NCBI RefSeq assembly: GCF_005405925.1
Contig: NZ_BJHV01000001.1
Coordinates: 9,176,001 to 9,240,000 of the forward strand
DNA: 64,000 nucleotides
Reading direction: 5' to 3'
DNA from: Streptomyces antimycoticus
GTDB lineage: Bacteria > Actinomycetota > Actinomycetes > Streptomycetales > Streptomycetaceae
Shown: in pieces, positions 1-64,000 of the stretch
Layout: each line of letters begins with the position of its first letter
Position numbering within the stretch: the stretch's first letter is position 1
Notes under the pieces: model-generated
What the model saw: the letters and a program-made list of their open reading frames with translations, nothing else
Database searches by the model: none
What the model was told of the DNA's origin: nothing
Position numbers and translations under genes: made by a program

Positions 1-661
1 CGATGAGCAGGTCGAAGCGCTTGCCGCGGACCAGCCGCCCGGCCGCCGCGATCACCGGCGTGGTGCCCTCGGAGGGGGCGACGGCCGGTTCGGGGACGCT
101 GTTGGGTATCGCCAGGGTCCGCACTCCCGGCAACGGCATCTTCTTGCGGTAGATCGCGGCGTCCGCCTCGGTCGTGGTGACGATGGCGTCCAGCAGCCGG
201 TAGTGCGGGGTCAGCTCCCGCCGCAGCTTCTTGCTGTGCGCCTCGTACCGCAGATGCTCCTGGGCGATGCGCAGCGCCCGGCGGGGGGCGAAGCGGGATA
301 TGTAGACGTTCACGCCCGGCCGAGTGCCGATGATCACATCGGCGGGGCAGCCGCGCAGATACTCCGCGGCCCGTGTGTCGATCAGGCGGTTGTACTGGTG
401 GTGCCGCTTCTCGGCGGCCGGGAAGTCCCGGCTGGCCTCGAAGAACAGCGGGTCCTTCGCGTCCGCGCTCTCCGGACGCGTGTCCACCAGGGGGACCAGC
501 CGCACCCGGGGGTCGAGGGCGAAACGCGGCGTCTCGCGATGCCGCATCATCGAGACGATCTCCACCTCGTGGCGGTCGGCGAGCGCCGTCGCGAGATTCA
601 TCGTCGTCCGGATCGTTCCGCCGATCCCGTAGGCGTTGTGCAGCAGGAATGCGATCTTCAT
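1..661 (-). CDS. Glycosyltransferase family 4 (GT-B), 3' part cut by window edge
   Basis: The minus-strand frame opens with ATG at 661 and runs off the left edge, so only the N-terminal 220 residues are visible. The protein starts MKIAFLLHNAYGIGGTIRTT, the typical first strand and glycine-rich loop of GT-B retaining glycosyltransferases (GT4 family). Residues around 200-220 read VIAAAGRLVRGKRFDLLI, the usual start of the second Rossmann domain that binds the nucleotide-sugar. The family moves a sugar from an NDP-sugar donor to a lipid, glycan or small-molecule acceptor in the cytosol; the acceptor cannot be told from this fragment. It is divergent from the two-component system at 837. The family call is secure, the substrate unknown. 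Confidence 0.85.
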   Translation of the reverse strand, partial: MKIAFLLHNAYGIGGTIRTTMNLATALADRHEVEIVSMMRHRETPRFALDPRVRLVPLVDTRPESADAKDPLFFEASRDFPAAEKRHHQYNRLIDTRAAEYLRGCPADVIIGTRPGVNVYISRFAPRRALRIAQEHLRYEAHSKKLRRELTPHYRLLDAIVTTTEADAAIYRKKMPLPGVRTLAIPNSVPEPAVAPSEGTTPVIAAAGRLVRGKRFDLLI

Positions 662-836
662 GCGGTATTTTCTCCGGCCGGTTGCATCCCCGGGGTGAGT
701 TCCCCCCGGAACGTAACGGACACCTTCTCCCGGCCCGGTAAGCCCGTCGCGTGAAGAAGGTGAGAGCGGGGTAAGAAGCCCCGTTCAGGACCCCCACCCG
801 GGACAGGCACCTCTGTGGCCTTGGCAGACTCGGGGT

Positions 837-1541
837 GTGACCAACACCGTGCTGCTCGCCGAGGACGACCGTGCCATCCGCCAGGCGCTGGAACGCGCCC
901 TGACCCTGGAGGGGTACCGCGTCACCGCCGTACCCGACGGGATAGAGGCGCTGGCGGCCATCCACCGCGAGCGCCCGGACGTGGTCGTCCTCGATGTGAT
1001 GATGCCGGGCGTGGACGGGCTGCAGGTGTGCCGGGTGCTGCGCGCCGAGGGGGACCGGACCCCCATCCTGATGCTCACCGCGCGGGTCGAGACCGCCGAC
1101 CGGATCGAGGGGCTGGACGCCGGGGCGGACGACTACGTGGCCAAGCCCTTCGAGGTCGAGGAGGTCTTCGCCCGGCTGCGCGCACTGCTGCGCCGCGCCG
1201 CCCCCGCCGAGCCGCCCGCACCGGAGGACGCCGCCATCGACGGCGTGCTGGAGGTCGCGGATCTGCACCTGGACTCCTCGGCGCGCCGGGTCTGGCGCGG
1301 CGGTACCGAGCTGGAGCTGACCCGCACCGAATTCGACCTGCTGGAGCTGCTGGCGCGCAACGCGGGCATCGTCTTGGACCACACCACCATCTACGCCCGC
1401 ATCTGGGGCTACGACTTCGGCCCCGGATCGAAGAACCTCGCCGTCTACATCGGCTATCTGCGCCGCAAGGTCGATCCGGAGGGGCGTACCCCGCTGATCC
1501 ATACGGTCCGCGGAGTCGGTTACACCCTGCGAGAGGAGTAA
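837..1541 (+). CDS. OmpR/PhoB-type response regulator (MprA-like)
   Basis: A 234-residue response regulator. The receiver domain spans about 4-117, with the acidic pair E9/D10/D11, phospho-acceptor D53 in VVVLDVMMPG, T/S in MLTAR and the invariant K in VAKPF. The C-terminal winged helix (about 140-230) ends in the usual IHTVRGVGYTLRE signature of OmpR/PhoB DNA-binding domains. The start is GTG at 837. The stop TAA overlaps the ATG of the sensor kinase (TAATG), so the two are translationally coupled. The partner kinase looks most like the MprB/CutS kind, which suggests a cell-envelope or general stress signal, but no target can be deduced here. Confidence 0.93.
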   Translation: MTNTVLLAEDDRAIRQALERALTLEGYRVTAVPDGIEALAAIHRERPDVVVLDVMMPGVDGLQVCRVLRAEGDRTPILMLTARVETADRIEGLDAGADDYVAKPFEVEEVFARLRALLRRAAPAEPPAPEDAAIDGVLEVADLHLDSSARRVWRGGTELELTRTEFDLLELLARNAGIVLDHTTIYARIWGYDFGPGSKNLAVYIGYLRRKVDPEGRTPLIHTVRGVGYTLREE

Positions 1542-2953
1542 TGGTGCGGTTTCCACCGCTCCGCCGTGGGCGGCCCAGTCTGCGGACCACCTTCGCGCTC
1601 TCGTTCGCGGCGGCGGCCTCCGTGGTCACCCTCCTGGTCGGCGGCCTCAGCTACGACGCCGCGGCCGGGCTGGTGCGGGTCGACCAGCAGACGGCGTTCG
1701 ACGACGTGGTCCGCGATCTGCGCGGCGAGGTCCGCAGCGAGAAGGTGATCCTGCGGCAGTACCCCACCGAGTCCACCGTGCCCGTCCCCTACGACCTGCG
1801 GGACGATCTGCGCCGGATCAGCCGGATGGATGTCCAGGTGATCAACGGCAACGGCACGGTCTACGACGCGGGCAAGCCCAAGCTGCCGGTTTCCGCCGAC
1901 GACCGGATCACCGCCGCCTCCCGCACATCGGGCACCGTCGTACGGCGCGAGATCGGCATCGGCGGAGAGCAGTACCGCATGGCCACGGTGGCCGTGGGCG
2001 ACGGCACCGGCGCGGTCCAGGTGGCCCAGCAGATCAGCGACACCGAGGATCTGCTGCGCGAACTCCAGAAGCGCACCGCGCTGTTCGTGGTCGCCGTCAT
2101 CCTGGCCGCCGGGCTGGCCGGCTGGTGGCTGGCCGGGCGGATCACCCGGCGGCTGGTGCGGCTGACCCGGGTCGCCGAGAGCGTGGCCGCGACCGGCCGG
2201 ATGCAGGTGGCGGTGCCGGTCGCCGGGGACGACGAGGTGGGCCGCCTCGGGCGGGCCTTCGACGGCATGCTGGGCCGGCTCGCGCGCTCCAAGGACGACC
2301 AGCGGCGGCTGGTCGAGGACGCCGGGCACGAGCTGCGCACCCCGCTCACCTCGCTGCGCACCAATATCTCGCTGCTGCGCCGCTTCGAGGAGCTGCCGGG
2401 GCCCGCGCGCGAGGATCTGCTGGCCGATCTGGCGGGGGAGACCCGGGAGCTGACGGACCTCGTCAATGAGCTGGTGGAGCTGGCGGCCGGGCAGCGGGAC
2501 GACGAACCCCGTACGGAGGTCTCGCTGGCGGAGGTGGCCACCACCGCCGCGACCCTCGCCCGGCGCCGGACCGGCCGGGAGATCACCGTACGCGCCGACG
2601 GCGACACCCGGCTGACGGGTCGCCCGGCCACCCTGCAGCGCGCGATCTCCAATCTGGTGGAGAACGCCGCCAAGTTCGACCGGGACGGCACCGAGCCCGT
2701 CGAGGTGATGATCACCGGCCGCCGGGTGGAGGTCCTGGACCGGGGCCCCGGCATCGCCGAGGAGGACCGCGAGCGTGTCTTCGACCGCTTCTACCGCGCG
2801 CCCGGCGCGCGCAGCCTGCCCGGTTCGGGGCTGGGCCTGGCCATCGTGCGCGAGGTCGCCCTCGCACACGGCGGCACCGTCTTCGCCCGGCCGCGCCCGG
2901 GCGGGGGCGCGGTATTGGGCTTCACGGTCGGCGACGGCACCGAGGAGCCGTGA
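1541..2953 (+). CDS. Membrane sensor histidine kinase (MprB-like)
   Basis: A 470-residue kinase coupled to the response regulator before it. The first membrane segment is at about 16-38, an extracytoplasmic sensor region lies at about 39-178, the second membrane segment is at about 179-199 (LFVVAVILAAGLAGWWLAG), and a HAMP linker follows. The HisKA dimerisation domain carries the phospho-acceptor H263 in DAGHELRTPLT. The HATPase domain shows the N box (ENAAKF), G1 box (DRGPGIAEED) and G2 box (GSGLGLAIV). It should autophosphorylate on H263 and pass phosphate to D53 of the regulator. The sensor domain has no recognisable ligand fold, so the signal is unknown. The gene is complete. Confidence 0.93.
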   Translation: MVRFPPLRRGRPSLRTTFALSFAAAASVVTLLVGGLSYDAAAGLVRVDQQTAFDDVVRDLRGEVRSEKVILRQYPTESTVPVPYDLRDDLRRISRMDVQVINGNGTVYDAGKPKLPVSADDRITAASRTSGTVVRREIGIGGEQYRMATVAVGDGTGAVQVAQQISDTEDLLRELQKRTALFVVAVILAAGLAGWWLAGRITRRLVRLTRVAESVAATGRMQVAVPVAGDDEVGRLGRAFDGMLGRLARSKDDQRRLVEDAGHELRTPLTSLRTNISLLRRFEELPGPAREDLLADLAGETRELTDLVNELVELAAGQRDDEPRTEVSLAEVATTAATLARRRTGREITVRADGDTRLTGRPATLQRAISNLVENAAKFDRDGTEPVEVMITGRRVEVLDRGPGIAEEDRERVFDRFYRAPGARSLPGSGLGLAIVREVALAHGGTVFARPRPGGGAVLGFTVGDGTEEP

Positions 2954-2955
2954 CA

Positions 2956-2973
2956 CCGGGCCGTGAGGCCCGG
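2956..2973. terminator. Hairpin between convergent genes
   Basis: A perfect 7-bp stem (CCGGGCC / GGCCCGG) with a GTGA loop lies just after the kinase stop, before the convergent methyltransferase gene. There is no T-tract, as is common for Streptomyces terminators. It may serve both strands. Confidence 0.5.
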
Positions 2974-3010
2974 CCACGACGATCGTGCCGCTGTGGCTTC
3001 CGGGCTGCCG

Positions 3011-3829
3011 CTAGGGCTTCCGGGCCACTCCCGCCCACATGTTGATGTCCGCGCTGCGGATGGTCTCCGGGCGGTCGTCGGGGTCCGGGTTCCAGTGGTG
3101 GGGCTCCGACACACCCGGATCGATCAGCTCCAGACCGTCGAAGAAGGCCCCGACCTCGCTCTGGGAGCGGGTGGTGAAGGAGATGCCGCTCTCCTTGTAG
3201 ACCTGGATGACGTTCCGCCAGGTCTCCGCCGAGAAGTCATGCGTGGAGTGGGTCAGCATCAGATAGCTGCCCGGGGCCAGGGGCGCCATCAGCTCGCGGA
3301 TGATCTCGTACGGCTTGTCCTCCTCCGGGATGAAGTGGAAGAGCGCGTTCACGGAGATCGCCACCGGCTGGTCCAGGTCCAGCGTCTCATGCAGCTCGGG
3401 GGCGCTCATGATCCGCTGGGGATCGCGCACATCCGCCTGCACATAGGACGTACGGCCCTCGGGGGTGCCGACGAGCAGCGCCTGGGCATAGGCCAGCACG
3501 ATGGGGTCGTAGTCGGTGTAGACCACCCGGGCCTCCGGGGCGACGCCCTGGGCGACCTGGTGGAGATTGGGCTCGGTGGGTATGCCGGTGCCTATGTCGA
3601 GGAACTGCCGGATCCCGGCCTCCCGGGCCAGCCAGCGGGTGGCGCGGTGGATGAAGGCCCGGTTGACGGTGGCGTTGAGCCGGACGGTGGGATAGACCTC
3701 CAGCACCCGCCCGGCGGCCTCGGCGTCGACCTCGTAGTGGTCCTTGCCGTTGAGGTAGAAGTCGTACATCCGAGCCGGGTGCGGCTTGGTGGTGTCGATC
3801 TGGTCAGGGGCGAGCCCGTAGTCGGTCAC
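3011..3829 (-). CDS. SAM-dependent methyltransferase, PF04672 (DUF574/Methyltransf_19) family
   Basis: A 272-residue protein of a family greatly expanded in Streptomyces. The SAM-binding motif I is FLDIGTGIPT (about 76-85), followed by VVYTDYDPIVLAYA (second acidic loop), and the family-typical PARMYDFYLNGKDHYEVD segment near the N-terminus. Length matches the family (about 265-280). The GTG start at 3829 overlaps the stop of the DUF397 gene (GTGA), placing it last in an XRE-DUF397-methyltransferase operon. The substrate is not known for the family; the operon context suggests a regulatory or developmental role rather than a pathway step. Confidence 0.88.
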   Translation of the reverse strand: MTDYGLAPDQIDTTKPHPARMYDFYLNGKDHYEVDAEAAGRVLEVYPTVRLNATVNRAFIHRATRWLAREAGIRQFLDIGTGIPTEPNLHQVAQGVAPEARVVYTDYDPIVLAYAQALLVGTPEGRTSYVQADVRDPQRIMSAPELHETLDLDQPVAISVNALFHFIPEEDKPYEIIRELMAPLAPGSYLMLTHSTHDFSAETWRNVIQVYKESGISFTTRSQSEVGAFFDGLELIDPGVSEPHHWNPDPDDRPETIRSADINMWAGVARKP

Positions 3830-4125
3830 GCGGCCCTCCGTTCCGGTGCGGTACCCGCCGAGGAGGTCAGGTTGGGGTCTGGACGTGTGAGCAGGAAGTC
3901 CGCGGCGCCGGCCTTGGCACCTTGGATGAACCTCTCGATTTCATGGTGGGTGTAGATCAGGGCAGGGCCGTCGGGATCGGTCGACTGACGCAGGGCGACC
4001 CGCCCGTCGTGCAGCCTCAGGGCCTCCACGCAGGCACCGCCGTTGGGACCGCTCCACGGCTTGGCCCAGCCTTCGGTCCCCAGATGTTTGGCCGGCATGC
4101 CGTTGTACACATGTACCTGATCCAC
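3826..4125 (-). CDS. DUF397 small protein of a WhiJ-type locus
   Basis: A 99-residue protein. The GTG start at 4125 is preceded by AAGGAG at a good distance and sits two bases after the stop of the XRE gene. It shows the DUF397 features W-x-GP-NGGACVE, LHDGRVALRQSTDPDGPALIYTHHEIERFIQGAKAGAADFL. In Streptomyces such small proteins are paired with a WhiJ-like XRE regulator and often an HATPase protein, and are thought to modulate the regulator. This one has a longer C-terminal tail (to APERRAA) that overlaps the methyltransferase gene. Function is inferred from the conserved set only. Confidence 0.85.
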   Translation of the reverse strand: MDQVHVYNGMPAKHLGTEGWAKPWSGPNGGACVEALRLHDGRVALRQSTDPDGPALIYTHHEIERFIQGAKAGAADFLLTRPDPNLTSSAGTAPERRAA

Positions 4126-4127
4126 AG

Positions 4128-4985
4128 TCAGAGCTCCTTGCGAATCCCACGGAGAAAACTCTCCGTGCGCCGCGCCGGTGTGGCCTGGGTGCCCATGCGG
4201 TCCAGGGCCTCCAAATAGGCGGCCACATCGGAACGTTGGTCGAGATAGCCGGCGCCGGTCAGGCCCTCGGCGTAGACGATGTCCGGCAGTTCCGGGATCT
4301 GGAACCGGAAGAGCTGGAAGGGTCCGCCCATGCCCGGGTGCGGGCCGGCGGAGAACGGCACCACCTGAAGGGTGACGTTGGGCTTTTGTGACGACTCGAT
4401 CAGGTGGTCGATCTGGGCGCGCATCACCTGGGGACCGCCGATGGACAGCCGGAGCACCGTCTCGTCCATCACCACCCACAGATGCGGTCCGTCCGGGCGG
4501 CTGAGCAGCTCCTGGCGCTCCATCCGCAGCGCCACCCGGCGGTCGAGCTCCTGGCTGGACCCGTGCGGGAAGCCGATGGAGAGCAGCGTGCGGGCGTACT
4601 CCTCGGTCTGCAGGAGTCCGGGGACGAAATGCGGCTCGTAGGCGCGGATACGGCTCGCCACGCCCTCGAGGCTCACATAGAGACTGAACCAGTCCGGCAG
4701 CACATCGCGGAACCGGTGCCACCAGCCCGGTCTGTTGGCCTCCTCGGCGAGCGCGAGGAAGGAGTCGATCTCTTCCTGTTCGGCGCCATAGGTCTGCAGC
4801 AGCTTCTCGACGTAGGGGAGTTTCAGGCCGACCTCGGCCTTCTCCATCCTGCGCACCGTGGTCTGGTTGACGTGCAGCGCCCTGGCAGCCTGGTCGTAGC
4901 TGACGCCGGCTTTCTCGCGAAGGTCCCGCAGCCTCATGCCGAGGACCATCTGCCCGACGGTCGGGGCAGATCGCGCTTCACCCAC
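4128..4985 (-). CDS. XRE-family regulator with DUF5753 domain (WhiJ-like)
   Basis: A 285-residue protein. The N-terminal helix-turn-helix (about 14-70) reads LRDLREKAGVSYDQAARALHVNQTTVRRMEKAEVG. The C-terminal DUF5753 region (about 90-275) contains the typical RIRAYEPHFVPGLLQTEEYARTLL and VTLQVVPFSAGPHPGMGGPFQLFRF. WhiJ/AbaA-type regulators with this architecture repress or modulate developmental genes in Streptomyces. It heads an operon with DUF397 and methyltransferase genes and is divergent from an HATPase gene, completing the usual set. Probably autoregulated from the shared 224-nt promoter region. Confidence 0.9.
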   Translation of the reverse strand: MGEARSAPTVGQMVLGMRLRDLREKAGVSYDQAARALHVNQTTVRRMEKAEVGLKLPYVEKLLQTYGAEQEEIDSFLALAEEANRPGWWHRFRDVLPDWFSLYVSLEGVASRIRAYEPHFVPGLLQTEEYARTLLSIGFPHGSSQELDRRVALRMERQELLSRPDGPHLWVVMDETVLRLSIGGPQVMRAQIDHLIESSQKPNVTLQVVPFSAGPHPGMGGPFQLFRFQIPELPDIVYAEGLTGAGYLDQRSDVAAYLEALDRMGTQATPARRTESFLRGIRKEL

Positions 4986-5062
4986 GTCGTACCTCCTGGG
5001 ACGGTCTTGTCAGGATCAGTGTGCCACGTGCGAGGTGAGGGCAACAGAGTGCGCTGGCTATT

Positions 5063-5075
5063 CTGCATTTTGCAG
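5063..5075. promoter_or_regulatory. Candidate operator in the WhiJ-like divergent promoter
   Basis: CTGCATTTTGCAG is a palindrome with 5-bp arms and a 3-nt centre in the AT-rich gap between the divergent XRE (start 4985) and HATPase (start 5210) genes. A further TTGCAG half-site lies about 20 nt downstream. Position and symmetry suggest a regulator site; no experimental motif is known to me for this regulator. Confidence 0.3.
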
Positions 5076-5209
5076 ATCGCGCCTTGCCAACTGGTGCTTG
5101 CAGCAACGATAGTGACGGGTGTGACCAGTCCAACGTGGCTGCTGTGTCGCGCACTTGCGGCATTCACGTACGGCATTCACGCCCCCACAGGTAGACGGAC
5201 GGAAGGCAC

Positions 5210-5677
5210 ATGGCCGTGGCATTGCGTCAACGCTCGACGATGGCCCACCACCCGAACTCCGGGAGCGTTGACTCCGCCCTCCGTCAGGAGAGGTTCCAGC
5301 TGTCTTCCAGAGGCGCCTCGGTCGCCCTCGCCCGGCACCGGGTGCGCTCACGCGTACTGGAGTGGGGCTTCCAGGAGGATCTCTGCGAGTCCGCCGAGCT
5401 GGTGATGTCCGAGCTGTTCACCAACGCCCTGGTGCACACCGGAAGCGAGCAGATCCTCTGTGTGCTGCGCGCCCATGAGCGGCGCATGCTCTATATCGAG
5501 GTCGCCGACCAGGGCGGCGGACCGGCCGTCCCCACGCCGAGGGAGGCCGGTCTCGAGGACGAGTGCGGACGCGGACTCGCGCTGGTCCGCGCCCTGGCCG
5601 ACGCGTGGGGGGACCGGCCGGGCGTGAACGGTGGACGGGTGGTCTGGGCTCAGATGAGCGTGACCACCGGCCGCTGA
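5210..5677 (+). CDS. ATP-binding (HATPase_c, RsbW/AbaA-type) regulatory protein
   Basis: A 155-residue stand-alone GHKL ATPase like the anti-sigma-type proteins of Streptomyces. The N box ELFTNALVHT, the G1-like VADQGGG and the G2-like GRGLALVRALAD are all present. There is no transmembrane or dimerisation domain. Such proteins either act as serine kinases on anti-anti-sigma factors or sit beside WhiJ-like regulators, as here. Start ATG 5210 follows GACGGAAGGCAC, with GGAAGG as ribosome site. No sigma or antagonist gene is adjacent, so the WhiJ-linked role is the better guess. Confidence 0.87.
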   Translation: MAVALRQRSTMAHHPNSGSVDSALRQERFQLSSRGASVALARHRVRSRVLEWGFQEDLCESAELVMSELFTNALVHTGSEQILCVLRAHERRMLYIEVADQGGGPAVPTPREAGLEDECGRGLALVRALADAWGDRPGVNGGRVVWAQMSVTTGR

Positions 5678-5702
5678 CGCCGGGCCCGGCCCCTCGGTGC
5701 CG

Positions 5703-7040
5703 TCACACCGCGGTCGTCCGCTGCTTCCCCGGGGCGGCCGGGTCGTCCGCGCGGTCCCGGGAGAGGGCGGCGTCGCGGGTCTCCCGCATGGTGAGGTAGA
5801 CGATGAGCGAGACGGCCGCACACGCCGAGACGTACCAGTAGTACCCGGACTCCGCACCGCCCTTCTTGAACCACAGCGCCACATACTCGGCGGTGCCGCC
5901 GAACAGCGCGTTCGCCAGCGCGTACGGCAGGGCCACCCCGAGCGCCCGGACATGAGTGGGGAACAGCTCGGCCTTCACCACGGCGTTGATCGAGGTGTAA
6001 CCGGTGACGATGACCAGCGCCGCGAGCGAGAGCAGCAGCGCCCCGGTGAAGGTGTCGGTGTGCGACAGCGCGGTCATGATGGGGACGGTGCCGAGCATGG
6101 AGCCGAAGCCGAAGGTGATCAGCAGCGGACGGCGCCCGATCCGGTCCGAGAGCGATCCGGCCAGCGGCTGCAACAGCATGAACAGGAACAGGGCACAGAA
6201 GCTCACCAGTGACGCGTCCGACTTGCTCAGACCGGCCGTGTTCGACAGGTACTTGGTGAGATAGGTGGTGTACGTGTAGTACGCGACCGTGCCGCCCATG
6301 GTCAGCGCGATGACGAGCGCCGCCTCCTTGCGGTGGCGCAGCAGCTCGGCGATCGTCCCCCGTTCGTCCTGGTGGGCGTCCTCCTCGGTGTAGACCTCGG
6401 TCTCCAGCAGATTGCGCCGCAGCCAGAAGACCACCGCCGCGCCCACGGCGCCGACGATGAACGGAATGCGCCAGCCGTAGGAGTGCAGCGCGTCATCGGA
6501 CATGGTGTGCTGCAGCACGATCTGGAGACCGAGACCGATCAGCTGGCCCATCGTCATCGACACGTACTGGAAGCTGGAGACGAAACCGCGGCCGCCGGGC
6601 CGGGACGCCTCGGTGAGATAGGTGGCACTGGCCGCGTACTCACCGCCCACCGACAGCCCCTGCAGCAGCCGCGCCACCAGCAGCACGGCCGCGCCGAAGT
6701 AGCCGACCTGGTCATAGGTCGGGGCGATGGCGATGAGCAGCGCGCTGGCCGACATCAGCGTCACCGTCAGGGTGAGCGCCGCCTTACGGCCGCGCTGGTC
6801 GGCGAACCGGCCCAGTAGCCAGCCGCCGACGGGACGCATGAAGAAGCCGACCGCGAAGATCCCGGCGGTGTTGAGGAGCTGTGCGGTGTCGTTGCCCTTG
6901 GGGAAGAAGGCTCCGGCGAAGTAGGTGGCGAAACTGGCGTAGACGAACCAGTCGTACCACTCGACGAGATTTCCGATCGAGCCGCCGAAGACGGCTCGCC
7001 AGGGTGTGCGCGCTTGGCTCGGGGGAGCGCTGTCGGTCAC
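5703..7040 (-). CDS. MFS transporter, metabolite:H+ symporter (MHS/ProP-KgtP) family
   Basis: A 445-residue, 12-segment permease. The family hallmarks are the N-terminal GNLVEWYDWFVYASFATYFAGAFFP, the loop 2-3 motif GWLLGRFADQRGRKAAL and the mid-protein LSDRIGRRPLL. MHS permeases take up carboxylates or osmolytes (2-oxoglutarate, citrate, proline/betaine) with protons; the exact substrate is not deducible. The chosen GTG start (7040) has TTGGAGG just upstream; an upstream ATG at 7073 would add an unlikely hydrophilic extension. Convergent with the HATPase gene, and separate from the HxlR gene behind it. Confidence 0.9.
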   Translation of the reverse strand: MTDSAPPSQARTPWRAVFGGSIGNLVEWYDWFVYASFATYFAGAFFPKGNDTAQLLNTAGIFAVGFFMRPVGGWLLGRFADQRGRKAALTLTVTLMSASALLIAIAPTYDQVGYFGAAVLLVARLLQGLSVGGEYAASATYLTEASRPGGRGFVSSFQYVSMTMGQLIGLGLQIVLQHTMSDDALHSYGWRIPFIVGAVGAAVVFWLRRNLLETEVYTEEDAHQDERGTIAELLRHRKEAALVIALTMGGTVAYYTYTTYLTKYLSNTAGLSKSDASLVSFCALFLFMLLQPLAGSLSDRIGRRPLLITFGFGSMLGTVPIMTALSHTDTFTGALLLSLAALVIVTGYTSINAVVKAELFPTHVRALGVALPYALANALFGGTAEYVALWFKKGGAESGYYWYVSACAAVSLIVYLTMRETRDAALSRDRADDPAAPGKQRTTAV

Positions 7041-7176
7041 GGGGCCTCCAAGTGAGCGGGGTGATCTCCACACCCCTACCCCGCGGAGGCCCGGTTGGAA
7101 AATACGTGCGACGGCGCCGGTTGACGCCGATTCCCCGGCGCGGCCGCCGCCCCGGGCGGTGCGGCCGCCCCGGAGC

Positions 7177-7512
7177 TCAGTCCTGCCCCGCCTCCTCCAG
7201 CACCGCCATCCGGCGCTTGCCCCACGCGCCCAGCGGGCCCAGTGCCGTATTCAGCTCGTCGCCCAGCTCGGTCAGCGAATACTCCACCTTCGGCGGCACC
7301 ACGTCGTACGACTCCCGGTGGACGATTCCGTCCGCCTCCAACTCCCGAAGCTGCTGCGCCAGTACCTTCTCGCTCACCCCCGGAACCAGCCGCCGCAACT
7401 CCCCGAAGCGGCACCGCCGGTGATTGAGCGCCCAGATGATCAGCACTTTCCACTTGCCGTCGATCACGTCCACGGCCGCGTCCAGACCGCAGACATAAGG
7501 CTGCTTTCGCAT
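7177..7512 (-). CDS. HxlR-family (MarR-like winged helix) transcriptional regulator
   Basis: A 111-residue regulator from the ATG at 7512; a start at 7548 would lie inside the palindromic operator and is unlikely. HxlR hallmarks are C in YVCGLDAAVDVIDGKWKVLIIWAL, FGELRRLVPGVSEKVLAQQLRELEADGIVHRE and the wing VPPKVEYSLTELG. Cys near the N-terminus is the position used for redox or electrophile sensing in relatives such as HypR/QorR; here that is inference. It is divergent from an NAD(P)-dependent oxidoreductase, the standard target arrangement for this family, with a clear shared operator at 7539-7564. Confidence 0.92.
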   Translation of the reverse strand: MRKQPYVCGLDAAVDVIDGKWKVLIIWALNHRRCRFGELRRLVPGVSEKVLAQQLRELEADGIVHRESYDVVPPKVEYSLTELGDELNTALGPLGAWGKRRMAVLEEAGQD

Positions 7513-7538
7513 GACCCCGCCCCCACTGACCTCAAGGT

Positions 7539-7564
7539 AAGTACGCACTCTTCAGTGCGTACTT
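7539..7564. promoter_or_regulatory. HxlR operator: 11-bp inverted repeat
   Basis: Perfect arms AAGTACGCACT (7539-7549) and AGTGCGTACTT (7554-7564) are separated by CTTC. Two more matching pairs lie outside after one mismatch. The site sits 26 bp upstream of the HxlR start and about 90 bp upstream of the oxidoreductase start. GTAC-flanked palindromes of this size are typical HxlR sites, so it should control both divergent genes. Confidence 0.75.
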
Positions 7565-7652
7565 GCCCACGTTACCGCCGGGGAACGAGGCTGTGAGCGG
7601 CGCGCTGGATCCCTATGAACCAAGCGGTATCCAAACAACTGGAGCAACCTCA

Positions 7653-8546
7653 ATGAGCGAAACCCCCGTGACGGTGCTGGGCCTCGGCGACATGGGCACC
7701 GCGCTGGCCCGCGCCCTGATGAAGGCAGGTCACCGGACGACGGTGTGGAACCGTACGGCCGCCAAGGCCGAGGCGCTCGCCGCCGAGGGCGCGCTGACCG
7801 CCGCCACGGCCGGTGAGGCCGTCGCGGCGAGCCCCCTGGTGGTGGTCTGCCTACTGGACTACGACTCCGTACGGCAGGTGCTGGAGCCCCTCGGGGACGC
7901 CCTGTCCGGCAAGGCCGTCGTCAACCTCACCAACGGCACTCCGCAACAGGCCCGTGACCTGGCCGCATGGGCGGCCGGACACGGTGCCCACTACCTCGAC
8001 GGCGGCATCATGGCCGTCCCGCCGATGATCGGGACGCCCGCCGCCTTCCTCCTCTACAGCGGCTCACCGGACGTCTTCGCGGACCACCGGGCCGTGCTGG
8101 ACCTCTTCGGCGAGAGCCACCATCTCGGCGAGGACCCCGGCCGCGCCCCGCTGTACGACCTCGCCCTGCTCAGCGCGATGTACGGCATGTTCTCGGGCGT
8201 TCTGCACGCCTACGCCCTCGTCCGGTCGGACGGCGTGGCGGCGGCCGATGTCGCCCCGCTGCTGGGGCGCTGGCTGACCGCCATGTCGGGGGCCGCGGAC
8301 GGCTTCGCACAGCAGATCGACTCCGGCGACCATGCCACCGGGGTGGTCTCCAACCTCGCCATGCAGTCGGCCGGGTTCGTCAACTTCACCGGCTCCGCGG
8401 GGGACCAGGGCATCAGCCCCGAACTGATCGCCCCGATCGGCGACCTCATGGCCCGCCGGGTCGCCGACGGCCATGGCCATGAGGGCCTCTCGGGGCTGGT
8501 GGAGCTGCTCGGCGCGGGAGGGCCCGGCGCCGTCCAGACGAGGTAG
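7653..8546 (+). CDS. NADP-dependent imine-reductase-like oxidoreductase
   Basis: A 297-residue protein of the beta-hydroxyacid dehydrogenase/6-phosphogluconate dehydrogenase fold. The Rossmann motif GLGDMG is at 10-15, and VWNRT suits NADP(H). The imine-reductase-type features are GGIMAVPPMIGTPAAFLLYSG in the middle and YDLALLSAMYGMFSGVLHAYAL in the long interdomain helix; the Asp of YDLALL occupies the place usually linked with R-selective imine reductases (from memory). The usual Lys of hydroxyacid dehydrogenases is absent, as in imine reductases. Start ATG 7653 has GGAG upstream. It faces an HxlR regulator across a strong operator, so expression is probably induced by an electrophile or substrate. 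The natural substrate is unknown. Confidence 0.82.
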   Translation: MSETPVTVLGLGDMGTALARALMKAGHRTTVWNRTAAKAEALAAEGALTAATAGEAVAASPLVVVCLLDYDSVRQVLEPLGDALSGKAVVNLTNGTPQQARDLAAWAAGHGAHYLDGGIMAVPPMIGTPAAFLLYSGSPDVFADHRAVLDLFGESHHLGEDPGRAPLYDLALLSAMYGMFSGVLHAYALVRSDGVAAADVAPLLGRWLTAMSGAADGFAQQIDSGDHATGVVSNLAMQSAGFVNFTGSAGDQGISPELIAPIGDLMARRVADGHGHEGLSGLVELLGAGGPGAVQTR

Positions 8547-8552
8547 CCGTCC

Positions 8553-8673
8553 AGGCGTGGTGCTGCCTAGGCGTGGTGCTGCCTAGGCGTGGCGCTGCCT
8601 AGGAGAGGTGCGGCCCGGCCTAGGCGAGATGCTGCCTGCCTCGGCATGGCGCTCTGCCTAGGCGTGGTGCTGC
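8553..8673. repeat. 16-bp tandem repeat array in a convergent intergenic region
   Basis: The unit AGGCGTGGTGCTGCCT occurs three times head to tail at 8553-8600 (third copy with one change). Degenerate copies follow (near 8601 and 8632), and a last good copy at about 8660-8673 is read as the C-terminal codons of the EamA gene on the other strand. It looks like a decaying minisatellite that has grown into the gene end. Confidence 0.75.
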
Positions 8674-9779
8674 AATACCGCCTCGCCGCATTCGGGCAGG
8701 CGCGGGCCGGGGGCGTCCTCGCCGGTGGGCTGGCGGGGGATCGGCTGGGGGAGAAGGAGCGGGGTACCGGGCTCGGCAGGCCCGTCGGGGCCGTCCGGCA
8801 CCTCGTGCGGGCCCGATCCGATGGGCCCGTCCGGAACCTCCGGCCCGCCGCCCCCGCCGCCGTGCCCGGGGGCGCCCGGCCCCGCGGCGACCGCGACCGG
8901 CGCGGCCGGGGTCTCCTCGGCGGCCGCTTCGGTCGCGGCCTCGGCTTCGGCCTCCGCCTCGGCGTTGTGCACCGTCAGCATCACCAGGCCGGTGCTCGCG
9001 ACGAGGGCCGCGACCAGGGCCAGCAGGGTGCCGGGCGTGCCGTGCCGGAAGTTCTCGCCGAGCGCGGCGATGCCGACGGCGGTGGCGACCACGGGGTTGA
9101 CCACGGTCGCCGTCGCCAGCGGCGAGGCCAGCCCGGCGCCCCGGTACGACGCCTGGGAGAGCAGCACCCCGCCCGAGGCCAGCAGCCCGATGGTGACCAG
9201 GCCGGGCAGGGCGTCCTGCCACGCGTCCCAGGTCCACTCCACGGCCACGTTCTTGGTGACCACCGACGAGACGCCGAAGGCCGTCCCGGCGGCCGCCGCC
9301 AGCAGCACACCGCGGATGACGGGCGACCGCATCAGGCGAGCCGCCCCGGCCAGTACGGCGATGGTGGAGACCGTGATCACGACCAGCCAGACGCCCTCCT
9401 GCTCGGCCAGCGCCTGGGCCCGCGAGGTGCCGGTGAGGGAGAGCAGCCCGGCGAGCCCCACGGTCGCCAGCAGCGCGCCCCGCCAGCCGGATCCGCCGAC
9501 CCGGCGGCGGACGAATATGGCCGCCATCGGCAGGGCGAAGACGATCGTCAGAGCCCCTAGGGGTTGCACCACGCTCAGCGGGCCGTAGGCCAGGGCGATC
9601 ACATGGAGGACCGCGCCCGCACCGTTGAGGGTCACCGCGGCCCACCAACTCCCGCGCCGCAGCGGGGCGGCCGCGAGGCGCGGCGTCGTGGCCGCGACAT
9701 GCTCCTGGAGTATGGCTCCCGCGGCGTAGCAGACCGCCGAGACCAGGGCCAGCAGCACAGACAGCGCAAGGGAGGTCAC
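8658..9779 (-). CDS. EamA/DMT-type membrane transporter with low-complexity tail
   Basis: A 373-residue protein. Residues 1 to about 285 hold about nine or ten hydrophobic segments of the drug/metabolite transporter superfamily; the half-repeat boundaries are visible in AGAILQEHVAA, GPLSVVQPLGALTIVFALP and SPLATATVVNPVVATAVGIAALGE. Substrate not deducible; relatives export small metabolites. The last ~90 residues are a disordered Ala/Glu then Gly/Pro-rich tail (EAEAEAEAATEAAAEE, GHGGGGGGPEVP, PDGPIGS), ending in codons that belong to the neighbouring 16-bp repeat array, so the tail length probably varies between strains. GTG start at 9779 with AGGGGG upstream. Confidence 0.8.
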   Translation of the reverse strand: MTSLALSVLLALVSAVCYAAGAILQEHVAATTPRLAAAPLRRGSWWAAVTLNGAGAVLHVIALAYGPLSVVQPLGALTIVFALPMAAIFVRRRVGGSGWRGALLATVGLAGLLSLTGTSRAQALAEQEGVWLVVITVSTIAVLAGAARLMRSPVIRGVLLAAAAGTAFGVSSVVTKNVAVEWTWDAWQDALPGLVTIGLLASGGVLLSQASYRGAGLASPLATATVVNPVVATAVGIAALGENFRHGTPGTLLALVAALVASTGLVMLTVHNAEAEAEAEAATEAAAEETPAAPVAVAAGPGAPGHGGGGGGPEVPDGPIGSGPHEVPDGPDGPAEPGTPLLLPQPIPRQPTGEDAPGPRLPECGEAVLQHHA

Positions 9780-9876
9780 GTCGCGGCCCCCTGGGCCGAT
9801 CGGTCGTCGTCCATGCCCTCATCCTTGACGGTGGGAGGCGCCCCCGTCGTCGTCCTTGAGCACAGATTTCCGAGTA

Positions 9877-11433
9877 CTACTTGCGTAGTAGAGACCTCCA
9901 CCAATGGGGGGCCTTCGCGGCGGCCGTACGGGCCCGCTGGAGCAGTTCGTTCTGCGGCTCGGCGGGGCGGTAGACGGTGAGCGCCCCCGGCCACTTGTCG
10001 ATCAGCAGCTCCTCCGCGGGGTCGGCGGCCACCTCGCCATCGTAGGCGCGGCTGTCCACGGCATGGAGGCCCGAGAGCCGCAGTTGGCGCATGCGCCGCG
10101 TCGTGTAGACGTGGGACCGACCGAGCGTGCCGGTGAGCGCCGAGATCAGCAGCCGGGTGCGGGCCAGCCGCTCCTCGCCGTCGATCGCCCGCACGTCGAG
10201 CAGCCCGTCGTCGAGCTGCTGACGGTAGGTGGGCGCGAAACCCTCGGGGGAGTAGATGCCGTTGCCGGCGAACAGCATCCACAGCCGCCGCTGCCGCCCG
10301 TTGACCTCGACCTCCATGGGGCGCGCGGTGCGCAGCACCCGGGTGAGCGCGACGGCGGCCGCGGGCCACTTGCCGAGCCGGCCCTCCATGCTCTCCCGGA
10401 TCCGCACCAGCTCCGGGTAGAAGCCGATGCTGAAGGTGTTGACGAACTGGCTGGTCTCGCCGCCTCCCGCGAGAGGGGTGGCGCGGCCGAGGTCCACGGC
10501 CACGGCGTCGCCCTCGGTCACGGCGTGGGCGGTGTCCTCGAAGGCCGGTACGCCGAGGTCCAGCGCGAAGTGGTCGAGGGTGCCGCCGGGGAACACGGCG
10601 AGCGGCAGCCCGCGTTCGGCCGCGATGGTGGCGGCCGCGTTGACGCTGCCGTCCCCGCCACAGATGCCCAGTGCCCCGGCCCGGTCGGCGGCGCGCCGGG
10701 CGGCCTGCCGGAGCAGGTCCAAGAAGTCGTCGTCGGGCCCGCACTCCAGAATCTCCGCGGCGGGCAGCAGCACCTGCAGCTGCTCGGCGACCGTGAAACC
10801 GCCGGGGGTGGCCACCCCGGCCCGCTGGTTGACCAGGACCACCAGCCCCTCGCCCTTGGGCAGGGCGGGCGCCGAGATCCGCGGCCGGGCCTGCGCCGGG
10901 GCCTCGGGGCGCGGCGGCCAGTAGCGGCAGGTCAGCGCGGCGGCGCCGACGCCGAGGGCGATTCCGGCCAGCACATCGCTCGGGTAGTGGACGCCCACGT
11001 ACACCCGGGAGACGGCGACGGCGGCGGCGAGCGGGGCGACCATCAGGCCGTACCGCGAGGACTCCAGGGCCACCCCGGTGGCGAAGGCGGCGGCGGAGGC
11101 CGAATGCCCGGAGGGGAAGGAGCTGGTCCACGGCTGCCGGCGCAGCTGGCGGACCAGCGGCACCGTGTCCCTGACCGGACGCTTGCGTTCGACCGTCCAC
11201 TTGACCACGACGTTCGACACGAGTGAGGCGGCGGCGAGCGAGCCGATCCCGCGCAGCGCGGCCCGCCGCGCGGTGCGGCCGCCGACCGTGGCGAGCACCC
11301 CGGCGGTGCCGAACCACAGCCTGCCGTGGTCGGCGGCCCGGCTGAGCCGGGGCAGCAGCGGGTGGGCGCCGCGGAGCCGGCTGTCCGCGACCCGCGCGAA
11401 CAGCCGGCGGTCGAAGTCACTGATGCGTCTCAT
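9877..11433 (-). CDS. PAP2 phosphatase - diacylglycerol kinase fusion protein
   Basis: A 518-residue two-domain lipid enzyme. Residues about 1-170 are a PAP2 membrane phosphatase with the three motifs ERKRPVRD (about 82-89), PSGHS (107-111) and SRVYVGVHYPSD (about 141-152). Residues about 195-500 are a DAGK/sphingosine-kinase-like domain with GICGGDGSVN and FPGGTLDHFA (nucleotide binding) and LDDGLLDVRAI. The fusion could dephosphorylate phosphatidate-type lipids and rephosphorylate diacylglycerol, acting at the membrane. It is a common actinobacterial architecture with no known dedicated pathway. Complete, single-gene unit between the EamA and GH95 genes. Confidence 0.9.
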   Translation of the reverse strand: MRRISDFDRRLFARVADSRLRGAHPLLPRLSRAADHGRLWFGTAGVLATVGGRTARRAALRGIGSLAAASLVSNVVVKWTVERKRPVRDTVPLVRQLRRQPWTSSFPSGHSASAAAFATGVALESSRYGLMVAPLAAAVAVSRVYVGVHYPSDVLAGIALGVGAAALTCRYWPPRPEAPAQARPRISAPALPKGEGLVVLVNQRAGVATPGGFTVAEQLQVLLPAAEILECGPDDDFLDLLRQAARRAADRAGALGICGGDGSVNAAATIAAERGLPLAVFPGGTLDHFALDLGVPAFEDTAHAVTEGDAVAVDLGRATPLAGGGETSQFVNTFSIGFYPELVRIRESMEGRLGKWPAAAVALTRVLRTARPMEVEVNGRQRRLWMLFAGNGIYSPEGFAPTYRQQLDDGLLDVRAIDGEERLARTRLLISALTGTLGRSHVYTTRRMRQLRLSGLHAVDSRAYDGEVAADPAEELLIDKWPGALTVYRPAEPQNELLQRARTAAAKAPHWWRSLLRK

Positions 11434-11540
11434 GCGTGATGGGTATCCCGGAACGGCGGTCGGCAGTCGTCATCGGCCGCCGACCGGGCCGATCCGGACC
11501 ATCCACCGACGCGACCGTGCCGGGAGATCCTGCCGGGGGA

Positions 11541-13871
11541 TCAGGACGCGGGGAGCCCCCAGCGCGGCGCCGGCTCGCCTGCCTCGACCGGGCGGACCGT
11601 CAGGTCCGGGCGGTCGCCGCGGGCGGTGATGATCGCCTCCTGGCCCCTGCGGAGCGCGATCCGGATCGTTCCCGCGCCCACCGTCTCGTACGGCAGCCGC
11701 CGCCCGCGCGCGTCCCGCACCTCGATCGGCCCGTCGAGGGAGTGCCGTACGACACAGGGCGCGCCCGCCTCGCTGCGCAGCCGCACCCAGCGGGTTCGGC
11801 CGTCCTCGCGGGCGGCGCTCAGCAGGAACGCGCCCTGGGTACGGAAGTCGTGGACCACCAGCTCACGCCAGGCGGCGGGCAGCGCGGGGAAGATCCGGAT
11901 CACCCCGCCCCAGCTCTGGCAGACCATGTCGTGCAGCGACTGCGCGGCGGACAGCGGAGTCTCGATGACCGGGCCCGACTCCTTGTACATGGTGTTCGCC
12001 TGGATGAAGCGGCTCATCAGCTCGCCCAGGTACTTGAGCGCGTCCTCACCACGCCCCATCTGGGCGGACATCGAGGCGGCGCCGGTGAAGGTGTAGCCCT
12101 GGAGCGCGCCCTCGAAGCCGACCCAGTGGTTGAGGGAGGTCTCGATCAGCTCGCGCTTGGCGGGGTCCTCCCAGGTGACCTCGTACAGCGGATAGACGGC
12201 GAGCATATGGGAGTAGTGGCGGTGGGACTTGGCGAACGGAACACCCGCGCCGATCATGAAGCCGTTCTCGTCGACGGGGTACGGCGTGAGCTTGGCCAGC
12301 ACCTCCCGCCAGCGCGGCGCGGCGGGATCCTTGACGCCGAGCAGCCGGGCCGAGTCCAGGAGGGTGGCGCAGCCCCAGCGCAGCAGCATCAGGTCGTAGT
12401 TGCAGTCGGGCGCGTTGACGCCGTACTCGGGCGAGAAGGTGGCGGGCAGATGCAGCTTGCCGTCGCTGCCGGGGGTGAGGAAGTGGAGGTAGTACGCGAC
12501 GGACTTGCGCAGCAGCGGATAGACCACATCACGCAGCACCGACTCGTCCATGGTGTGGCGGTAGGTCAGCCAGACGTTGTGCAGCGCCCAGGTGAGGTTG
12601 CCGACCTCGGGGGTGGGCGGGTCCTGGCCGGGGATGCCGACCGCGTAGCCGCCGTTCGCCGCGTCGCCGCCGTTGACCAGGTGGATGTCGGTGGTGCGGG
12701 GGATGCCCGCCGAGTCCTTGCGGTACGGGGTGTCGAGCTGGTTGGAGAGGTTGTCGCGGAATTCGCTGAGCGCCCGGGTCACCGCGTCGAGTTCGAGGTG
12801 GTTGGAGCCGTGGATCAGCCAGTACTCGAGCTGCACATTGAGGTTCCACCAGGTCGCGGGCCACGGGGTGGACTCCAGCCAGGGCCCTGAGGTGGCCATC
12901 ACGGGGGCGTCGGCGCGCGCGGCCGCCGCCACCTTGTACAGCTGGATCCAGTAGAAGCGCTGCAGCCGGGCGTCGGGGAGGGAGAGGAAGCTCTTCCGGT
13001 AGTACGCGTGCCACCAGGCGCGATGGCTGGGCGCGAGGACGTCGTAGGAGAGCGCCGAGGCGAACCGGATGTCCTTGAGCGCGCGGTCGCGCGCGGTGCG
13101 CCGGGGGTGGGAGTGGGCCACGGTGACGTACAGCGTCCGCCGCCCCGCGTGGGTCCGCTCCCGCCAGGCCGTCACATGCTGTCCGCCGGCGAGCAGCGGC
13201 TGCACGGCGGCCTGGATGCCCTGGTGGTCCTCGATGACGGCCGGGGGGTTGCCGGTGTAGCCGTCGGGGACCGGTTTGAAGGCGACCCGCGGGCTGATGG
13301 CCTCGGCGGGGTGGAACACCCAGCGGAACGCGATCTCACCGGCGCTCGGGGTCACCTCGATGGCCAGCAGGGAACGGGAGTTGTGGACGAGGGCGCGCAG
13401 CCGCAGGGTGCCCTTGTCGGTGGTGATGGTCCCGGTCAGCTCGGCGTCGCGTAGCCGCAGCCGCCAGTCGATGGCGGTGATGGCCCCGACCGGCTCCAGG
13501 GTGAAGTACCCGATGGGCAGCCGGGCGAGCCCGAAGAGGGAGCCGAACTCCGGCCGGTGGTCCTGGACCTCGCTGTGCTGCACATTGAAGCGCACCGCGT
13601 TCGCGTCGCCCGGCTCGGCGTAGATGCCCGAGCCGAGCAGGGCGTTCCCGAGGAAGGGGCCCTCGTACCAGGTCTGCGGCAGCTTCTGCCACACCATGTC
13701 GGCGTCGGCGAGGACCGTGGCCCAGGGGTCCCCCGCGGGCTGGGCGGTCACGGCCGCGGCGGGGGCCTGCGGCTCGGCGGCGTGCGCGGTGGCCGGGCGG
13801 GCGAGTCCGGCGGCGGCACCGGCGGCCACGGCGGTGCCGACGACTGTCCTTCGGGTGGGTGCGGATGACAT
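11541..13871 (-). CDS. Secreted GH95-like glycoside hydrolase with Tat signal
   Basis: A 776-residue exported enzyme. The N-terminus has a Tat signal (RRTVVGTAVAAGAAAGLA) ending near the AHA-A site at about 31. The (alpha/alpha)6 catalytic part carries GH95/GH65-clan features: FSPEYG, SHRHYSHMLAVYPLY, GYTFTGAASMSAQMGRGEDAL and, near the end, VCQSWGGVIRIFPALPAAW. GH95 members are alpha-1,2-L-fucosidases or alpha-L-galactosidases; this one is distant enough that the sugar is uncertain. The start ATG 13871 has GGAG 5 nt upstream. It sits alone between unrelated genes. Secreted, probably acting on plant or host glycans outside the cell. Confidence 0.8.
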   Translation of the reverse strand: MSSAPTRRTVVGTAVAAGAAAGLARPATAHAAEPQAPAAAVTAQPAGDPWATVLADADMVWQKLPQTWYEGPFLGNALLGSGIYAEPGDANAVRFNVQHSEVQDHRPEFGSLFGLARLPIGYFTLEPVGAITAIDWRLRLRDAELTGTITTDKGTLRLRALVHNSRSLLAIEVTPSAGEIAFRWVFHPAEAISPRVAFKPVPDGYTGNPPAVIEDHQGIQAAVQPLLAGGQHVTAWRERTHAGRRTLYVTVAHSHPRRTARDRALKDIRFASALSYDVLAPSHRAWWHAYYRKSFLSLPDARLQRFYWIQLYKVAAAARADAPVMATSGPWLESTPWPATWWNLNVQLEYWLIHGSNHLELDAVTRALSEFRDNLSNQLDTPYRKDSAGIPRTTDIHLVNGGDAANGGYAVGIPGQDPPTPEVGNLTWALHNVWLTYRHTMDESVLRDVVYPLLRKSVAYYLHFLTPGSDGKLHLPATFSPEYGVNAPDCNYDLMLLRWGCATLLDSARLLGVKDPAAPRWREVLAKLTPYPVDENGFMIGAGVPFAKSHRHYSHMLAVYPLYEVTWEDPAKRELIETSLNHWVGFEGALQGYTFTGAASMSAQMGRGEDALKYLGELMSRFIQANTMYKESGPVIETPLSAAQSLHDMVCQSWGGVIRIFPALPAAWRELVVHDFRTQGAFLLSAAREDGRTRWVRLRSEAGAPCVVRHSLDGPIEVRDARGRRLPYETVGAGTIRIALRRGQEAIITARGDRPDLTVRPVEAGEPAPRWGLPAS

Positions 13872-14115
13872 GACGCTCCAGGGGATGTGAACCGGGTGCG
13901 GACGATCTTCTGCGGGGGCAGCAGCGGGCGGTCACGTACATGCCTGAGGTTCCACGATCTGAACCCCCTGGGCATGATGCAGCTCCCGTGGCAGAACCGG
14001 AACCCCTTGTGCGCCATAAACATCGGATGGACGGCGCGCAGTCATGGGGGAAATGGCGCCCGCATGGCGCCAGACACAGTAAGACCTCGGACCTCCCGGC
14101 CCTGAAGTGAGCGGG

Positions 14116-14712
14116 TTACGCGCTCGCTTCCTGCCCCCGGACGATCAGCCCGACGCCGTGCCGGAAGCGGTGCTCGAAGTCGCCGAAGTGTCCGACGACC
14201 GCGGCCAGGGCGGGGAAGCGCTCGGCGGTGGCCGCCCGCAGCAGCGGCTCCATGCCGCCGATGCCCTGGGCGGCCTGTTCCTCCTGGGTCAGGCCGAGCG
14301 TGAAGTAGACCAGCGACCAGGTCCGCCAGCCGGCTTCGGCGGGGCTGTGGCCGCCGCTGAGGAACGCGCCGGTCAGGGCGTCCGCGAAGCGCAGGGTGTG
14401 CTCCTCGGCGACATACGTCCCGGCCACGACCCGTGCGCCGTCGCGGCGGGAGAGCAGCGCGGCGCGATAGCGGTGGGCCAGGGTGCACGCCCGGTCGTCC
14501 CAGGGATCCGGGAGCGGCGCGTCGGCGCATCCCTCGAGCATCGTGTCGGCCATCAGCTCCAGCAGCCGGGGCTTGCTGGAGGCGTGCCAGTAGACGGTGT
14601 TGAGCTGCACGCCCAGCCGCTCGGCCACCTTGCGCATCGTGAGCTTGTCCAGCCCCGCCTCGTCGAGCAGTTCCAGCGCCGCTGTCACCACGGCCGTGCG
14701 GTCCAGGCCCAT
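14116..14712 (-). CDS. TetR-family repressor (TetR_C type)
   Basis: A 198-residue regulator. The N-terminal helix-turn-helix is at about 5-50 (AALELLDEAGLDKLTMRKVAERLGVQLNTVYWHASSK), with the YWH typical of the TetR/TetR_C subgroup. The ligand-binding C-terminal domain fits PF02909. It is divergent from a flavin monooxygenase gene, a usual arrangement where the repressor senses the substrate of the enzyme. Two perfect palindromes between the genes are its likely operators. The ATG at 14712 is chosen because the conserved domain begins directly after it. Confidence 0.9.
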   Translation of the reverse strand: MGLDRTAVVTAALELLDEAGLDKLTMRKVAERLGVQLNTVYWHASSKPRLLELMADTMLEGCADAPLPDPWDDRACTLAHRYRAALLSRRDGARVVAGTYVAEEHTLRFADALTGAFLSGGHSPAEAGWRTWSLVYFTLGLTQEEQAAQGIGGMEPLLRAATAERFPALAAVVGHFGDFEHRFRHGVGLIVRGQEASA

Positions 14713-14736
14713 GCCGCCGATCTCCTTCGCTTGCGT

Positions 14737-14787
14737 CTTGATCCGGGATCAAGTCTACTGGGGGCAGCTTCTTGATCCTGGATCAAG
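14737..14787. promoter_or_regulatory. Two identical TetR operators
   Basis: CTTGATCCGGGATCAAG (14737-14753) and CTTGATCCTGGATCAAG (14771-14787) are each perfect palindromes with 8-bp arms and one central base. Their centres lie 34 bp apart, close to three helical turns, so two repressor dimers could bind the same DNA face. A half-site GGATCAAG follows at 14792-14799. They flank the probable promoters of the TetR and monooxygenase genes. Confidence 0.8.
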
Positions 14788-14804
14788 AGAGGGATCAAGG
14801 GGCG

Positions 14805-14847
14805 GATCGAGAGACAAGATCGATCGAGAGACAAGATCGAGAGACAA
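14805..14847 (+). repeat. Three direct repeats in the monooxygenase leader
   Basis: The 13-mer GATCGAGAGACAA occurs at 14805-14817, 14822-14834 and 14835-14847, with a GATC between the first two. The last copy runs straight into the ribosome site (AAGGGAG) of the monooxygenase. Their GATC cores echo the operators upstream; they may be extra binding sites or a slippage product. Confidence 0.7.
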
Positions 14848-14860
14848 GGGAGACGGTGTG

Positions 14861-16395
14861 GTGAACGACGTCGTCGTGGTGGGGGCCGGACCCGTGGGGC
14901 TGCTGCTCGCCGCCGAACTACGGCTGGTGGGTGTGGACGTCACGGTGATCGAGCGCGCCGCCGCCCGCAGCCCGCACTCCAAGGCGCTGACCCTGCATCC
15001 ACGCTCCCTGGAGGTGCTGGCGATGCGCGGTCTCGCCGGGCCGTTCGTCCGCGAGGGCGTTCCGGTGCCCACCGGGCACTACGGCGGGCTGCCGGTCCGG
15101 CTGGACTTCTCCGTACTGGACACCCGCTTCCCGTACACGCTGGTCCTGCCGCAACTCCGCACCGAGCAGCTGCTGGAGGAGCGGCTGCGGGAGCTGGGCG
15201 GGGAGATCCGCTGGGAGCACCGGGCGCTGCAGGTGCGCCAGGACGCGGACGGCGCCGAGGTGGACGTGGCGGGCCCCGACGGGACGTACACCCTGCGCGC
15301 GGCATGGGTGGTGGGCTGCGACGGGGCCGGAAGCACCGTACGGAGCTCCGCCGGTATCGACTTCCCCGGCACCCGCGCCACCACGACCGGCTTTCTCGGC
15401 GATGTGGTGCTCGACGCGCCGCCCTCGGCCCCCTCGGTCGACAATGAGCACGGGGCTTCCTGGTCGTCCCGCTGGCCGACGGACACCACCGCATCGCGGG
15501 CACCACCGGGGAGTCCCTCGCCATCCCCGCCGATCAGCCGCTCACCTTCGACGAGCTGCGCGGATATGTGCGCCAGGTCGCGGGCACGGACTTCGGGATG
15601 CGGGCGCCCCGCTGGCTGTCCCGGTTCGGCAACGCCTCCCGCCAGGCCGCCCGCTACCGCGACGGCCGCATCCTGCTCGCCGGGGACGCGGCGCATATGC
15701 ATATGCCCATGGGGGGCCAGGGCCTGAACGTGGGGCTCCAGGACGCTTTCAACCTCGGGTGGAAGCTGGCCGCGGTGTGCCAGGGCCGCGCCCCCGAGGG
15801 GCTGCTGGACACCTACCACGCCGAGCGCCACCCCGTGGGGGCCGCGCTGCTGGAGAACACCCAGGCCCAGACCGTGCTCGGCGCCACGTACACCGCCGAC
15901 GCGCGCGCCCTGCGCTCGGTGTTCGGCCGGCTCCTGGCCGCCCACCCGGCGGTGAACCGGCAGTTCGCCGGGGAACTCTCCGCGCTGGACGTGGCCTACC
16001 GCCCGGCCGCGGGGGAGGAGGCGGGGGCAGGGGGGCAGGGCGGGGGCGGCCACTCGCTGGCCGGTACCCGCGCCCCCGACCTCGGGTTGGACGGCGCGCC
16101 CGAGCCCAGCCTGTATCCGCTGCTGACCGACGGGCGCTTCGTACTGCTCCACCTCGGCCCGGGCGGCGACGCGGGGCACCTCGGCCCGGGCGGCGACGCG
16201 GGGCGTGGGACGGCCGACCGCCCGGGCGCCGCCGACGCGCGCACCGCCGCCGAGGCGATCGCCGGGAGTCCGGACCGGATACGGGCCGTGACCGCGCGCC
16301 CAACCACCACCCATGACGGCTGGGCGGGCCGGAGCACGGTGCTGGTGCGCCCGGACGGCCACGTGGCCTGGGACGCGGCGCTGTCCAGCACGTGA
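14861..16395 (+). CDS. FAD-dependent aromatic monooxygenase, apparent frameshift near 15452
   Basis: A group A flavin monooxygenase (UbiH/PHBH fold, like rifampicin or aromatic polyketide hydroxylases). The first frame gives the FAD motif VVVGAGPVGLLLAAELRLVG and WVVGCDGAGSTVR (about residue 150). After 15455 the protein continues one frame back with PLADGHHRIAGTTGESLAIP and RILLAGDAAHMHMPMGGQGLN (the FAD-ribityl GD motif), then a thioredoxin-like C-terminal part. Adding one G to GGGG at 15452-15455 restores one protein of about 511 residues, the family length. The gene is therefore either broken or mis-sequenced; the latter is favoured. GTG 14858 or 14861 follows AAGGGAG. Divergent TetR repressor; probably detoxifies or modifies an aromatic compound. 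Confidence 0.82.
16150..16203 (+). repeat. 27-bp tandem duplication inside the monooxygenase
   Basis: A 27-base segment coding HLGPGGDAG is present twice in succession at 16150-16176 and 16177-16203 without change. It is in frame and lies in a surface linker of the C-terminal domain, so it should be tolerated. Confidence 0.75.
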
Positions 16396-16576
16396 GACGA
16401 GTTCGGTGGGTCTCGTACATACCAGGTCACCACGGACGGCTCCGCGCGGCCACCGGGCGCGGAAGGGGGTCCCGGCGACGGCTCGTTGTCCAGTCCCTGA
16501 GAATCGACGCGCGGACCGTTCAGACGCTGGTTAATCTGACGACAGATCCGGTTCAGCCGACACGAGGGAGTGTGCG

Positions 16577-16747
16577 GTGACCCCCGAACAAACACAGAGC
16601 GACGACGCGCGCGCCGATAACAGCGGGCGGTTCGTGCAGGCCACGGAGGTGGGCAGTCTGGAAGTATGGGCGCGTTCCGCGCCGATCCGACTCGCCGGTT
16701 ACGAGGACGACCTCGCCGAGCCCCACATTCTCCAGAGCGTGGACTGA
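16577..16747 (+). CDS. Small 56-residue protein of unknown function
   Basis: A short reading frame from GTG 16577, with GGGAG at the proper distance, to TGA 16747. The N-terminal half is polar and acidic (TPEQTQSDDARADNSG); the C-terminal half is RSAPIRLAGYEDDLAEPHI and ends LQSVD. This leader-plus-tail layout recalls small precursor peptides, but no modifying enzyme is adjacent and I do not recognise the family. It is flanked by 180 nt upstream and 280 nt downstream of apparently non-coding DNA. Coding is supported by the ribosome site and the unusual but consistent composition; function unknown. Confidence 0.5.
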   Translation: MTPEQTQSDDARADNSGRFVQATEVGSLEVWARSAPIRLAGYEDDLAEPHILQSVD

Positions 16748-16875
16748 TGGGCCGGCGCATGCGCTGAGAGCGGGGGAGGGCACCGGCCCCCCGGCCGCGG
16801 CCGCTGGCAGCAAGCGGACATCGCGGCCGTCGGCCGACCTCCTCCCTCGCCTGATCGATCACCCTCTTGGCCCCG

Positions 16876-16889
16876 CTACCAACTGGTAG
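16876..16889. promoter_or_regulatory. Candidate operator upstream of the XRE regulator
   Basis: CTACCAACTGGTAG is a palindrome with 6-bp arms and an AC centre, about 140 bp upstream of the XRE gene at 17029, in the otherwise featureless 281-nt gap 16748-17028. It may be the autoregulatory site. Confidence 0.3.
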
Positions 16890-17028
16890 TTAAGTCGGCC
16901 GGCCCCCACGATTCGGTATCGGACTGGTGTGCTGTGCGATGGACATGGCAGGATGCGTCGCGCGGCATCGTCCGCCTTAACCATCCGTGAGGGTGTTCGA
17001 GCCCGGGAGCAGCCGTGAGGGGGCGCAG

Positions 17029-17556
17029 ATGGCAGCGGGTGCCGACAGGTCACCGGACGCGGCCGACAGCCCGCTGGCGGACCGGCTCAACTACCTGTTC
17101 ACCACCATGCACCCGCCGGGCGCGCCGTACACCAACGCCCACGTCGCCGAGGAGATCAGCGGCGGCGAGGAGTACGGCGGGGTGAGCGTGACCGAGCAGT
17201 ATCTGTCGATGCTGCGCAACGGCAAGCGCACCAATCCCAGCCCGGATGTGCTGCGGGCGCTCGCCAAGTTCTTCGCCGTGCCGGTCGGTTATCTGCTGGG
17301 CGACCTGTCGCCTTCGCAGGCCGAGCGGGTCGAGGAGGAGGTACGGTTCCTTGTCGCGATGCGCGACAAGCGGGTCCGCAGCATCGCGCTGCGCTCCGTA
17401 GGCCTCCCGCCGGAGGTCCAGGACAGTCTCACCACGATCATCTCCCAGTTCCGGCAGCAGATGAACCTTCCGCCCGAGCCTCCCGGTGCGAACGGGGCCG
17501 CGGGAGCGGACGGTTCGGGTGGTCCGGATGGCGAGGCGACGAATGGCCGCCGATGA
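17029..17556 (+). CDS. XRE-family helix-turn-helix regulator
   Basis: A 175-residue DNA-binding protein. The helix-turn-helix region (about 14-90) reads LADRLNYLFTTMHPP...TNAHVAEEISGGEEYGGVSVTEQYLSMLRNGKRTNPSPDVLRALAKFFAVPVGYLLGD, a long-form XRE domain characteristic of actinobacterial regulators paired with ImmA/IrrE-type proteins. The C-terminus is a Gly/Ala/Asp-rich disordered tail. ATG 17029 is preferred (AGGGGG upstream) over the GTG at 16987. It is followed by a metalloprotease-like gene; in such pairs the protease often cleaves the regulator to lift repression. Confidence 0.87.
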   Translation: MAAGADRSPDAADSPLADRLNYLFTTMHPPGAPYTNAHVAEEISGGEEYGGVSVTEQYLSMLRNGKRTNPSPDVLRALAKFFAVPVGYLLGDLSPSQAERVEEEVRFLVAMRDKRVRSIALRSVGLPPEVQDSLTTIISQFRQQMNLPPEPPGANGAAGADGSGGPDGEATNGRR

Positions 17557-17608
17557 CCCGGAACTGTTCTCCTCCTGGCGGCAGACCGGATACGAGGGTG
17601 GTACAGGC

Positions 17609-18235
17609 ATGCGAGTGGGCCGGATACGGCGGCAGTGCAAGCAGCTCATCAAGGAGCTCGGGCTGCCCGCCTCGACCGACCTGCCCGGTCTGTGCGACCT
17701 CGTGGCCCGCCGCGTCGGACGCCCCGTCCACCTGGTGCCGATGAGCCTGGGCGGTGTGGTCTCGGGCATGACCGCCTCTACCGACGAGGACTACTGGATC
17801 TTCTACGAGCTCAGGACGTCCCCCTGGCACCAGATCCATATCGTGCTGCATGAGATCGGCCATCTCCTGCTCGGACACGAACAGGACCCGGCGGTCACCG
17901 AGGACGCGCTGCGGATGTGGACGCCGTCCGTCGATGTGACCACCGCGATGCGCCGGCTGGGGATGACTCCGGACTTCGCCCGCCACCACTGCTACGACAA
18001 CCTCACCGAGCGCGAGACCGAGGTGCTGGGCACGCTGCTGATGGAGCATGTGGTGCCGACCTCGCCGGACCACGGGCTGCCGCTCCAGGGCCGGGCGGCC
18101 GAACTCGCCGCGGCGCTCGGCCCGGCGCTGCGCCACGTGCGCACCGACCGCGCCGACCACGCCCACGGGGCCGACCGCACGGGCGGCGCCGACGGTGGCG
18201 TACGCGGTGAACCGGGCGGTGACACCGGTGTTTGA
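17609..18235 (+). CDS. ImmA/IrrE-type metallo-endopeptidase-like protein
   Basis: About 208 residues from ATG 17609, which has a GAGGGTGG site upstream; an in-frame ATG at 17543 would overlap the XRE gene and is less likely. The zinc motif HEIGH (residues 81-85) lies in HIVLHEIGHLLLGHE, followed by a downstream acidic NLTERETEVLGTLLMEHVV, which fits the third ligand (Glu) of this family. Sits between an XRE regulator and a seven-TM membrane protein and overlaps the latter. Expected to cleave or inactivate the XRE partner on a signal. The C-terminus is Asp/His/Gly-rich and probably disordered. Confidence 0.85.
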   Translation: MRVGRIRRQCKQLIKELGLPASTDLPGLCDLVARRVGRPVHLVPMSLGGVVSGMTASTDEDYWIFYELRTSPWHQIHIVLHEIGHLLLGHEQDPAVTEDALRMWTPSVDVTTAMRRLGMTPDFARHHCYDNLTERETEVLGTLLMEHVVPTSPDHGLPLQGRAAELAAALGPALRHVRTDRADHAHGADRTGGADGGVRGEPGGDTGV

Positions 18236-19412
18236 CCTCGTCTATCTCTGCTTCGGCGTCGCCGCTTGGACGATGGCCGGCTACAAGGCCCGGGCCTGGT
18301 TCCGCGACCGCGCCAACGCCGATCTCGGCCTGGCCTGTGTGATGACCGCGGCCGTGGCGAATGTCTTCCTGCTCTCCGCGCCCAGCGTCTACCGCTGGTT
18401 CGACGGCCTGGTGGGCGTCGCCAATCTCGCCATGGTCTTCCTCTACTCCTCCGTCGTGGTGTTCGCGACCGGCGCCCTGGTGCTGCTGCTGCGCTGGACG
18501 GGGTCGGCGGTGCGGCCCGTCGTGGTGGTCGCCGCCGTGGCCGTGGCATGGACCGTGGCCATCATCGGCTTCGCGGTCGGCCGCCCGGACGCGGTCGAGC
18601 ACCCCCGCGACTTCAGCACCGCCTATGCGGATGCCCCAGGAGTGGTCCTCTTCCTGGTGCTGTATCTGGCCATTTTCGGAGCCGGTCTGGCAGGGCTCGG
18701 CATCCTCTGCCCGCGCTATGCGGCCAGCCTGCGCGGCTCATGGCTGGCCCGGGGGCTGCGGGTGCTGGCCGCCGGATGCTGGCTGGGACTGGCGTACTGC
18801 GCCTGCAAGCTGATCGGTTTCGTCTTCTCCTGGGCGGGCCGTGAGCTGTACTGGCTCTCCAACGGGGTCGCCCCGCTGACCGCATCGGTCGCGGCGCTTC
18901 TGGTGCTGGCCGGTTTCGCCATCCCCGCCGTGGGGCCCCGGGCGTCCGCATGGCGCCGCTTCCGGCGGTTGCGGCCGCTGTGGCGGGAGGTCACCGCGCA
19001 GGCCCCCGAGGTGTCCATGGGGCATTCCGGCTGGAGCGGCTGGTGGCCGTTCGCGGACCTCGAGTGGCGGGCCAACCGTCAGATGGCGGAGATCCGCGAC
19101 GTCCAGCGCGGCGTACGGCGCCATGTGGAGGCCGGCGCCCTGGAGATCGCGCATGTCAAGGCCGGCGCGGCGCGACTCGACGATTGGCAACTTGCTGCCG
19201 TAGTGGAAGCAGCGGCGCTCAGACGCGGTTTGCTGAATCAAGCAGCGGGCCATGTGCCGGAGTCCGCGGCGGACAGCGTGGTGATGACGACAGGGGCCGA
19301 ACTGGTGGAGGAGCACGAGCATCTGGCCCGCGTCGCCGACGCCTATCACCTGCCGATCGTGGACGAGGTGCTCGCGGAACTGAGGGAGGGGACCGCCGCA
19401 CAGCGGCGGTGA
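18207..19412 (+). CDS. Seven-TM membrane protein, MAB_1171c-like family
   Basis: About 401 residues. Seven hydrophobic segments are visible in the first ~250 residues (for example FDLVYLCFGVAAWTMAGY, LAMVFLYSSVVVFATGALVLLL and APGVVLFLVLYLAIFGAGL). A cytosolic C-terminal domain follows with RRFRRLRPLWREVTAQAPEV and the WRANRQMAEIRDVQRGVRRHVE segment typical of MAB_1171c-like proteins. The start is uncertain: GTG codons at 18195, 18207 and 18219 all overlap the metalloprotease gene; 18207 is taken. The XRE / ImmA-IrrE / seven-TM set is recurrent in Streptomyces. Transport activity is only a database label; signal transduction is as likely. Confidence 0.82.
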   Translation: MNRAVTPVFDLVYLCFGVAAWTMAGYKARAWFRDRANADLGLACVMTAAVANVFLLSAPSVYRWFDGLVGVANLAMVFLYSSVVVFATGALVLLLRWTGSAVRPVVVVAAVAVAWTVAIIGFAVGRPDAVEHPRDFSTAYADAPGVVLFLVLYLAIFGAGLAGLGILCPRYAASLRGSWLARGLRVLAAGCWLGLAYCACKLIGFVFSWAGRELYWLSNGVAPLTASVAALLVLAGFAIPAVGPRASAWRRFRRLRPLWREVTAQAPEVSMGHSGWSGWWPFADLEWRANRQMAEIRDVQRGVRRHVEAGALEIAHVKAGAARLDDWQLAAVVEAAALRRGLLNQAAGHVPESAADSVVMTTGAELVEEHEHLARVADAYHLPIVDEVLAELREGTAAQRR

Positions 19413-19470
19413 ACGGGGGGATCACAGACGAGGTGGCCCTGGACGGGGGTCGGGGCCGCCCGTGGCACAG

Positions 19471-19502
19471 GCGGCGCCGGGGGGATTCAGCCCCGGCGCC
19501 GC
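19471..19502 (+). terminator. Strong hairpin after the seven-TM gene
   Basis: A perfect 12-bp stem, GCGGCGCCGGGG (19471-19482) with CCCCGGCGCCGC (19491-19502), and the 8-nt loop GGATTCAG. It lies 58 nt after the stop, with no T-tract. Marks the end of the XRE operon before the P450 gene. Confidence 0.7.
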
Positions 19503-19603
19503 CTCCCGGCCACCACCACGCGCATCTGTGCGCATCGCCCGGACGGGCCGAAACGCCCCACCCGTTCCGGCCCGGAGGACGCCACCGCCTAGAGTCGGGA
19601 TCC

Positions 19604-20833
19604 ATGCAGAACACCGCGCACGCTGCCGGGACGGACGGTCCGGAGCTCGTTGACACCGCCCCGATGATCGAGGACCTCTACCCGGCCCTGGCCACGCTCC
19701 GCGAGGTCGGCCCGGTCCATCGGATCGCCGGCACCGACGGACGACCCGCCTGGCTGGTGACCCGTTACGAGGATGTGCGGCGGCTGCTCGCCGATCCGCG
19801 CCTGGCCCTGGACAAGCGCCACGCCGCCCCGGGCAACTACAGCGGCTTCTCCCTGCCGCCCGCCCTCGACGCCAATCTGCTCAACATGGACCCGCCGGAC
19901 CACACCCGGGTGCGCCGGCTGGTGGTCAAGGCGTTCACCCCCGGCCGCGTGGAGCGGATGCGCGAACCGGTCCGGCGGATCGCCGACGAGCTGCTCGACG
20001 CCATCGCGTCCGACGGCCGCGCGGACCTGCTCACCGCCTACGCCGGACAGCTCCCCATCATCGTCGTCTGCGATCTGCTCGGCGTCCCGCAGCGCGACCG
20101 GCGCGACTTCCGGGCCTGGAGCGACGCCCTGATCACCCCCGATCCGGCCCGGCCGCGGGCGGCGAAGGAAGCGGTCGGCAGCATGCTCCGCTTCTACACC
20201 GAGCTGATCGCGAAGAAGCGCGCAGAGCCCGGGGACGATCTGCTCTCGGATCTGATCCGGGTCCGCGACGACGAGGCCGGGGACGGCGACGGCAGGCTCA
20301 CCGAGGACGAACTGACCTCGCTCGCCTTCCTCATCCTCCTCGCGGGCTATGAGAACACCGTCCACCTCATCGCCAACTCGGTGCTCACCCTGCTCGACCA
20401 CCCCACGGTTCTCCAGAAGCTGCGCGCGGATCCGGGCGGTCTCGCGGGCGCCTTCGACGAACTGGCGCGGTACGAGGGCCCCGCGTCGCTGGCGATCCGC
20501 CGCTTCCCGCTCGAGGAGATCGAGATCGGCGGTGTGACCATCCCCGCCGGGGAGACCGTGCTGCTCTCGCTGGCCTCGGCACACCGTGACCCGGCCCAGT
20601 TCAAGAATCCGGACGACTTCAATCCACATCTTGGCCGGTCCGGTCACCTTGCGCTCGGCCATGGCATCCACTACTGCCTCGGCGCGCCCCTGGCCCGGAT
20701 GGAGATGGAAATCGCTCTGGCCGCGCTGCTTCGGCGTTTTCCGGGGCTGCGGCTGGACGTCCCGAGGGAGCAGCTCCGGTGGCGGCCGTCGATCCGCGCG
20801 CGTGGCCTGATCTCGCTGCCCGTCGCATGGTGA
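19604..20833 (+). CDS. Cytochrome P450 (CYP105/107-like)
   Basis: A 409-residue soluble bacterial P450. The I-helix oxygen-binding motif is LAGYENT, the K-helix ExxR is ELAR, and the heme-binding loop is LGHGIHYCLGAPLAR with Cys358 as the axial ligand (the usual first Phe of the loop is Leu). The B'/C region with DPPDHTRVRRLVVKAFTPGRVE is standard. It uses ferredoxin-delivered electrons to hydroxylate a small molecule; no ferredoxin gene is adjacent. Although downstream of the seven-TM gene, it is separated by a terminator, so it is probably its own unit. Substrate unknown; distance (about 28 kb) argues against a role in the macrolide cluster. Confidence 0.9.
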   Translation: MQNTAHAAGTDGPELVDTAPMIEDLYPALATLREVGPVHRIAGTDGRPAWLVTRYEDVRRLLADPRLALDKRHAAPGNYSGFSLPPALDANLLNMDPPDHTRVRRLVVKAFTPGRVERMREPVRRIADELLDAIASDGRADLLTAYAGQLPIIVVCDLLGVPQRDRRDFRAWSDALITPDPARPRAAKEAVGSMLRFYTELIAKKRAEPGDDLLSDLIRVRDDEAGDGDGRLTEDELTSLAFLILLAGYENTVHLIANSVLTLLDHPTVLQKLRADPGGLAGAFDELARYEGPASLAIRRFPLEEIEIGGVTIPAGETVLLSLASAHRDPAQFKNPDDFNPHLGRSGHLALGHGIHYCLGAPLARMEMEIALAALLRRFPGLRLDVPREQLRWRPSIRARGLISLPVAW

Positions 20834-20896
20834 ACCGGGGAAGCGAACACGTTTTTGATGCATAACCCCCCGCCGATGCGGTAAAAAGGTCTTCGA

Positions 20897-20934
20897 GCCC
20901 GCCCGGTGTGCATCCCCCGTCGCACCGGGCGGGC
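20897..20934 (+). terminator. Terminator-like hairpin after the P450 gene
   Basis: A perfect 12-bp stem, GCCCGCCCGGTG (20897-20908) with CACCGGGCGGGC (20923-20934), and a 14-nt loop, 63 nt beyond the P450 stop. Preceded by an A-rich stretch (GTAAAAAGG). The rest of the 333-nt gap 20834-21166 holds no gene I can support. Confidence 0.6.
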
Positions 20935-21079
20935 CTCTGTGTGCCCGAGGCAGTCCCATGTCCCAGCAGCCGTCCTGTCTCCGGGGCCGTCGTCGACCAT
21001 GGACGCCCGTTCCGCACCCCGCGCCGGGCCCATATGCCTCACCCACCCCGGCCGGGGGCGGGCGCCACTGTGGAAATCC

Positions 21080-21105
21080 CTAGTGCTCACCTCTGAGATC
21101 ACTAG
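21080..21105. promoter_or_regulatory. Inverted repeat in the mutA promoter region
   Basis: CTAGTG (21080-21085) and CACTAG (21100-21105) form an inverted repeat with a 14-nt spacer, and CACTAG recurs at 21152-21157 just before the mutA start. The surrounding ~60 nt are AT-richer than the neighbours. A candidate control site for the mutase operon; no known motif was matched. Confidence 0.3.
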
Positions 21106-21166
21106 AGAGTAAGCTCACAGCCTGAACCACTGCTCCAGCTTTAGCGGACCCCACTAGCCTCCTCCT

Positions 21167-23049
21167 ATGACGGTCCTGCCCGACGGGCTTCCCCTAGCCG
21201 ACGATTTCCCTGAAGTGACGCGAGACCAATGGCGCCACCTCGTCGAAGGCGTGCTGCGCAAAACCGGCACATCGGACGCCGTGGGCGCCGAGGCCGAAGA
21301 GGCCCTCGCGACCGCGCTCGAGGACGGCATCACCGTCCAACCCCTCTACACCGCCGAAGACGCCCCCCTGGACGCCGGATTCCCCGGCTTCGCGCCCTTC
21401 GTGCGCGGCGGCCGGGCCGAGGGCTCCGCCGTATCCGGCTGGGACGTACGCCAGCGCCACGCCCACCCCGATCCGGCGCGCACCAACCAGGCGATCCTCG
21501 CCGACCTGGAGAACGGCGCCGGCTCGGTCTGGCTCGCGGCCGGCGCGGCCGGAGTGCCCGTGGACGCCCTCCCCGAGGCGCTCAAGGGGGTCTACCTCGA
21601 CCTCGCCCCCGTCGCCCTCGACGCGGGCGCCGACTTCGAGGACGCCGCCCGTGCCCTGCTGCGGCTCTACGCCGGCCGCGAGGTGCCGCCGGGCGCCGCG
21701 CTCGGCAACCTCGGCGCGGACCCGCTGGGGCTCGCCGCCCGTACCGGACGCGACGACGGCCTGGCCGGGCAGCTGGCCGCCGCGGCCGACCTCGCGGGGA
21801 TCTGCCACCGCGACCACCCCGGGGTGACCGCCTTCGCCGTGGACGCCCTGCTGTACCACGAGGCGGGCGCCGGGGCGGCCCAGGAGCTCGGCTGCTCCCT
21901 CGCCGCCGCGGTGGCGTATCTGCGCACCCTCACCGAGGCCGGGCTGAGCGTCGAAGCCGCCTGCGCCCAGCTGGAGTTCCGCTACGCGGCCACCGCCGAC
22001 CAGTTCCTCACCATCGCCAAGCTCCGGGCCGCCCGCCGCCTGTGGGCGCGTGTGGCGCAGGCGTGCGGCGCGCCCTCTGAGGCGCGCGCCCAGCGTCAGC
22101 ACGCGGTGACCTCCCCGGTGATGATGACCCGGCGCGACCCCTGGGTGAACATGCTGCGCACCACCGTGGCCACCCTCGCCGCCGGCGTCGGCGGCGCGGA
22201 CGCGGTCACCGTGCTGCCCTTCGACAGCGCGATCGGCCTCCCCGACGACTTCGCCCGCCGCATCGCCCGCAACACCTCCACGATCCTGCTGGAGGAGTCG
22301 CATCTGGCCCGGGTGATCGACCCGGCCGGCGGCTCCTGGTACGTCGAGAAGCTCACCGACGACGTCGCCCGCGCCGCCTGGGCCTGGTTCCAGGAGATCG
22401 AGCGCGCCGGCGGAATGGCCGCGGCCCTCGCCTCCGGGCTGGTCCGTGACCGGCTCGCCGAGACCTGGGCGCGCCGCGGCCGCGACCTCGCCCGCCGCAA
22501 GGAGCCGATCACCGGCGTCAGCGAGTTCCCGAACCTCGCCGAGCGGCCCGTCGAGCGCGAGCCCGTCCCGGAGCAGCCCAGTGGCGGACTGCCGAGGGTG
22601 CGCCGCGACGAGGCGTACGAGGCGCTGCGCACCCGCGCCGACGCCCAGCTCGCGGCCGAGGGCAGCCGGCCCAGGATCTTCCTGGCCGCGCTGGGCCCCG
22701 CCGCCGCGCACACCGCCCGCGCCTCCTTCGCCGCCAACCTCTTCCAGGCGGGCGGGATCGAGGCGGTTCACGAACCCGCCACCGTGACCGCGGAGACGGT
22801 CGCCGAGGCGTTCGCCGCCAGCGGCGCCCGCGTGGCCTGCCTGTGCTCCAGCGACAAGCTGTACGAGCAGGAGGCGGCCGCCGTGGCCGAGCGGCTGAAG
22901 GCGGCCGGGGCGACCCGGGTCTACCTGGCCGGACGGCCGGGCACACAACAGGATGAGTACGAACGGGCCGGAGTGGACGGATACGTCTTCGCGGGCTGCG
23001 ACGCGGTCGAGGTGCTCTCCTCGGCTCTGAACACCATGGGGGTGGCGTG

Positions 23050-23050
<1 letters not shown>
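21167..23050 (+). CDS. mutA: Methylmalonyl-CoA mutase small (beta) subunit
   Basis: A 627-residue homologue of the large subunit that lacks the cobalamin ligand. The TIM-barrel part includes [25 protein letters not shown] and [29 protein letters not shown]. The C-terminal flavodoxin-like domain ([27 protein letters not shown]) has no DxHxxG motif, as expected for the structural subunit. With mutB it forms the heterodimer interconverting (R)-methylmalonyl-CoA and succinyl-CoA, linking central metabolism to the methylmalonyl extender pool. Stop overlaps the mutB start (TGATG). The ATG at 21167 lacks a purine-rich site (CCTCCTCCT precedes), unusual for this genome. Confidence 0.95.
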
Positions 23051-25278
<2,228 letters not shown>

Positions 25279-25281
25279 GCC

Positions 25282-26280
25282 ATGCCGCGGACGATCGACA
25301 TCGAGGAGTACGCCAAGGGCGTGCTCGACGGCAATCGCGCATACATCGCGCGTGCGATCACGCTCGTCGAGTCCACCCGGCCCGACCACCACGACCTCGC
25401 CCAGCGGCTGCTGGTCGAACTGCTGCCGCACACCGGCGGGGCGCGGCGGATCGGCATCAGCGGGGTGCCCGGGGTGGGCAAGTCCACCTTCATCGACGCC
25501 CTGGGCACCATGCTCACCGGGACCGGCCACAAGGTCGCGGTGCTCGCCGTCGACCCGTCGTCAACCCGCACCGGCGGCTCCATCCTGGGTGACAAGACCC
25601 GGATGGAGCGGCTGGCGGTCGACCCGGACGCCTTCGTACGGCCCTCGCCCAGCGCCGGGACGCTGGGCGGGGTGGCCCGCGCCACCCGCGAGTCCATGGT
25701 CGTCATGGAGGCCGCGGGCTATGACGTGGTGCTGGTGGAGACCGTGGGTGTGGGCCAGTCCGAGACCGCGGTGGCCAATATGGTCGACTCCTTCCTGCTG
25801 CTCTCCCTGGCCCGCACCGGCGATCAGCTGCAGGGCATCAAGAAGGGCGTCCTGGAGCTGGCCGACGTGGTCACCATCAACAAGGCCGACGGCCCCCACG
25901 CGCGGGATGCCAAGTCGGCGGCCCGTGAACTGGCGGGCGCGCTGAGGCTGCTGCAGCCGCCGGACGCGCCCTGGAACCCGCCGGTGCTCACCTGCAGCGC
26001 CCGCGAGTCCACCGGGCTCGACGTGGTGTGGGAGCGCCTGGAGCAGCACCGCCGGGTGCTGGAGGCCACGGGCGCGCTGCAGGCCAAGCGGCGCGACCAG
26101 CAGGTCGACTGGACCTGGTCGATGGTGCGCGACCAGCTACTCGCGCGGCTGCACGCCCACCCCGAGGTGCGGCGGCTCGGGCCCGAGCTGGAACAGCGGG
26201 TCCGCGAGGGCACCCTGACGGCCACGCTGGCGGCGGACCGGCTGCTGGAGGCGTTCCGGGCCCCGGCCGACGGTGAATGA
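25282..26280 (+). CDS. meaB: Methylmalonyl-CoA mutase GTPase chaperone MeaB
   Basis: A 332-residue G3E-family P-loop GTPase. Walker A is GVPGVGKST (61-69), followed by VLAVDPSSTRTGGSILGDKTRM (switch/base region), ETVGVGQSE (Walker B/switch) and NKADG (guanine specificity). MeaB gates loading of adenosylcobalamin into the mutase and ejects damaged cofactor. It starts 3 nt after the mutB stop, in the classical mutA-mutB-meaB order. Older annotations call this family ArgK; the operon settles the role. Confidence 0.95.
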   Translation: MPRTIDIEEYAKGVLDGNRAYIARAITLVESTRPDHHDLAQRLLVELLPHTGGARRIGISGVPGVGKSTFIDALGTMLTGTGHKVAVLAVDPSSTRTGGSILGDKTRMERLAVDPDAFVRPSPSAGTLGGVARATRESMVVMEAAGYDVVLVETVGVGQSETAVANMVDSFLLLSLARTGDQLQGIKKGVLELADVVTINKADGPHARDAKSAARELAGALRLLQPPDAPWNPPVLTCSARESTGLDVVWERLEQHRRVLEATGALQAKRRDQQVDWTWSMVRDQLLARLHAHPEVRRLGPELEQRVREGTLTATLAADRLLEAFRAPADGE

Positions 26281-27031
26281 GGCACCGCTGCCGGACGCGG
26301 CGCGGGTCGGGCCGTTCTTCGCCCTGCGCACCGGGAGCGGTGACCCCCGCGAGGAGGGGTACGTACGGATCGGCGAGGCGTACCGGCTGACCGCCGAGGG
26401 CGCCGCCGGGCCGGTGCTGCGCGCCCGGGTCGAGGCGGTCGCCGCGAGTCTGCGCACCGATGAGCCGAGGGTCGCGGCCTCGCTCGCCTTCCAGGGGCTC
26501 GCCGCCCGGGTGTGGTCGCTCGCGCTCGGCCCGGCGGCCCTCTCCGGCCGGGTGCCCCACCTCCGGCCCGACCGGCTGTGGTGGAACGCCGGGCGAGTCG
26601 CCCCCGACGACCTGTGGTGGCCCGGCGTGCCGCAGGTGATGGGCGAACCGGGAGGGCTCGCCGGTCAGGTGGGCACCGCGGCGTTTGTCCATCTGATGCC
26701 GCTGCACCACGCCATCGGACGGGCCTACCGGGTCTCGGAGCGGCTGCTGTGGGGCAACGCCGCCTCGGCGCTGGCCGGTTCGCTGCGCGTGCTGCACGAC
26801 TGGTGCCGGGCGCACGGCCGCGCCGAGGCGGCGGACCGGGCCACCGAGCTGGCGCGGGCCCAGCTCGTCCACCCGCCGCTGCGCGAGGCCGGCACCCTGA
26901 GCACCGCGCCGCTCGGCTACCGGCGCCGCACCTGCTGTCTCTACTACCGCGTGCCCGGTGGCGGGTTGTGCGGCGACTGCGTACTGCGCGAGGCGCCGGG
27001 GCGCGGGAGCGCGCAGGGGACGTCGGGGTGA
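26273..27031 (+). CDS. FhuF-like (2Fe-2S) protein, putative ferric-siderophore reductase
   Basis: A 252-residue protein whose C-terminus carries the FhuF [2Fe-2S] pattern CC-x10-C-x2-C in RRTCCLYYRVPGGGLCGDC. The N-terminal region fits the FhuF/siderophore-interacting fold, with LRPDRLWWNAGRVAPDDLWWP and VPQVMGEPGG. Family members reduce Fe(III)-siderophore in the cytosol to release iron. The GTG start (26273) overlaps the meaB stop by 8 nt, so it is co-translated with the mutase operon, an odd partner: it might instead supply electrons for cobalamin or another cofactor. No siderophore genes are nearby. Confidence 0.8.
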   Translation: MNEAPLPDAARVGPFFALRTGSGDPREEGYVRIGEAYRLTAEGAAGPVLRARVEAVAASLRTDEPRVAASLAFQGLAARVWSLALGPAALSGRVPHLRPDRLWWNAGRVAPDDLWWPGVPQVMGEPGGLAGQVGTAAFVHLMPLHHAIGRAYRVSERLLWGNAASALAGSLRVLHDWCRAHGRAEAADRATELARAQLVHPPLREAGTLSTAPLGYRRRTCCLYYRVPGGGLCGDCVLREAPGRGSAQGTSG

Positions 27032-27068
27032 CGCTGACGGCCTCCCGAGGGGCCGATACGGTGGGCGA

Positions 27069-27884
27069 ATGCCGAAGAACGAGAACCTGTTCTCATCCTG
27101 GCGGGGCTGGCGTGGGCGCGTCACCTCCCGTCTGGTCCACCGCGGATGGCGCGCGGTGCAGCGGGCCGGCGCGGTGACGGCCGAGCGCCCCGGCCCGTAC
27201 CGGTTCGGCCGCATCGGCGTCGGCACCCGGCTGGCCTTCCCTCAGGGCACCCTCTTCGGCGAGCCGTGGATCGAGCTCGGTGAGCACTGCGTCATCGGCG
27301 AGCAGGTGACCCTCACCGCCGGCATGATGCCCGGTGTGGACCTCGGCCCCGATCCGGTGCTGCGCATCGGCAACGGCGTGGTGCTGGGCCGGGGCAGCCA
27401 TGTGATCGCGTCGGTGCCGGTGGAGTTCGGCGACGATGTCTTCTGCGGCCCGTACGTCTATGTGACCAGCGACAACCACTCCTACGACGATCCGGAGCAG
27501 CCCATCGGCCGCCAGTGGCCGCGCTCCGCGCCCGTCCACATCGGCCCCGGTAGCTGGCTGGGCGCGGGCGCGATGATCCTGCCCGGGGCGCGGCTGGGCC
27601 GCAATGTGGTGGTGGCGGCGGGCGCCGTTGTACGGGGCGAGGTGCCCGACCACGCCGTGGTGGCCGGGGCGCCGGCCCGGATCATACGGCGGTGGGCCCC
27701 GGAGGAGGGCTGGCAGCCGCCGCTGCGCACCCCGGCGCCGGTGCCGATCCCCGAGGACATGACCGTCGAGCAACTGCTGGCGCTGGCGGAGCTGGAGCGC
27801 GAGCAGGAGCGGGCGGGGGAGCGGGGGCTGGAGGACGCGGGCGAAGGGCGCCTGGAGCGGGAGCCGGGGGCCGGGGCGTCGTAG
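27069..27884 (+). CDS. Hexapeptide-repeat acyltransferase (LbetaH fold)
   Basis: A 271-residue acyltransferase. Left-handed beta-helix repeats run from about residue 55 to 205 (IELGEHCVIGEQV, IGNGVVLGRGSHVIA, IGPGSWLGAGAMILPGARLGRNVVVAAGAVV), ending with VVAGAPARIIRRW as in maltose/galactoside O-acetyltransferase relatives. The likely active His lies in SDNHSYDD. It should transfer an acetyl group from acetyl-CoA to a sugar or similar hydroxyl. The C-terminal ~50 residues are Glu-rich and helical. ATG 27069 is taken because the frame upstream overlaps the FhuF-like gene. Probably in the same transcript as the upstream genes. Confidence 0.82.
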   Translation: MPKNENLFSSWRGWRGRVTSRLVHRGWRAVQRAGAVTAERPGPYRFGRIGVGTRLAFPQGTLFGEPWIELGEHCVIGEQVTLTAGMMPGVDLGPDPVLRIGNGVVLGRGSHVIASVPVEFGDDVFCGPYVYVTSDNHSYDDPEQPIGRQWPRSAPVHIGPGSWLGAGAMILPGARLGRNVVVAAGAVVRGEVPDHAVVAGAPARIIRRWAPEEGWQPPLRTPAPVPIPEDMTVEQLLALAELEREQERAGERGLEDAGEGRLEREPGAGAS

Positions 27885-27934
27885 CAGGTCAGTAGAGTTT
27901 CGTGGACCGTTCCCCGACCCGTGAGGTGACCATC

Positions 27935-29230
27935 GTGAGCCCGCCGCCTCCCCCCGTGACCGTCATCGGCATCGGCGCCGACGGCTGGGACGGGCTCGGG
28001 CCCGCGGCCCGCGAGGCGTTGCGCACGGCCGAGGTGGTCATCGGCGGACGGCGTCATCTGGGCCTGCTGCCGCCGGAGTGCCATGGCGAGCGGGTGCCGT
28101 GGCCGTCCCCGCTGCGCCCCGCCGTCCCCGGGCTGTTCGCCGCGCACACCGGGCGGCGGGTCTCCGTGCTGGCCAGCGGCGACCCCATGTTCTTCGGCAT
28201 CGGCCGCACCCTGGCCGAGCTGCTGGGCGCCGAGCGGCTGCGGGTGTTGCCCCATCCCTCATCCGTCTCCCTGGCCTGTGCGCGGCTCGGCTGGGCGCTG
28301 GAGGAGACCGAGGTGATCAGCCTCGTCGGCCGTCCCCTGGCCACGCTGAACCGTGAGCTGTACGCCGGACGGCGGCTGCTGGTGCTCAGCGCGGGCGCCG
28401 AAACCCCCGCGGAGGTGGCCGGGTTGCTCGGGGACCGCGGCTTCGGCCCGAGCCGGATGCGGGTGCTGGAGCAGTTGGGGAGCGCGGGGGAGCGCTGTGT
28501 GGAGGGCACGGCGGACAAGTGGCCCCATCCGCCCGCCGACCCCCTCAACGTCATCGCGGTCGACTGCGCCCCGGCGGACGGCGCCCGGCCGTTGTCGCTC
28601 GCGCCGGGGCTGCCCGACACGGCGTACGACCACGACGGGCAGCTGACCAAGCGCCATGTGCGGGCCGCCACGCTCGCCGCGCTCGCCCCCGCCCCCGGGG
28701 AGCTGCTGTGGGACGTCGGCGGTGGCTCGGGCTCCATCGCCGTGGAGTGGATGCGCGCCCACCGCACCTGCCGGGCGGTCTCGGTCGAACGCGACCCGGT
28801 GCGCGCCGAGCGCATCGGCCGCAACGCCGACGCGCTCGGTGTGCCCGGGCTGACCGTCGTCACCGGCGCCGCCCCGGACGCCCTGACCGGACTGCCCACC
28901 CCCGACGCGGTGTTCATCGGCGGCGGCCTGACCGCCCCCGGGGTGCTGGAGGCGTGCTGGGCGGCCCTGCCGCCGGGCGGCCGGATCGTCGCCAACACCG
29001 TGACCCTGGAATCCGAGGCGCTGCTCGCCGACCGGTACCGCCGCCACGGCGGCGACCTCGTCCGCCTCGCCGTCTCCCACGCCACCCCGGTCGGGGCCTT
29101 CACCGGCTGGCGGCAGGCGATGCCCGTCACCCAGTGGTCCGCCACCAAACCGCTCGACTCCCGAGGCCCTGGCGGGCATGCCGCCGATCCCGCGGGGCCC
29201 GTCGAAGCCGCTCAAGGAGAGACACGATGA
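27935..29230 (+). CDS. cobL: Precorrin-6Y C5,15-methyltransferase (decarboxylating), CobL (CbiET)
   Basis: A 431-residue bifunctional enzyme. The N-terminal CbiE half is a tetrapyrrole methylase: VTVIGIGADGWDGLG, VLASGDPMFFGIG and VLPHPSSVSLACARLGW. The C-terminal CbiT half is a Rossmann SAM methyltransferase: TKRHVRAATLAALAP, LLWDVGGGSGSIAVEWMR and VFIGGGL. It methylates C5 and C15 of the corrin ring and decarboxylates the C12 acetate. The GTG start at 27935 is supported by GAGGTGA; a GTG at 27902 is an alternative. Stop overlaps cobM (ATGA). Confidence 0.94.
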   Translation: MSPPPPPVTVIGIGADGWDGLGPAAREALRTAEVVIGGRRHLGLLPPECHGERVPWPSPLRPAVPGLFAAHTGRRVSVLASGDPMFFGIGRTLAELLGAERLRVLPHPSSVSLACARLGWALEETEVISLVGRPLATLNRELYAGRRLLVLSAGAETPAEVAGLLGDRGFGPSRMRVLEQLGSAGERCVEGTADKWPHPPADPLNVIAVDCAPADGARPLSLAPGLPDTAYDHDGQLTKRHVRAATLAALAPAPGELLWDVGGGSGSIAVEWMRAHRTCRAVSVERDPVRAERIGRNADALGVPGLTVVTGAAPDALTGLPTPDAVFIGGGLTAPGVLEACWAALPPGGRIVANTVTLESEALLADRYRRHGGDLVRLAVSHATPVGAFTGWRQAMPVTQWSATKPLDSRGPGGHAADPAGPVEAAQGETR

Positions 29231-29997
29231 CGGTGTACTTCATCGGCGCGGGCCCCGGTGCCGCCGATCTGATCACGGTGCGCGGCGCCCGGACCCTGGC
29301 CCGCTGCCAGGTGTGTCTGTACGCGGGCAGTCTGGTGCCGCGTGAACTGCTCGCCGAATGCCCGCCGGACGCCCGCCTCGTCGACACCGCCCGGCTCGAC
29401 CTCGACCAGATCACCGCCGAGTTCGTCGCCGCGCACGAGGCGGGCCATGACGTGGCCCGCCTCCACTCCGGCGACCCGTCGGTCTTCAGCGCCGTCGCCG
29501 AGCAGATGCGCCGCCTCGACGCCGCCGGCATTCCGTACGACGTCGTCCCGGGCGTTCCCGCCTTCGCCGCCGCGGCCGCCGCGCTGAAGCGCGAGCTGAC
29601 GGTCCCGACCGTCGGCCAGACCGTCATCCTCACCCGCATCGCCCAGCAGGCCACCCCCATGCCGGAAGGGGAGGACCTCGCCACCCTCGGCCGCAGCGGC
29701 GCCCTCCTCGTGCTGCATCTCGCCACCCGCTATGTGGACCGCGTGGTCGGCGAACTCCTCCCGCACTACGGCGCCGACTGCCCGGCGGCCGTGGTCGCCA
29801 TGGCCAGCCGCCCCGACGAACTGGTGCTCCGCGGCACGCTGGACGACATCGCGGCCCAGGTGAAGGCGGCGGGCGTGGTACGGACGGCGGTCATCATCGT
29901 GGGCCGCGCCCTCGGCGCCGAACAGTTCCGCGACAGCCACCTCTACTCATCGGACCGCGAACGCCCCCACGAGCCCTGCCACCCACACGGCACCTGA
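29227..29997 (+). CDS. cobM: Precorrin-4 C11-methyltransferase
   Basis: A 256-residue tetrapyrrole methylase: VYFIGAGPGAADLITVRGARTL at the N-terminus, YAGSLVP, ARLHSGDPSVFSAVAEQMRRL (GDP motif) and DVVPGVPAFAAAAAALKRELTVP, with LTRIAQQATPMPEGEDL characteristic of CobM/CbiF. Uses SAM to methylate C11. Start ATG 29227 overlaps the cobL stop, so the two are translationally coupled. Convergent with cbiD. Confidence 0.95.
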   Translation: MTVYFIGAGPGAADLITVRGARTLARCQVCLYAGSLVPRELLAECPPDARLVDTARLDLDQITAEFVAAHEAGHDVARLHSGDPSVFSAVAEQMRRLDAAGIPYDVVPGVPAFAAAAAALKRELTVPTVGQTVILTRIAQQATPMPEGEDLATLGRSGALLVLHLATRYVDRVVGELLPHYGADCPAAVVAMASRPDELVLRGTLDDIAAQVKAAGVVRTAVIIVGRALGAEQFRDSHLYSSDRERPHEPCHPHGT

Positions 29998-30034
29998 CCG
30001 GCCTGGCCGGGCCACCACCCGCCGCCTGATGGTG

Positions 30035-30051
30035 CCGGGGTACGGCCCCGG
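30035..30051. terminator. Hairpin between convergent cobM and cbiD
   Basis: CCGGGG (30035-30040) and CCCCGG (30046-30051) form a 6-bp stem with a 5-nt loop. Outer CACCACC and GGTGGTG segments can extend it imperfectly. It lies in the 126-nt gap between the two convergent genes. Confidence 0.45.
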
Positions 30052-30123
30052 TGGTGACGCACGGGCGTGGGCACCGCATCGCGCCGGGCGCCGTGCCGCA
30101 ACGCGCCGGGCGCGGCGAAGGGG

Positions 30124-31272
30124 TCAGCGCTCCCGGGGGCCGCGGGGTTCGGCGCGGCCCACGATCGTGCCCGCGCGGTCGATGCAGATCACGTCCACCG
30201 CCACCGGTGCCCCGCGCAGCACCCCGAGCGCCGTCTCGCGGGCCGCCGCGGCGACCAGGTCGCCGAGGGGTACGCCGCGGGCGGAGCACAACTGCACCGT
30301 CTCCAGGCCGGTGTTGGCCGTCGCCACCGCCTCCGCCAGCTTCTCGTCCGCCCCGCCCCGGCGGGCCAGGTCCGCGAGGAACCCCTTGTCCACCTGGGAG
30401 CGTGCGGAGTGCAGATCCAGATGCCCGGCGGCCAGTTTGGAGAGCTTGGCGAAGCCGCCGGCGACCGTCAGCCGGTCCACCGGATGGCGGCGCAGATACT
30501 TCAGCACCGCCCCCGCGAAGTCGCCCATGTCCAGCAGCGCGTCCTGCGGCAGCCCGTGCACGGCCACCGCCACCTTCTCGGACGTCGAGCCCGTACAGCC
30601 CGCCACATGGCGGCGCCCCGCCGCGCGTGCCACATCCACCCCGCGCCGGATGCTGTCGATCCACGCCGAGCAGGAGTAGGGCACCACGATGCCCGTCGTG
30701 CCGAGGATGGACAGCCCGCCGAGGATGCCCAGGCGCGGATTCCAGGTGGAGCGGGCGATCTCCTCGCCGTGGTCCACCGAGATCTCGATCTCGACGTCAC
30801 CGGTGCCGCCGTGCCGGGCCGCGACCGCGGCGATGTGGTCGCGCATCATCTGGCGTGGCACGGGGTTGATGGCCGGTTCGCCGACCGGGAGCGGCAGCCC
30901 GGGCCGGGTCACCGTGCCGACGCCCGGACCGGCCCGGAAGACCACTCCGCCGCCGGGAGGCAGGGCCCGTACCGTGGCCCTGACCAGCGCGCCATGGGTC
31001 ACATCCGGGTCGTCGCCCGCGTCCTTGACGACCGCGGCCATGGCGTGGTCCGCCGCCAGCTCCTCGGCCGCGAGCGCGAACGCGGGCCGCTGCCCCTTGG
31101 GCAGTTCGATGGTCACCGGATCGGGGAAATCCCCGCTCAGCAGCGCGGTGTACGCGGCCGTCGTCGCGGCGGTCGCACACGCCCCGGTGGTCCAGCCGTG
31201 CCGCAGCCCCGACCGCTCCAGCTGAGCGCCCCGCCCCCCGGTCGCCTTGGCCTCCGTCTCCGCCTCAGCCAT
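30124..31272 (-). CDS. cbiD: Cobalt-precorrin-5B C1-methyltransferase
   Basis: A 382-residue CbiD. The signature LRHGWTTGACATAATTAAYTALL is at about residues 21-43, followed by ELPKGQRPAFAL, DAGDDPDVTHGA, GTGVGTVTRPGL-like GPGVGTVTRPGLPLPVGEPAINPVPRQM and LGTTGIVVPYS. It methylates C1 and expels C2 as acetaldehyde. CbiD normally belongs to the early-cobalt (anaerobic) branch, yet the locus also has CobG and CobN; in Streptomyces it replaces CobF. The ATG at 31272 is chosen over in-frame upstream starts that run into the divergent cobK region; no strong ribosome site is seen. Confidence 0.94.
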   Translation of the reverse strand: MAEAETEAKATGGRGAQLERSGLRHGWTTGACATAATTAAYTALLSGDFPDPVTIELPKGQRPAFALAAEELAADHAMAAVVKDAGDDPDVTHGALVRATVRALPPGGGVVFRAGPGVGTVTRPGLPLPVGEPAINPVPRQMMRDHIAAVAARHGGTGDVEIEISVDHGEEIARSTWNPRLGILGGLSILGTTGIVVPYSCSAWIDSIRRGVDVARAAGRRHVAGCTGSTSEKVAVAVHGLPQDALLDMGDFAGAVLKYLRRHPVDRLTVAGGFAKLSKLAAGHLDLHSARSQVDKGFLADLARRGGADEKLAEAVATANTGLETVQLCSARGVPLGDLVAAAARETALGVLRGAPVAVDVICIDRAGTIVGRAEPRGPRER

Positions 31273-31325
31273 GGGCCGGCCGCCGCGCATACGATGACGG
31301 GCGCACGGACGACGAAAGGCACCCG

Positions 31326-32087
31326 ATGAACAGCGCACCGGCGCGGCGCCATGTGCTCATCCTCGGCGGCACCACCGAGGCGCGCCGCCTCGCCGGGGAG
31401 CTCGCCGACGACCCCGCCCTGCGTGTCACCAGCTCCCTCGCGGGCCGGGTCGCCGCGCCGCGGCTGCCCGTGGGGCAGGTGCGGATCGGCGGGTTCGGGG
31501 GAGCCGAGGGCATGGCCCGCTGGCTCCGCGAGCACCAGGTGGACGCGCTCATCGACGCCACCCATCCTTTCGCCGACACGATCAGTTCCCACGCGGCCCG
31601 GGCGGCCGCCGACGTCCATGTTCCCCTGCTCGCCCTGCGCCGTCCCGGCTGGGTACCCGGCCCGGGCGACCGCTGGCATGCGGCCGGCTCACTGGCCGAC
31701 GCGGCGCGGCTGGCCCCGGCCCTGGGGGAACGGATTTTCCTCACCACGGGCCGCATGGGCCTGGCCACCTTCGCCCACCTCACCGAGCCCTGGTTCCTGG
31801 TCCGCTCGGTCGACGCCCTCGAGCCGCCGGTCCCGCCCCGGATGGCGCTGATCCTCGACCGCGGCCCGTTCACCCTCGACGGCGAGGCGGAGCTGCTGCG
31901 CCGCCACCGCATCGAGGTGCTGGTCACCAAGGACAGCGGCGCCCACGCCACCGCCCCCAAACTCGCCGCGGCCCGCGCCGCCGGTATCCCGGTCGTCGTC
32001 ATCCGCCGCCCGCCCGCCCCTCAGGGCGTCCCGGTGGCCGAGACCCCCGCCGAAGCCGCCGACTGGCTTCGTACGACCCTGGCCTGA
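31326..32087 (+). CDS. cobK: Precorrin-6A reductase
   Basis: A 253-residue CobK/CbiJ. LILGGTTEARRLAGEL at the N-terminus is the NADPH-binding segment; DALIDATHPFADTISSHA, FLTTGRMGL and VLVTKDSGAHATAPKLAAARAAGIPVVVIRRP are family signatures. Reduces the C18-C19 double bond of precorrin-6A. Start ATG 31326. It is divergent from cbiD and convergent with cobIJ, the two stops being only 9 nt apart. Confidence 0.95.
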   Translation: MNSAPARRHVLILGGTTEARRLAGELADDPALRVTSSLAGRVAAPRLPVGQVRIGGFGGAEGMARWLREHQVDALIDATHPFADTISSHAARAAADVHVPLLALRRPGWVPGPGDRWHAAGSLADAARLAPALGERIFLTTGRMGLATFAHLTEPWFLVRSVDALEPPVPPRMALILDRGPFTLDGEAELLRRHRIEVLVTKDSGAHATAPKLAAARAAGIPVVVIRRPPAPQGVPVAETPAEAADWLRTTLA

Positions 32088-32088
32088 G

Positions 32089-32109
32089 CCCGGAGGCTAG
32101 CCCTCCGGG
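32089..32109. terminator. Bidirectional terminator across the cobIJ stop
   Basis: CCCGGAGG (32089-32096) and CCTCCGGG (32102-32109) form a perfect 8-bp stem around CTAGC, which contains the cobIJ stop codon. It separates the convergent cobK and cobIJ transcripts. Confidence 0.65.
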
Positions 32110-33596
32110 TACCGGCGTGGCGTCCAGACGACCTCGGTGCCGTCGCCGCGGCGGACCGTGCGGGTCTGGGAGGAGCCCACCAGGAGGATCGTGCGCATGT
32201 CGACGTCGGCCGGGTCGAGGTCGGCCAGGCGGACGATCCGCACTCGTTCGCCGGGGCCGCCGATGTCGCGGCCCAGCACCACGGGCGTGTCGGGGGCGCG
32301 GTGCTCCAGCAGGAGTTCGCGGGCCTTGCCCACCTGCCAGACGCGGCTGCGGGAGCCGGGGTTGTAGAGGGCGAGCACCAGGTCGGCCGCGGCGGCGGCG
32401 CGCAGCCGTTCGGCGATGACCTCCCAGGGCTTGAGCCGGTCGGAGAGGGAGATCACCGCGTAGTCGTGGCCGAGCGGGGCGCCGGCCCGGGCGGCGGCGG
32501 CGTGGGCCGCGGTCATGCCGGGGACGATCCGCACCGGGACCTCGCGGTAGGGGTCCTCGGAGGCGGCCTCCAGGACGGCGGTGGCCATGGCGAACACGCC
32601 GGGGTCGCCGGAGGAGACGACGGCGACACGCCGGCCCCGCCGAGCGAGGTCGAGGGCGAACTCGGCGCGTACGGACTCGACCTTGTTGTCGGAGGCGTGG
32701 CGCCGCTGGCCCGGCCGTACGGGCACCCGGTCCAGATAGGTGCTGTAGCCGACCAGGTCCTGCGCGGCGGCCAGTTCGGCCCGCGCCTCGGGGGTGAGCC
32801 ACAGGGGGCCGGCCGGCCCCAGGCCGACGACCACGACCTCGCCCATGCCGGACTCCTCGCGCGGCGCGTCCACCCGGCTGGGCAGTACCGCCATCGAGAA
32901 GTACGGCACCGACTCCGGGTCGACCTCGGCCAGCGGGGCGCTCCGCTCCGCGTCCATCGTGGCGCGCTCCACATAGCGCGCGTCCGCGAGCCGCCCCGAA
33001 CGCTCCAGCGCGCGCCGCACCGTCGGGAAGGTCCGGCCGAGCTTCATCACGGCCGCCGCGTCCGTCGTCGCCAGCCGGGCCGTCAACTCCTCCTCCGGCA
33101 GGGTGCCGGGGAGGACCGTCAGCACCTCCTCGCCCTCCACCAGCGGCGCGCCGAGCCGGGCGGCCGCCGCGCTGACCGAGGTGACCCCGGGGATGACCTC
33201 GGTGAGGTAGCGGTCGGCGAGCCGCTTGTGCATGTGCATATACGAGCCGTAGAAAAGCGGATCGCCCTCCGCGAGCACCGCGACCGTGCGCCCGGCGTCC
33301 AGATGCGCGGCGAGCCTGGCGGCCGCGTCCGCGTAGAACTCGTCCATCGCGCCGCGATAGCCGCCCGGATGGTCGGTGGTCTCCGTGGTGACCGGATAGA
33401 CCAGCCGCTCCTCGATGTGGTCGGGCCGCAGATGCCGCTCGGCGATGGAGCGCGCGATGCTGCGCCCGTGCCGGGCGCTGTGGTACGCGATGACATCGGC
33501 CTCGGCGATGACCTCCACGGCGCGTACGGTCATCAGGGAGGGGTCGCCGGGGCCGAGCCCCACACCGTAGAGCCGGCCCGTCTGCTGCTCGCTCAC
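32097..33596 (-). CDS. cobIJ: CobI-CobJ fusion: precorrin-2 C20- and precorrin-3B C17-methyltransferase
   Basis: A 499-residue fusion of two tetrapyrrole methylases. Residues 1 to about 245 are Cob[47 protein letters not shown] and [21 protein letters not shown]. Residues about 255-499 are Cob[73 protein letters not shown] and [12 protein letters not shown]. The two steps flank the CobG ring contraction step, whose gene lies in the same operon. The fusion is usual in actinobacteria. GTG start 33596 overlaps the cobH stop (GTGA). Confidence 0.95.
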
Positions 33597-34243
33597 TCTT
33601 CCTCGCTCGCTATCGCGTTGATCGCGGCCGCGGCGATGGCACTGCCGCCCCGCCGGCCGTGCACCACCAGATGGTCGAGCGCCGCCGGATGCCCGGCCAG
33701 CGCCTCCTTGGACTCGGCGGCGCCGATGAAGCCCACCGGCACACCGATCACGGCGGCCGGGCGCGGCGCGCCCGCCCCTTCTTCTTCGATCATCTCCAGC
33801 AGCCGGAAGAGCGCCGTGGGGGCGTTGCCCACCGCCACCACCGCCCCTTCGAGCCGGTCCCGCCACAGCTCCAGCGCGGCGGCGCTGCGCGTGGTGCCCA
33901 TGCGCCGCGCCAACTCCGGTACGGCGGGGTCCGCGAGGGTGCAGATGACCTCGTTGTCGGCGGGCAGCCGCTTGCGGGTGACCCCGCTGGCGACCATGCG
34001 CGCGTCACAGAGCACCGGCGCGCCGGACCGCAGCGCGGCGCGGGCGCGGGAGACCACCTCGGGCGTGTACGCGAGGTCCTTGACCAGGTCGACCATGCCG
34101 CAGGCGTGGATCATCCGCACCGCCACCTGGCTGACGTCGGCGGGGAGCCCGCCGAGGTCGGCCTCGGCACGGATGGTGGCAAAGGACGCGCGGTAGATGG
34201 CCGCCCCGTCCTTCTCGTAGTCGAACACGGTGTCCTCGATCAT
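33593..34243 (-). CDS. cobH: Precorrin-8X methylmutase
   Basis: A 216-residue CobH/CbiC. The catalytic His is H46 in [37 protein letters not shown] and [18 protein letters not shown] are family signatures. It moves the methyl group from C11 to C12 to give hydrogenobyrinate. Its ATG (34243) overlaps the cobG stop and its stop overlaps the cobIJ start, giving a tightly coupled cobG-cobH-cobIJ operon on the minus strand. Confidence 0.96.
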
Positions 34244-35892
34244 GTCGTTCCACGGGCCGCCGCGACGGCGCCGGCCAACTGTTCTGCTGTCACATCCACG
34301 CTGTCCGCACTGCCCGTGCTGTCCGCACTGTCCGTGCTGTCCGCACTGTCCGTGCTGTCCGCACTGTCCGTGCTGTCCGCCTCCGGTGTGTCTCCCCTCG
34401 CGCCCCGCACGGTGACGCGGTAGTCCGTGTCGCCGGTCGCGAGCGCGTCCACCCAGCGGCCCCCGGGGTGACCGCAGCGCCGTTCACAGCCGGAGACGTA
34501 CACCGGCAGCGGATCGGGCCCGGCCGGGCCGCCGCCGTACGCCGTGCCGCTCACCGGCCACGGCTTCGCACCGCCCGCGTCCACTCCCACCGCGTTCGCG
34601 GCTCCCCGGGCCGTGCCCGAGGTCCCGCGCGCCGGGTCCGTGGCCCCCCGCGCCGTGTCCGCGACCATGCGTGCCGTGTCGGCCCGCACATCCGCCAGGG
34701 ACTTGGCGCAGCCCGGCCGTCCCGTGCACGCGCCGACCCCGAGCCACGGAGAGTCCGGCGTGGTCACCAGTCCCGCGTCGGACAGTTCGGACAAGGCACC
34801 GCGCGTGTCGTCCGGGGCGAACCCGGGGAGCACCACGCCGCGCCAGGGTGTCATACGCAGCTCAGCGGCCCCGCTCCGGGAGGCGAGCCCGGCGAGCAGC
34901 CGCCACTGCGCGGCGCTCACCCGGCCCAGGGGGAGAGCGACGGACAGCGCGTGACGCCCGTTCGGGCCGGGGACCGGCCCGGGAGCGGGCGGCGTGGCGC
35001 GGGCGCGGGGCGCTGGTTCATGCTCCATGGGCACGGCCTCGACGCCCGCGTCGGCGAGTCGCGCGGCCAATCCCTCGGTCGTCACGGCGTGTCGTGCGGG
35101 GAGTTCGCGTACCCGCCACGCCCGGGTGCCGCTCTCATGGGCCTTGGCCAGGAACTCCACCGCGGCCAGCGCCGCCGCACGCGGCGCGTCCTCGCTCCGC
35201 ACCCGGAGACCGCCCCCTGCCGCCGACCCGGCCCTAGGAGACCCCCGCCGCGCTGCGGCGTCCGGGTATGCCGTCCCCGCCGTCGACGGCGACGGCACAC
35301 CGGGGCCCGGCGGCGGACCGCCGACCCGTAGCACCGCTCCGCCGTCCGGCGTTGCGATCAATGTCACATCCGCGCCCAAGGTGGCCACATCGCCACGCCC
35401 ATCGTCCAGCGCGAAGAGGAACCTGCCCGACAAGCCCGACAATTTCCCGTCCCCCGCCGGTGCGTCGTCGCACAGTGCGGCGTCCAACTCCCGCACCCAC
35501 GCCACCACATCCGCATGCCCCTCGCCGTCCAGGCCGGACAGCGGCGACGCCACGATGTTGCGCACCCGGTCATGGCGGTCGGAGGGCAGCAGGCCGGCCG
35601 CCCGTAGCCGGGCCGCCAGTTCCGCGCCGCACCCCGCATCCAGGCCGCGCACCTGCAGATTGCCCCGTGAGGTGATGTCCAGCCGCCCGTCGCCCAACTC
35701 CTCGGCCACCCGCCCCAGCGCCTGTGCCTGACGAGCCGTCAGCAGCCCGCCCGGCACCCGTATCCGGGCGAGCGAACCGTCGTCCGCCGGGTGCAGCCGC
35801 AGCGCGCCCGGACAGGCGTCATCGCGCCCGCGCACGGGGGTTTCATCCCCGGATGGGGTGGTTGTCGGGGGGAGGGACATGGCGGCGAGCAT
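34240..35892 (-). CDS. cobG: Precorrin-3B synthase CobG (nitrite/sulfite reductase-like)
   Basis: About 550 residues. The ferredoxin-like half-domains of the sulfite/nitrite reductase family are visible: [38 protein letters not shown] and [14 protein letters not shown]. The siroheme-less [4Fe-4S] site uses cysteines in [11 protein letters not shown] and [12 protein letters not shown]. CobG uses oxygen to make precorrin-3B before ring contraction. It is longer than usual because of low-complexity inserts (GGAP-rich near 170-205 and ATD/ARG-rich near 430-460) and a repeated ADSTDS tail. Start could be ATG 35892 or 35880; neither has a clear ribosome site. First gene of the minus-strand operon, divergent from cobN. 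Confidence 0.9.
34303..34380. repeat. 18-bp tandem repeat in the 3' end of cobG
   Basis: GTCCGCACTGTCCGTGCT is present four times from 34303 to 34374 (first copy with one change), plus a third of a unit. Read on the minus strand it codes repeated ADSTDS near the CobG C-terminus. In-frame unit, so copy number can vary without breaking the gene. Confidence 0.85.
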
Positions 35893-35964
35893 ACCGACGA
35901 TCCGGTCTGGCCCACCGCCCCGGCCAGGCCGGAACTCACCGTCCCGTGGCAGGTCAGCAACGCT

Positions 35965-35970
35965 TACTAT
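35965..35970 (+). promoter_or_regulatory. Likely -10 box of the cobN transcript
   Basis: TACTAT sits in an AT-richer stretch just before the riboswitch. No convincing -35 hexamer is seen at the usual distance. It would start the RNA at about 35976, giving a leader of about 190 nt. Confidence 0.4.
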
Positions 35971-35974
35971 GCTC

Positions 35975-36140
35975 AACGGTGGGTCGGTCCCGGCCCGCCG
36001 AACGCACAAGACGGCACTCACGGTAGGAAGCCGGTGGAAATCCGGCGCGGTCCCGCCACTGTGAGCGCGGCGGCTGCCGAACGGCAGCGGCGGCGCGAGC
36101 CAGGAACTGCCGCCGTCTTCAACCCGCCCGGGGCGCGGAC
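35975..36140 (+). promoter_or_regulatory. Cobalamin riboswitch upstream of cobN
   Basis: The leader contains the conserved core GGAAGCCGGTGGAAATCC from 36026, the GCGGTCCC segment and the B12 box GCCACTG (36055-36061), then GAGCCAGGAACTGCCG (36097-36112), in the order and spacing of AdoCbl-binding aptamers. A small CGGGG/CCCCG hairpin (about 36130-36143) lies just before the cobN ribosome site GAGGAAGG, which suggests control of translation initiation. When cobalamin is plentiful, cobN should be shut off. The divergent cobG operon starts outside it. Confidence 0.92.
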
Positions 36141-36162
36141 CCCGAGGAAGGCATGCCGTCGC

Positions 36163-39100
36163 ATGATTCTGCTGCTGTCGACGTCCGACACCGACCTGCT
36201 GAGCGCCCGTGCCGCCACGGGCCCGGTGCCGTACCGCCTCGCCAACCCGGCCCGCCTCGCTCTCGACGACCTCCCCGGCCTCCTCGACGGCGTCGAACTC
36301 GTCGTCGTACGGCTCCTCGGCGGCATCCGTGCCTGGCAGGAGGGGCTCGACACGCTGCTCGCGGGCGACCTCCCCGTGGTCGTCCTCACCGGTGAACAGG
36401 CGCCCGACGCCCAGCTCATGGAGGCGTCCACGGTCCCGGTCGGCATCGCCGCCGAGGCCCACGCCTACCTCGCCCACGGCGGACCCGCCAACCTCGACCA
36501 GCTCGCCCGGTTCCTCTCCGACACCGTGCTGCTCACCGGCCATGGCTTCGAACCGCCCGCGCCCGCGCCCACCTGGGGCCCGCTGGAGCGCACCGACCGC
36601 GCGGCCGCCCCCGGCGACGTCACCGGCCCGACCATCGCGGTGCTCTACTACCGCGCCCACCACATGAGCGGCAACACCGCCTTCGTGGAGGCCCTGTGCC
36701 GGGCCGTGGAGGACGCCGGTGGCCGACCGCTGCCGCTGTTCGTGGCCTCGCTGCGGGCCCCCGAGCCCGAGTTGATCGAGGCACTCGGCGCGGCCGACGC
36801 CATCGTCACCACCGTCCTCGCGGCCGGCGGCACCCGCCCCGCCGAGGCGTCCGCGGGCGGCGACGACGAGGCGTGGGACGCGGGCGCGCTCGCCGCGCTC
36901 GACGTGCCCGTGCTGCAGGCGCTGTGCCTGACCTCGTCGCGCGCCGCGTGGGAGGAGAACGACGAGGGGCTCTCCCCGCTGGACGCCGCGACCCAGGTCG
37001 CCGTCCCCGAGTTCGACGGGCGGCTCATCACCGTGCCGTTCTCCTTCAAGGAGGTCGACGAGGACGGCCTGCCGGTCTATGCCGCCGACGCCGAGCGCGC
37101 CGCGCGTGTCGCCGGAATCGCGGTACGACACGCCCGGCTCCGCCATATCCCCGCCGCCGACAAGCGCCTGGCGCTCGTCCTCTCCGCCTACCCCACCAAG
37201 CACTCCCGGATCGGCAACGCCGTCGGCCTCGACACCCCCGCGAGCGCCGTCGCCCTGCTGCGCCGGCTGCGCGCCGATGGCTACGACCTGGGCCCCGAGG
37301 ACGGGCCGGACGCGCTCCCGGGCCTGGTCTCCGGCGACGGCGACGACCTGATCCGCGCCCTCATCGAGGCGGGCGGCCACGACCAGGAGTGGCTCACCGA
37401 GGAGCAGCTCGCCCGCAACCCCGTCCGCGTCCCGGCCGCCGACTACCGCCGCTGGTACGCCACGCTCCCGCAGGCGCTCCGGGACGCGGTCGAGGAACAC
37501 TGGGGCCCGCCGCCCGGCCAGATGTTCGTCGACACCAGCCGCGACCCGGAGGGCGAGATCGTGCTGGCCGCGCTGCGCCGCGGCAACCTCCTGGTGGTCA
37601 TCCAGCCCCCGCGCGGCTTCGGCGAGAACCCCATCGCCATCTACCACGACCCCGATCTGCCGCCCTCGCACCACTACCTGGCCGCCTACCGCTGGATGGC
37701 CACCCCTCGCGCCGACGGCGGATTCGGCGCCGACGCCATGGTCCACCTGGGCAAACACGGCAACCTGGAGTGGCTGCCGGGCAAGAACGCCGGGCTGTCC
37801 GCCGCCTGCGGCCCCGATGCCGCGCTCGGCGATCTGCCGCTCATCTACCCCTTCCTGGTCAACGACCCGGGCGAGGGCACCCAGGCCAAGCGCCGCGTCC
37901 ACGCCACCCTTGTCGACCACCTCGTCCCTCCGATGGCCCGCGCCGACTCCTACGGCGACATCGCGCGGCTGGAGCAGCTGCTCGACGAGTACGCCGCCAT
38001 CTCCGCGATGGACCCGGCCAAGCTCCCCGCCATCCGCGCCCAGATCTGGACCCTCATCCAGGCCGCCCGGCTCGACCACGACCTGGGCCTGGAGGACCGG
38101 CCGGACGACGACGGCTTCGACGACTTCCTGCTGCATGTCGACGGCTGGCTGTGCGAGGTCAAGGACGCCCAGATCCGCGACGGACTGCATGTCCTGGGCA
38201 CCGCCCCGGCCGGGCCCGCGCGCGTCAACCTGGTGCTGGCCATCCTCCGCGCCCGTCAGATCTGGGGCGGTACGTCCGCACTCCCCGGCCTGCGCGAGGC
38301 GCTCGGCCTCGACGAGTCGGCCGCCACCCGCACCGGCGCCGACGAGGCCGAGGAGCGGGCCCGCGGGCTGGTCCAGGCGATGGAGGACGCCGAATGGGCC
38401 CCGGAGGCCGTCGAGAAGGCCGTCCTCACCCTGCCCGAGGAGCAGCGCCCCGCCGTCTCCGCGATTCTCGACTTCGCCGCCCGCGAGGTCGTCCCCCGGC
38501 TGGCCGCCACGACGGACGAGATCGACCACGCCGTCCACGCCCTCGCCGGCGGATTCGTCCCCGCGGGGCCGTCCGGCTCGCCGCTGCGCGGACTGGTCAA
38601 CGTCCTGCCGACCGGCCGCAACTTCTACTCCGTCGACCCCAAGGCCGTGCCCAGCAGGCTGGCCTGGGAGACCGGCCAGGCCCTCGCCGATTCGCTCCTG
38701 GAGCGCTACCGCGCCGACAACGACGGCCAGTGGCCGAAGTCCGTCGGCCTCTCGCTGTGGGGCACGAGTGCGATGCGCACCTCCGGCGACGATGTGGCCG
38801 AGGCGCTGGCGCTGCTGGGTGTCCGGCCGGTGTGGGACGACGCCTCGCGCCGGGTGACGGGCCTGGAACCCGTGCCGCTCGACCAGCTGGGCCGCCCGCG
38901 CGTCGATGTCACCCTGCGCATCAGCGGCTTCTTCCGGGACGCCTTCCCCCATGTCGTCGGGCTGCTGGACGACGCCGTACGGCTCGCCGCGTCCCTGGAG
39001 GAGAGCGACGAGGACAACTACATCCGGGCACACACCCGCGCCGACCTCGCCGCACACGGTGACGAGCGCCGCGCCACCACCCGGATCTTCGGCTCCCGCC

Positions 39101-39804
39101 CCGGTACCTACGGCGCCGGGCTGCTCCAGCTCATCGACAGCCGCGACTGGCGCACCGACGCCGACCTCGCCGAGGTCTACACGGTCTGGGGCGGCTACGC
39201 CTACGGGCGCGGTCTCGAGGGGCGGCCGGCGCGGGCCGAGATGGAGAGCGCCTACCGCCGGATCGCGGTCGCGGCCAAGAACACCGACACCCGCGAGCAC
39301 GACATCGCGGACTCCGACGACTACTTCCAGTACCACGGCGGCATGGTGGCCACGGTGCGCGCCCTCAAGGGCACCGCGCCCGCCGCGTACATCGGCGACT
39401 CCACCCGCCCCGAGACGGTCCGCACCCGCACCCTCCACGAGGAGACCTCACGGGTCTTCCGCGCCCGGGTGGTCAACCCGCGCTGGATCGAGGCGATGCG
39501 CCGCCACGGCTACAAGGGCGCCTTCGAGCTCGCCGCGACGGTCGACTACCTGTTCGGGTACGACGCGACGACGGGCGTGGTCGCCGACTGGATGTACGAC
39601 AAGCTCGCCCAGACCTATCTGCTCGACCCGGAGAACCGCGCCTTCCTGGAGCAGGCCAACCCCTGGGCGCTGCACGGCATGGCCGAGCGGCTGCTGGAGG
39701 CGGAGAGCCGCGGGCTGTGGGACGAGCCCGACCCGGAGGTGCTGGAGCGGGTGCGGGAGCTGTATCTGGAGACGGAGGGCGGCCTGGAGGGCGGGGACGA
39801 GTAG
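36163..39804 (+). CDS. cobN: Cobaltochelatase large subunit CobN
   Basis: A 1213-residue CobN, family length. It binds hydrogenobyrinate a,c-diamide and with CobS/CobT-type ATPase subunits inserts cobalt. Recognisable segments are ALYY-type VLYYRAHHMSGNTAFVEAL (about residue 160-180), ALVLSAYPTKHSRIGNAVGLDTPAS, the HLGKHGNLEWLPGKNAGLS block, GRNFYSVDPKAVPSRLAWETGQ and RNTDTRE-like AKNTDTREHDIADSDDYFQYHGG near the end. Start ATG 36163 follows GAGGAAGG at 11 nt, downstream of the riboswitch. The partner ATPase subunits are not in this window. Confidence 0.96.
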   Translation: MILLLSTSDTDLLSARAATGPVPYRLANPARLALDDLPGLLDGVELVVVRLLGGIRAWQEGLDTLLAGDLPVVVLTGEQAPDAQLMEASTVPVGIAAEAHAYLAHGGPANLDQLARFLSDTVLLTGHGFEPPAPAPTWGPLERTDRAAAPGDVTGPTIAVLYYRAHHMSGNTAFVEALCRAVEDAGGRPLPLFVASLRAPEPELIEALGAADAIVTTVLAAGGTRPAEASAGGDDEAWDAGALAALDVPVLQALCLTSSRAAWEENDEGLSPLDAATQVAVPEFDGRLITVPFSFKEVDEDGLPVYAADAERAARVAGIAVRHARLRHIPAADKRLALVLSAYPTKHSRIGNAVGLDTPASAVALLRRLRADGYDLGPEDGPDALPGLVSGDGDDLIRALIEAGGHDQEWLTEEQLARNPVRVPAADYRRWYATLPQALRDAVEEHWGPPPGQMFVDTSRDPEGEIVLAALRRGNLLVVIQPPRGFGENPIAIYHDPDLPPSHHYLAAYRWMATPRADGGFGADAMVHLGKHGNLEWLPGKNAGLSAACGPDAALGDLPLIYPFLVNDPGEGTQAKRRVHATLVDHLVPPMARADSYGDIARLEQLLDEYAAISAMDPAKLPAIRAQIWTLIQAARLDHDLGLEDRPDDDGFDDFLLHVDGWLCEVKDAQIRDGLHVLGTAPAGPARVNLVLAILRARQIWGGTSALPGLREALGLDESAATRTGADEAEERARGLVQAMEDAEWAPEAVEKAVLTLPEEQRPAVSAILDFAAREVVPRLAATTDEIDHAVHALAGGFVPAGPSGSPLRGLVNVLPTGRNFYSVDPKAVPSRLAWETGQALADSLLERYRADNDGQWPKSVGLSLWGTSAMRTSGDDVAEALALLGVRPVWDDASRRVTGLEPVPLDQLGRPRVDVTLRISGFFRDAFPHVVGLLDDAVRLAASLEESDEDNYIRAHTRADLAAHGDERRATTRIFGSRPGTYGAGLLQLIDSRDWRTDADLAEVYTVWGGYAYGRGLEGRPARAEMESAYRRIAVAAKNTDTREHDIADSDDYFQYHGGMVATVRALKGTAPAAYIGDSTRPETVRTRTLHEETSRVFRARVVNPRWIEAMRRHGYKGAFELAATVDYLFGYDATTGVVADWMYDKLAQTYLLDPENRAFLEQANPWALHGMAERLLEAESRGLWDEPDPEVLERVRELYLETEGGLEGGDE

Positions 39805-39911
39805 GCACGTCCGCGGGGGCAGGTTGGCGTGTTCGCGGGGGCGAGTGGGCGTGTCCGCGCCGTCCCCGCGCGATGAGCCGGCCGGTGGACGGGTGGTGTA
39901 CGGCCGGTGGC

Positions 39912-40178
39912 TCAGTCGGTGGACGGTCGTGCGGCCGGGCGGGCCGCCGCCCGGATCCGGTCCGGCCAGGGGGGACAGTTGACCAGTTCGGTCCACTCGC
40001 GGTCGTAGCGCCCGGGCACCGCGCGCCCCGCGGACGCCCAGCGCTCGACGAGCGCCGCGTAGATGGGTACGGATGCGGATGTGTGAACGGTCTGATGAAC
40101 CGTTCCGTCGCCTTCGGTGCTCCGGTCCAGCGCTCTGCTCGGCTGCGAGAGAGAACGGCGTCGCATCGTCGTCGTCAT
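39912..40178 (-). CDS. Small protein next to cobN, hypothetical
   Basis: A possible 88-residue protein. The C-terminal part (SVPIYAALVERWASAGRAVP, then DREWTELV and CPPWPDR) has a mixed, protein-like composition and resembles small proteins I associate with this position after cobN in Streptomyces. The N-terminal part is Arg/Thr-rich and the start is unclear: ATG 40178 has no ribosome site. It is convergent with cobN. Function unknown. Confidence 0.45.
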   Translation of the reverse strand: MTTTMRRRSLSQPSRALDRSTEGDGTVHQTVHTSASVPIYAALVERWASAGRAVPGRYDREWTELVNCPPWPDRIRAAARPAARPSTD

Positions 40179-40302
40179 AGTCGGACAACGCGCCGTGCCC
40201 CGCCGGGTCACCTTCCGCACGCCGGTCTCACCCGCATCGGTGTGGTCTCGCACATGTCAGCGACTCCCCGGTGGCGGGCCCGGGCGGCCGGGCCGTACCC
40301 CT

Positions 40303-40317
40303 TTTCGCACTGCGAAA
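40303..40317. promoter_or_regulatory. Perfect palindrome upstream of the CDF exporter
   Basis: TTTCGCACTGCGAAA has 7-bp arms around one base, about 140 bp upstream of the transporter start, at the left edge of an AT-rich stretch (40300-40435) that stands out in this genome. A metal-responsive repressor site is plausible; it does not match the Zur or nickel-type motifs I know. The 280-nt gap 40179-40458 otherwise holds nothing coding. Confidence 0.4.
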
Positions 40318-40458
40318 TGAAAAGCATTGCCGCATTCATAAAGCCCCTTCGCCGTCGGCGGGGAAGTTATTGATAACCGTGTCCATTGCAGCCTTTGGTG
40401 AATTCCCCTCGGGGCTGTTTCAATTGCGCTGTCCCGAACACGATCCGAGGAGGAGCCG

Positions 40459-41457
40459 GTGGGAGCTCATGCGCACGGACCCGACGAGGGGCACGGCGGA
40501 GCTGGGCACGGCGGCCACGCCCACGGGGTGGCGGAGAACGCCGACCGCCGGTGGCTGTCCCTCGCCCTCGCGCTGATCAGCGGCTTCATGGCGGTCGAGG
40601 TCGTCGTCGGGATCATCGCCCGCTCCGTGGCGCTGCTGTCCGACGCGGCCCATATGCTCACCGACGCCGCCTCGATCGTTCTCGCGCTCATCGCGATCCG
40701 GCTCTCGGCGCGCCCCGCACGTGGCGGATACACCTATGGGCTCAAGCGGTCGGAAATCCTTTCCGCCCAGGCCAATGGGCTTTCTCTGCTGCTGCTCGGC
40801 GCCTATCTCGGCTATGAGAGCGTGGGGCGGCTGATCGATCCGCCCGAGGTGACCGGCGGTCTGGTGCTGGTCACCGCGCTGGCCGGGGTGGCGGTGAATC
40901 TCGCGGCCGCCTGGTGCATGTCGAAGGCCAACCGCTCCTCGCTCAATGTCGAGGGCGCCTTCCAGCATGTGCTCAACGATCTCTACGCCTTCATCGCCAC
41001 CGCCGTCGCCGGACTGGTGGTGGTGACGACGGGCTTCGCCCGCGCCGACGCGATCGCCGGTCTGCTGGTGGTCGTCCTCATGATCAAGGCGGGTGTGGAG
41101 CTGCTGCGGGCGTCCGGCCGGGTGCTGCTGGAGGCCGCCCCGGCCGGGGTCGAACCCGATGAGGTGGGCGGTCGTCTCGTCGCCCATGGACAGGTGGCCG
41201 AGGTGCACGATCTGCATGTCTGGCAGATCACCTCGGGCGAGGTCTCGCTCTCCGCCCATGTCCTGGTCGCGGCGGGCGGCGACTGCCATGCGGTCCGGGA
41301 GGACCTGGAGGCGGTGCTGAGCGGTGAGTACGGGATCACCCACACCACGCTTCAGGTCGACCATCTGGAGGACCCCGCCGCGCGGGGACGGGAGGACGGG
41401 GAGCACTGTCCGACCGCCCACGGTCCGGTGCACCGGGCGGCGTCGTACGGCCACTGA
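40459..41457 (+). CDS. Cation diffusion facilitator (zinc/cobalt exporter, CzcD-like)
   Basis: A 332-residue CDF protein with six membrane segments and a C-terminal cytosolic domain. The His-rich N-terminus (GAHAHGPDEGHGGAGHGGHAHG) and the paired metal sites in SDAAHMLTDA (H65-x3-D69) and the later HVLND show a Zn2+-type antiporter. VHDLHVWQI and HVLVAA are typical of the C-terminal domain. It exports Zn2+, Co2+ or Cd2+ against protons. Position next to the cobaltochelatase gene hints at cobalt, but Zn2+ is the usual CzcD substrate. GTG start with GAGGAGG upstream. Confidence 0.92.
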   Translation: MGAHAHGPDEGHGGAGHGGHAHGVAENADRRWLSLALALISGFMAVEVVVGIIARSVALLSDAAHMLTDAASIVLALIAIRLSARPARGGYTYGLKRSEILSAQANGLSLLLLGAYLGYESVGRLIDPPEVTGGLVLVTALAGVAVNLAAAWCMSKANRSSLNVEGAFQHVLNDLYAFIATAVAGLVVVTTGFARADAIAGLLVVVLMIKAGVELLRASGRVLLEAAPAGVEPDEVGGRLVAHGQVAEVHDLHVWQITSGEVSLSAHVLVAAGGDCHAVREDLEAVLSGEYGITHTTLQVDHLEDPAARGREDGEHCPTAHGPVHRAASYGH

Positions 41458-41501
41458 GTGCGTCGCACTGAGCAGGGCCGCGCGGCGGCTCGCTCTGTGG
41501 A

Positions 41502-41533
41502 AGGCCCGGGAGCGTCGCGGCGCTTCCGGGCCT
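41502..41533 (+). terminator. Hairpin after the CDF exporter
   Basis: A 13-bp stem with one G-T pair, GGCCCGGGAGCG (41503-41514) with CGCTTCCGGGCC (41521-41532) plus a flanking A-T pair, and a 6-nt loop. It lies 44 nt after the stop. Confidence 0.65.
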
Positions 41534-41599
41534 CGATGACGATGGCGGGGCGCCGTCCCTGGGGACGTCACCCCGAACGGCCGGCGGGTGCCGGCCGTA

Positions 41600-41728
41600 T
41601 CAGGCGGTGGCCGGAGCGGCGGCCGGTCGGAAGGTCGAGGTCACCAGCGTCTTCACGAGCTGGGCGACAAACGCCTCCAGCGCGATCTGGGCCAGCTTGA
41701 CCAGGACGGTCGTCAGAATGTGGGCCAT
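41600..41728 (-). CDS. Small 42-residue hydrophobic/amphipathic peptide
   Basis: ATG 41728 with GAGG five bases upstream, TGA at 41600. The sequence (MAHILTTVLVKLAQIALEAF, then VAQLVKTLV and TSTFRPAAAPATA) is a continuous amphipathic helix with few charges, no signal-peptide cleavage site and a polar tail. Such peptides act as membrane-associated regulators or toxins; nothing here decides. It is transcribed in the same direction as the P-type ATPase gene but lies downstream of that gene's stop at 41896. Coding is supported mainly by the good ribosome site. Confidence 0.5.
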   Translation of the reverse strand: MAHILTTVLVKLAQIALEAFVAQLVKTLVTSTFRPAAAPATA

Positions 41729-41895
41729 GAGTACCTCACTGGACGGAACATGAGCGGAAGCGAGGCTTCCGCTTCCCATCCGTAGCCTGACCCGCGTCGG
41801 GAAGCGGAGGGCGCACACCGGGTGAGCGTCCGGTGAATGGATGGAAGGCTCAGGTTAAGAAACGCCGGAGATGTCCCGTTTCCCGGGTGATGCGT

Positions 41896-44800
41896 TCAGA
41901 CCGCGAGCGGCGCCCGCCGGGGGAAGAGCAGCCGTGGCGCGACGGCCGCCCCCAAAGTGGCGGCGGCCGAGCACGTGCCGACGACCGACCAGGCCATCGG
42001 GCCCAGGGGCGTACACCCGAAGAAGTGGCTGACCACCGGGGTCTCCACGATGGCGAACAGCGTGGCCGCCGAGGCGACGCTGGTGGCCAGTACCAGGGGG
42101 CTGTGCCAGTCGGTCATGAACGTCTGGCCCAGCTGGGTGCCGACCAGCGCCGCGAGCCCCATGGTGCTCGCCCGCCTGGCCCGGCCCGTCATCCGCCCGC
42201 ACTGCCAGGCCGCGGCGGCGCCCAGCGCGGTGGCACTGCCGCGCACCGCGAGGATGCGCCCCAGATCGGAGCCGAACAGCGCGGAGGCAGGGCCGCCCAC
42301 CAGAGGGTCCTCACCCGACTTCTGCTCACGGGACCGGGCGAGGGCCACCGCCAAGGCGGGCAGCATGTCGGTGAGCAGATTCACCAGGAGCAGCTGACGG
42401 GTGCCCAGCGGCGCCCGCCCGGCCACCGCCGCGCCCAGGACGGTGAAGGCGACCTCCCCGCGTTCCCGCCGACCAGGATCGCCACCGCGTCGCGGACACT
42501 GCGCCACAGCGCCCTGCCCTCCTGCAGCGCGTCGAGGATCCGGGTCGGGTCCGGGTCGGTGAGCACCAGGTCGGCGGCGGCGCGGGCCGAGGCCGAGCCG
42601 TGGGCGGACAGCCCGATGCCGATGTCCGCGAGGCGGATGGCGGCCGCGTCGTTCACCCCGTCTCCGGTCATGGCCACCACCTGCCCGGCCTGCCGCAGCG
42701 CCTGGACGATACGGACCTTGTGCTCGGGGGAGACCCGGGCGAAGACGGTGGTACGGGCGATCCGCTCGACCCGCTCGCCTTCGGGCAGGGTGTCCAGCTC
42801 CGCCCCGGTGAGCACCGGCTCGGCGTCCGGGATGCCCAGCTCCCGGGCGATGGCGACCGCCGTGGTCGGGTGGTCGCCGGTGACCATGGCGACGCGCACC
42901 CCGGCATCCGTCAGCCGCTTGACGGTCTCGGCGGCACCGGGCCGCGTGGTGTCGGCGATGGCGATGAAGCCCAGCAGCGTGAGCTCCGTGGCGATCCCGG
43001 CCACCTCCTCCGCCGGCATGTCGGACGTGGCGGGCCGGGTCTCGGCCACCGCCAGCACCCGCAGCCCGTCGGAGGCCAGCGAGTACAGCAGGCGCTCGGT
43101 GGCGTGTCGCCGCTCGGCGGTCAGCGGCACGGTGTCGCCCGCCGCCCCCGGACTCAGGGCGTGCGCACACCGGGCGAGCACGATCTCCGGTGCCCCCTTG
43201 ACGGCCAGATGCGGGCGCCCGGACTCCGTGCCCAGCGACGCGGAGAATCCCCGGCTGGCCTCGAAGGGCAGCTCGGACACCGGAGACCAGGTGCCGTCCC
43301 CGTCGCAGTGCGCGGCCGCCGCGTCGATGACGGCCTGGTCGGTGGCGTGGGCCAGCGCCCGCCCGCCCTCGCGCTCGGGACAGGCCCGGGCCGCCGTTCG
43401 CAGCAGCCGCATGCCCAGCGCACTGCCGGTCGGCAGCTCGTGGTCGTACCCGGCGACCCGGGCCACGGCCAGCCGGCCCTCGGTCAGGGTGCCGGTCTTG
43501 TCGAAGCAGACGACGTCGACCCGGCCCAGGGCCTCCAGCACCCGCGCCGAGCGGGTCAGCACCCCGCGGTGCGAGAGCCGGCGCGCCGCGGCGGACTGCG
43601 CGACCGTGGCCACCAGCGGCAGCCCCTCGGGTACGGCGGCCACCGCGATGGCCACGCCGGTGGACAGCGCCTCGCGCACCGGCACCCCGCGCATCAGCCC
43701 CAGCAGGGTGACGGCGGCGCCGCCGAGGCCCGTGGCGGGCAGCGCGACCTTGGTGAGCGCGGCCAGCCGGCCCTCGATCCCGATGGGTGCGGTGGCGCGT
43801 CCGGCCAGTTCGGCGGCGCGCCCGGCCTCGGTCTGCGGTCCGGCGGCCACGACCACGGCGTATCCGGTTCCGGCGAGCACTGTGCAGCCTTCGTAGACCA
43901 TGCAGAACCGGTCCGCGAGGTCGGCGCCCGGAGTGGCGGCCGGGTCCTTGGCGACCGGGCCGGACTCGCCGGTGAGACCGGCCTCGTCCAGCTCCAGCCG
44001 GTCGCTGACCAACAGCCGGGCGTCGGCCGGTACGACATCCGAGGGCCGCAGCGCGATGATGTCCCCGACCCGCAGCTCCTCGGCGGCCACCGTGCGCACC
44101 GGGGCGGTGTTCAGCCTCGCGAAGAACACTTCGCGGTCTGCCGCCGCCCCGTCCGCCAGGGACATCGCGGGCGCCCAGTCGACCAGCCGGCCGTTCATCC
44201 GCTCGCCCAGCAGCAGGCCGCGCAGCGAGCGCTCGGCGCGCAGCCGCTGTGCGCCGCTGATCACCGCGTTGCCCGCCATCACGCTGACGACGAGCAAGGA
44301 GTCCACACCGGATCCCACCGCGGCCGAGGCCGCGGCGCCCAGCGCCAGCACCGGGGTGAGCGGATCGTGCAGCTCCTCGCGCACCGCGTTCACCAGCGAG
44401 GTGGTGTTCCGGTGCAGCGCCGCGAAGCAGGCGGAGGCGGTCCCCATGGCACCGGGCGCCCCGGCCCGTACGACCGTCCCGGTGGCCTTGCGCACCGGGC
44501 GCACCCCGGCGGACCACAGGGCCCCCGGCGCGCCCGGCTCCCCGGGACCCGCACCGCGTGACGCGCCCGAACCGTCGGGCAGCTCCGTCCCGCTCTCCCG
44601 GAACGCGCACAGCACGCTCAGGGTCTCCCGCGCCCCCAGGGCATGCCAGTTGCCGCGGACACGGGGCGGGGGCGGGGGGCGGCGCTCCACCCGGCGCGCC
44701 GCGCCGATCCCGCCGAGCACGGCCAGGAACGCCGCGCTGTACACCGGGGAGGTGGCAAGTCCGGCCGTCGCGGGCCGGGTTCCCGCCGCGGCGATGAGCG

Positions 44801-46520
44801 CGCCGAGCGCGGAACCGCCCATCGACAGCCGGGCCGAGCGCCGGCTGACCGAGCGCGCGTCCTCCAGCGCCCGCAGCACACGCCAGGCATGAAGGAGTCC
44901 GGGGCCGCAGATCAGATCGGCCGACCAGCACACCCGGCTCTCGCCGCGCGCCGTGACGGCGACGCCGAGATCGGCCGCGCCGAGCGCCTCGTCATCCTCG
45001 CCGCTGATCAGCAACACGCCGTGGCCCTCGATCTGCAGCCGGCGCACCGTGTCGGGGAGCGAGGTGCCGAGGGGGAGCAGTTCGTCGGCCCAGGGAGCGA
45101 TCTCGTCCGTGCTGGCGTGTCCGGTGAGCACCAGACGTCGCGCGCCGGTGCGGGCCGCGGCCACCACGGCGTCGGCCAGCGGGTCGAGTTCGCAGCCGAT
45201 CCGGATCCGGGCCTGCCGTCGGCCGTCCTCGTCATGCAGGTCCGCGGTCAGAGCCAAGGGGCTCGCCGGGATCGCCGCGGGGATGTCGTGGGGCCGCTCC
45301 AGCCGCCAGGCGCCGCGCGTCCAGGGCCCCTCGTCGGACAGCTCCCGCAGCGTGCGGCGGTCCAGGACGGACTGCGCGGCGCTCCACGCCTCGGCCTCCC
45401 TCAGGTCGCCGACGGTGGTGACCGACATCAGCCGCGGACGGCCGGCGCACAGCACCCGCGAGTCGATCAGCACCGCCGACACGCGGTCCAGCAGCCGCAG
45501 CGCGGTGCCGTCCATGGGCACCACACCATCGCGCGCCAGCACATCGCCCAGCCGGGCGGCGAACGCCTCCCGCCCCATGGCGGCCGCCTTCGGCACGGTG
45601 GCCAGCAGCGCCTTGACGGCCTGCTCGGGGTCGCGGGTCCACGCCAGCAGCCCGCCGGCACCGGACAGCGACGCCAGGGAGGTGCGGTCGATACAGGTCT
45701 CCACCGGCCCGTGCGGCAGGGGAGTGGGCCGGGGGGTGGGCGGGTGCGAGCGCTCCGGGAGCCCGTCGCCGTCCGTCACCAACTCCGGCTCCCGGCTCTG
45801 CCATACGACCTGCCGGCCGCGGATCTCGGCGAGTTGCAGCATGCGCTGCAGCGCGTCCAGGGCGAGCGGGGCCTCGCCCCTGGTCAGGGCGTGCACCACG
45901 GCGTTCGACACGCCGATCAGGGCGTCGGCCTGGGCGCGGCCGAGCCGGGACTCCAGCAGACCGCGCACCCGCGGCTGGATCTCCGCCATCACCATGGGGA
46001 TGCGCAGTGCGGGGGAGAGCGCGGGCACCATCGACACCCGTCGGATCGTGGCCGCCACCAGGCCCAGGCAATCGGCGGCGAGCGCCGTCGCGGCCAGCGT
46101 CGCCGGCGCGGAGGCGAACGGCGGCTGCGGACGGCCCGCCGAAAAGGAGTCCACGTCCGTGCCCTGGGCCGCCTCGACGCGCTCGACCACCTTCAGCACG
46201 TCCTCGGGGCCGAGCTGGTCCTCGTCGAAGTCGACCAGCACCTGGCCCAGCGCCGCGTTCACCCCGGCCCAGTTGACGCCCGCCACCCGCCGCAGCGCGT
46301 CCTCCACCGCGCGGGCCAGCCGCTCATGCCCGTCCCCGTGGCCGGTGAGCCCGTGGACCTCCACATGGGCCCGGCCGGCCCGAGCCCACACTCTCCGGCT
46401 GGTGCGCCGGTCGCCGGTGTCGCGCAGGACGTCGGCGATGTCCGCGAGGCGCAGCCGCAGACCGCTCATCCCACGGGACGGGGCGGAGACGAGGCCCGTG
46501 AACACAGTGATGGGCAGCAA
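41896..46520 (-). CDS. Very large cation-transporting P-type ATPase (CtpI-like), apparent frameshift near 42456
   Basis: About 1541 residues when joined. The long N-terminal half (1 to about 700) contains an HMA-like segment and a second, degenerate ATPase-like region, as in mycobacterial CtpI. The active pump part has LTGESGP, PEGLPLVATVA, VVCFDKTGTLTEGRL (phosphorylated Asp), VAMVTGDHPTTA and MTGDGVNDAAAIRLADIGIG. The PEGLP motif points to a P2-like (Ca/Mg/Na type) rather than a heavy-metal CPx pump. After VGGNAG the frame breaks at CCCC 42456-42459 (plus strand); one more base joins it to EVAFTVLGAAVAG...LLLVNLLTDMLPALAVALA, the missing last membrane domain. Start is TTG 46520 behind AGGGGAG. 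Confidence 0.85.
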
Positions 46521-46562
46521 CGACTGCTCTCCCCTCGTTCCGGATATGCCGAGGTCGTAAAT

Positions 46563-46581
46563 TCGGCCTATGCTTACCTAA
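46563..46581. promoter_or_regulatory. Iron-box-like sequence between divergent genes
   Basis: TCGGCCTATGCTTACCTAA matches the DmdR/IdeR iron-box consensus (TTAGGTTAGGCTAACCTAA) at 13 of 19 positions, with a near-perfect right half. It lies between the P-type ATPase (start 46520) and the small membrane protein (start 46627), beside a GTCAC/GTGAC inverted repeat (46586-46607). Confidence 0.3.
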
Positions 46582-46626
46582 TTCAGTCACAAAGTAATCA
46601 AAGTGACAATTCGGTAGGAGGAAGGC

Positions 46627-46944
46627 GTGAGCGCAGCGACGACATCGTCCAAGACGACCGACACGCGGAAGACAAGCGCGTCCCCGGGGAAGGACCGCAC
46701 CGTCACCTTCACCGTCCCCCGCGCCGCCATGGCCACGGCGAACGTGGCCACGATGCCGATCAGGACCGCACGGCGGATCCTGCCCGCCAAGGGCGGGCTT
46801 CCGCTCTACCTCGGCCTCGGCGCGATGGGCCTCGCCGGAGTGCTGGAATGGCCGATCGCGGTGGGCGTCGGCGTCGGCTACGCCATACTGCGCAACCCCC
46901 CGCCGGGCGCCGAGACTCCGAACGCGAAGGGCGCCGCCGCCTGA
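46627..46944 (+). CDS. Small membrane protein divergent from the P-type ATPase
   Basis: A 105-residue protein starting at GTG 46627 (AGGAGGAAGG upstream). The N-terminus is Ser/Thr/Lys-rich and disordered; about residues 54-90 hold two hydrophobic stretches (PLYLGLGAMGLAGVLEWPIA and VGVGVGYAIL), then a Pro-rich end. It is a typical partner of CtpI-like ATPases in actinobacteria by position, perhaps an accessory subunit; this is inference from context. Shares the AT-rich divergent promoter region. Confidence 0.8.
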   Translation: MSAATTSSKTTDTRKTSASPGKDRTVTFTVPRAAMATANVATMPIRTARRILPAKGGLPLYLGLGAMGLAGVLEWPIAVGVGVGYAILRNPPPGAETPNAKGAAA

Positions 46945-46963
46945 GCGTCGGTCCGGCCTGATG

Positions 46964-48409
46964 TCACGTCCGTGACGAGCCGTGGTCCTCCAGCCGGACC
47001 GGCGGCAGAAACTCGCTCAGCAGGGTCCGGTGCCACCAGGCCCCGGTGGCCCGCCGTTCCGCCGGGGTGGTGAAGCGGTAGAGATACAGCCGTGCGCGCA
47101 GATGGGTGGGCGGCGCCTCCGGGAAGGGGGTGGTGCGCAGCAGCTTCACCGTCGCCCGGTCGTTGACCAGCAGCTTGCCGATCAGCGGGGTGAACCAGGA
47201 ACCGGCGTAGGCGGGTGAGAGCCCCGCGAACCACATCATCCAGTCCAGCCGCAGATGGTACGGGGCGTACTGGCGCGGCATCCGCCGCACATCGCCCGGC
47301 TTGCCCCGGAACTCGTAGTCCTTCCAGACCGTGTCCGGGGTGAGGACCGCATCGCCGGTGCCCTGGATCACCACCTCCTGCCGGCTGCGGCTGATGCTGC
47401 CGAAGGCCCCGTAGGTGTTGACCAGATGCAGCGGGTTGAACGAATAGTTCATCAACTGACGGCCCGACAGCAGATTGCGGGCCGGCCAGTAACTGAGCAC
47501 CAGCACCAGCGCGGCCGCGGCCAGCACCACCACCTCGTACCAGACCGGGGGAGCGGCGAGGGCCGGCGGCCCGGGCAGCCCCAGCACCTCGGCGGCGCGA
47601 CGCCCGTCGACCGCCGGGAACGCCAGCAGGATCGTCAGCCAGTTGAGCCAGGAGAAGTTCCCGGAGGCCACCAGCCACAGCTGGGTGACCACGACGATCC
47701 CCGCCGCCACGCTCGCGACCGGCTGCGGGGTGAACAGCAGCACCGGCACGATCAGCTGCGCCACATGGTTGGCCGCCACCTCCGCCCGGTGCAGCGGCCG
47801 CGGCAGATGGTGGAAGAACCAGCTCAGCGGGCCCGGCATCGGCTGTGTCTCATGGTGGTAGTAGAGGCAGGTCAGGTCCCGCCAGCAGCGGTCCCCACGG
47901 ATCTTGATCAGCCCGGCGCCGAACTCCACCCGGAACAGCAGCCAGCGCAGCAACCACAGGATGAGCACGGGCGGCGCGGTGTGCTCATTGCCCAGGAAGA
48001 CGGCGAGGAACCCCGACTCCAGCAGCAGGGACTCCCAGCCGAAGCCGTACCACACCTGTCCCACATTGACGATCGACAGATACAGCAGCCACAGCACCAG
48101 CCACGCCACCATCGCGACCGCAAGGGGCGCCCGGTCCGCGGCCCCCAGCAGCAGCGCGGCCGACAGTGCGGCCCCCAGCCAGGCGCAGCAGACGAAGAAC
48201 CGGTCGGAGTAGTGCAGATGGAACAGGCTGGGCGAGCGCCGGAACGGCACCCGTTCGAGGAACCGCGGCACCGGGGTGAGCCCCCGCTCGCCGAGCAGCG
48301 CCCGGCCCTGCAAGGCCGCCGTCAGAAAGGCGGTCAGATAGACGGCGGCCAGTCCGCGTTGGAATACCAGTCGGCTCAGCCAGTAGTCGGATGAGGTGAA
48401 CCACTCCAT
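46964..48409 (-). CDS. Lipase maturation factor (LMF1)-like membrane protein
   Basis: About 481 residues from ATG 48409 (AGGGAG upstream); a weaker in-frame ATG at 48511 would add 34. It shows the LMF features FTSSDYWLSRLVFQRGLAAVYL, QVWYGFGWESLLLESGFLAVFL, FRVEFGAGLIKIRGDRCWRDLTCLYYHHETQPMP, LIVPVLLF and the C-terminal WKDYEFRGKPGDVRRMPRQYAPYHLRLDWMMWFA. In animals the family matures lipases in the ER; the bacterial role is unknown. It is divergent from the macrolide cluster and marks its left border. Confidence 0.88.
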   Translation of the reverse strand: MEWFTSSDYWLSRLVFQRGLAAVYLTAFLTAALQGRALLGERGLTPVPRFLERVPFRRSPSLFHLHYSDRFFVCCAWLGAALSAALLLGAADRAPLAVAMVAWLVLWLLYLSIVNVGQVWYGFGWESLLLESGFLAVFLGNEHTAPPVLILWLLRWLLFRVEFGAGLIKIRGDRCWRDLTCLYYHHETQPMPGPLSWFFHHLPRPLHRAEVAANHVAQLIVPVLLFTPQPVASVAAGIVVVTQLWLVASGNFSWLNWLTILLAFPAVDGRRAAEVLGLPGPPALAAPPVWYEVVVLAAAALVLVLSYWPARNLLSGRQLMNYSFNPLHLVNTYGAFGSISRSRQEVVIQGTGDAVLTPDTVWKDYEFRGKPGDVRRMPRQYAPYHLRLDWMMWFAGLSPAYAGSWFTPLIGKLLVNDRATVKLLRTTPFPEAPPTHLRARLYLYRFTTPAERRATGAWWHRTLLSEFLPPVRLEDHGSSRT

Positions 48410-48515
48410 GGGGGCCGCTCCCTGAGCCGGTCTGCCTTCGGCCTGCATGTATCGGTACCACCTTGGGCGGGTGCCCGCCATGCGCCGGCTCATACGGCGG
48501 ACCGGGTTCATTCGG

Positions 48516-48546
48516 TAGGGGGCCTAGGGGGGTGATGGGTTAGGGG
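48516..48546. promoter_or_regulatory. Triple TAGGGG motif at the left cluster promoter
   Basis: TAGGGGG (48516-48522), TAGGGGGG (48525-48532) and TAGGGG (48541-48546, within GGTTAGGGGTTATCC) lie about 65-95 bp before the leader ORF of the KASIII gene. The same core recurs at 51870, 55081-55117 and 57032-57075 before other cluster genes. Probable binding sites of the LAL regulator. Confidence 0.5.
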
Positions 48547-48609
48547 TTATCCGTGCCGTGCCCGGTCCGTAGCGTCAATGCCCGGCATGGATCCGGAGGG
48601 AACCACTCA

Positions 48610-48726
48610 ATGCTTCTTCTCGAGCACCGCCGAACCCCGCGAACAGCGATGACAGCGATGACAGCGATGACAGCAATGGCACCGGCGAAGGCGGCGGTGG
48701 CCGCTGGGGCCGGGAGACACAGATGA
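48610..48726 (+). CDS. Putative 38-residue leader peptide coupled to KASIII
   Basis: ATG 48610 follows GGAGGGAA at 9 nt, the best ribosome site in this stretch, while the KASIII ATG itself has a weak one. The 38-codon frame ends in a TGA that overlaps the KASIII start (ATGA at 48723-48726). The peptide begins MLLLEHRRTPR, then repeats TAM four times (from a 9-bp tandem repeat) and ends with an Ala/Gly/Arg-rich tail. Most simply it carries ribosomes to the KASIII gene; a regulatory role is possible. Not recognised as any family. Confidence 0.45.
   Translation: MLLLEHRRTPRTAMTAMTAMTAMAPAKAAVAAGAGRHR
48643..48678 (+). repeat. 9-bp tandem repeat, four copies
   Basis: ACAGCGATG at 48643-48651, 48652-48660 and 48661-48669, then ACAGCAATG at 48670-48678. 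In frame within the putative leader ORF. Confidence 0.9.
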
Positions 48727-49763
48727 CCGACCACCCGGTCCGGACACCGGGCGGCCGGCCCGTCGGGATCCTCGGCACCGGCTCCTATCTGCCGGCCGAG
48801 GCCGTGTCCAATGAGCTGGTGGCCGAGCGCGCCGGGGTGACCGCGGAGTGGATCTCGGCCAAGACCGGGATCCGGCGCCGCCGTTACGCCGCCGACCACG
48901 AGGCCACCTCCGACCTGGCCGTGGAGGCGGCCCGCGCCGCCCTCGCGGACGCCGGGATCCGCGCCGGTCAGCTCGGCTGGATCGTGGTCGCCACCTCGAC
49001 ACCCGATCACCCCCAGCCGGCCACCGCCTGTCTGGTGCAGCACCGGATCGGTGCCACGGGCGCCGCCGCCTTCGACATCAACGCGGTCTGCAGCGGATTC
49101 GTGTTCGCCCTGGTGACGGCGGCCGGGCTGCTGTCGGCCGGGTCCGGCGCCCCCGCCCCGTACGCACTGGTGATCGGCGCCGATGTCTACTCCCGCATCA
49201 TCGACCGCACCGACCGGCGCACCGCGGTGCTCTTCGGCGACGGGGCGGGGGCGGTGGTGCTCGGGCCCGTGCGCCCCGGCTACGGCCTTACCGGATCGCT
49301 GCTCACCAGCGACGGCGCACTCCACGAGCTGATCCAGGTGGCGGCGGGCGGCAGCCGCGCGCCGGCCTCCGAGAAGACCCTCGCCGACGGGGGCCACTTC
49401 TTCCGGATGCGGGGCCGCGCGGTCAGCGAGTACGTCCTCGCCGAGCTGCCGCGTGCGATACGGGCCCTGCTGGCCGCGCAGCGCACGGACGCCGCGAGCG
49501 TCGACCACTTCATTCCCCATCAGGCCAATGGTGTGCTGCTGGCCAAGGCGCTCCCGGACCTCGGGCTGCCGCGGGCACGCACGCATCTGACGGTGGCCGA
49601 GCACGGCAACACCAGCGCCGCCTCCATCCCGCTGGCGCTCGACGACGCCCGGCGACAGGGCGCGTTCACCGACGGCGAGTTGCTGCTGCTGGCCGGTTTC
49701 GGCGGCGGGATGTCGCTCGGCGCGGCGCTCGTCAGGTGGCAGGACGGCCACGGCGGTTCGTGA
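48723..49763 (+). CDS. 3-oxoacyl-ACP synthase III (FabH/KASIII-like)
   Basis: A 346-residue KASIII with the full catalytic triad: Cys123 in DINAVCSGF, His in FIPHQANG and Asn in EHGNTSAAS. Also GILGTGSYLPAE at the N-terminus and FGDGAGAVVLGP. KASIII enzymes condense an acyl-CoA with malonyl-ACP. Outside fatty acid synthesis, pathway copies feed alkyl-malonyl extender units: acetoacetyl product, reduced by the adjacent dehydrogenase, dehydrated and carboxylated reductively by a crotonyl-CoA reductase. That fits the TAGH (ethylmalonyl-type) acyltransferase of the PKS in this window. First full gene of the macrolide cluster. Confidence 0.92.
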   Translation: MTDHPVRTPGGRPVGILGTGSYLPAEAVSNELVAERAGVTAEWISAKTGIRRRRYAADHEATSDLAVEAARAALADAGIRAGQLGWIVVATSTPDHPQPATACLVQHRIGATGAAAFDINAVCSGFVFALVTAAGLLSAGSGAPAPYALVIGADVYSRIIDRTDRRTAVLFGDGAGAVVLGPVRPGYGLTGSLLTSDGALHELIQVAAGGSRAPASEKTLADGGHFFRMRGRAVSEYVLAELPRAIRALLAAQRTDAASVDHFIPHQANGVLLAKALPDLGLPRARTHLTVAEHGNTSAASIPLALDDARRQGAFTDGELLLLAGFGGGMSLGAALVRWQDGHGGS

Positions 49764-49801
49764 GCTACCCAAGGTCCCAGCCAGTGAAAGGACTCATCGG
49801 C

Positions 49802-51519
49802 ATGGCACAGCGCTTTCCCACCGTCGCGGTGTTCGGGCTCGGCACCACCGGCTGCCACCTCGTGGACGCCCTGGTCCGCGGCGGTCGGCGGGTGATCGCC
49901 GTGGAGCGGGACGAGGCGGCCCTGCGGCGCGGCCGGGGCGGGTGACCGCGACGGAATCCGCGGTCGAGTTCACCACCGACCCGGCGGCCGCCGCACGGGC
50001 CGATCTGGTGGTCGAGGCGGTCCCCGAACGGCTGGAGACCAAGCGCCGGCTGCTCGCCCGCGCCCACGCCGACTGTCCGCCGGAGACGGTGTTCGCCACC
50101 ACGACCACCGGGCTCCCGGTGACCGAGATCGCCTTCGGCTCCGGCCGGACCGACCGCACGGTGGGGCTGCACCTCTTCCCGCTGGGCCCCGACCGCGAGG
50201 ACCGGGCGGTGGAGGTGGTGAGCACCCCGCTCACCGGCGACGCGGTCCTGGCGGACGTCCAGGAACTGGTCCGCGACCTGGGCCGGATCCCGGTGCCGGT
50301 GGCCGACCGGCCGGGCTTCATCGGGGGCGCGCTCACCATGGCGTACCTCAACAACGCCGTGGCCATGTACGAGCGGCGCTACGCCTCGCGCGACAGCATC
50401 GACACCGCCATGACGCTCGGCTGCGGACTGCCGATGGGGCCGCTGGCCCAGCTGGACGCCATGGGTCTGGACACCGCGCGGGACTCCCTGGAGGCGCTGT
50501 ACGAACGGACCGGCGATCCGCGGTACGCACCCGCGCCCACCCTGGCCCATATGGTCACCGCCGGTCTGGTGGGGGTGAAGGCGGGCCGCGGCTTCTACGA
50601 GTACGAGGCGGGCGGCGCCGCCCGGGGCGGGGAGGCGGACGGCCTCGGCGAGCCCGTACCGGCGCGCGCGGTGCGGCGGATCGGGGTGGTGGGCTCGGGC
50701 ACGATGGCCGTCGGCATCGCGGAGGTGTGCGCGCGCTCCGGCTATCCGACGGTGCTGGTGGCCCGCAGCGAGCTGCGCGCGAAGGAGGCCACGGCCGCCG
50801 TGGAGCGCTCGCTGGAGCGGGGGGTGCGGCGCGGCAAGCTGGCGCCCGGGCTGCTCACCGAGTCGATGGACCGGCTGACCGCGGGACGTGAACTTCAGGC
50901 GCTCGGCACCTGCGACCTGGTGGTCGAGGCCGTGGCGGAGGACATCGACGTCAAGCGGGCCGTCTTCGCCGATCTGGACCGGGTGTGCGCACCGGGGGCG
51001 GTGCTGGCCACCTCCACCTCGAGCCTGCCCGTCATCGAATGCGCGATGGCGACGCGGCGGCCCGAGGACGTCATCGGGATGCACTTCTTCAACCCGGCGC
51101 CGGTGATGCGGCTGGTCGAGGTGGTGCACACCGTGCTCACCTCCAAGGAGGCCCTGGGCACGGCGCACGCGGTGGCCGCGGCGCTCGGCAAGCGTGCGGT
51201 GGACTGCCCGGACCGGGCCGGTTTCATCGTCAACGCCCTGCTCTTTCCCTATCTGAACAGCGCGGTGGCGATGGTCCAGGAAGGCTGGGCCACCGCGGAG
51301 CACATCGACACGGTGATGGCGGCCGGGCAGGGCTATCCGATGGGTCCGCTGCGCCTGCTGGATGTGATCGGACTCGATGTCTCCCTCGCCATCCAGCGCA
51401 CCCTGCACGGCACCTTCCGGGATCCGGCCCTGGCCCCGGCCCGCCATCTGGAGCGGCTGGTCGAGGCAGGTCACCTGGGCCGCAAGGGCGGCAGGGGGCT
51501 GCACCGCCACGAGCGCTAG
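49802..51519 (+). CDS. Double-domain 3-hydroxyacyl-CoA dehydrogenase, apparent frameshift near 49935
   Basis: About 572 residues when joined. It contains two complete 3-hydroxyacyl-CoA dehydrogenase units in tandem. Unit 1 opens VAVFGLGTTGCHLVDALVRGG and, after a break at GGGG 49935-49938 (one base short), continues ADLVVEAVPERLETK...DRPGFIGGALTMAYLNNAVAM. Unit 2 has RIGVVGSGTMAVGIAEVCARSG, CDLVVEAVAEDIDVKRAVF, STSSLPV, IGMHFFNPAPVMRLVEVV and DRAGFIVNALLFPYLN. Unit 2 keeps the catalytic His of HFFNP; unit 1 has LHLFPLGPD instead and may be structural. Expected reaction: acetoacetyl-CoA to 3-hydroxybutyryl-CoA, for ethylmalonyl-CoA supply. ATG 49802 has AAGGA upstream. Downstream of KASIII and probably co-transcribed. 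Confidence 0.87.
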
Positions 51520-51534
51520 CGGCGGACCACGGGG

Positions 51535-51578
51535 GGATGCCGGGGCCGGGGACACACCGTCCCCCGGCCCCGGCATCC
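51535..51578 (+). terminator. Very strong hairpin after the dehydrogenase
   Basis: A perfect 17-bp stem (51535-51551 with 51562-51578) and a 10-nt loop, starting 16 nt after the stop. It closes the KASIII-dehydrogenase transcript. Confidence 0.85.
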
Positions 51579-52149
51579 GTATGCCCCGGAGCGATGACAA
51601 TGGGTATGCACGTGCCATTGGAATAGTCCAAGGGCTTGGATGTGTGGCTGTGGAATTCATTGTGACAGGGATGGGTGCGCCATCCCTCTGTCCGCTTTAT
51701 GGCATGAGAATTCCCGGCGAATCGCTTGCGGTTACCAGCGGCAACAGACATAAGAATCGCATTAGCGATCAAAACGGGCAAATAAATGTTCGAATGGGAT
51801 CCGGGGTGCCTCAATGGATGACCACTTGGTGTCGAAGTCAAGGATGTCCTGGCTTATCCCGGGTCCTGCTAGGGGGGCTCGTGTATGCTGGCCCCTCCGA
51901 ACAAATGCGCACGTGAACGGGGGTGGCGCAGGGTTGTCAGGGTGTTGGTGCACTTCGGCTTCGCGGTGTTGCCCCACGTAGGGGCCGGCTCGATCGCATC
52001 GATTTCGTCGATCGTCGGGCAGTCCGCTCAGAATTAGTAATTCGTTAACGATGATTTTACGTGCGGCGATGGTGGCGTGGCCGGTGGGCGTATAGCTTGC
52101 TGGAGGTCGTTCGGGCTGCCGTGAGCAGTGCTTCGCGTCGCATTCGGGG
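51579..52149. other. 570-nt AT-richer non-coding region before the LAL regulator
   Basis: No frame with plausible codon use or ribosome site was found. The stretch 51590-52110 is clearly less GC-rich than its surroundings (runs such as ATAAGAATCGCATTAGCGAT and AATTAGTAATTCGTTAACG). It contains one TAGGGGGG at 51870-51877 and several short inverted repeats. Most likely the long promoter and leader of the LAL gene, with upstream binding sites; an acquisition scar or unannotated small RNA is possible. Confidence 0.5.
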
Positions 52150-52158
52150 GTGCGAGCA

Positions 52159-55034
52159 ATGGTATTTTCATCGACCAGAGCCAGACAATTCGACGCACAA
52201 TTCGAGAGACTTCGTCGGACGTTTTCCCGATGCCTCTCCGGGGAAGCGGGCATCGTACTCGTCGAGGGCGCGGTCGGATGCGGCAAGACCCATACACTCG
52301 AAGCCGTCACCGCCCATGCGGCGAAGGCCGGAGCCCTTGTCCTCAAGGCCTACGGAACGTCGGCCGACCGGGCTCCGCTCGGCACACTGCGGCAGCTTCT
52401 GGACTCGCCCCGGCTGCCCAAGGCAACCGCCGACCATCTGCGCAAGGCGCTCGACCAGGGCGCCCTCGACGCCTCACAGCCCCGTGAAATCCCTGGTGGC
52501 GACCCCGTCGGCGTGACCCCGCCGCATATCCAGGCGGCCAGGGAGTTCCGTGCCGCGCTGTATGAACTCGCCTCACGCGAACCGGTGGTGATCTGCGTCG
52601 ACGAACTCCAGCTCGTCGACGCGGAGTCACTTCAGTATCTGCTGTACCTGGCGACCCGTTCACGCTCCGCCAAACTGCTCATGGTGTTCGCACAGGCGAC
52701 GGACAGCGATCAGAAAGACGCGGTCTTCAATACCGAACTGCTGCGTCAACCCAATTTCCAGCGGCTGCGGCTGGAGAGGCTGTCCTGGGAGGAGACCGCA
52801 CATCTGCTGACCACCCGTCTGGGACTCCCGGATTCGGCCGATGTGGCTTACACCTGGTACGAGGTGAGCGGCGGTAATCCGTTGTTGCTACGCGCGGTGA
52901 TAGACGATTACCGCACCGCCGGGGCGCCCCCACGGCACGGTCGCGCCGTGGAACCCGTGGTGGGCGACATGTTCGTCCAGGCCGTGCTCACCTGTGTCTA
53001 CCGCAGCGGGCACACCGTCTCCCGGCTCGCCGAGGGCATCGCGGTGCTCGGCGCCTCCGCCTCCCCCGAACTCCTCGGCCGGCTGCTGCGCATCGGCCCC
53101 GCCGGAACCCGGCGCGGCGTCGCCGCGCTGGACGCGGCGGGCCTCGTCGACGGTCTCGCCTTCCGCCATCCGTATGTAGAGGCCGCGGTGCTGGAGGACA
53201 TGGACCCCGAGGTCCGGCTGGACATGAACCGCCGTGCCGCCGTCCTGCTGCACCAGGGCGGCGGGGGCACCCTCGCCGTGGCCCGCCATCTGCTCGCCGC
53301 CCAGGCCACCGACGAGCCCTGGGCGGTGCCGCTGCTGCGGGACGCCGCGCAGCAGGCGCTCGCCGAGGACGACGCCAAACTGGCGGTCGCCTGCTTGGAG
53401 TTGGCGTACGGGGCTTGCCGTGACGAGGAACTGCGGGCCGGCATCAGGATCGGCACCGCCGGGATCATGTGGCGGCTCAACCCCTCGGCGTCCGAGCGGA
53501 TGCTGGAGGAGCCGCTGGCCGCGCTGTGCGCCGACCGGCTGCCCGCCGCCCATATCGGACGGCTGATCGAACTGTTGCTCGCCCACGGCCGGATCGAGGA
53601 GGCGCGCGGCGCCATCGGCCGGCTCAACGCCGTCATGAGCAATGCGGGACCCACCTCGATGGCCCAGTTCCGGATGACCGCCCGCTGGGCCCAGGACTCC
53701 GGTGCGCCGGACCGCGGCCCCGGGGCCGCGGCGCGCCAGGGCGAGGACGGCGGCGCCTCCCGTACGCCGCTCAGATCCCGCAGACCCTCCTCGCTGTCGA
53801 CGATCACGGCGGCGTTCAACGGCTTCTTCGGCCGTGGGGGAGCGAGGAGTCGCCCGTCGCCGCGGCGGAGAAGGTGCTCGAGGTCTCTCCGCTCACCGAT
53901 GCCACCTTCGAACCCATCGTCAACTCGGTGAACGCGCTGGTGTACGCGGGCCGCCCGGACAAGGCGGCGCCGTGGTGCGATTCGCTGATGGAGGAGGCCG
54001 AGCGGCGCCGGGCACCGGGCTGGCGGGCCATCTTCGCCTCGATCCGGGCCGAGATCGGCCTGCGGCAGGGCAACCTCGTGGAGTCGGCCGCCTATGCGAC
54101 CATCGCCCTGGACATCGTGCCCGGCAGCGACGGAAGCGTCTTCATCGGCGGCCCGCTGGCCAGCCAGATCCTCGCGTACACGGCGATGGGCAAGTACGAC
54201 GCGGCGGCGCGGCAGCTGAGCCGCCCGGTCCCCGAGGCGCTGTTCAAGAGCATCTACGGACTCGGCTACACTCGCGCCCGCGGCCGCTATTACCTGGCCA
54301 CCAACCGCATCAACGCGGCGCTCGGCGAATTCCTGATGGCCGGCCGGCTCGCCCAGCTGTGGGAGCTCGACCAGCCCGCGCTGCTGCCCTGGCGCTCCGA
54401 CGCCGCCGAGGCGTGGCTGGAGCTCGGCGACCGGGAGAAGGCCGCGAACCTGGTCTCCGAGCAGCTGGCCAGGAACGGCGCCGGGGACTCCCGGGTCCGC
54501 GGCGTCTCCCTGCGGTTACTGGCCGCTGCGGGCGACATCGAGAACCGGTCCCGGCTGCTCGGCCAGGCCGTGGAGGAGCTGCAGTGCTCCGGCGACCGCC
54601 TCGAGCTGGCCCGGGCGCTGGATGATCTGGGTCGCACGCTGCGCGGCTCCGGGGAGCTCGGACGGGCCGACGCCATCACCGGCCGGGCCTGGCGGATGGC
54701 CAAGGAGTGCGGGGCCGAGGAGCTGTGTGACCGGATCCGCCTCGACTCCGGTCTGGAGGCCCGTGATCCACGGCCGGTGGTACGGCCGGTGTCCGGACCG
54801 CTCGGCCCGAAACCGGCGGTGCCGCCGACTCTGGGGACGAAGCTCAGCGAATCCGAGGCCCGGGTCGCCGCCCTGGCGGTGGACGGTTATACGAACCGGG
54901 AAATAGCCGCCAGCCTGTTCATCACCATCAGCACAGTTGAACAGCATTTGACGCGGGTGTACCGCAAGCTGAATATCAGGAGTCGCCAGCAGCTGCCGAC
55001 CGCGCTGCGGGCCCAGGTGGACGAAATCGCCTGA
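52159..55034 (+). CDS. Large ATP-binding LuxR-family (LAL) pathway activator, apparent frameshift near 53836
   Basis: About 958 residues when joined, family length. Walker A is GAVGCGKT (about residue 39-46) and Walker B VVICVDELQLVD; a TPR-like middle follows; the C-terminal LuxR helix-turn-helix is LSESEARVAALAVDGYTNREIAASLFITISTVEQHLTRVYRKLNI. Frame 1 breaks at GGGGG 53836-53840 after ITAAFNGFFGR and resumes one frame back with SEESPVAAAEKVLEVSPL; one added G repairs it. LAL proteins (AveR, PikD type) activate macrolide clusters. It contains a TTA codon (54516-54518), so translation should need the bldA tRNA. Start ATG 52159 or GTG 52150. Likely binds the TAGGGG elements. Confidence 0.88.
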
Positions 55035-55080
55035 GCGCTGACGGGGGCGAGGTCCCGCGGAAGGGGTGGCGGCACGATGC

Positions 55081-55117
55081 CACCCCTGTTCCATGACCAC
55101 CCCTGATTACCCCCCTA
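55081..55117. promoter_or_regulatory. TAGGGG-type element before rmlA (inverse orientation)
   Basis: CACCCCTG at 55081-55088 and 55098-55105, and CCCCCCTA at 55110-55117, are the minus-strand forms of the element found before KASIII and the PKS. They end 54 bp before the rmlA start. Probable LAL binding cluster. Confidence 0.5.
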
Positions 55118-55170
55118 TCGCCGCGGCAGACCTGGAGCGCGGGCCGACGGCGTTGATAGCTTCTGGCCGC

Positions 55171-56043
55171 ATGAAGGGCATAGTCCTCGCCGGAGGAAGC
55201 GGTACCCGACTGCATCCTTTGACACATGCGGTGTCGAAGCAGATCCTTCCCGTCTACAACAAGCCGATGATCTATTACCCGCTGTCGGTGCTCATGCTCG
55301 GCGGCGTCAGGGAAATACAGATCATTTCCACCCCGCTCCATGTGGGACTGTTCCGCGCGCTCCTCGGCGACGGCCGTCGGCTGGGCCTTTCGATCGAGTA
55401 CGCCGAACAGCCCGAGGCCAATGGCATCGCCGAGGCATTCATCATCGGCGCCGAGTTCATCGGCGACGACCAGGTGGCACTGGTCCTCGGCGACAACATC
55501 TTCCACGGGCCCGGGTTTTCGAAGATGCTGCACAACGAGGCAAGCCATGTCGACGGCTGTGTGCTCTTCGGCTACGGAGTCAAGGACCCCGAGCGCTATG
55601 GTGTCGGGGAAATGGACGAGCAGGGCCGGCTGATCTCCCTCGAGGAGAAGCCGGCCGTCCCGAAATCCAACCTGGCGATCACCGGCCTGTATCTCTACGA
55701 CAACGACGTCGTGGACATCGCCAAGAACGTACAGCCCTCCGCGCGCGGCGAACTGGAGATCACGGACGTCAATCGCGTCTATCTGGAGCGCGGAAAGGCC
55801 AGACTGGTCGGGCTCGGCCGCGGATTCGCCTGGTTGGACACCGGAACCCATGACTCGCTGTTGCAGGCGGGCCAGTATGTGCAGCTTCTGGAACAGCGCC
55901 AGGGAGTGCGGATCGCCTGTCTCGAGGAGATAGCCTTCCGCATGGGTTTCATCGACGCGGCCGCCTGCTATGAGCTCGGTGCGGAACTCGGCAAGACGGA
56001 ATACGGAAAATATCTGATGGATATCGCGGCCAATCATCGCTGA
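55171..56043 (+). CDS. rmlA: Glucose-1-phosphate thymidylyltransferase
   Basis: A 290-residue RmlA. The nucleotide-binding signature [16 protein letters not shown] is at 3-18, then [51 protein letters not shown]-like [23 protein letters not shown] and [15 protein letters not shown]. Makes dTDP-glucose from glucose-1-phosphate and dTTP, the first step to deoxysugars. Located between the LAL regulator and rmlB, 13 nt from the latter. No clear ribosome site precedes ATG 55171. Confidence 0.95.
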
Positions 56044-56056
56044 AGGGTTGTCTCCA

Positions 56057-57031
56057 GTGCGCATAGTTGTGACCGGCGGCGCGGGCTTCATCGGCTCCCA
56101 CTTCGTCCGGCAGACGTTGACAGGGGCGTACGCCGCCTGGGCGGACGCCCAGGTCGTGGTGGTCGACAAGCTCACCTACGCGGGCAACGAGGCCAACCTG
56201 GCCGAGGTCGCCGACAGCCCCCGGCTGCGCTTCGTCCGCGGCGACATCTGCGACGGCGAGCTCGTCGGGGAGCTGCTGCGCGGCACCGATCTGGTGGTCC
56301 ACTTCGCCGCGGAATCGCATGTCGACCGCTCGATATCCGGCGCCGAGGAATTCGTGCGCACCAATGTGCTGGGCACGCACACCCTCCTCAACGCGGCCGC
56401 GAACGCGGGGGTCGGAAAATTCGTCCACGTTTCCACGGACGAGGTCTACGGCTCCATTGAAAGCGGCTCCTGGAGCGAGGAGGCACCGCTGGAGCCCAAC
56501 TCGCCGTATTCCGCGTCCAAGGCATCCTCCGATCTGCTGGCCAGGGCCTTCCACCGCACCCATGGACTGCCCGTCTGCGTGACCCGCTGCTCCAACAACT
56601 ACGGCCCGTACCAGCACCCCGAGAAGGTCATTCCGCTCTTCGTCACCAACCTCATGGACGGCACACCGGTGCCGCTCTACGGCGACGGCGGAAACGTCCG
56701 GGACTGGCTGCATGTGGACGACCACTGCCGCGGTATCTCCCTGGTCGCCGAGAACGGCCGCCCGGGAGAGGTCTACAACATCGGCGGCGGCACCGAACTG
56801 ACCAATCTGGACCTCACGGAACGGCTGCTCGAACTCCTCGGTGCCGACCGGTCGATGGTCGAAAGGGTGCCCGACCGCAAGGGCCATGACCGCCGATACT
56901 CGGTGGACATCGCGAAAATCTCCGCCGAACTGGGATACCGCCCCGAGATGTCGTTCGAGAACGGCCTCGCGGAAACCGCCAAGTGGTACATGAAGCACCG
57001 CGGTTGGTGGGAGCCTCTCAAGAAGAGTTGA
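56057..57031 (+). CDS. rmlB: dTDP-glucose 4,6-dehydratase
   Basis: A 324-residue short-chain dehydrogenase/reductase enzyme. NAD-binding VVTGGAGFIGSHFVRQ at the N-terminus; VHFAAESHVDRSI; the catalytic DE pair in VSTDEVYGSI; the YSASKAS Tyr-Lys pair; TRCSNNYGPYQHPEK and PLYGDGGNVRDWLHVDDHC. Converts dTDP-glucose to dTDP-4-keto-6-deoxyglucose. GTG 56057 follows AAGGG. With rmlA it shows that the polyketide is glycosylated; later sugar genes lie beyond the window. Elaiophylin carries 2-deoxy-L-fucose, which starts from this intermediate. Confidence 0.96.
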   Translation: MRIVVTGGAGFIGSHFVRQTLTGAYAAWADAQVVVVDKLTYAGNEANLAEVADSPRLRFVRGDICDGELVGELLRGTDLVVHFAAESHVDRSISGAEEFVRTNVLGTHTLLNAAANAGVGKFVHVSTDEVYGSIESGSWSEEAPLEPNSPYSASKASSDLLARAFHRTHGLPVCVTRCSNNYGPYQHPEKVIPLFVTNLMDGTPVPLYGDGGNVRDWLHVDDHCRGISLVAENGRPGEVYNIGGGTELTNLDLTERLLELLGADRSMVERVPDRKGHDRRYSVDIAKISAELGYRPEMSFENGLAETAKWYMKHRGWWEPLKKS

Positions 57032-57075
57032 CCACCCCTATACCCACGGTTAGGGGTGCCGACGGTTAGGGGTGG
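57032..57075. promoter_or_regulatory. TAGGGG element with 16-bp direct repeat before the PKS gene
   Basis: CCACCCCTA (57032-57040) in inverse orientation is followed by two direct copies of ACGGTTAGGGGTG (57046-57058 and 57062-57074) with a 16-bp period. The element begins right after the rmlB stop and lies 95-140 bp before the PKS start. Shared with the other cluster promoters. Confidence 0.55.
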
Positions 57076-57168
57076 TTGAGGCGACTCCCGAGCCCATACC
57101 GTCGACTTCCGGATCATGGTCAGTCCAGTCGCGTCGTATCTCAACTGAGAGAAGAGTCTGAGGTTGTG

Positions 57169-60100
57169 ATGTCGGAGAACTCCCTGGTGCGGCACGGGCA
57201 CATCGCGGTCATCGGTATGGCATGTCGCGTACCGGGCGCATCGACACCGGACGAGTTCTGGAAGTTGCTGCGCAATGGAGAGAGCGCCATCACGGAGATT
57301 CCGGCGGACCGGTATGCCGATGAGCTCCGGGACGCCGGCATTCGATTCGGCGGGTTCGTCGAAACGGCTGCCGAGTTCGATCCGGAGTTCTTCGGGATTT
57401 CACCCCGCGAGGCGCTGGCGATGGACCCCCAGCAGCGGCTCGCACTGGAACTGTGCTGGGAGGCCCTGGAAAACGCCGGACTCGTCCCCGCACACCTCGA
57501 GGGCAGCCGTACCGGGGTCTTCATCGGCGCGATCGCCGACGACTACGCGACACTGGTCCACCGCCGCGACCCGGCCGCCATCACCCAGCACACCCTCACC
57601 GGCCTGAACCGCGGCATCATCGCCAACCGGGTCTCCTACGCCCTGGGACTGCGTGGCCCCAGCGTGGCCGTGGACACCGGGCAGTCCTCGTCCCTGGCCG
57701 CCGTCCACCTGGCCTGCGAGAGCCTGCGGCGCGGCGAGACCGAGACCGCCGTCGCCGGCGGCGTCCAGCTCAACCTCGCCCCCGACAGCTTCATCGCCGC
57801 CTCCCGGTTCGGCGCGCTCTCCCCGGACGGCCGCTCCTTCACCTTCGACGCCCGCGCCAACGGCTATGTGCGCGGTGAGGGCGGCGGCCTCGTCGTGCTC
57901 AAGCGGCTCGCGGACGCCCGCCGCGACGGCGACCCCGTGCTGGGCGTGATCCGCGGCTCCGAGGCCAACAACGACGGCGGCGGCAGCAGCCTCACCGCCC
58001 CCGCGGCCCACGGGCAGGAGGCCATGCTGCGCGCCGCCTACGAGCGCGCCGGAGTCGACCCCGCCCGGGTCCAGTACGTCGAACTGCACGGCACCGGCAC
58101 CAAGGTCGGCGACCCGGTCGAGGCCGAGGCACTCGGCGCGGTCCTGGGCGCAGGCAGGGCGAACGGCGCGCCCCTGCGCGTCGGCTCCGCCAAGACGAAC
58201 GTGGGCCACCTCGAAGGCGCCGCCGGAATCATCGGCCTCATCAAGACGCTGCTCTCGCTCAGCCACCGCGAACTGTTCCCGAGCCTCAACTACGAGACAC
58301 CCAACCCCGCCATCCCCCTGGACACCCTGGGCCTCACGGTCCAGACAGCCCTCGCCCCCTGGGCCCCGGAGGCGGACACCCCACGGCTCGCGGGCGTCAG
58401 CTCGTTCGGCATGGGCGGCACCAATGTGCACATGGTGCTGGAGCAGGCACCCGCCGAAGACCCGGCCGCGGAACGGTCGATGGACCTCGACGTGGTGCCC
58501 TGGGTGCTCTCGGCCCGCGGCGAGGTGGCGCTGCGGGCTCAGGCGCGGCGGCTGCGGTCGTACGTGGCGGCGCGGCCGGAGCTCGATCCGGTGGATGTGG
58601 GCTACTCGCTCGCGCTGAGCCGGTCCGCCTTCGGCCATCGGGCGACGCTCGTCGGCCGCGACCGGGACGAGCTGCTGAGGGGCCTCGACGAACTGGCCAC
58701 GGGCGTGGCCCCGGTCACGGTGGCGGGCCGCGGTGGGACGGCGTTCCTGTTCACCGGGCAGGGCGCGCAACGACTTGGTATGGGAAGGGAGTTGTACGCA
58801 GCGTTCCCGGTGTTCGCGGCGGCGTTCGACGCGGTGTGCGCGGAGTTGGACCGTCATCTGGAGGGTTCGGTTCGGGAGGTGGTCTTCGGCGGGGACGCTG
58901 AGGTGCTGGACCGGACGGTGTTCACGCAGACCGGGTTGTTCGCTGTGGAGGTGGCGCTCTTCCGGCTCATCGAATCGTGGAGTGGCGCGCCGGATTTCGT
59001 GGTGGGGCATTCGGTCGGGGAGCTGGCCGCGGCGCATGTGGCGGGGGTCTTCTCGCTGGAGGACGCGTGTGCGCTGGTGGCCGCGCGCGGCCGGCTGATG
59101 CAGGCGCTGCCCGAGGGCGGCGCGATGGTCTCCCTCCAGGCCGCGGAGGCCGAGGTGTTGCCGCATCTGGCCGGTTACGAGGACCGGGTGAGTGTGGCTG
59201 CCGTCAACGGCCCGGCGGCGACTGTCATCTCCGGTGAGGAGTCGGCGGTGCTGGCGGTGGCGGAGGCGGTGGGGGTCAAGAGCAAGCGGCTGAGCGTCTC
59301 GCACGCCTTCCACTCGCCGCTGATCGAGGGAATGCTGGCCGAGTTCGCCGAGGTGGCGCGCCGGATCGGCTACTCCGCACCGCGACTGGCGATCGTCTCC
59401 AACGTCACGGGCGAGTTGGCCGGCGAGGAGGTGTGCGCGCCGGAGTACTGGGTGCGCCATGTGCGTCAGGCGGTGCGCTTCGGCGACGGCATGCGGTTCC
59501 TCGAAGGGCAGGGTGTCACCCGGTATGTGGAGATCGGCCCGGCCGGTGTGCTCTCCGCCATGGGCCGGGACTGTGTCGCAGAGGCCGCCGCCGCGTTCGT
59601 CCCCCTGCTGCGCAAGGACCGTGACGAGGTCGAGGCGCTGCTCGCCGGGGTCGCCCAGCTCCACGCGCACGGTGGCGAGGTCGACTGGGAGCGGGTGTTC
59701 GCCGGGCGCGGTGCGCGCCGGGTGGAACTGCCCACGTACGCCTTCCAGCGGCAGCGCTACTGGCTGGACAGCGACCTGCCCGGCATCGAGGAGGCCGTCA
59801 CCGGTGAACCCCTTTCCTGGCGCGAGGAGTTCGCGGCACTGACCGACCCGGCCGAGCGCGAGCGCGTGGCGCTGGAGCTGGTCCGTACGCACACCGCCTG
59901 GGTCCTGGGCTCCCGGGCCCCGACACCGTCGACCCCGAGAAGATCTTCAAGGATCTCGGCTTCGACTCGCTGATGTCCGTCGAGCTGTGCAACCTCCTCA
60001 GCACCGCCACCGGAACACGGCTCGCCGGGACCGTTCTCTTCGACCACCCCACCCCGCTGGCCCTCTCCCGCCACGTGCAGGACGTGGCGGTGGGCTCCCG

Positions 60101-63100
60101 GACGGCCACGACCACGGCCCCGCGTCCGGCCGCCGCCCGGCGCGCCACCGGCCACGACGACCCGATCGCCATCGTGGCGATGAGCTGCCGCCTCCCCGGC
60201 GGAGTGCGCACGCCCGAGCAGCTGTGGCAGCTGGTCGGCGAGGGCCGGGACGCCATCGCGGGCTTCCCCGCCAACCGGGGCTGGGATCTGGAGGGGCTCT
60301 ACGACCCGGACCCGGCCCGCCACGGCACCAGCTATGTGCGCGAGGGCGGATTCCTCTACGAGGCCGACCAGTTCGACCCGGCCTTCTTCGGCATCAGCCC
60401 CCGCGAGGCCCAGGCGATGGACCCCCAGCAGCGGCTGCTGCTGGAGACCGCGTGGGAGGCGTTCGAGCGCGCCGGGATCGACCCCACCACGCTCAAGGGC
60501 AGCGACGCCGGTGTCTTCGTCGGCACCATGCCGCAGGACTACGGGCCGCGGATGGACGAGGCGTCGGAAGGGTTCGAGGGCTATCTGCTGACCGGCGGCA
60601 CCACCAGCGTCGCCTCCGGCCGGATCGCCTACACCTGGGGTCTCGAGGGCCCGGCGGTCACGGTGGACACGGCGTGCTCGTCGTCCCTGGTGGCCCTGCA
60701 CATGGCCGTGCGGTCGCTGCGTGAGGGCGAGTGCTCGCTGGCGCTGGCCGGCGGCGCCACCGTGATGTCCAGCCCCGGGATCTTCGTGGAGCTGAGCCGC
60801 CAGAAGGCGCTGTCGCCCGACGGCCGCTGCAAGGCGTTCTCGTCCGACGCCGATGGCACCGGCTGGGGCGAGGGCGTGGGCATGGTGCTGCTGGAGCGCC
60901 TGTCGGACGCGCGGCGCAACGGCCATCGGGTGCTGGCGCTGGTCCGTGGCTCCGCCACCAACCAGGACGGCGCGAGCAACGGCCTCACCGCCCCGAGCGG
61001 ACCGGCCCAGCAGCGCGTCATCCGGCAGGCGCTGGCCGACGCCGGGCTCACCACGGCCGATGTGGACGCGGTCGAGGCACATGGCACCGGCACCTCGCTC
61101 GGCGACCCCATCGAGGCGGGGGCCCTGCTGGCCACGTACGGCCAGGACCGGCCCGAGAACCGGCCGCTGTGGCTCGGCTCGCTGAAGTCCAACGTCGGCC
61201 ACCCCCAGGCGGCCGCGGGCGTGGCCGGGGTCATCAAGATGGTGATGGCGCTGCGCCATGGCACGCTCCCCAAGACCCTGCACGTACACGAGCCCTCGCC
61301 GCATGTCGACTGGACGTCCGGGGCCGTGGAGCTGCTGACCGAGGCCCGGCCGTGGCCGGAGCCGGAGACCGCGCGGCCGCGGCGCGCGGGCGTCTCGTCC
61401 TTCGGCATCAGCGGCACCAACGCCCACGCCATCCTGGAGCAGGCCCCGGCCGAACCGGCCGCCACCTCGGAGGAGCCCCGCCCCGCGGCCCCGGGCCTGC
61501 CCGTGCTGCCCTGGGTGCTGACCGGGCGCACCGAACAGGCGCTGCGGACCCGGGCCGAGCAGCTGCGCGACCACCTGGCGGACCACCCCGGCACGGACCT
61601 CGCCGCACTCGGCCGCGCCCTCGCCACCACTCGGACGGCCTTCGGCCACCGGGCGGTGATCCTCGGCCGGGACCGGGAGCGGCTCCTGGACGGGCTCGGC
61701 GCGCTCGCGCAGGGCACCCCGGCGCCCCATGTGGTCGAGGGCACGGCGGGCGGGCGGCGGAAGACCGTGTTCGTCTTCCCCGGGCAGGGCTCGCAGTGGA
61801 TCGGGATGGCGCTCCCGCTGTGGAACGCCTCGCCCGTGTTCGCGGAGCGGCTGGAGGAGTGCGCCGACGCGCTGGAGCCGTTCCTGGACTGGTCGTTGCG
61901 CGAGGTGCTGCGCGGTGAGCCGGGCGCCCCGTCGCTGTCCCGCATCGATGTGGTGCAGCCCGCGCTGTTCGCGGTGATGGTCTCGCTGGCCGCGCTGTGG
62001 CGCTCGTACGGCGTCGAACCGGCCGCGGTGGTGGGCCATTCGCAGGGCGAGATCGCCGCCGCGTACGTGGCCGGAGGGCTCTCGCTGGAGGACGCCGCCA
62101 AGGTGGTGGCCCGGCGCAGCCAGGCATGGGCCGAACTGAGTGGCAAGGGCGGCATGCTCTCGGTGCTCGCGTCGGCCGAGACGGTCGCCGAGCGGCTTCG
62201 GCCGTGGAGCGAACGGCTCGGCATCGCCGCCGTCAACAGCCCCGCCACCGTGACCGTCTCCGGCGACCCGGAGGCCCTGGACGCCTTCATGGCCGACCTC
62301 GCCGCCGACGGGGTGAAGTCCCGTCGGGTGCCGGGCGTGGACACCGCCGGGCACTCCCCGCAGGTCGACGGCTTGCGCGAGCGGCTGCTGCGCGAGGTGG
62401 CGGGGGTGCGGCCGCGGGCCTCGCGGATCGCCTACTACTCCACGGTGACCGGCGGGCCGCTGGACACCACGGAGCTGGACACCGACTACTGGTACCGGAA
62501 CATGCGCGAGCCGGTGGACTTCGAGCGGGCCACCCGAGCGCTGCTGGCCGACGGCCACACCGCGTTCATCGAGTGCGCTCCGCACCCCATGCTCGCCATG
62601 GCGCTCCAGCAGACCGTCGAGGACGCCGGAGGGAACGCCGCCGCCATCGTCGGGACGCTGCGCCGGGACGAGGGCGGCCCGGAGCGCTTCGCCGGCTCGT
62701 TCGCCGAGGCGTATGTGCAGGGTGTCGAGCCGTCCTGGGACACCGTGTTCGAGGGCGGCCCGGGGCGCGGCGCATCCGACGTGGAGCTGCCGACGTATCC
62801 GTTCCAGCGGCAGCGGTACTGGCTGGACAAGCCGGTCGCGGCGAGCGATGTGGCCGCCGCCGGACTCGATGCCGCCGGACATCCGCTGCTCGGCGCGGCG
62901 GTCCCGCTGGCCGGGGCGGACGACCATCTGTTCACCGGCCGGATCTCCGCACAGGACCACCCCTGGCTGACCGAGCGCACCGGCCCGGACGCGGCCGTGC
63001 TCCCCGGCAGCGCCCTCGCCGAACTGGCGATCCGGGCGGGCGATCAGGTCGGCTGCGACCGGATCGAGGAACTCTCCCTGGACACGCCGCTGGTGCTGCC

Positions 63101-64000
63101 CGAGAAGGGCGCCGCGGTGATTCAGGTGCGCGTCGGTGCCCCGGACGGTGGCGGTTTGCGCGCGCTCAGCGTCTATGCGCGTGCCGAGGGCGCGGACTCC
63201 GACGAGCCGTGGACGCGGTACGCCACCGCGGTCCTGGGCGCCGGTGCGCCGGTCGCGGACCTGGGCCTCGCCGTGTGGCCCCCGGCCGGCGCGGTCCCGG
63301 TGGAGGTGGCGGGAGGCGCCGTCGCGGCCTGGCGGCTCGGTGAGGACGTCTACGCCGAAGTGGGGCTGACCGAGGCCGAGGAGGCCGACGCCCAGCGCTA
63401 CGGTCTGCACCCGGTGCTGCTGGAGTCGGTGCTCGACGCGGTGGAGACCCCGGGCGACGGTGGCGGGTCGCGGCTGGCCTCCTCATGGAGCGGTGTCGTA
63501 CTGCACGCCACGGGCGCCACGGCGCTGCGGGTACGGCTCACACCGGCCGGTCCCGACACCTACGCGGTGGCCGCGGCCGACCCGAGTGGCGCCCCGGTGG
63601 TCTCGGTGGACCGGCTCGTACTGCGCGCGGTGGACTTGCCCGAACCGATCGGCGGCCGCTCCGCCCTCCACCCGTCGCTGTTCCGCCTGGAGTGGCCCGC
63701 CGCGCCCGCCGCGGGCACCAGTGTGGCCCCGGCGACCTGGGCGGTGCTCGGCGACGACCCGCTCGGGCTCTCCTCGGCGGTGGACGCGGCGCCCTACGAC
63801 GAGGCGTCGGACGTGCCGGACGCGGTGCTGGTGCCGTGCACCCGCACCGCCGAGGGCGACGGGGACGTGGCGGAGGCGGCCCACGCGGCCACCCACCGCG
63901 TGCTGGCGCTCCTCCAGCGGTGGATCTCCGATGAGCGCCTCGCCTCCTCCAGGCTGGTGTTCGTCACCCGAGGCGCGGTCGCGGCCGTCCCCGGCGAAGA
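57169..64000 (+). CDS. Type I modular PKS: loading KSQ-AT-ACP, module 1 KS-AT-DH*-KR..., apparent frameshift near 59918, runs off window
   Basis: Loading module: KS (about 57200-58460) with VDTGQSSSL, Gln172 replacing the catalytic Cys (KSQ decarboxylase); AT (58740-59580) with GHSVGE and HAFH, malonyl type; ACP with [12 protein letters not shown] (59905-60100). Module 1: KS (60155-61440) with [16 protein letters not shown] and KSNVGH; AT (61760-62620) with GHSQGE and TAGH (62343-62354), ethylmalonyl type; DH-like region (62870-63650) with degenerate motifs; then the start of a KR. The frame breaks at 59911-59921, where one base is missing (best C4 at 59918-59921); restoring it joins VLGSRAP to [17 protein letters not shown] 57169 (GAGG upstream). 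Predicted chain: acetyl starter plus ethylmalonyl, keto reduced, not dehydrated. Confidence 0.92.

Follow-up and report, generated by a model that had tools for sequence, protein, structure and literature searches.

Background

To our knowledge, DNA sites have been described for few LAL activators, although LALs control many useful polyketide clusters. A box held at a fixed promoter position across families would allow LAL targets to be listed from sequence and would explain possible cross-talk between clusters; the number or strength of boxes would also offer a simple handle for tuning or waking clusters. A close parallel to the element described here is the motif of NemR, the nemadectin LAL activator (Li et al., 2019, Sci China Life Sci), which reportedly reads TGGGGTGKATAGGGGGTATT, with the same ATAGGGG core as the sites here, then TATT, and two G-runs. 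The rapamycin LAL RapH, reported to act on elaiophylin genes, reportedly (He et al., 2022) uses the signature GTWC-N8-GTAC, which is unrelated to TAGGGG. PMC12858678 describes NemR as an LAL that regulates a type I polyketide synthase (PKS) cluster and has a conserved binding motif.

MalT, known from E. coli, Klebsiella and Actinoplanes, is likewise a large ATPase with a LuxR-type helix-turn-helix (HTH), and its box is given in PMC7567727 as an asymmetric, G-rich GGGGA(T/G)GAGG, repeated and overlapping the -35 region. Repeated asymmetric G-rich boxes at -35 are also found at our locus, but the MalT core is GGATGA and its targets are maltose genes, whereas here the core is TAGGGG and the genes are polyketide genes; the Actinoplanes MalT sites are inverted repeats. 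Among LuxR-HTH activators of polyketide clusters, the PAS-LuxR PimM site and the predicted FkbN site consist of two inverted 7-nt repeats (PMC6022917), a form that differs from direct TAGGGG arrays. A regulator site has been published from the elaiophylin cluster as well: that of GdmRIII before elaF, ATNGAGGAC, whose letters differ from the boxes here and whose reader is a TetR-family protein acting negatively on elaiophylin (PMC5500506). Among the open-access papers listed in our literature search, none was seen to describe a TAGGGG site as the operator of an LAL; one occurrence of CTAGGGG, in PMC3367932 on PimR/PimM, belongs to a PCR primer.

Results

The cluster and its boxes

The sequence analysed is a 64-kb stretch of the Streptomyces antimycoticus genome (the window), in whose numbering coordinates are given unless stated otherwise. 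Its cluster fits elaiophylin/pteridic acid by gene content, which includes a PKS, a LuxR-family regulator, two-component genes, an exporter and deoxysugar genes, as in the descriptions of the elaiophylin cluster in PMC5500506 and PMC10652019. The plus strand carries a KASIII (FabH-like) gene (48723..49763; Pfam/NCBIfam), a 3-hydroxyacyl-CoA dehydrogenase ORF whose frame looks broken near the start (49942..51519; Pfam), rmlA for glucose-1-phosphate thymidylyltransferase (55171..56043; TIGR01207 above cut-off), a sugar dehydratase (56048..57031; Pfam) called rmlB-like after the earlier annotation and its fold family, and the KS-AT start of a modular PKS (57169..59973; Pfam). The LAL regulator gene is frame-broken or split in this assembly: its N-terminal half, with an AAA_16 ATPase, lies at 52150..53931, and its C-terminal half in an ORF at 53469..55034 (both plus strand, Pfam) whose GerE/LuxR HTH occupies residues 458-509 and whose first ~120 residues do not align in-frame with relatives. 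Both LAL domains, the N-terminal AAA/Walker ATPase and the C-terminal LuxR HTH, which an LAL joins in a single chain of about 900-1000 aa, are detected in these split frames, and the gene is a single ORF of 934-996 aa in 9/9 relatives.

Five promoters of the cluster carry three copies of the box each. Before KASIII, all on the plus strand, the distal box (48516..48521) and the middle box (48525..48530) are TAGGGG in 9/9 relatives, the latter with its spacing shifted by 1-2 bp, and a proximal TAGGGG follows at 48541..48546. The PKS promoter has an inverse box on the minus strand (57035..57040, inside CCACCCCTA at 57032-57040) and two direct plus-strand TAGGGG boxes, distal (57051..57056) and proximal (57067..57072); the inverse and distal boxes are invariant in all ten sequences (our own and nine relatives). 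The rmlA copies are all inverted and partly CAGGGG: by sequence inspection and comparison with relatives, the minus strand bears CAGGGGTGG (plus-strand letters CCACCCCTG) at 55080..55088 and again at 55097..55105, and TAGGGG at 55112..55117, and all 24 box columns are invariant in the ten sequences. The two remaining arrays lie beyond the window end, where they were located with the window-derived motif; they precede a sugar-epimerase-like gene, with a NarL-type response regulator gene of the cluster ending just before the array, and a crotonyl-CoA carboxylase/reductase gene (TIGR01751). The positions given in the first-pass annotation hold to within ~3 bp, except that two of its rmlA sites are CAGGGGTGG and not TAGGGG, and the direct repeat that it saw before the PKS is indeed there, as a 13-bp ACGGTTAGGGGTG with a period of 16 bp. 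The hairpin at rmlA has a stable stem (z -1.96), but a terminator scan lists none there, and we do not count it as an intrinsic terminator.

Promoter layout and conservation

Direct repeats of the boxes lie 9-24 bp apart. In four cluster promoters the last box ends at a weak -35-like hexamer and stands 29, 30, 30 and 30 bp upstream of a -10-like TANNNT. At KASIII the -35-like TTATCC (48547-48552) abuts the proximal box and the -10-like TAGCGT lies at 48570-48575 (plus strand, offset 29, as in 10/10 sequences); at the PKS the -10-like TACCGT (57097-57102, plus strand) is 30 bp 3' of the proximal box, an offset of 30 in 2/10 and of 29 in 8/10 sequences. Across the KASIII and PKS promoters of the ten sequences, 20 copies in total, the offset never departs from 29 or 30, while linkers and spacers vary. 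The inverted rmlA array has its candidate -10 farther away than the other arrays. A sigma-70 scan found no promoter, and is little informative since shuffles yield only 0.8.

Across 16 promoters the consensus is a -35 of TTGTYS, then 17-18 bp to a -10 of TAGCST. Nine of the 11 sites with a -10 at 28-31 at the distant loci described below entered this set; the two omitted were the site near 3962 of locus L034 and, at L040, the upstream member of the box pair. The two bases 3' of the box are TT in 10/16 promoters (11/18 with both omitted sites) against 1/59 control TAGGGG sites, in keeping with a -35; the sites had not been picked for this feature.

A lone plus-strand TAGGGG 5' of the LAL gene (51870..51875), which the first-pass annotation had counted as a motif member, is doubtful: its -10-like hexamer is at offset 14, not 29-30, it is TAGGGG in only 6/9 relatives, and we set it aside as a full member. 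Nor does the motif mark each cluster promoter, as had been proposed, since that site is without the shared layout and TAGGGG is absent from the 681-bp gap 5' of the ABC transporter/two-component genes (98747-99427 in window-based numbering).

Clustering in the genome

The arrays and their clustering, rather than the single hexamer, are unusual here. In the window, bare TAGGGG is about as frequent as shuffles predict (16 sites against 15.83), and seven of these 16 sites are outside the cluster, so that the motif is not literally confined to the gaps of this cluster, the only place where it had been noticed. The density is unequal: over the window and the 120 kb that follow it, gaps hold 15 of the cluster's 16 sites, across 6.4 kb (2.34/kb, with a 4.2 kb uncalled PKS stretch counted as gap), against nine sites in 29.3 kb of gaps outside the cluster (0.31/kb; p = 1.6e-6). 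Gap boundaries came from simple gene calls of our own, and three ORF starts running into arrays were trimmed by hand. Paired boxes (TAGGGG-N2-20-TAGGGG) number 15 in the genome, seven of them within this 58-kb cluster (p = 6e-13). A control pattern read backwards is commoner than the motif, both genome-wide (54 vs 15) and in a larger genome set (625 vs 138), because GGGGAT is the commoner word in these genomes (208 single GGGGAT against 97 TAGGGG at the distant LAL loci). As it was judged a poor null, LAL neighbourhoods were compared with the rest of their genomes instead.

Recurrence at other LAL loci

The distant set comprises 23 LAL loci (476 kb) with LALs of 40-49% identity. Direct TAGGGG pairs at 8-30 bp occur nine times, in 8/23 loci, against 0.46 expected from the genomes behind 15 of the 23 loci, where 143 Mb yield 138 pairs; one pair, at L030, touches a called gene, and the other 15 loci have no pair within the stretch examined. 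A TANNNT stands at offset 28-31 from 11 boxes (1.07 expected, p = 2e-8), and the Nonomuraea locus L023 has boxes with no -10 at that distance. Intergenic box density is 0.98/kb, compared with 0.26/kb in a 400 kb control drawn from another organism, the S. antimycoticus genome. Genes called beside the distant boxes include acyl-CoA carboxylase carboxyltransferases, a hydroxyacyl-CoA dehydrogenase and a thioesterase. Six further LAL loci gave pairs in 2/6, and none in the stretch examined at the other four, against 0/12 control segments from three of those six genomes.

Within the S. antimycoticus genome, a second LAL-PKS region at 3.90-3.99 Mb (LAL 47% identical; 16 KS matches, two being parts of one domain) has a pair of boxes (offset 30) some 200 bp 5' of a KS, and a further box with offset 29. 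An LAL gene at 4.06 Mb is flanked by box pairs, and that at 1108402 has no pair within 18 kb on each side. Locus L019, whose LAL is 69% identical over residues 126-420 (a match that leaves the HTH outside), lacks TAGGGG throughout the 20.9 kb examined. The HTH recognition region STVEQHLT is identical in loci with and without boxes, so the HTH region alone does not predict boxes.

Discussion

We propose, with a probability of about 0.8, that the TAGGGG arrays are the predicted operator of the cluster's LAL regulator, in a layout for class II activation. Arrays, conservation, spacing and recurrence are read from the sequence, and from them we infer LAL binding, activation, putative transcription start sites and a putative oligomer. 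The operator had been suggested from the window; comparison strengthens it, as the pairs and the -10 spacing recur beside LALs of 40-49% identity, while exclusivity and the lone LAL-promoter site are not supported. The reader would be a MalT-like ATPase bearing a LuxR HTH at its C terminus, recognising an asymmetric TAGGGG(T/G) in direct repeats spaced 9-24 bp, some copies being inverted. Since the last box ends at a weak -35, 17-18 bp from the -10, the bound protein would adjoin sigma region 4 of RNA polymerase (class II) and may compensate for the poor -35, with an ATP-bound LAL oligomer binding cooperatively through the upstream boxes. Extender-unit genes (KASIII, crotonyl-CoA carboxylase/reductase), the PKS and deoxysugar genes would be switched on jointly, and the ABC transporter/two-component operon would be left alone by the LAL.

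The alternative to be taken most seriously, though still unlikely, is that the main or joint reader is another LAL of the same genome, a paralogue at either 3.90 or 4.06 Mb, or in rapamycin producers a RapH-type LAL, and that the arrays serve cross-regulation between clusters. Boxes with identical spacing recur in the paralogue region at 3.90-3.99 Mb, the LAL at 4.06 Mb has pairs on its flanks, co-regulation of elaiophylin by RapH has been reported (as cited in PMC10652019 and PMC10763038), and the broken frame of the cluster LAL in this assembly favours another reader. Against this, the cluster LAL is intact in all nine relatives carrying the arrays. The RapH signature, reportedly GTWC-N8-GTAC, differs from this motif, and a search of both strands from 48 to 107 kb gave no match to it.

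It is very improbable that the in-cluster two-component system's NarL-type response regulator, rather than the LAL, reads the boxes: this protein shares its HTH family with the LAL and is encoded immediately upstream of one array, but the boxes recur at LAL loci, and five of the eight distant loci with pairs (L030, L032, L034, L039, L040) have no full-length relative of this response regulator in the ~20 kb examined, although L020, L023 and L029 do; the gap 5' of its own operon is the one already noted as free of TAGGGG. We give still less credence to TAGGGG as a fragment of an ordinary or ECF-sigma promoter, or a G-run by-product of GC-rich gaps, with no dedicated activator. The chance-level count of the bare hexamer in the window would suit it, as would L022, L031 and L036, where TAGGGG is 24 bp 5' of TANNNT, a -35 position, and the excess of pairs at the distant loci for the permuted hexamers GGGTAG (5 vs 0.20), GGTAGG (6 vs 0.95) and GGGTGA (14 vs 5.3). 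TAGGGG nonetheless has the highest pair ratio of 30 permutations there (9 vs 0.23), an offset of 29-30 is greater than a pair of sigma hexamers allows and leaves room for a separate -35-like hexamer, and five cluster promoters each bear triplets, those of rmlA inverted and partly CAGGGG.

For the LAL operator, a more tentative extension, to which we lean slightly against giving credence, is that TAGGGG 29-30 bp 5' of a -10 is one operator code used throughout a branch of the actinobacterial LAL regulators; LALs of different PKS clusters in one genome could then cross-read promoters, and the code could be used to predict regulons and wake silent clusters. An LAL motif of this type has probably already been published, for NemR, so that the earlier statement that no published motif matches is probably wrong: the core reported for NemR stands here in promoters of the LAL's own PKS cluster (KASIII, PKS, epimerase-like and crotonyl-CoA carboxylase/reductase, and inverse at rmlA). 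The constant distance to the -10, the arrangement in threes and the occurrence in several families come from the present analysis. The arrays appear to work like the MalT-box system without being a member of it: the core is TAGGGG and not GGA(T/G)GA, and the repeated asymmetric boxes lie at the -35 region.

TAGGGG arrays in the gaps of a modular polyketide cluster

The window (G000:C1:9176001-9240000) is a piece of an 11.17-Mb genome, and the genes near its TAGGGG hexamers (boxes) encode a lipase-maturation-factor-like protein, a FabH-like enzyme (KASIII), a 3-hydroxyacyl-CoA dehydrogenase, a large ATP-binding LuxR regulator (LAL), RmlA, an RmlB-like protein and a modular polyketide synthase (PKS). 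Beyond the window end lie more long ORFs in the same direction, and genes for an activator-dependent glycosyltransferase, a DrrAB-like transporter, a histidine kinase, a NarL-type response regulator, an NAD-dependent epimerase-like protein, whose best matches do not reach their cut-offs, and a crotonyl-CoA carboxylase/reductase (CCR), whose TIGR01751 match is above its cut-off. Judged by gene content alone, the cluster fits the elaiophylin/pteridic acid cluster, as described in PMC5500506, PMC10652019 and PMC6864862. The LAL is 88-97% identical in nine Streptomyces genomes, including S. violaceusniger and S. iranensis. Three genes, for the dehydrogenase, the LAL and the PKS, appear to have broken reading frames (window 49800-49945, 53800-53840, and the PKS from 59973 on), whether through genuine decay or through indels that assembly introduced in G-runs; the LAL is a single ORF in all nine relatives.

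The first-pass annotation had listed boxes before KASIII, the LAL gene, rmlA and the PKS and read them as the LAL operator; all were found at their sites. As a bare word, TAGGGG occurs in the window at chance level (16 versus 15.83 expected). Its arrays, by contrast, exceed chance: within the cluster, 15 of 16 boxes lie in gaps, at 2.34 per kb versus 0.31 per kb in other gaps (184 kb of the same genome; gaps follow simple gene calls, with three ORF starts trimmed by hand). TAGGGG-N2-20-TAGGGG matches 15 places genome-wide, seven of them inside the cluster; read backwards, the pattern gives 54 matches, which, being those of a commoner word, were not taken as a null. The window-derived motif also led to two arrays outside the window, one before the epimerase-like gene (C1:9279163/9279176/9279192) and one before CCR (C1:9282553/9282565/9282589). 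Away from the cluster, the palindrome CCCCTAGGGG (window 9554-9563) holds two overlapping boxes, covering both strands.

A fixed promoter layout and its conservation

From the start of the last box to a -10-like TANNNT, the offset is 29 bp for KASIII and 30 for the PKS, epimerase and CCR promoters, and in each the -10 is the sole TANNNT in the 80 bp downstream of that box. Directly 3' of the last box stand TTATCC (KASIII), TGGTTG (PKS), TTGTTC (epimerase) and TTATTC (CCR), 17-18 bp from the -10. Sixteen promoters, picked by TAGGGG plus TANNNT at 28-31 (two more distant candidates were omitted), yield the consensus TAGGGG-TTGTYS-N17-18-TAGCST, with an offset of 29 or 30 in 14. TT, which was no selection criterion, follows the box in 10 of the 16 versus 1 of 59 control sites.

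Offsets were compared among our sequence and the nine relatives for KASIII (29 in 10/10) and the PKS (29 in eight, 30 in two), and the CCR promoter in one relative (L014). Among the PKS promoters the linkers vary, but none of the three boxes does, nor does the -10. All 24 box columns of the rmlA array, which is inverted, are invariant versus 70 of 127 other columns (10 sequences). Each relative has three TAGGGG in the KASIII promoter, where 14 of 18 box columns are invariant versus 94 of 243 others, alignment gaps lowering the box figure. Before the LAL gene, six relatives have TAGGGG and two CAGGGG, one not being comparable.

Boxes at other LAL loci

Three LAL paralogues (44-47% identical) occur in the same genome. 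The one at 3.90 Mb has, some 17 kb away, a run of 16 KS matches spread over 76 kb (two being parts of one domain), and we infer that they form one cluster; a box pair with offset 30 stands about 200 bp before one KS, and a second box near this LAL has offset 29. The 4.06-Mb paralogue has pairs on its flanks, without the -10 layout, and the third paralogue has no pair in the neighbourhood examined. The other five out-of-cluster pairs of the genome-wide search have no -10 at 28-31. Among six further LAL loci of relatives, two have pairs and one the -10 layout, versus none of 12 control segments. Far from every LAL of this branch, then, has boxes nearby.

Scanning genome contigs for the LAL gave 38 loci, of which the nine close ones served for conservation and 23 distant ones as a test. 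The remaining six, L019 and L043-L047, were left uncounted; they comprise one partial match that lacks the HTH, HTH-only or very distant matches, and L044, with a 45% LAL, dropped owing to its list position. None of the six has a box pair. Eight of the 23 contain nine pairs at 8-30 bp, against 0.46 expected in 476 kb, a background of 138 in 143 Mb from the genomes of 15 distant loci (all eight positive, seven negative); the backwards control there gave 625. Among 27 TANNNT at offsets 6-69 from 97 distant boxes, 11 fall at 28-31 (1.07 expected), these being partly non-independent, with two from a single array in L040. Genes called 3' of distant boxes include those for carboxyltransferases in L020, L023 and L030. 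L020 further has a histidine kinase gene and a thioesterase gene, the called start of the latter overlapping the layout, while L023 has an aldo-keto reductase gene, L032 a hydroxyacyl-CoA dehydrogenase gene and L040 a PhyH gene; L030 also has a PKS. In the stretch examined, a full-length relative of the cluster response regulator is absent from five positive loci and present in three.

The boxes as putative LAL operators

From these sequence patterns, we take the boxes to be probable LAL operators in a class II layout. The operator of NemR, a LAL of another polyketide cluster, reportedly contains a TAGGGG core, so this kind of operator would already be known; new, as far as checked, are the core in this cluster, its fixed promoter position and its recurrence across several families. 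The signature reported for RapH, likewise such a LAL, has no match on either strand between 48 and 107 kb. The predicted boxes resemble the MalT box, positioned at -35 in the account of PMC7567727, in standing at -35, but differ in core sequence. The motif match in PMC3367932 is a primer.

Other elements

In L022 (8251), L031 (8159) and L036 (8252), a lone TAGGGGG stands directly 5' of the LAL gene with TANNNT at offset 24; TAGGGG thus occupies the -35 position, perhaps for LAL self-regulation. In our cluster, the block GTAATTCGTTAACGATGATTTTACGTGCGGC 5' of the LAL gene (window 52030-52080), strongly conserved in alignable relatives including L017, is possibly the LAL promoter or another regulator's site. 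Between LAL and rmlA (window 55060-55090), the inverted repeat GGAAGGGGTGGC / GCCACCCCTGTTCC forms a stable hairpin, either an operator part or an end-of-transcript signal. Between the KASIII promoter and KASIII, window 48610-48723, which differs by repeats between relatives, holds a short ORF (start MLLLEHRRTP) preceded by a ribosome-site-like GGAGGG. A 93-kb stretch of Streptomyces sp. S465 (G034 C1:5398243-5490917) contains four TAGGGG pairs, including one in LAL locus L040, and so may be a further large cluster under LAL control.
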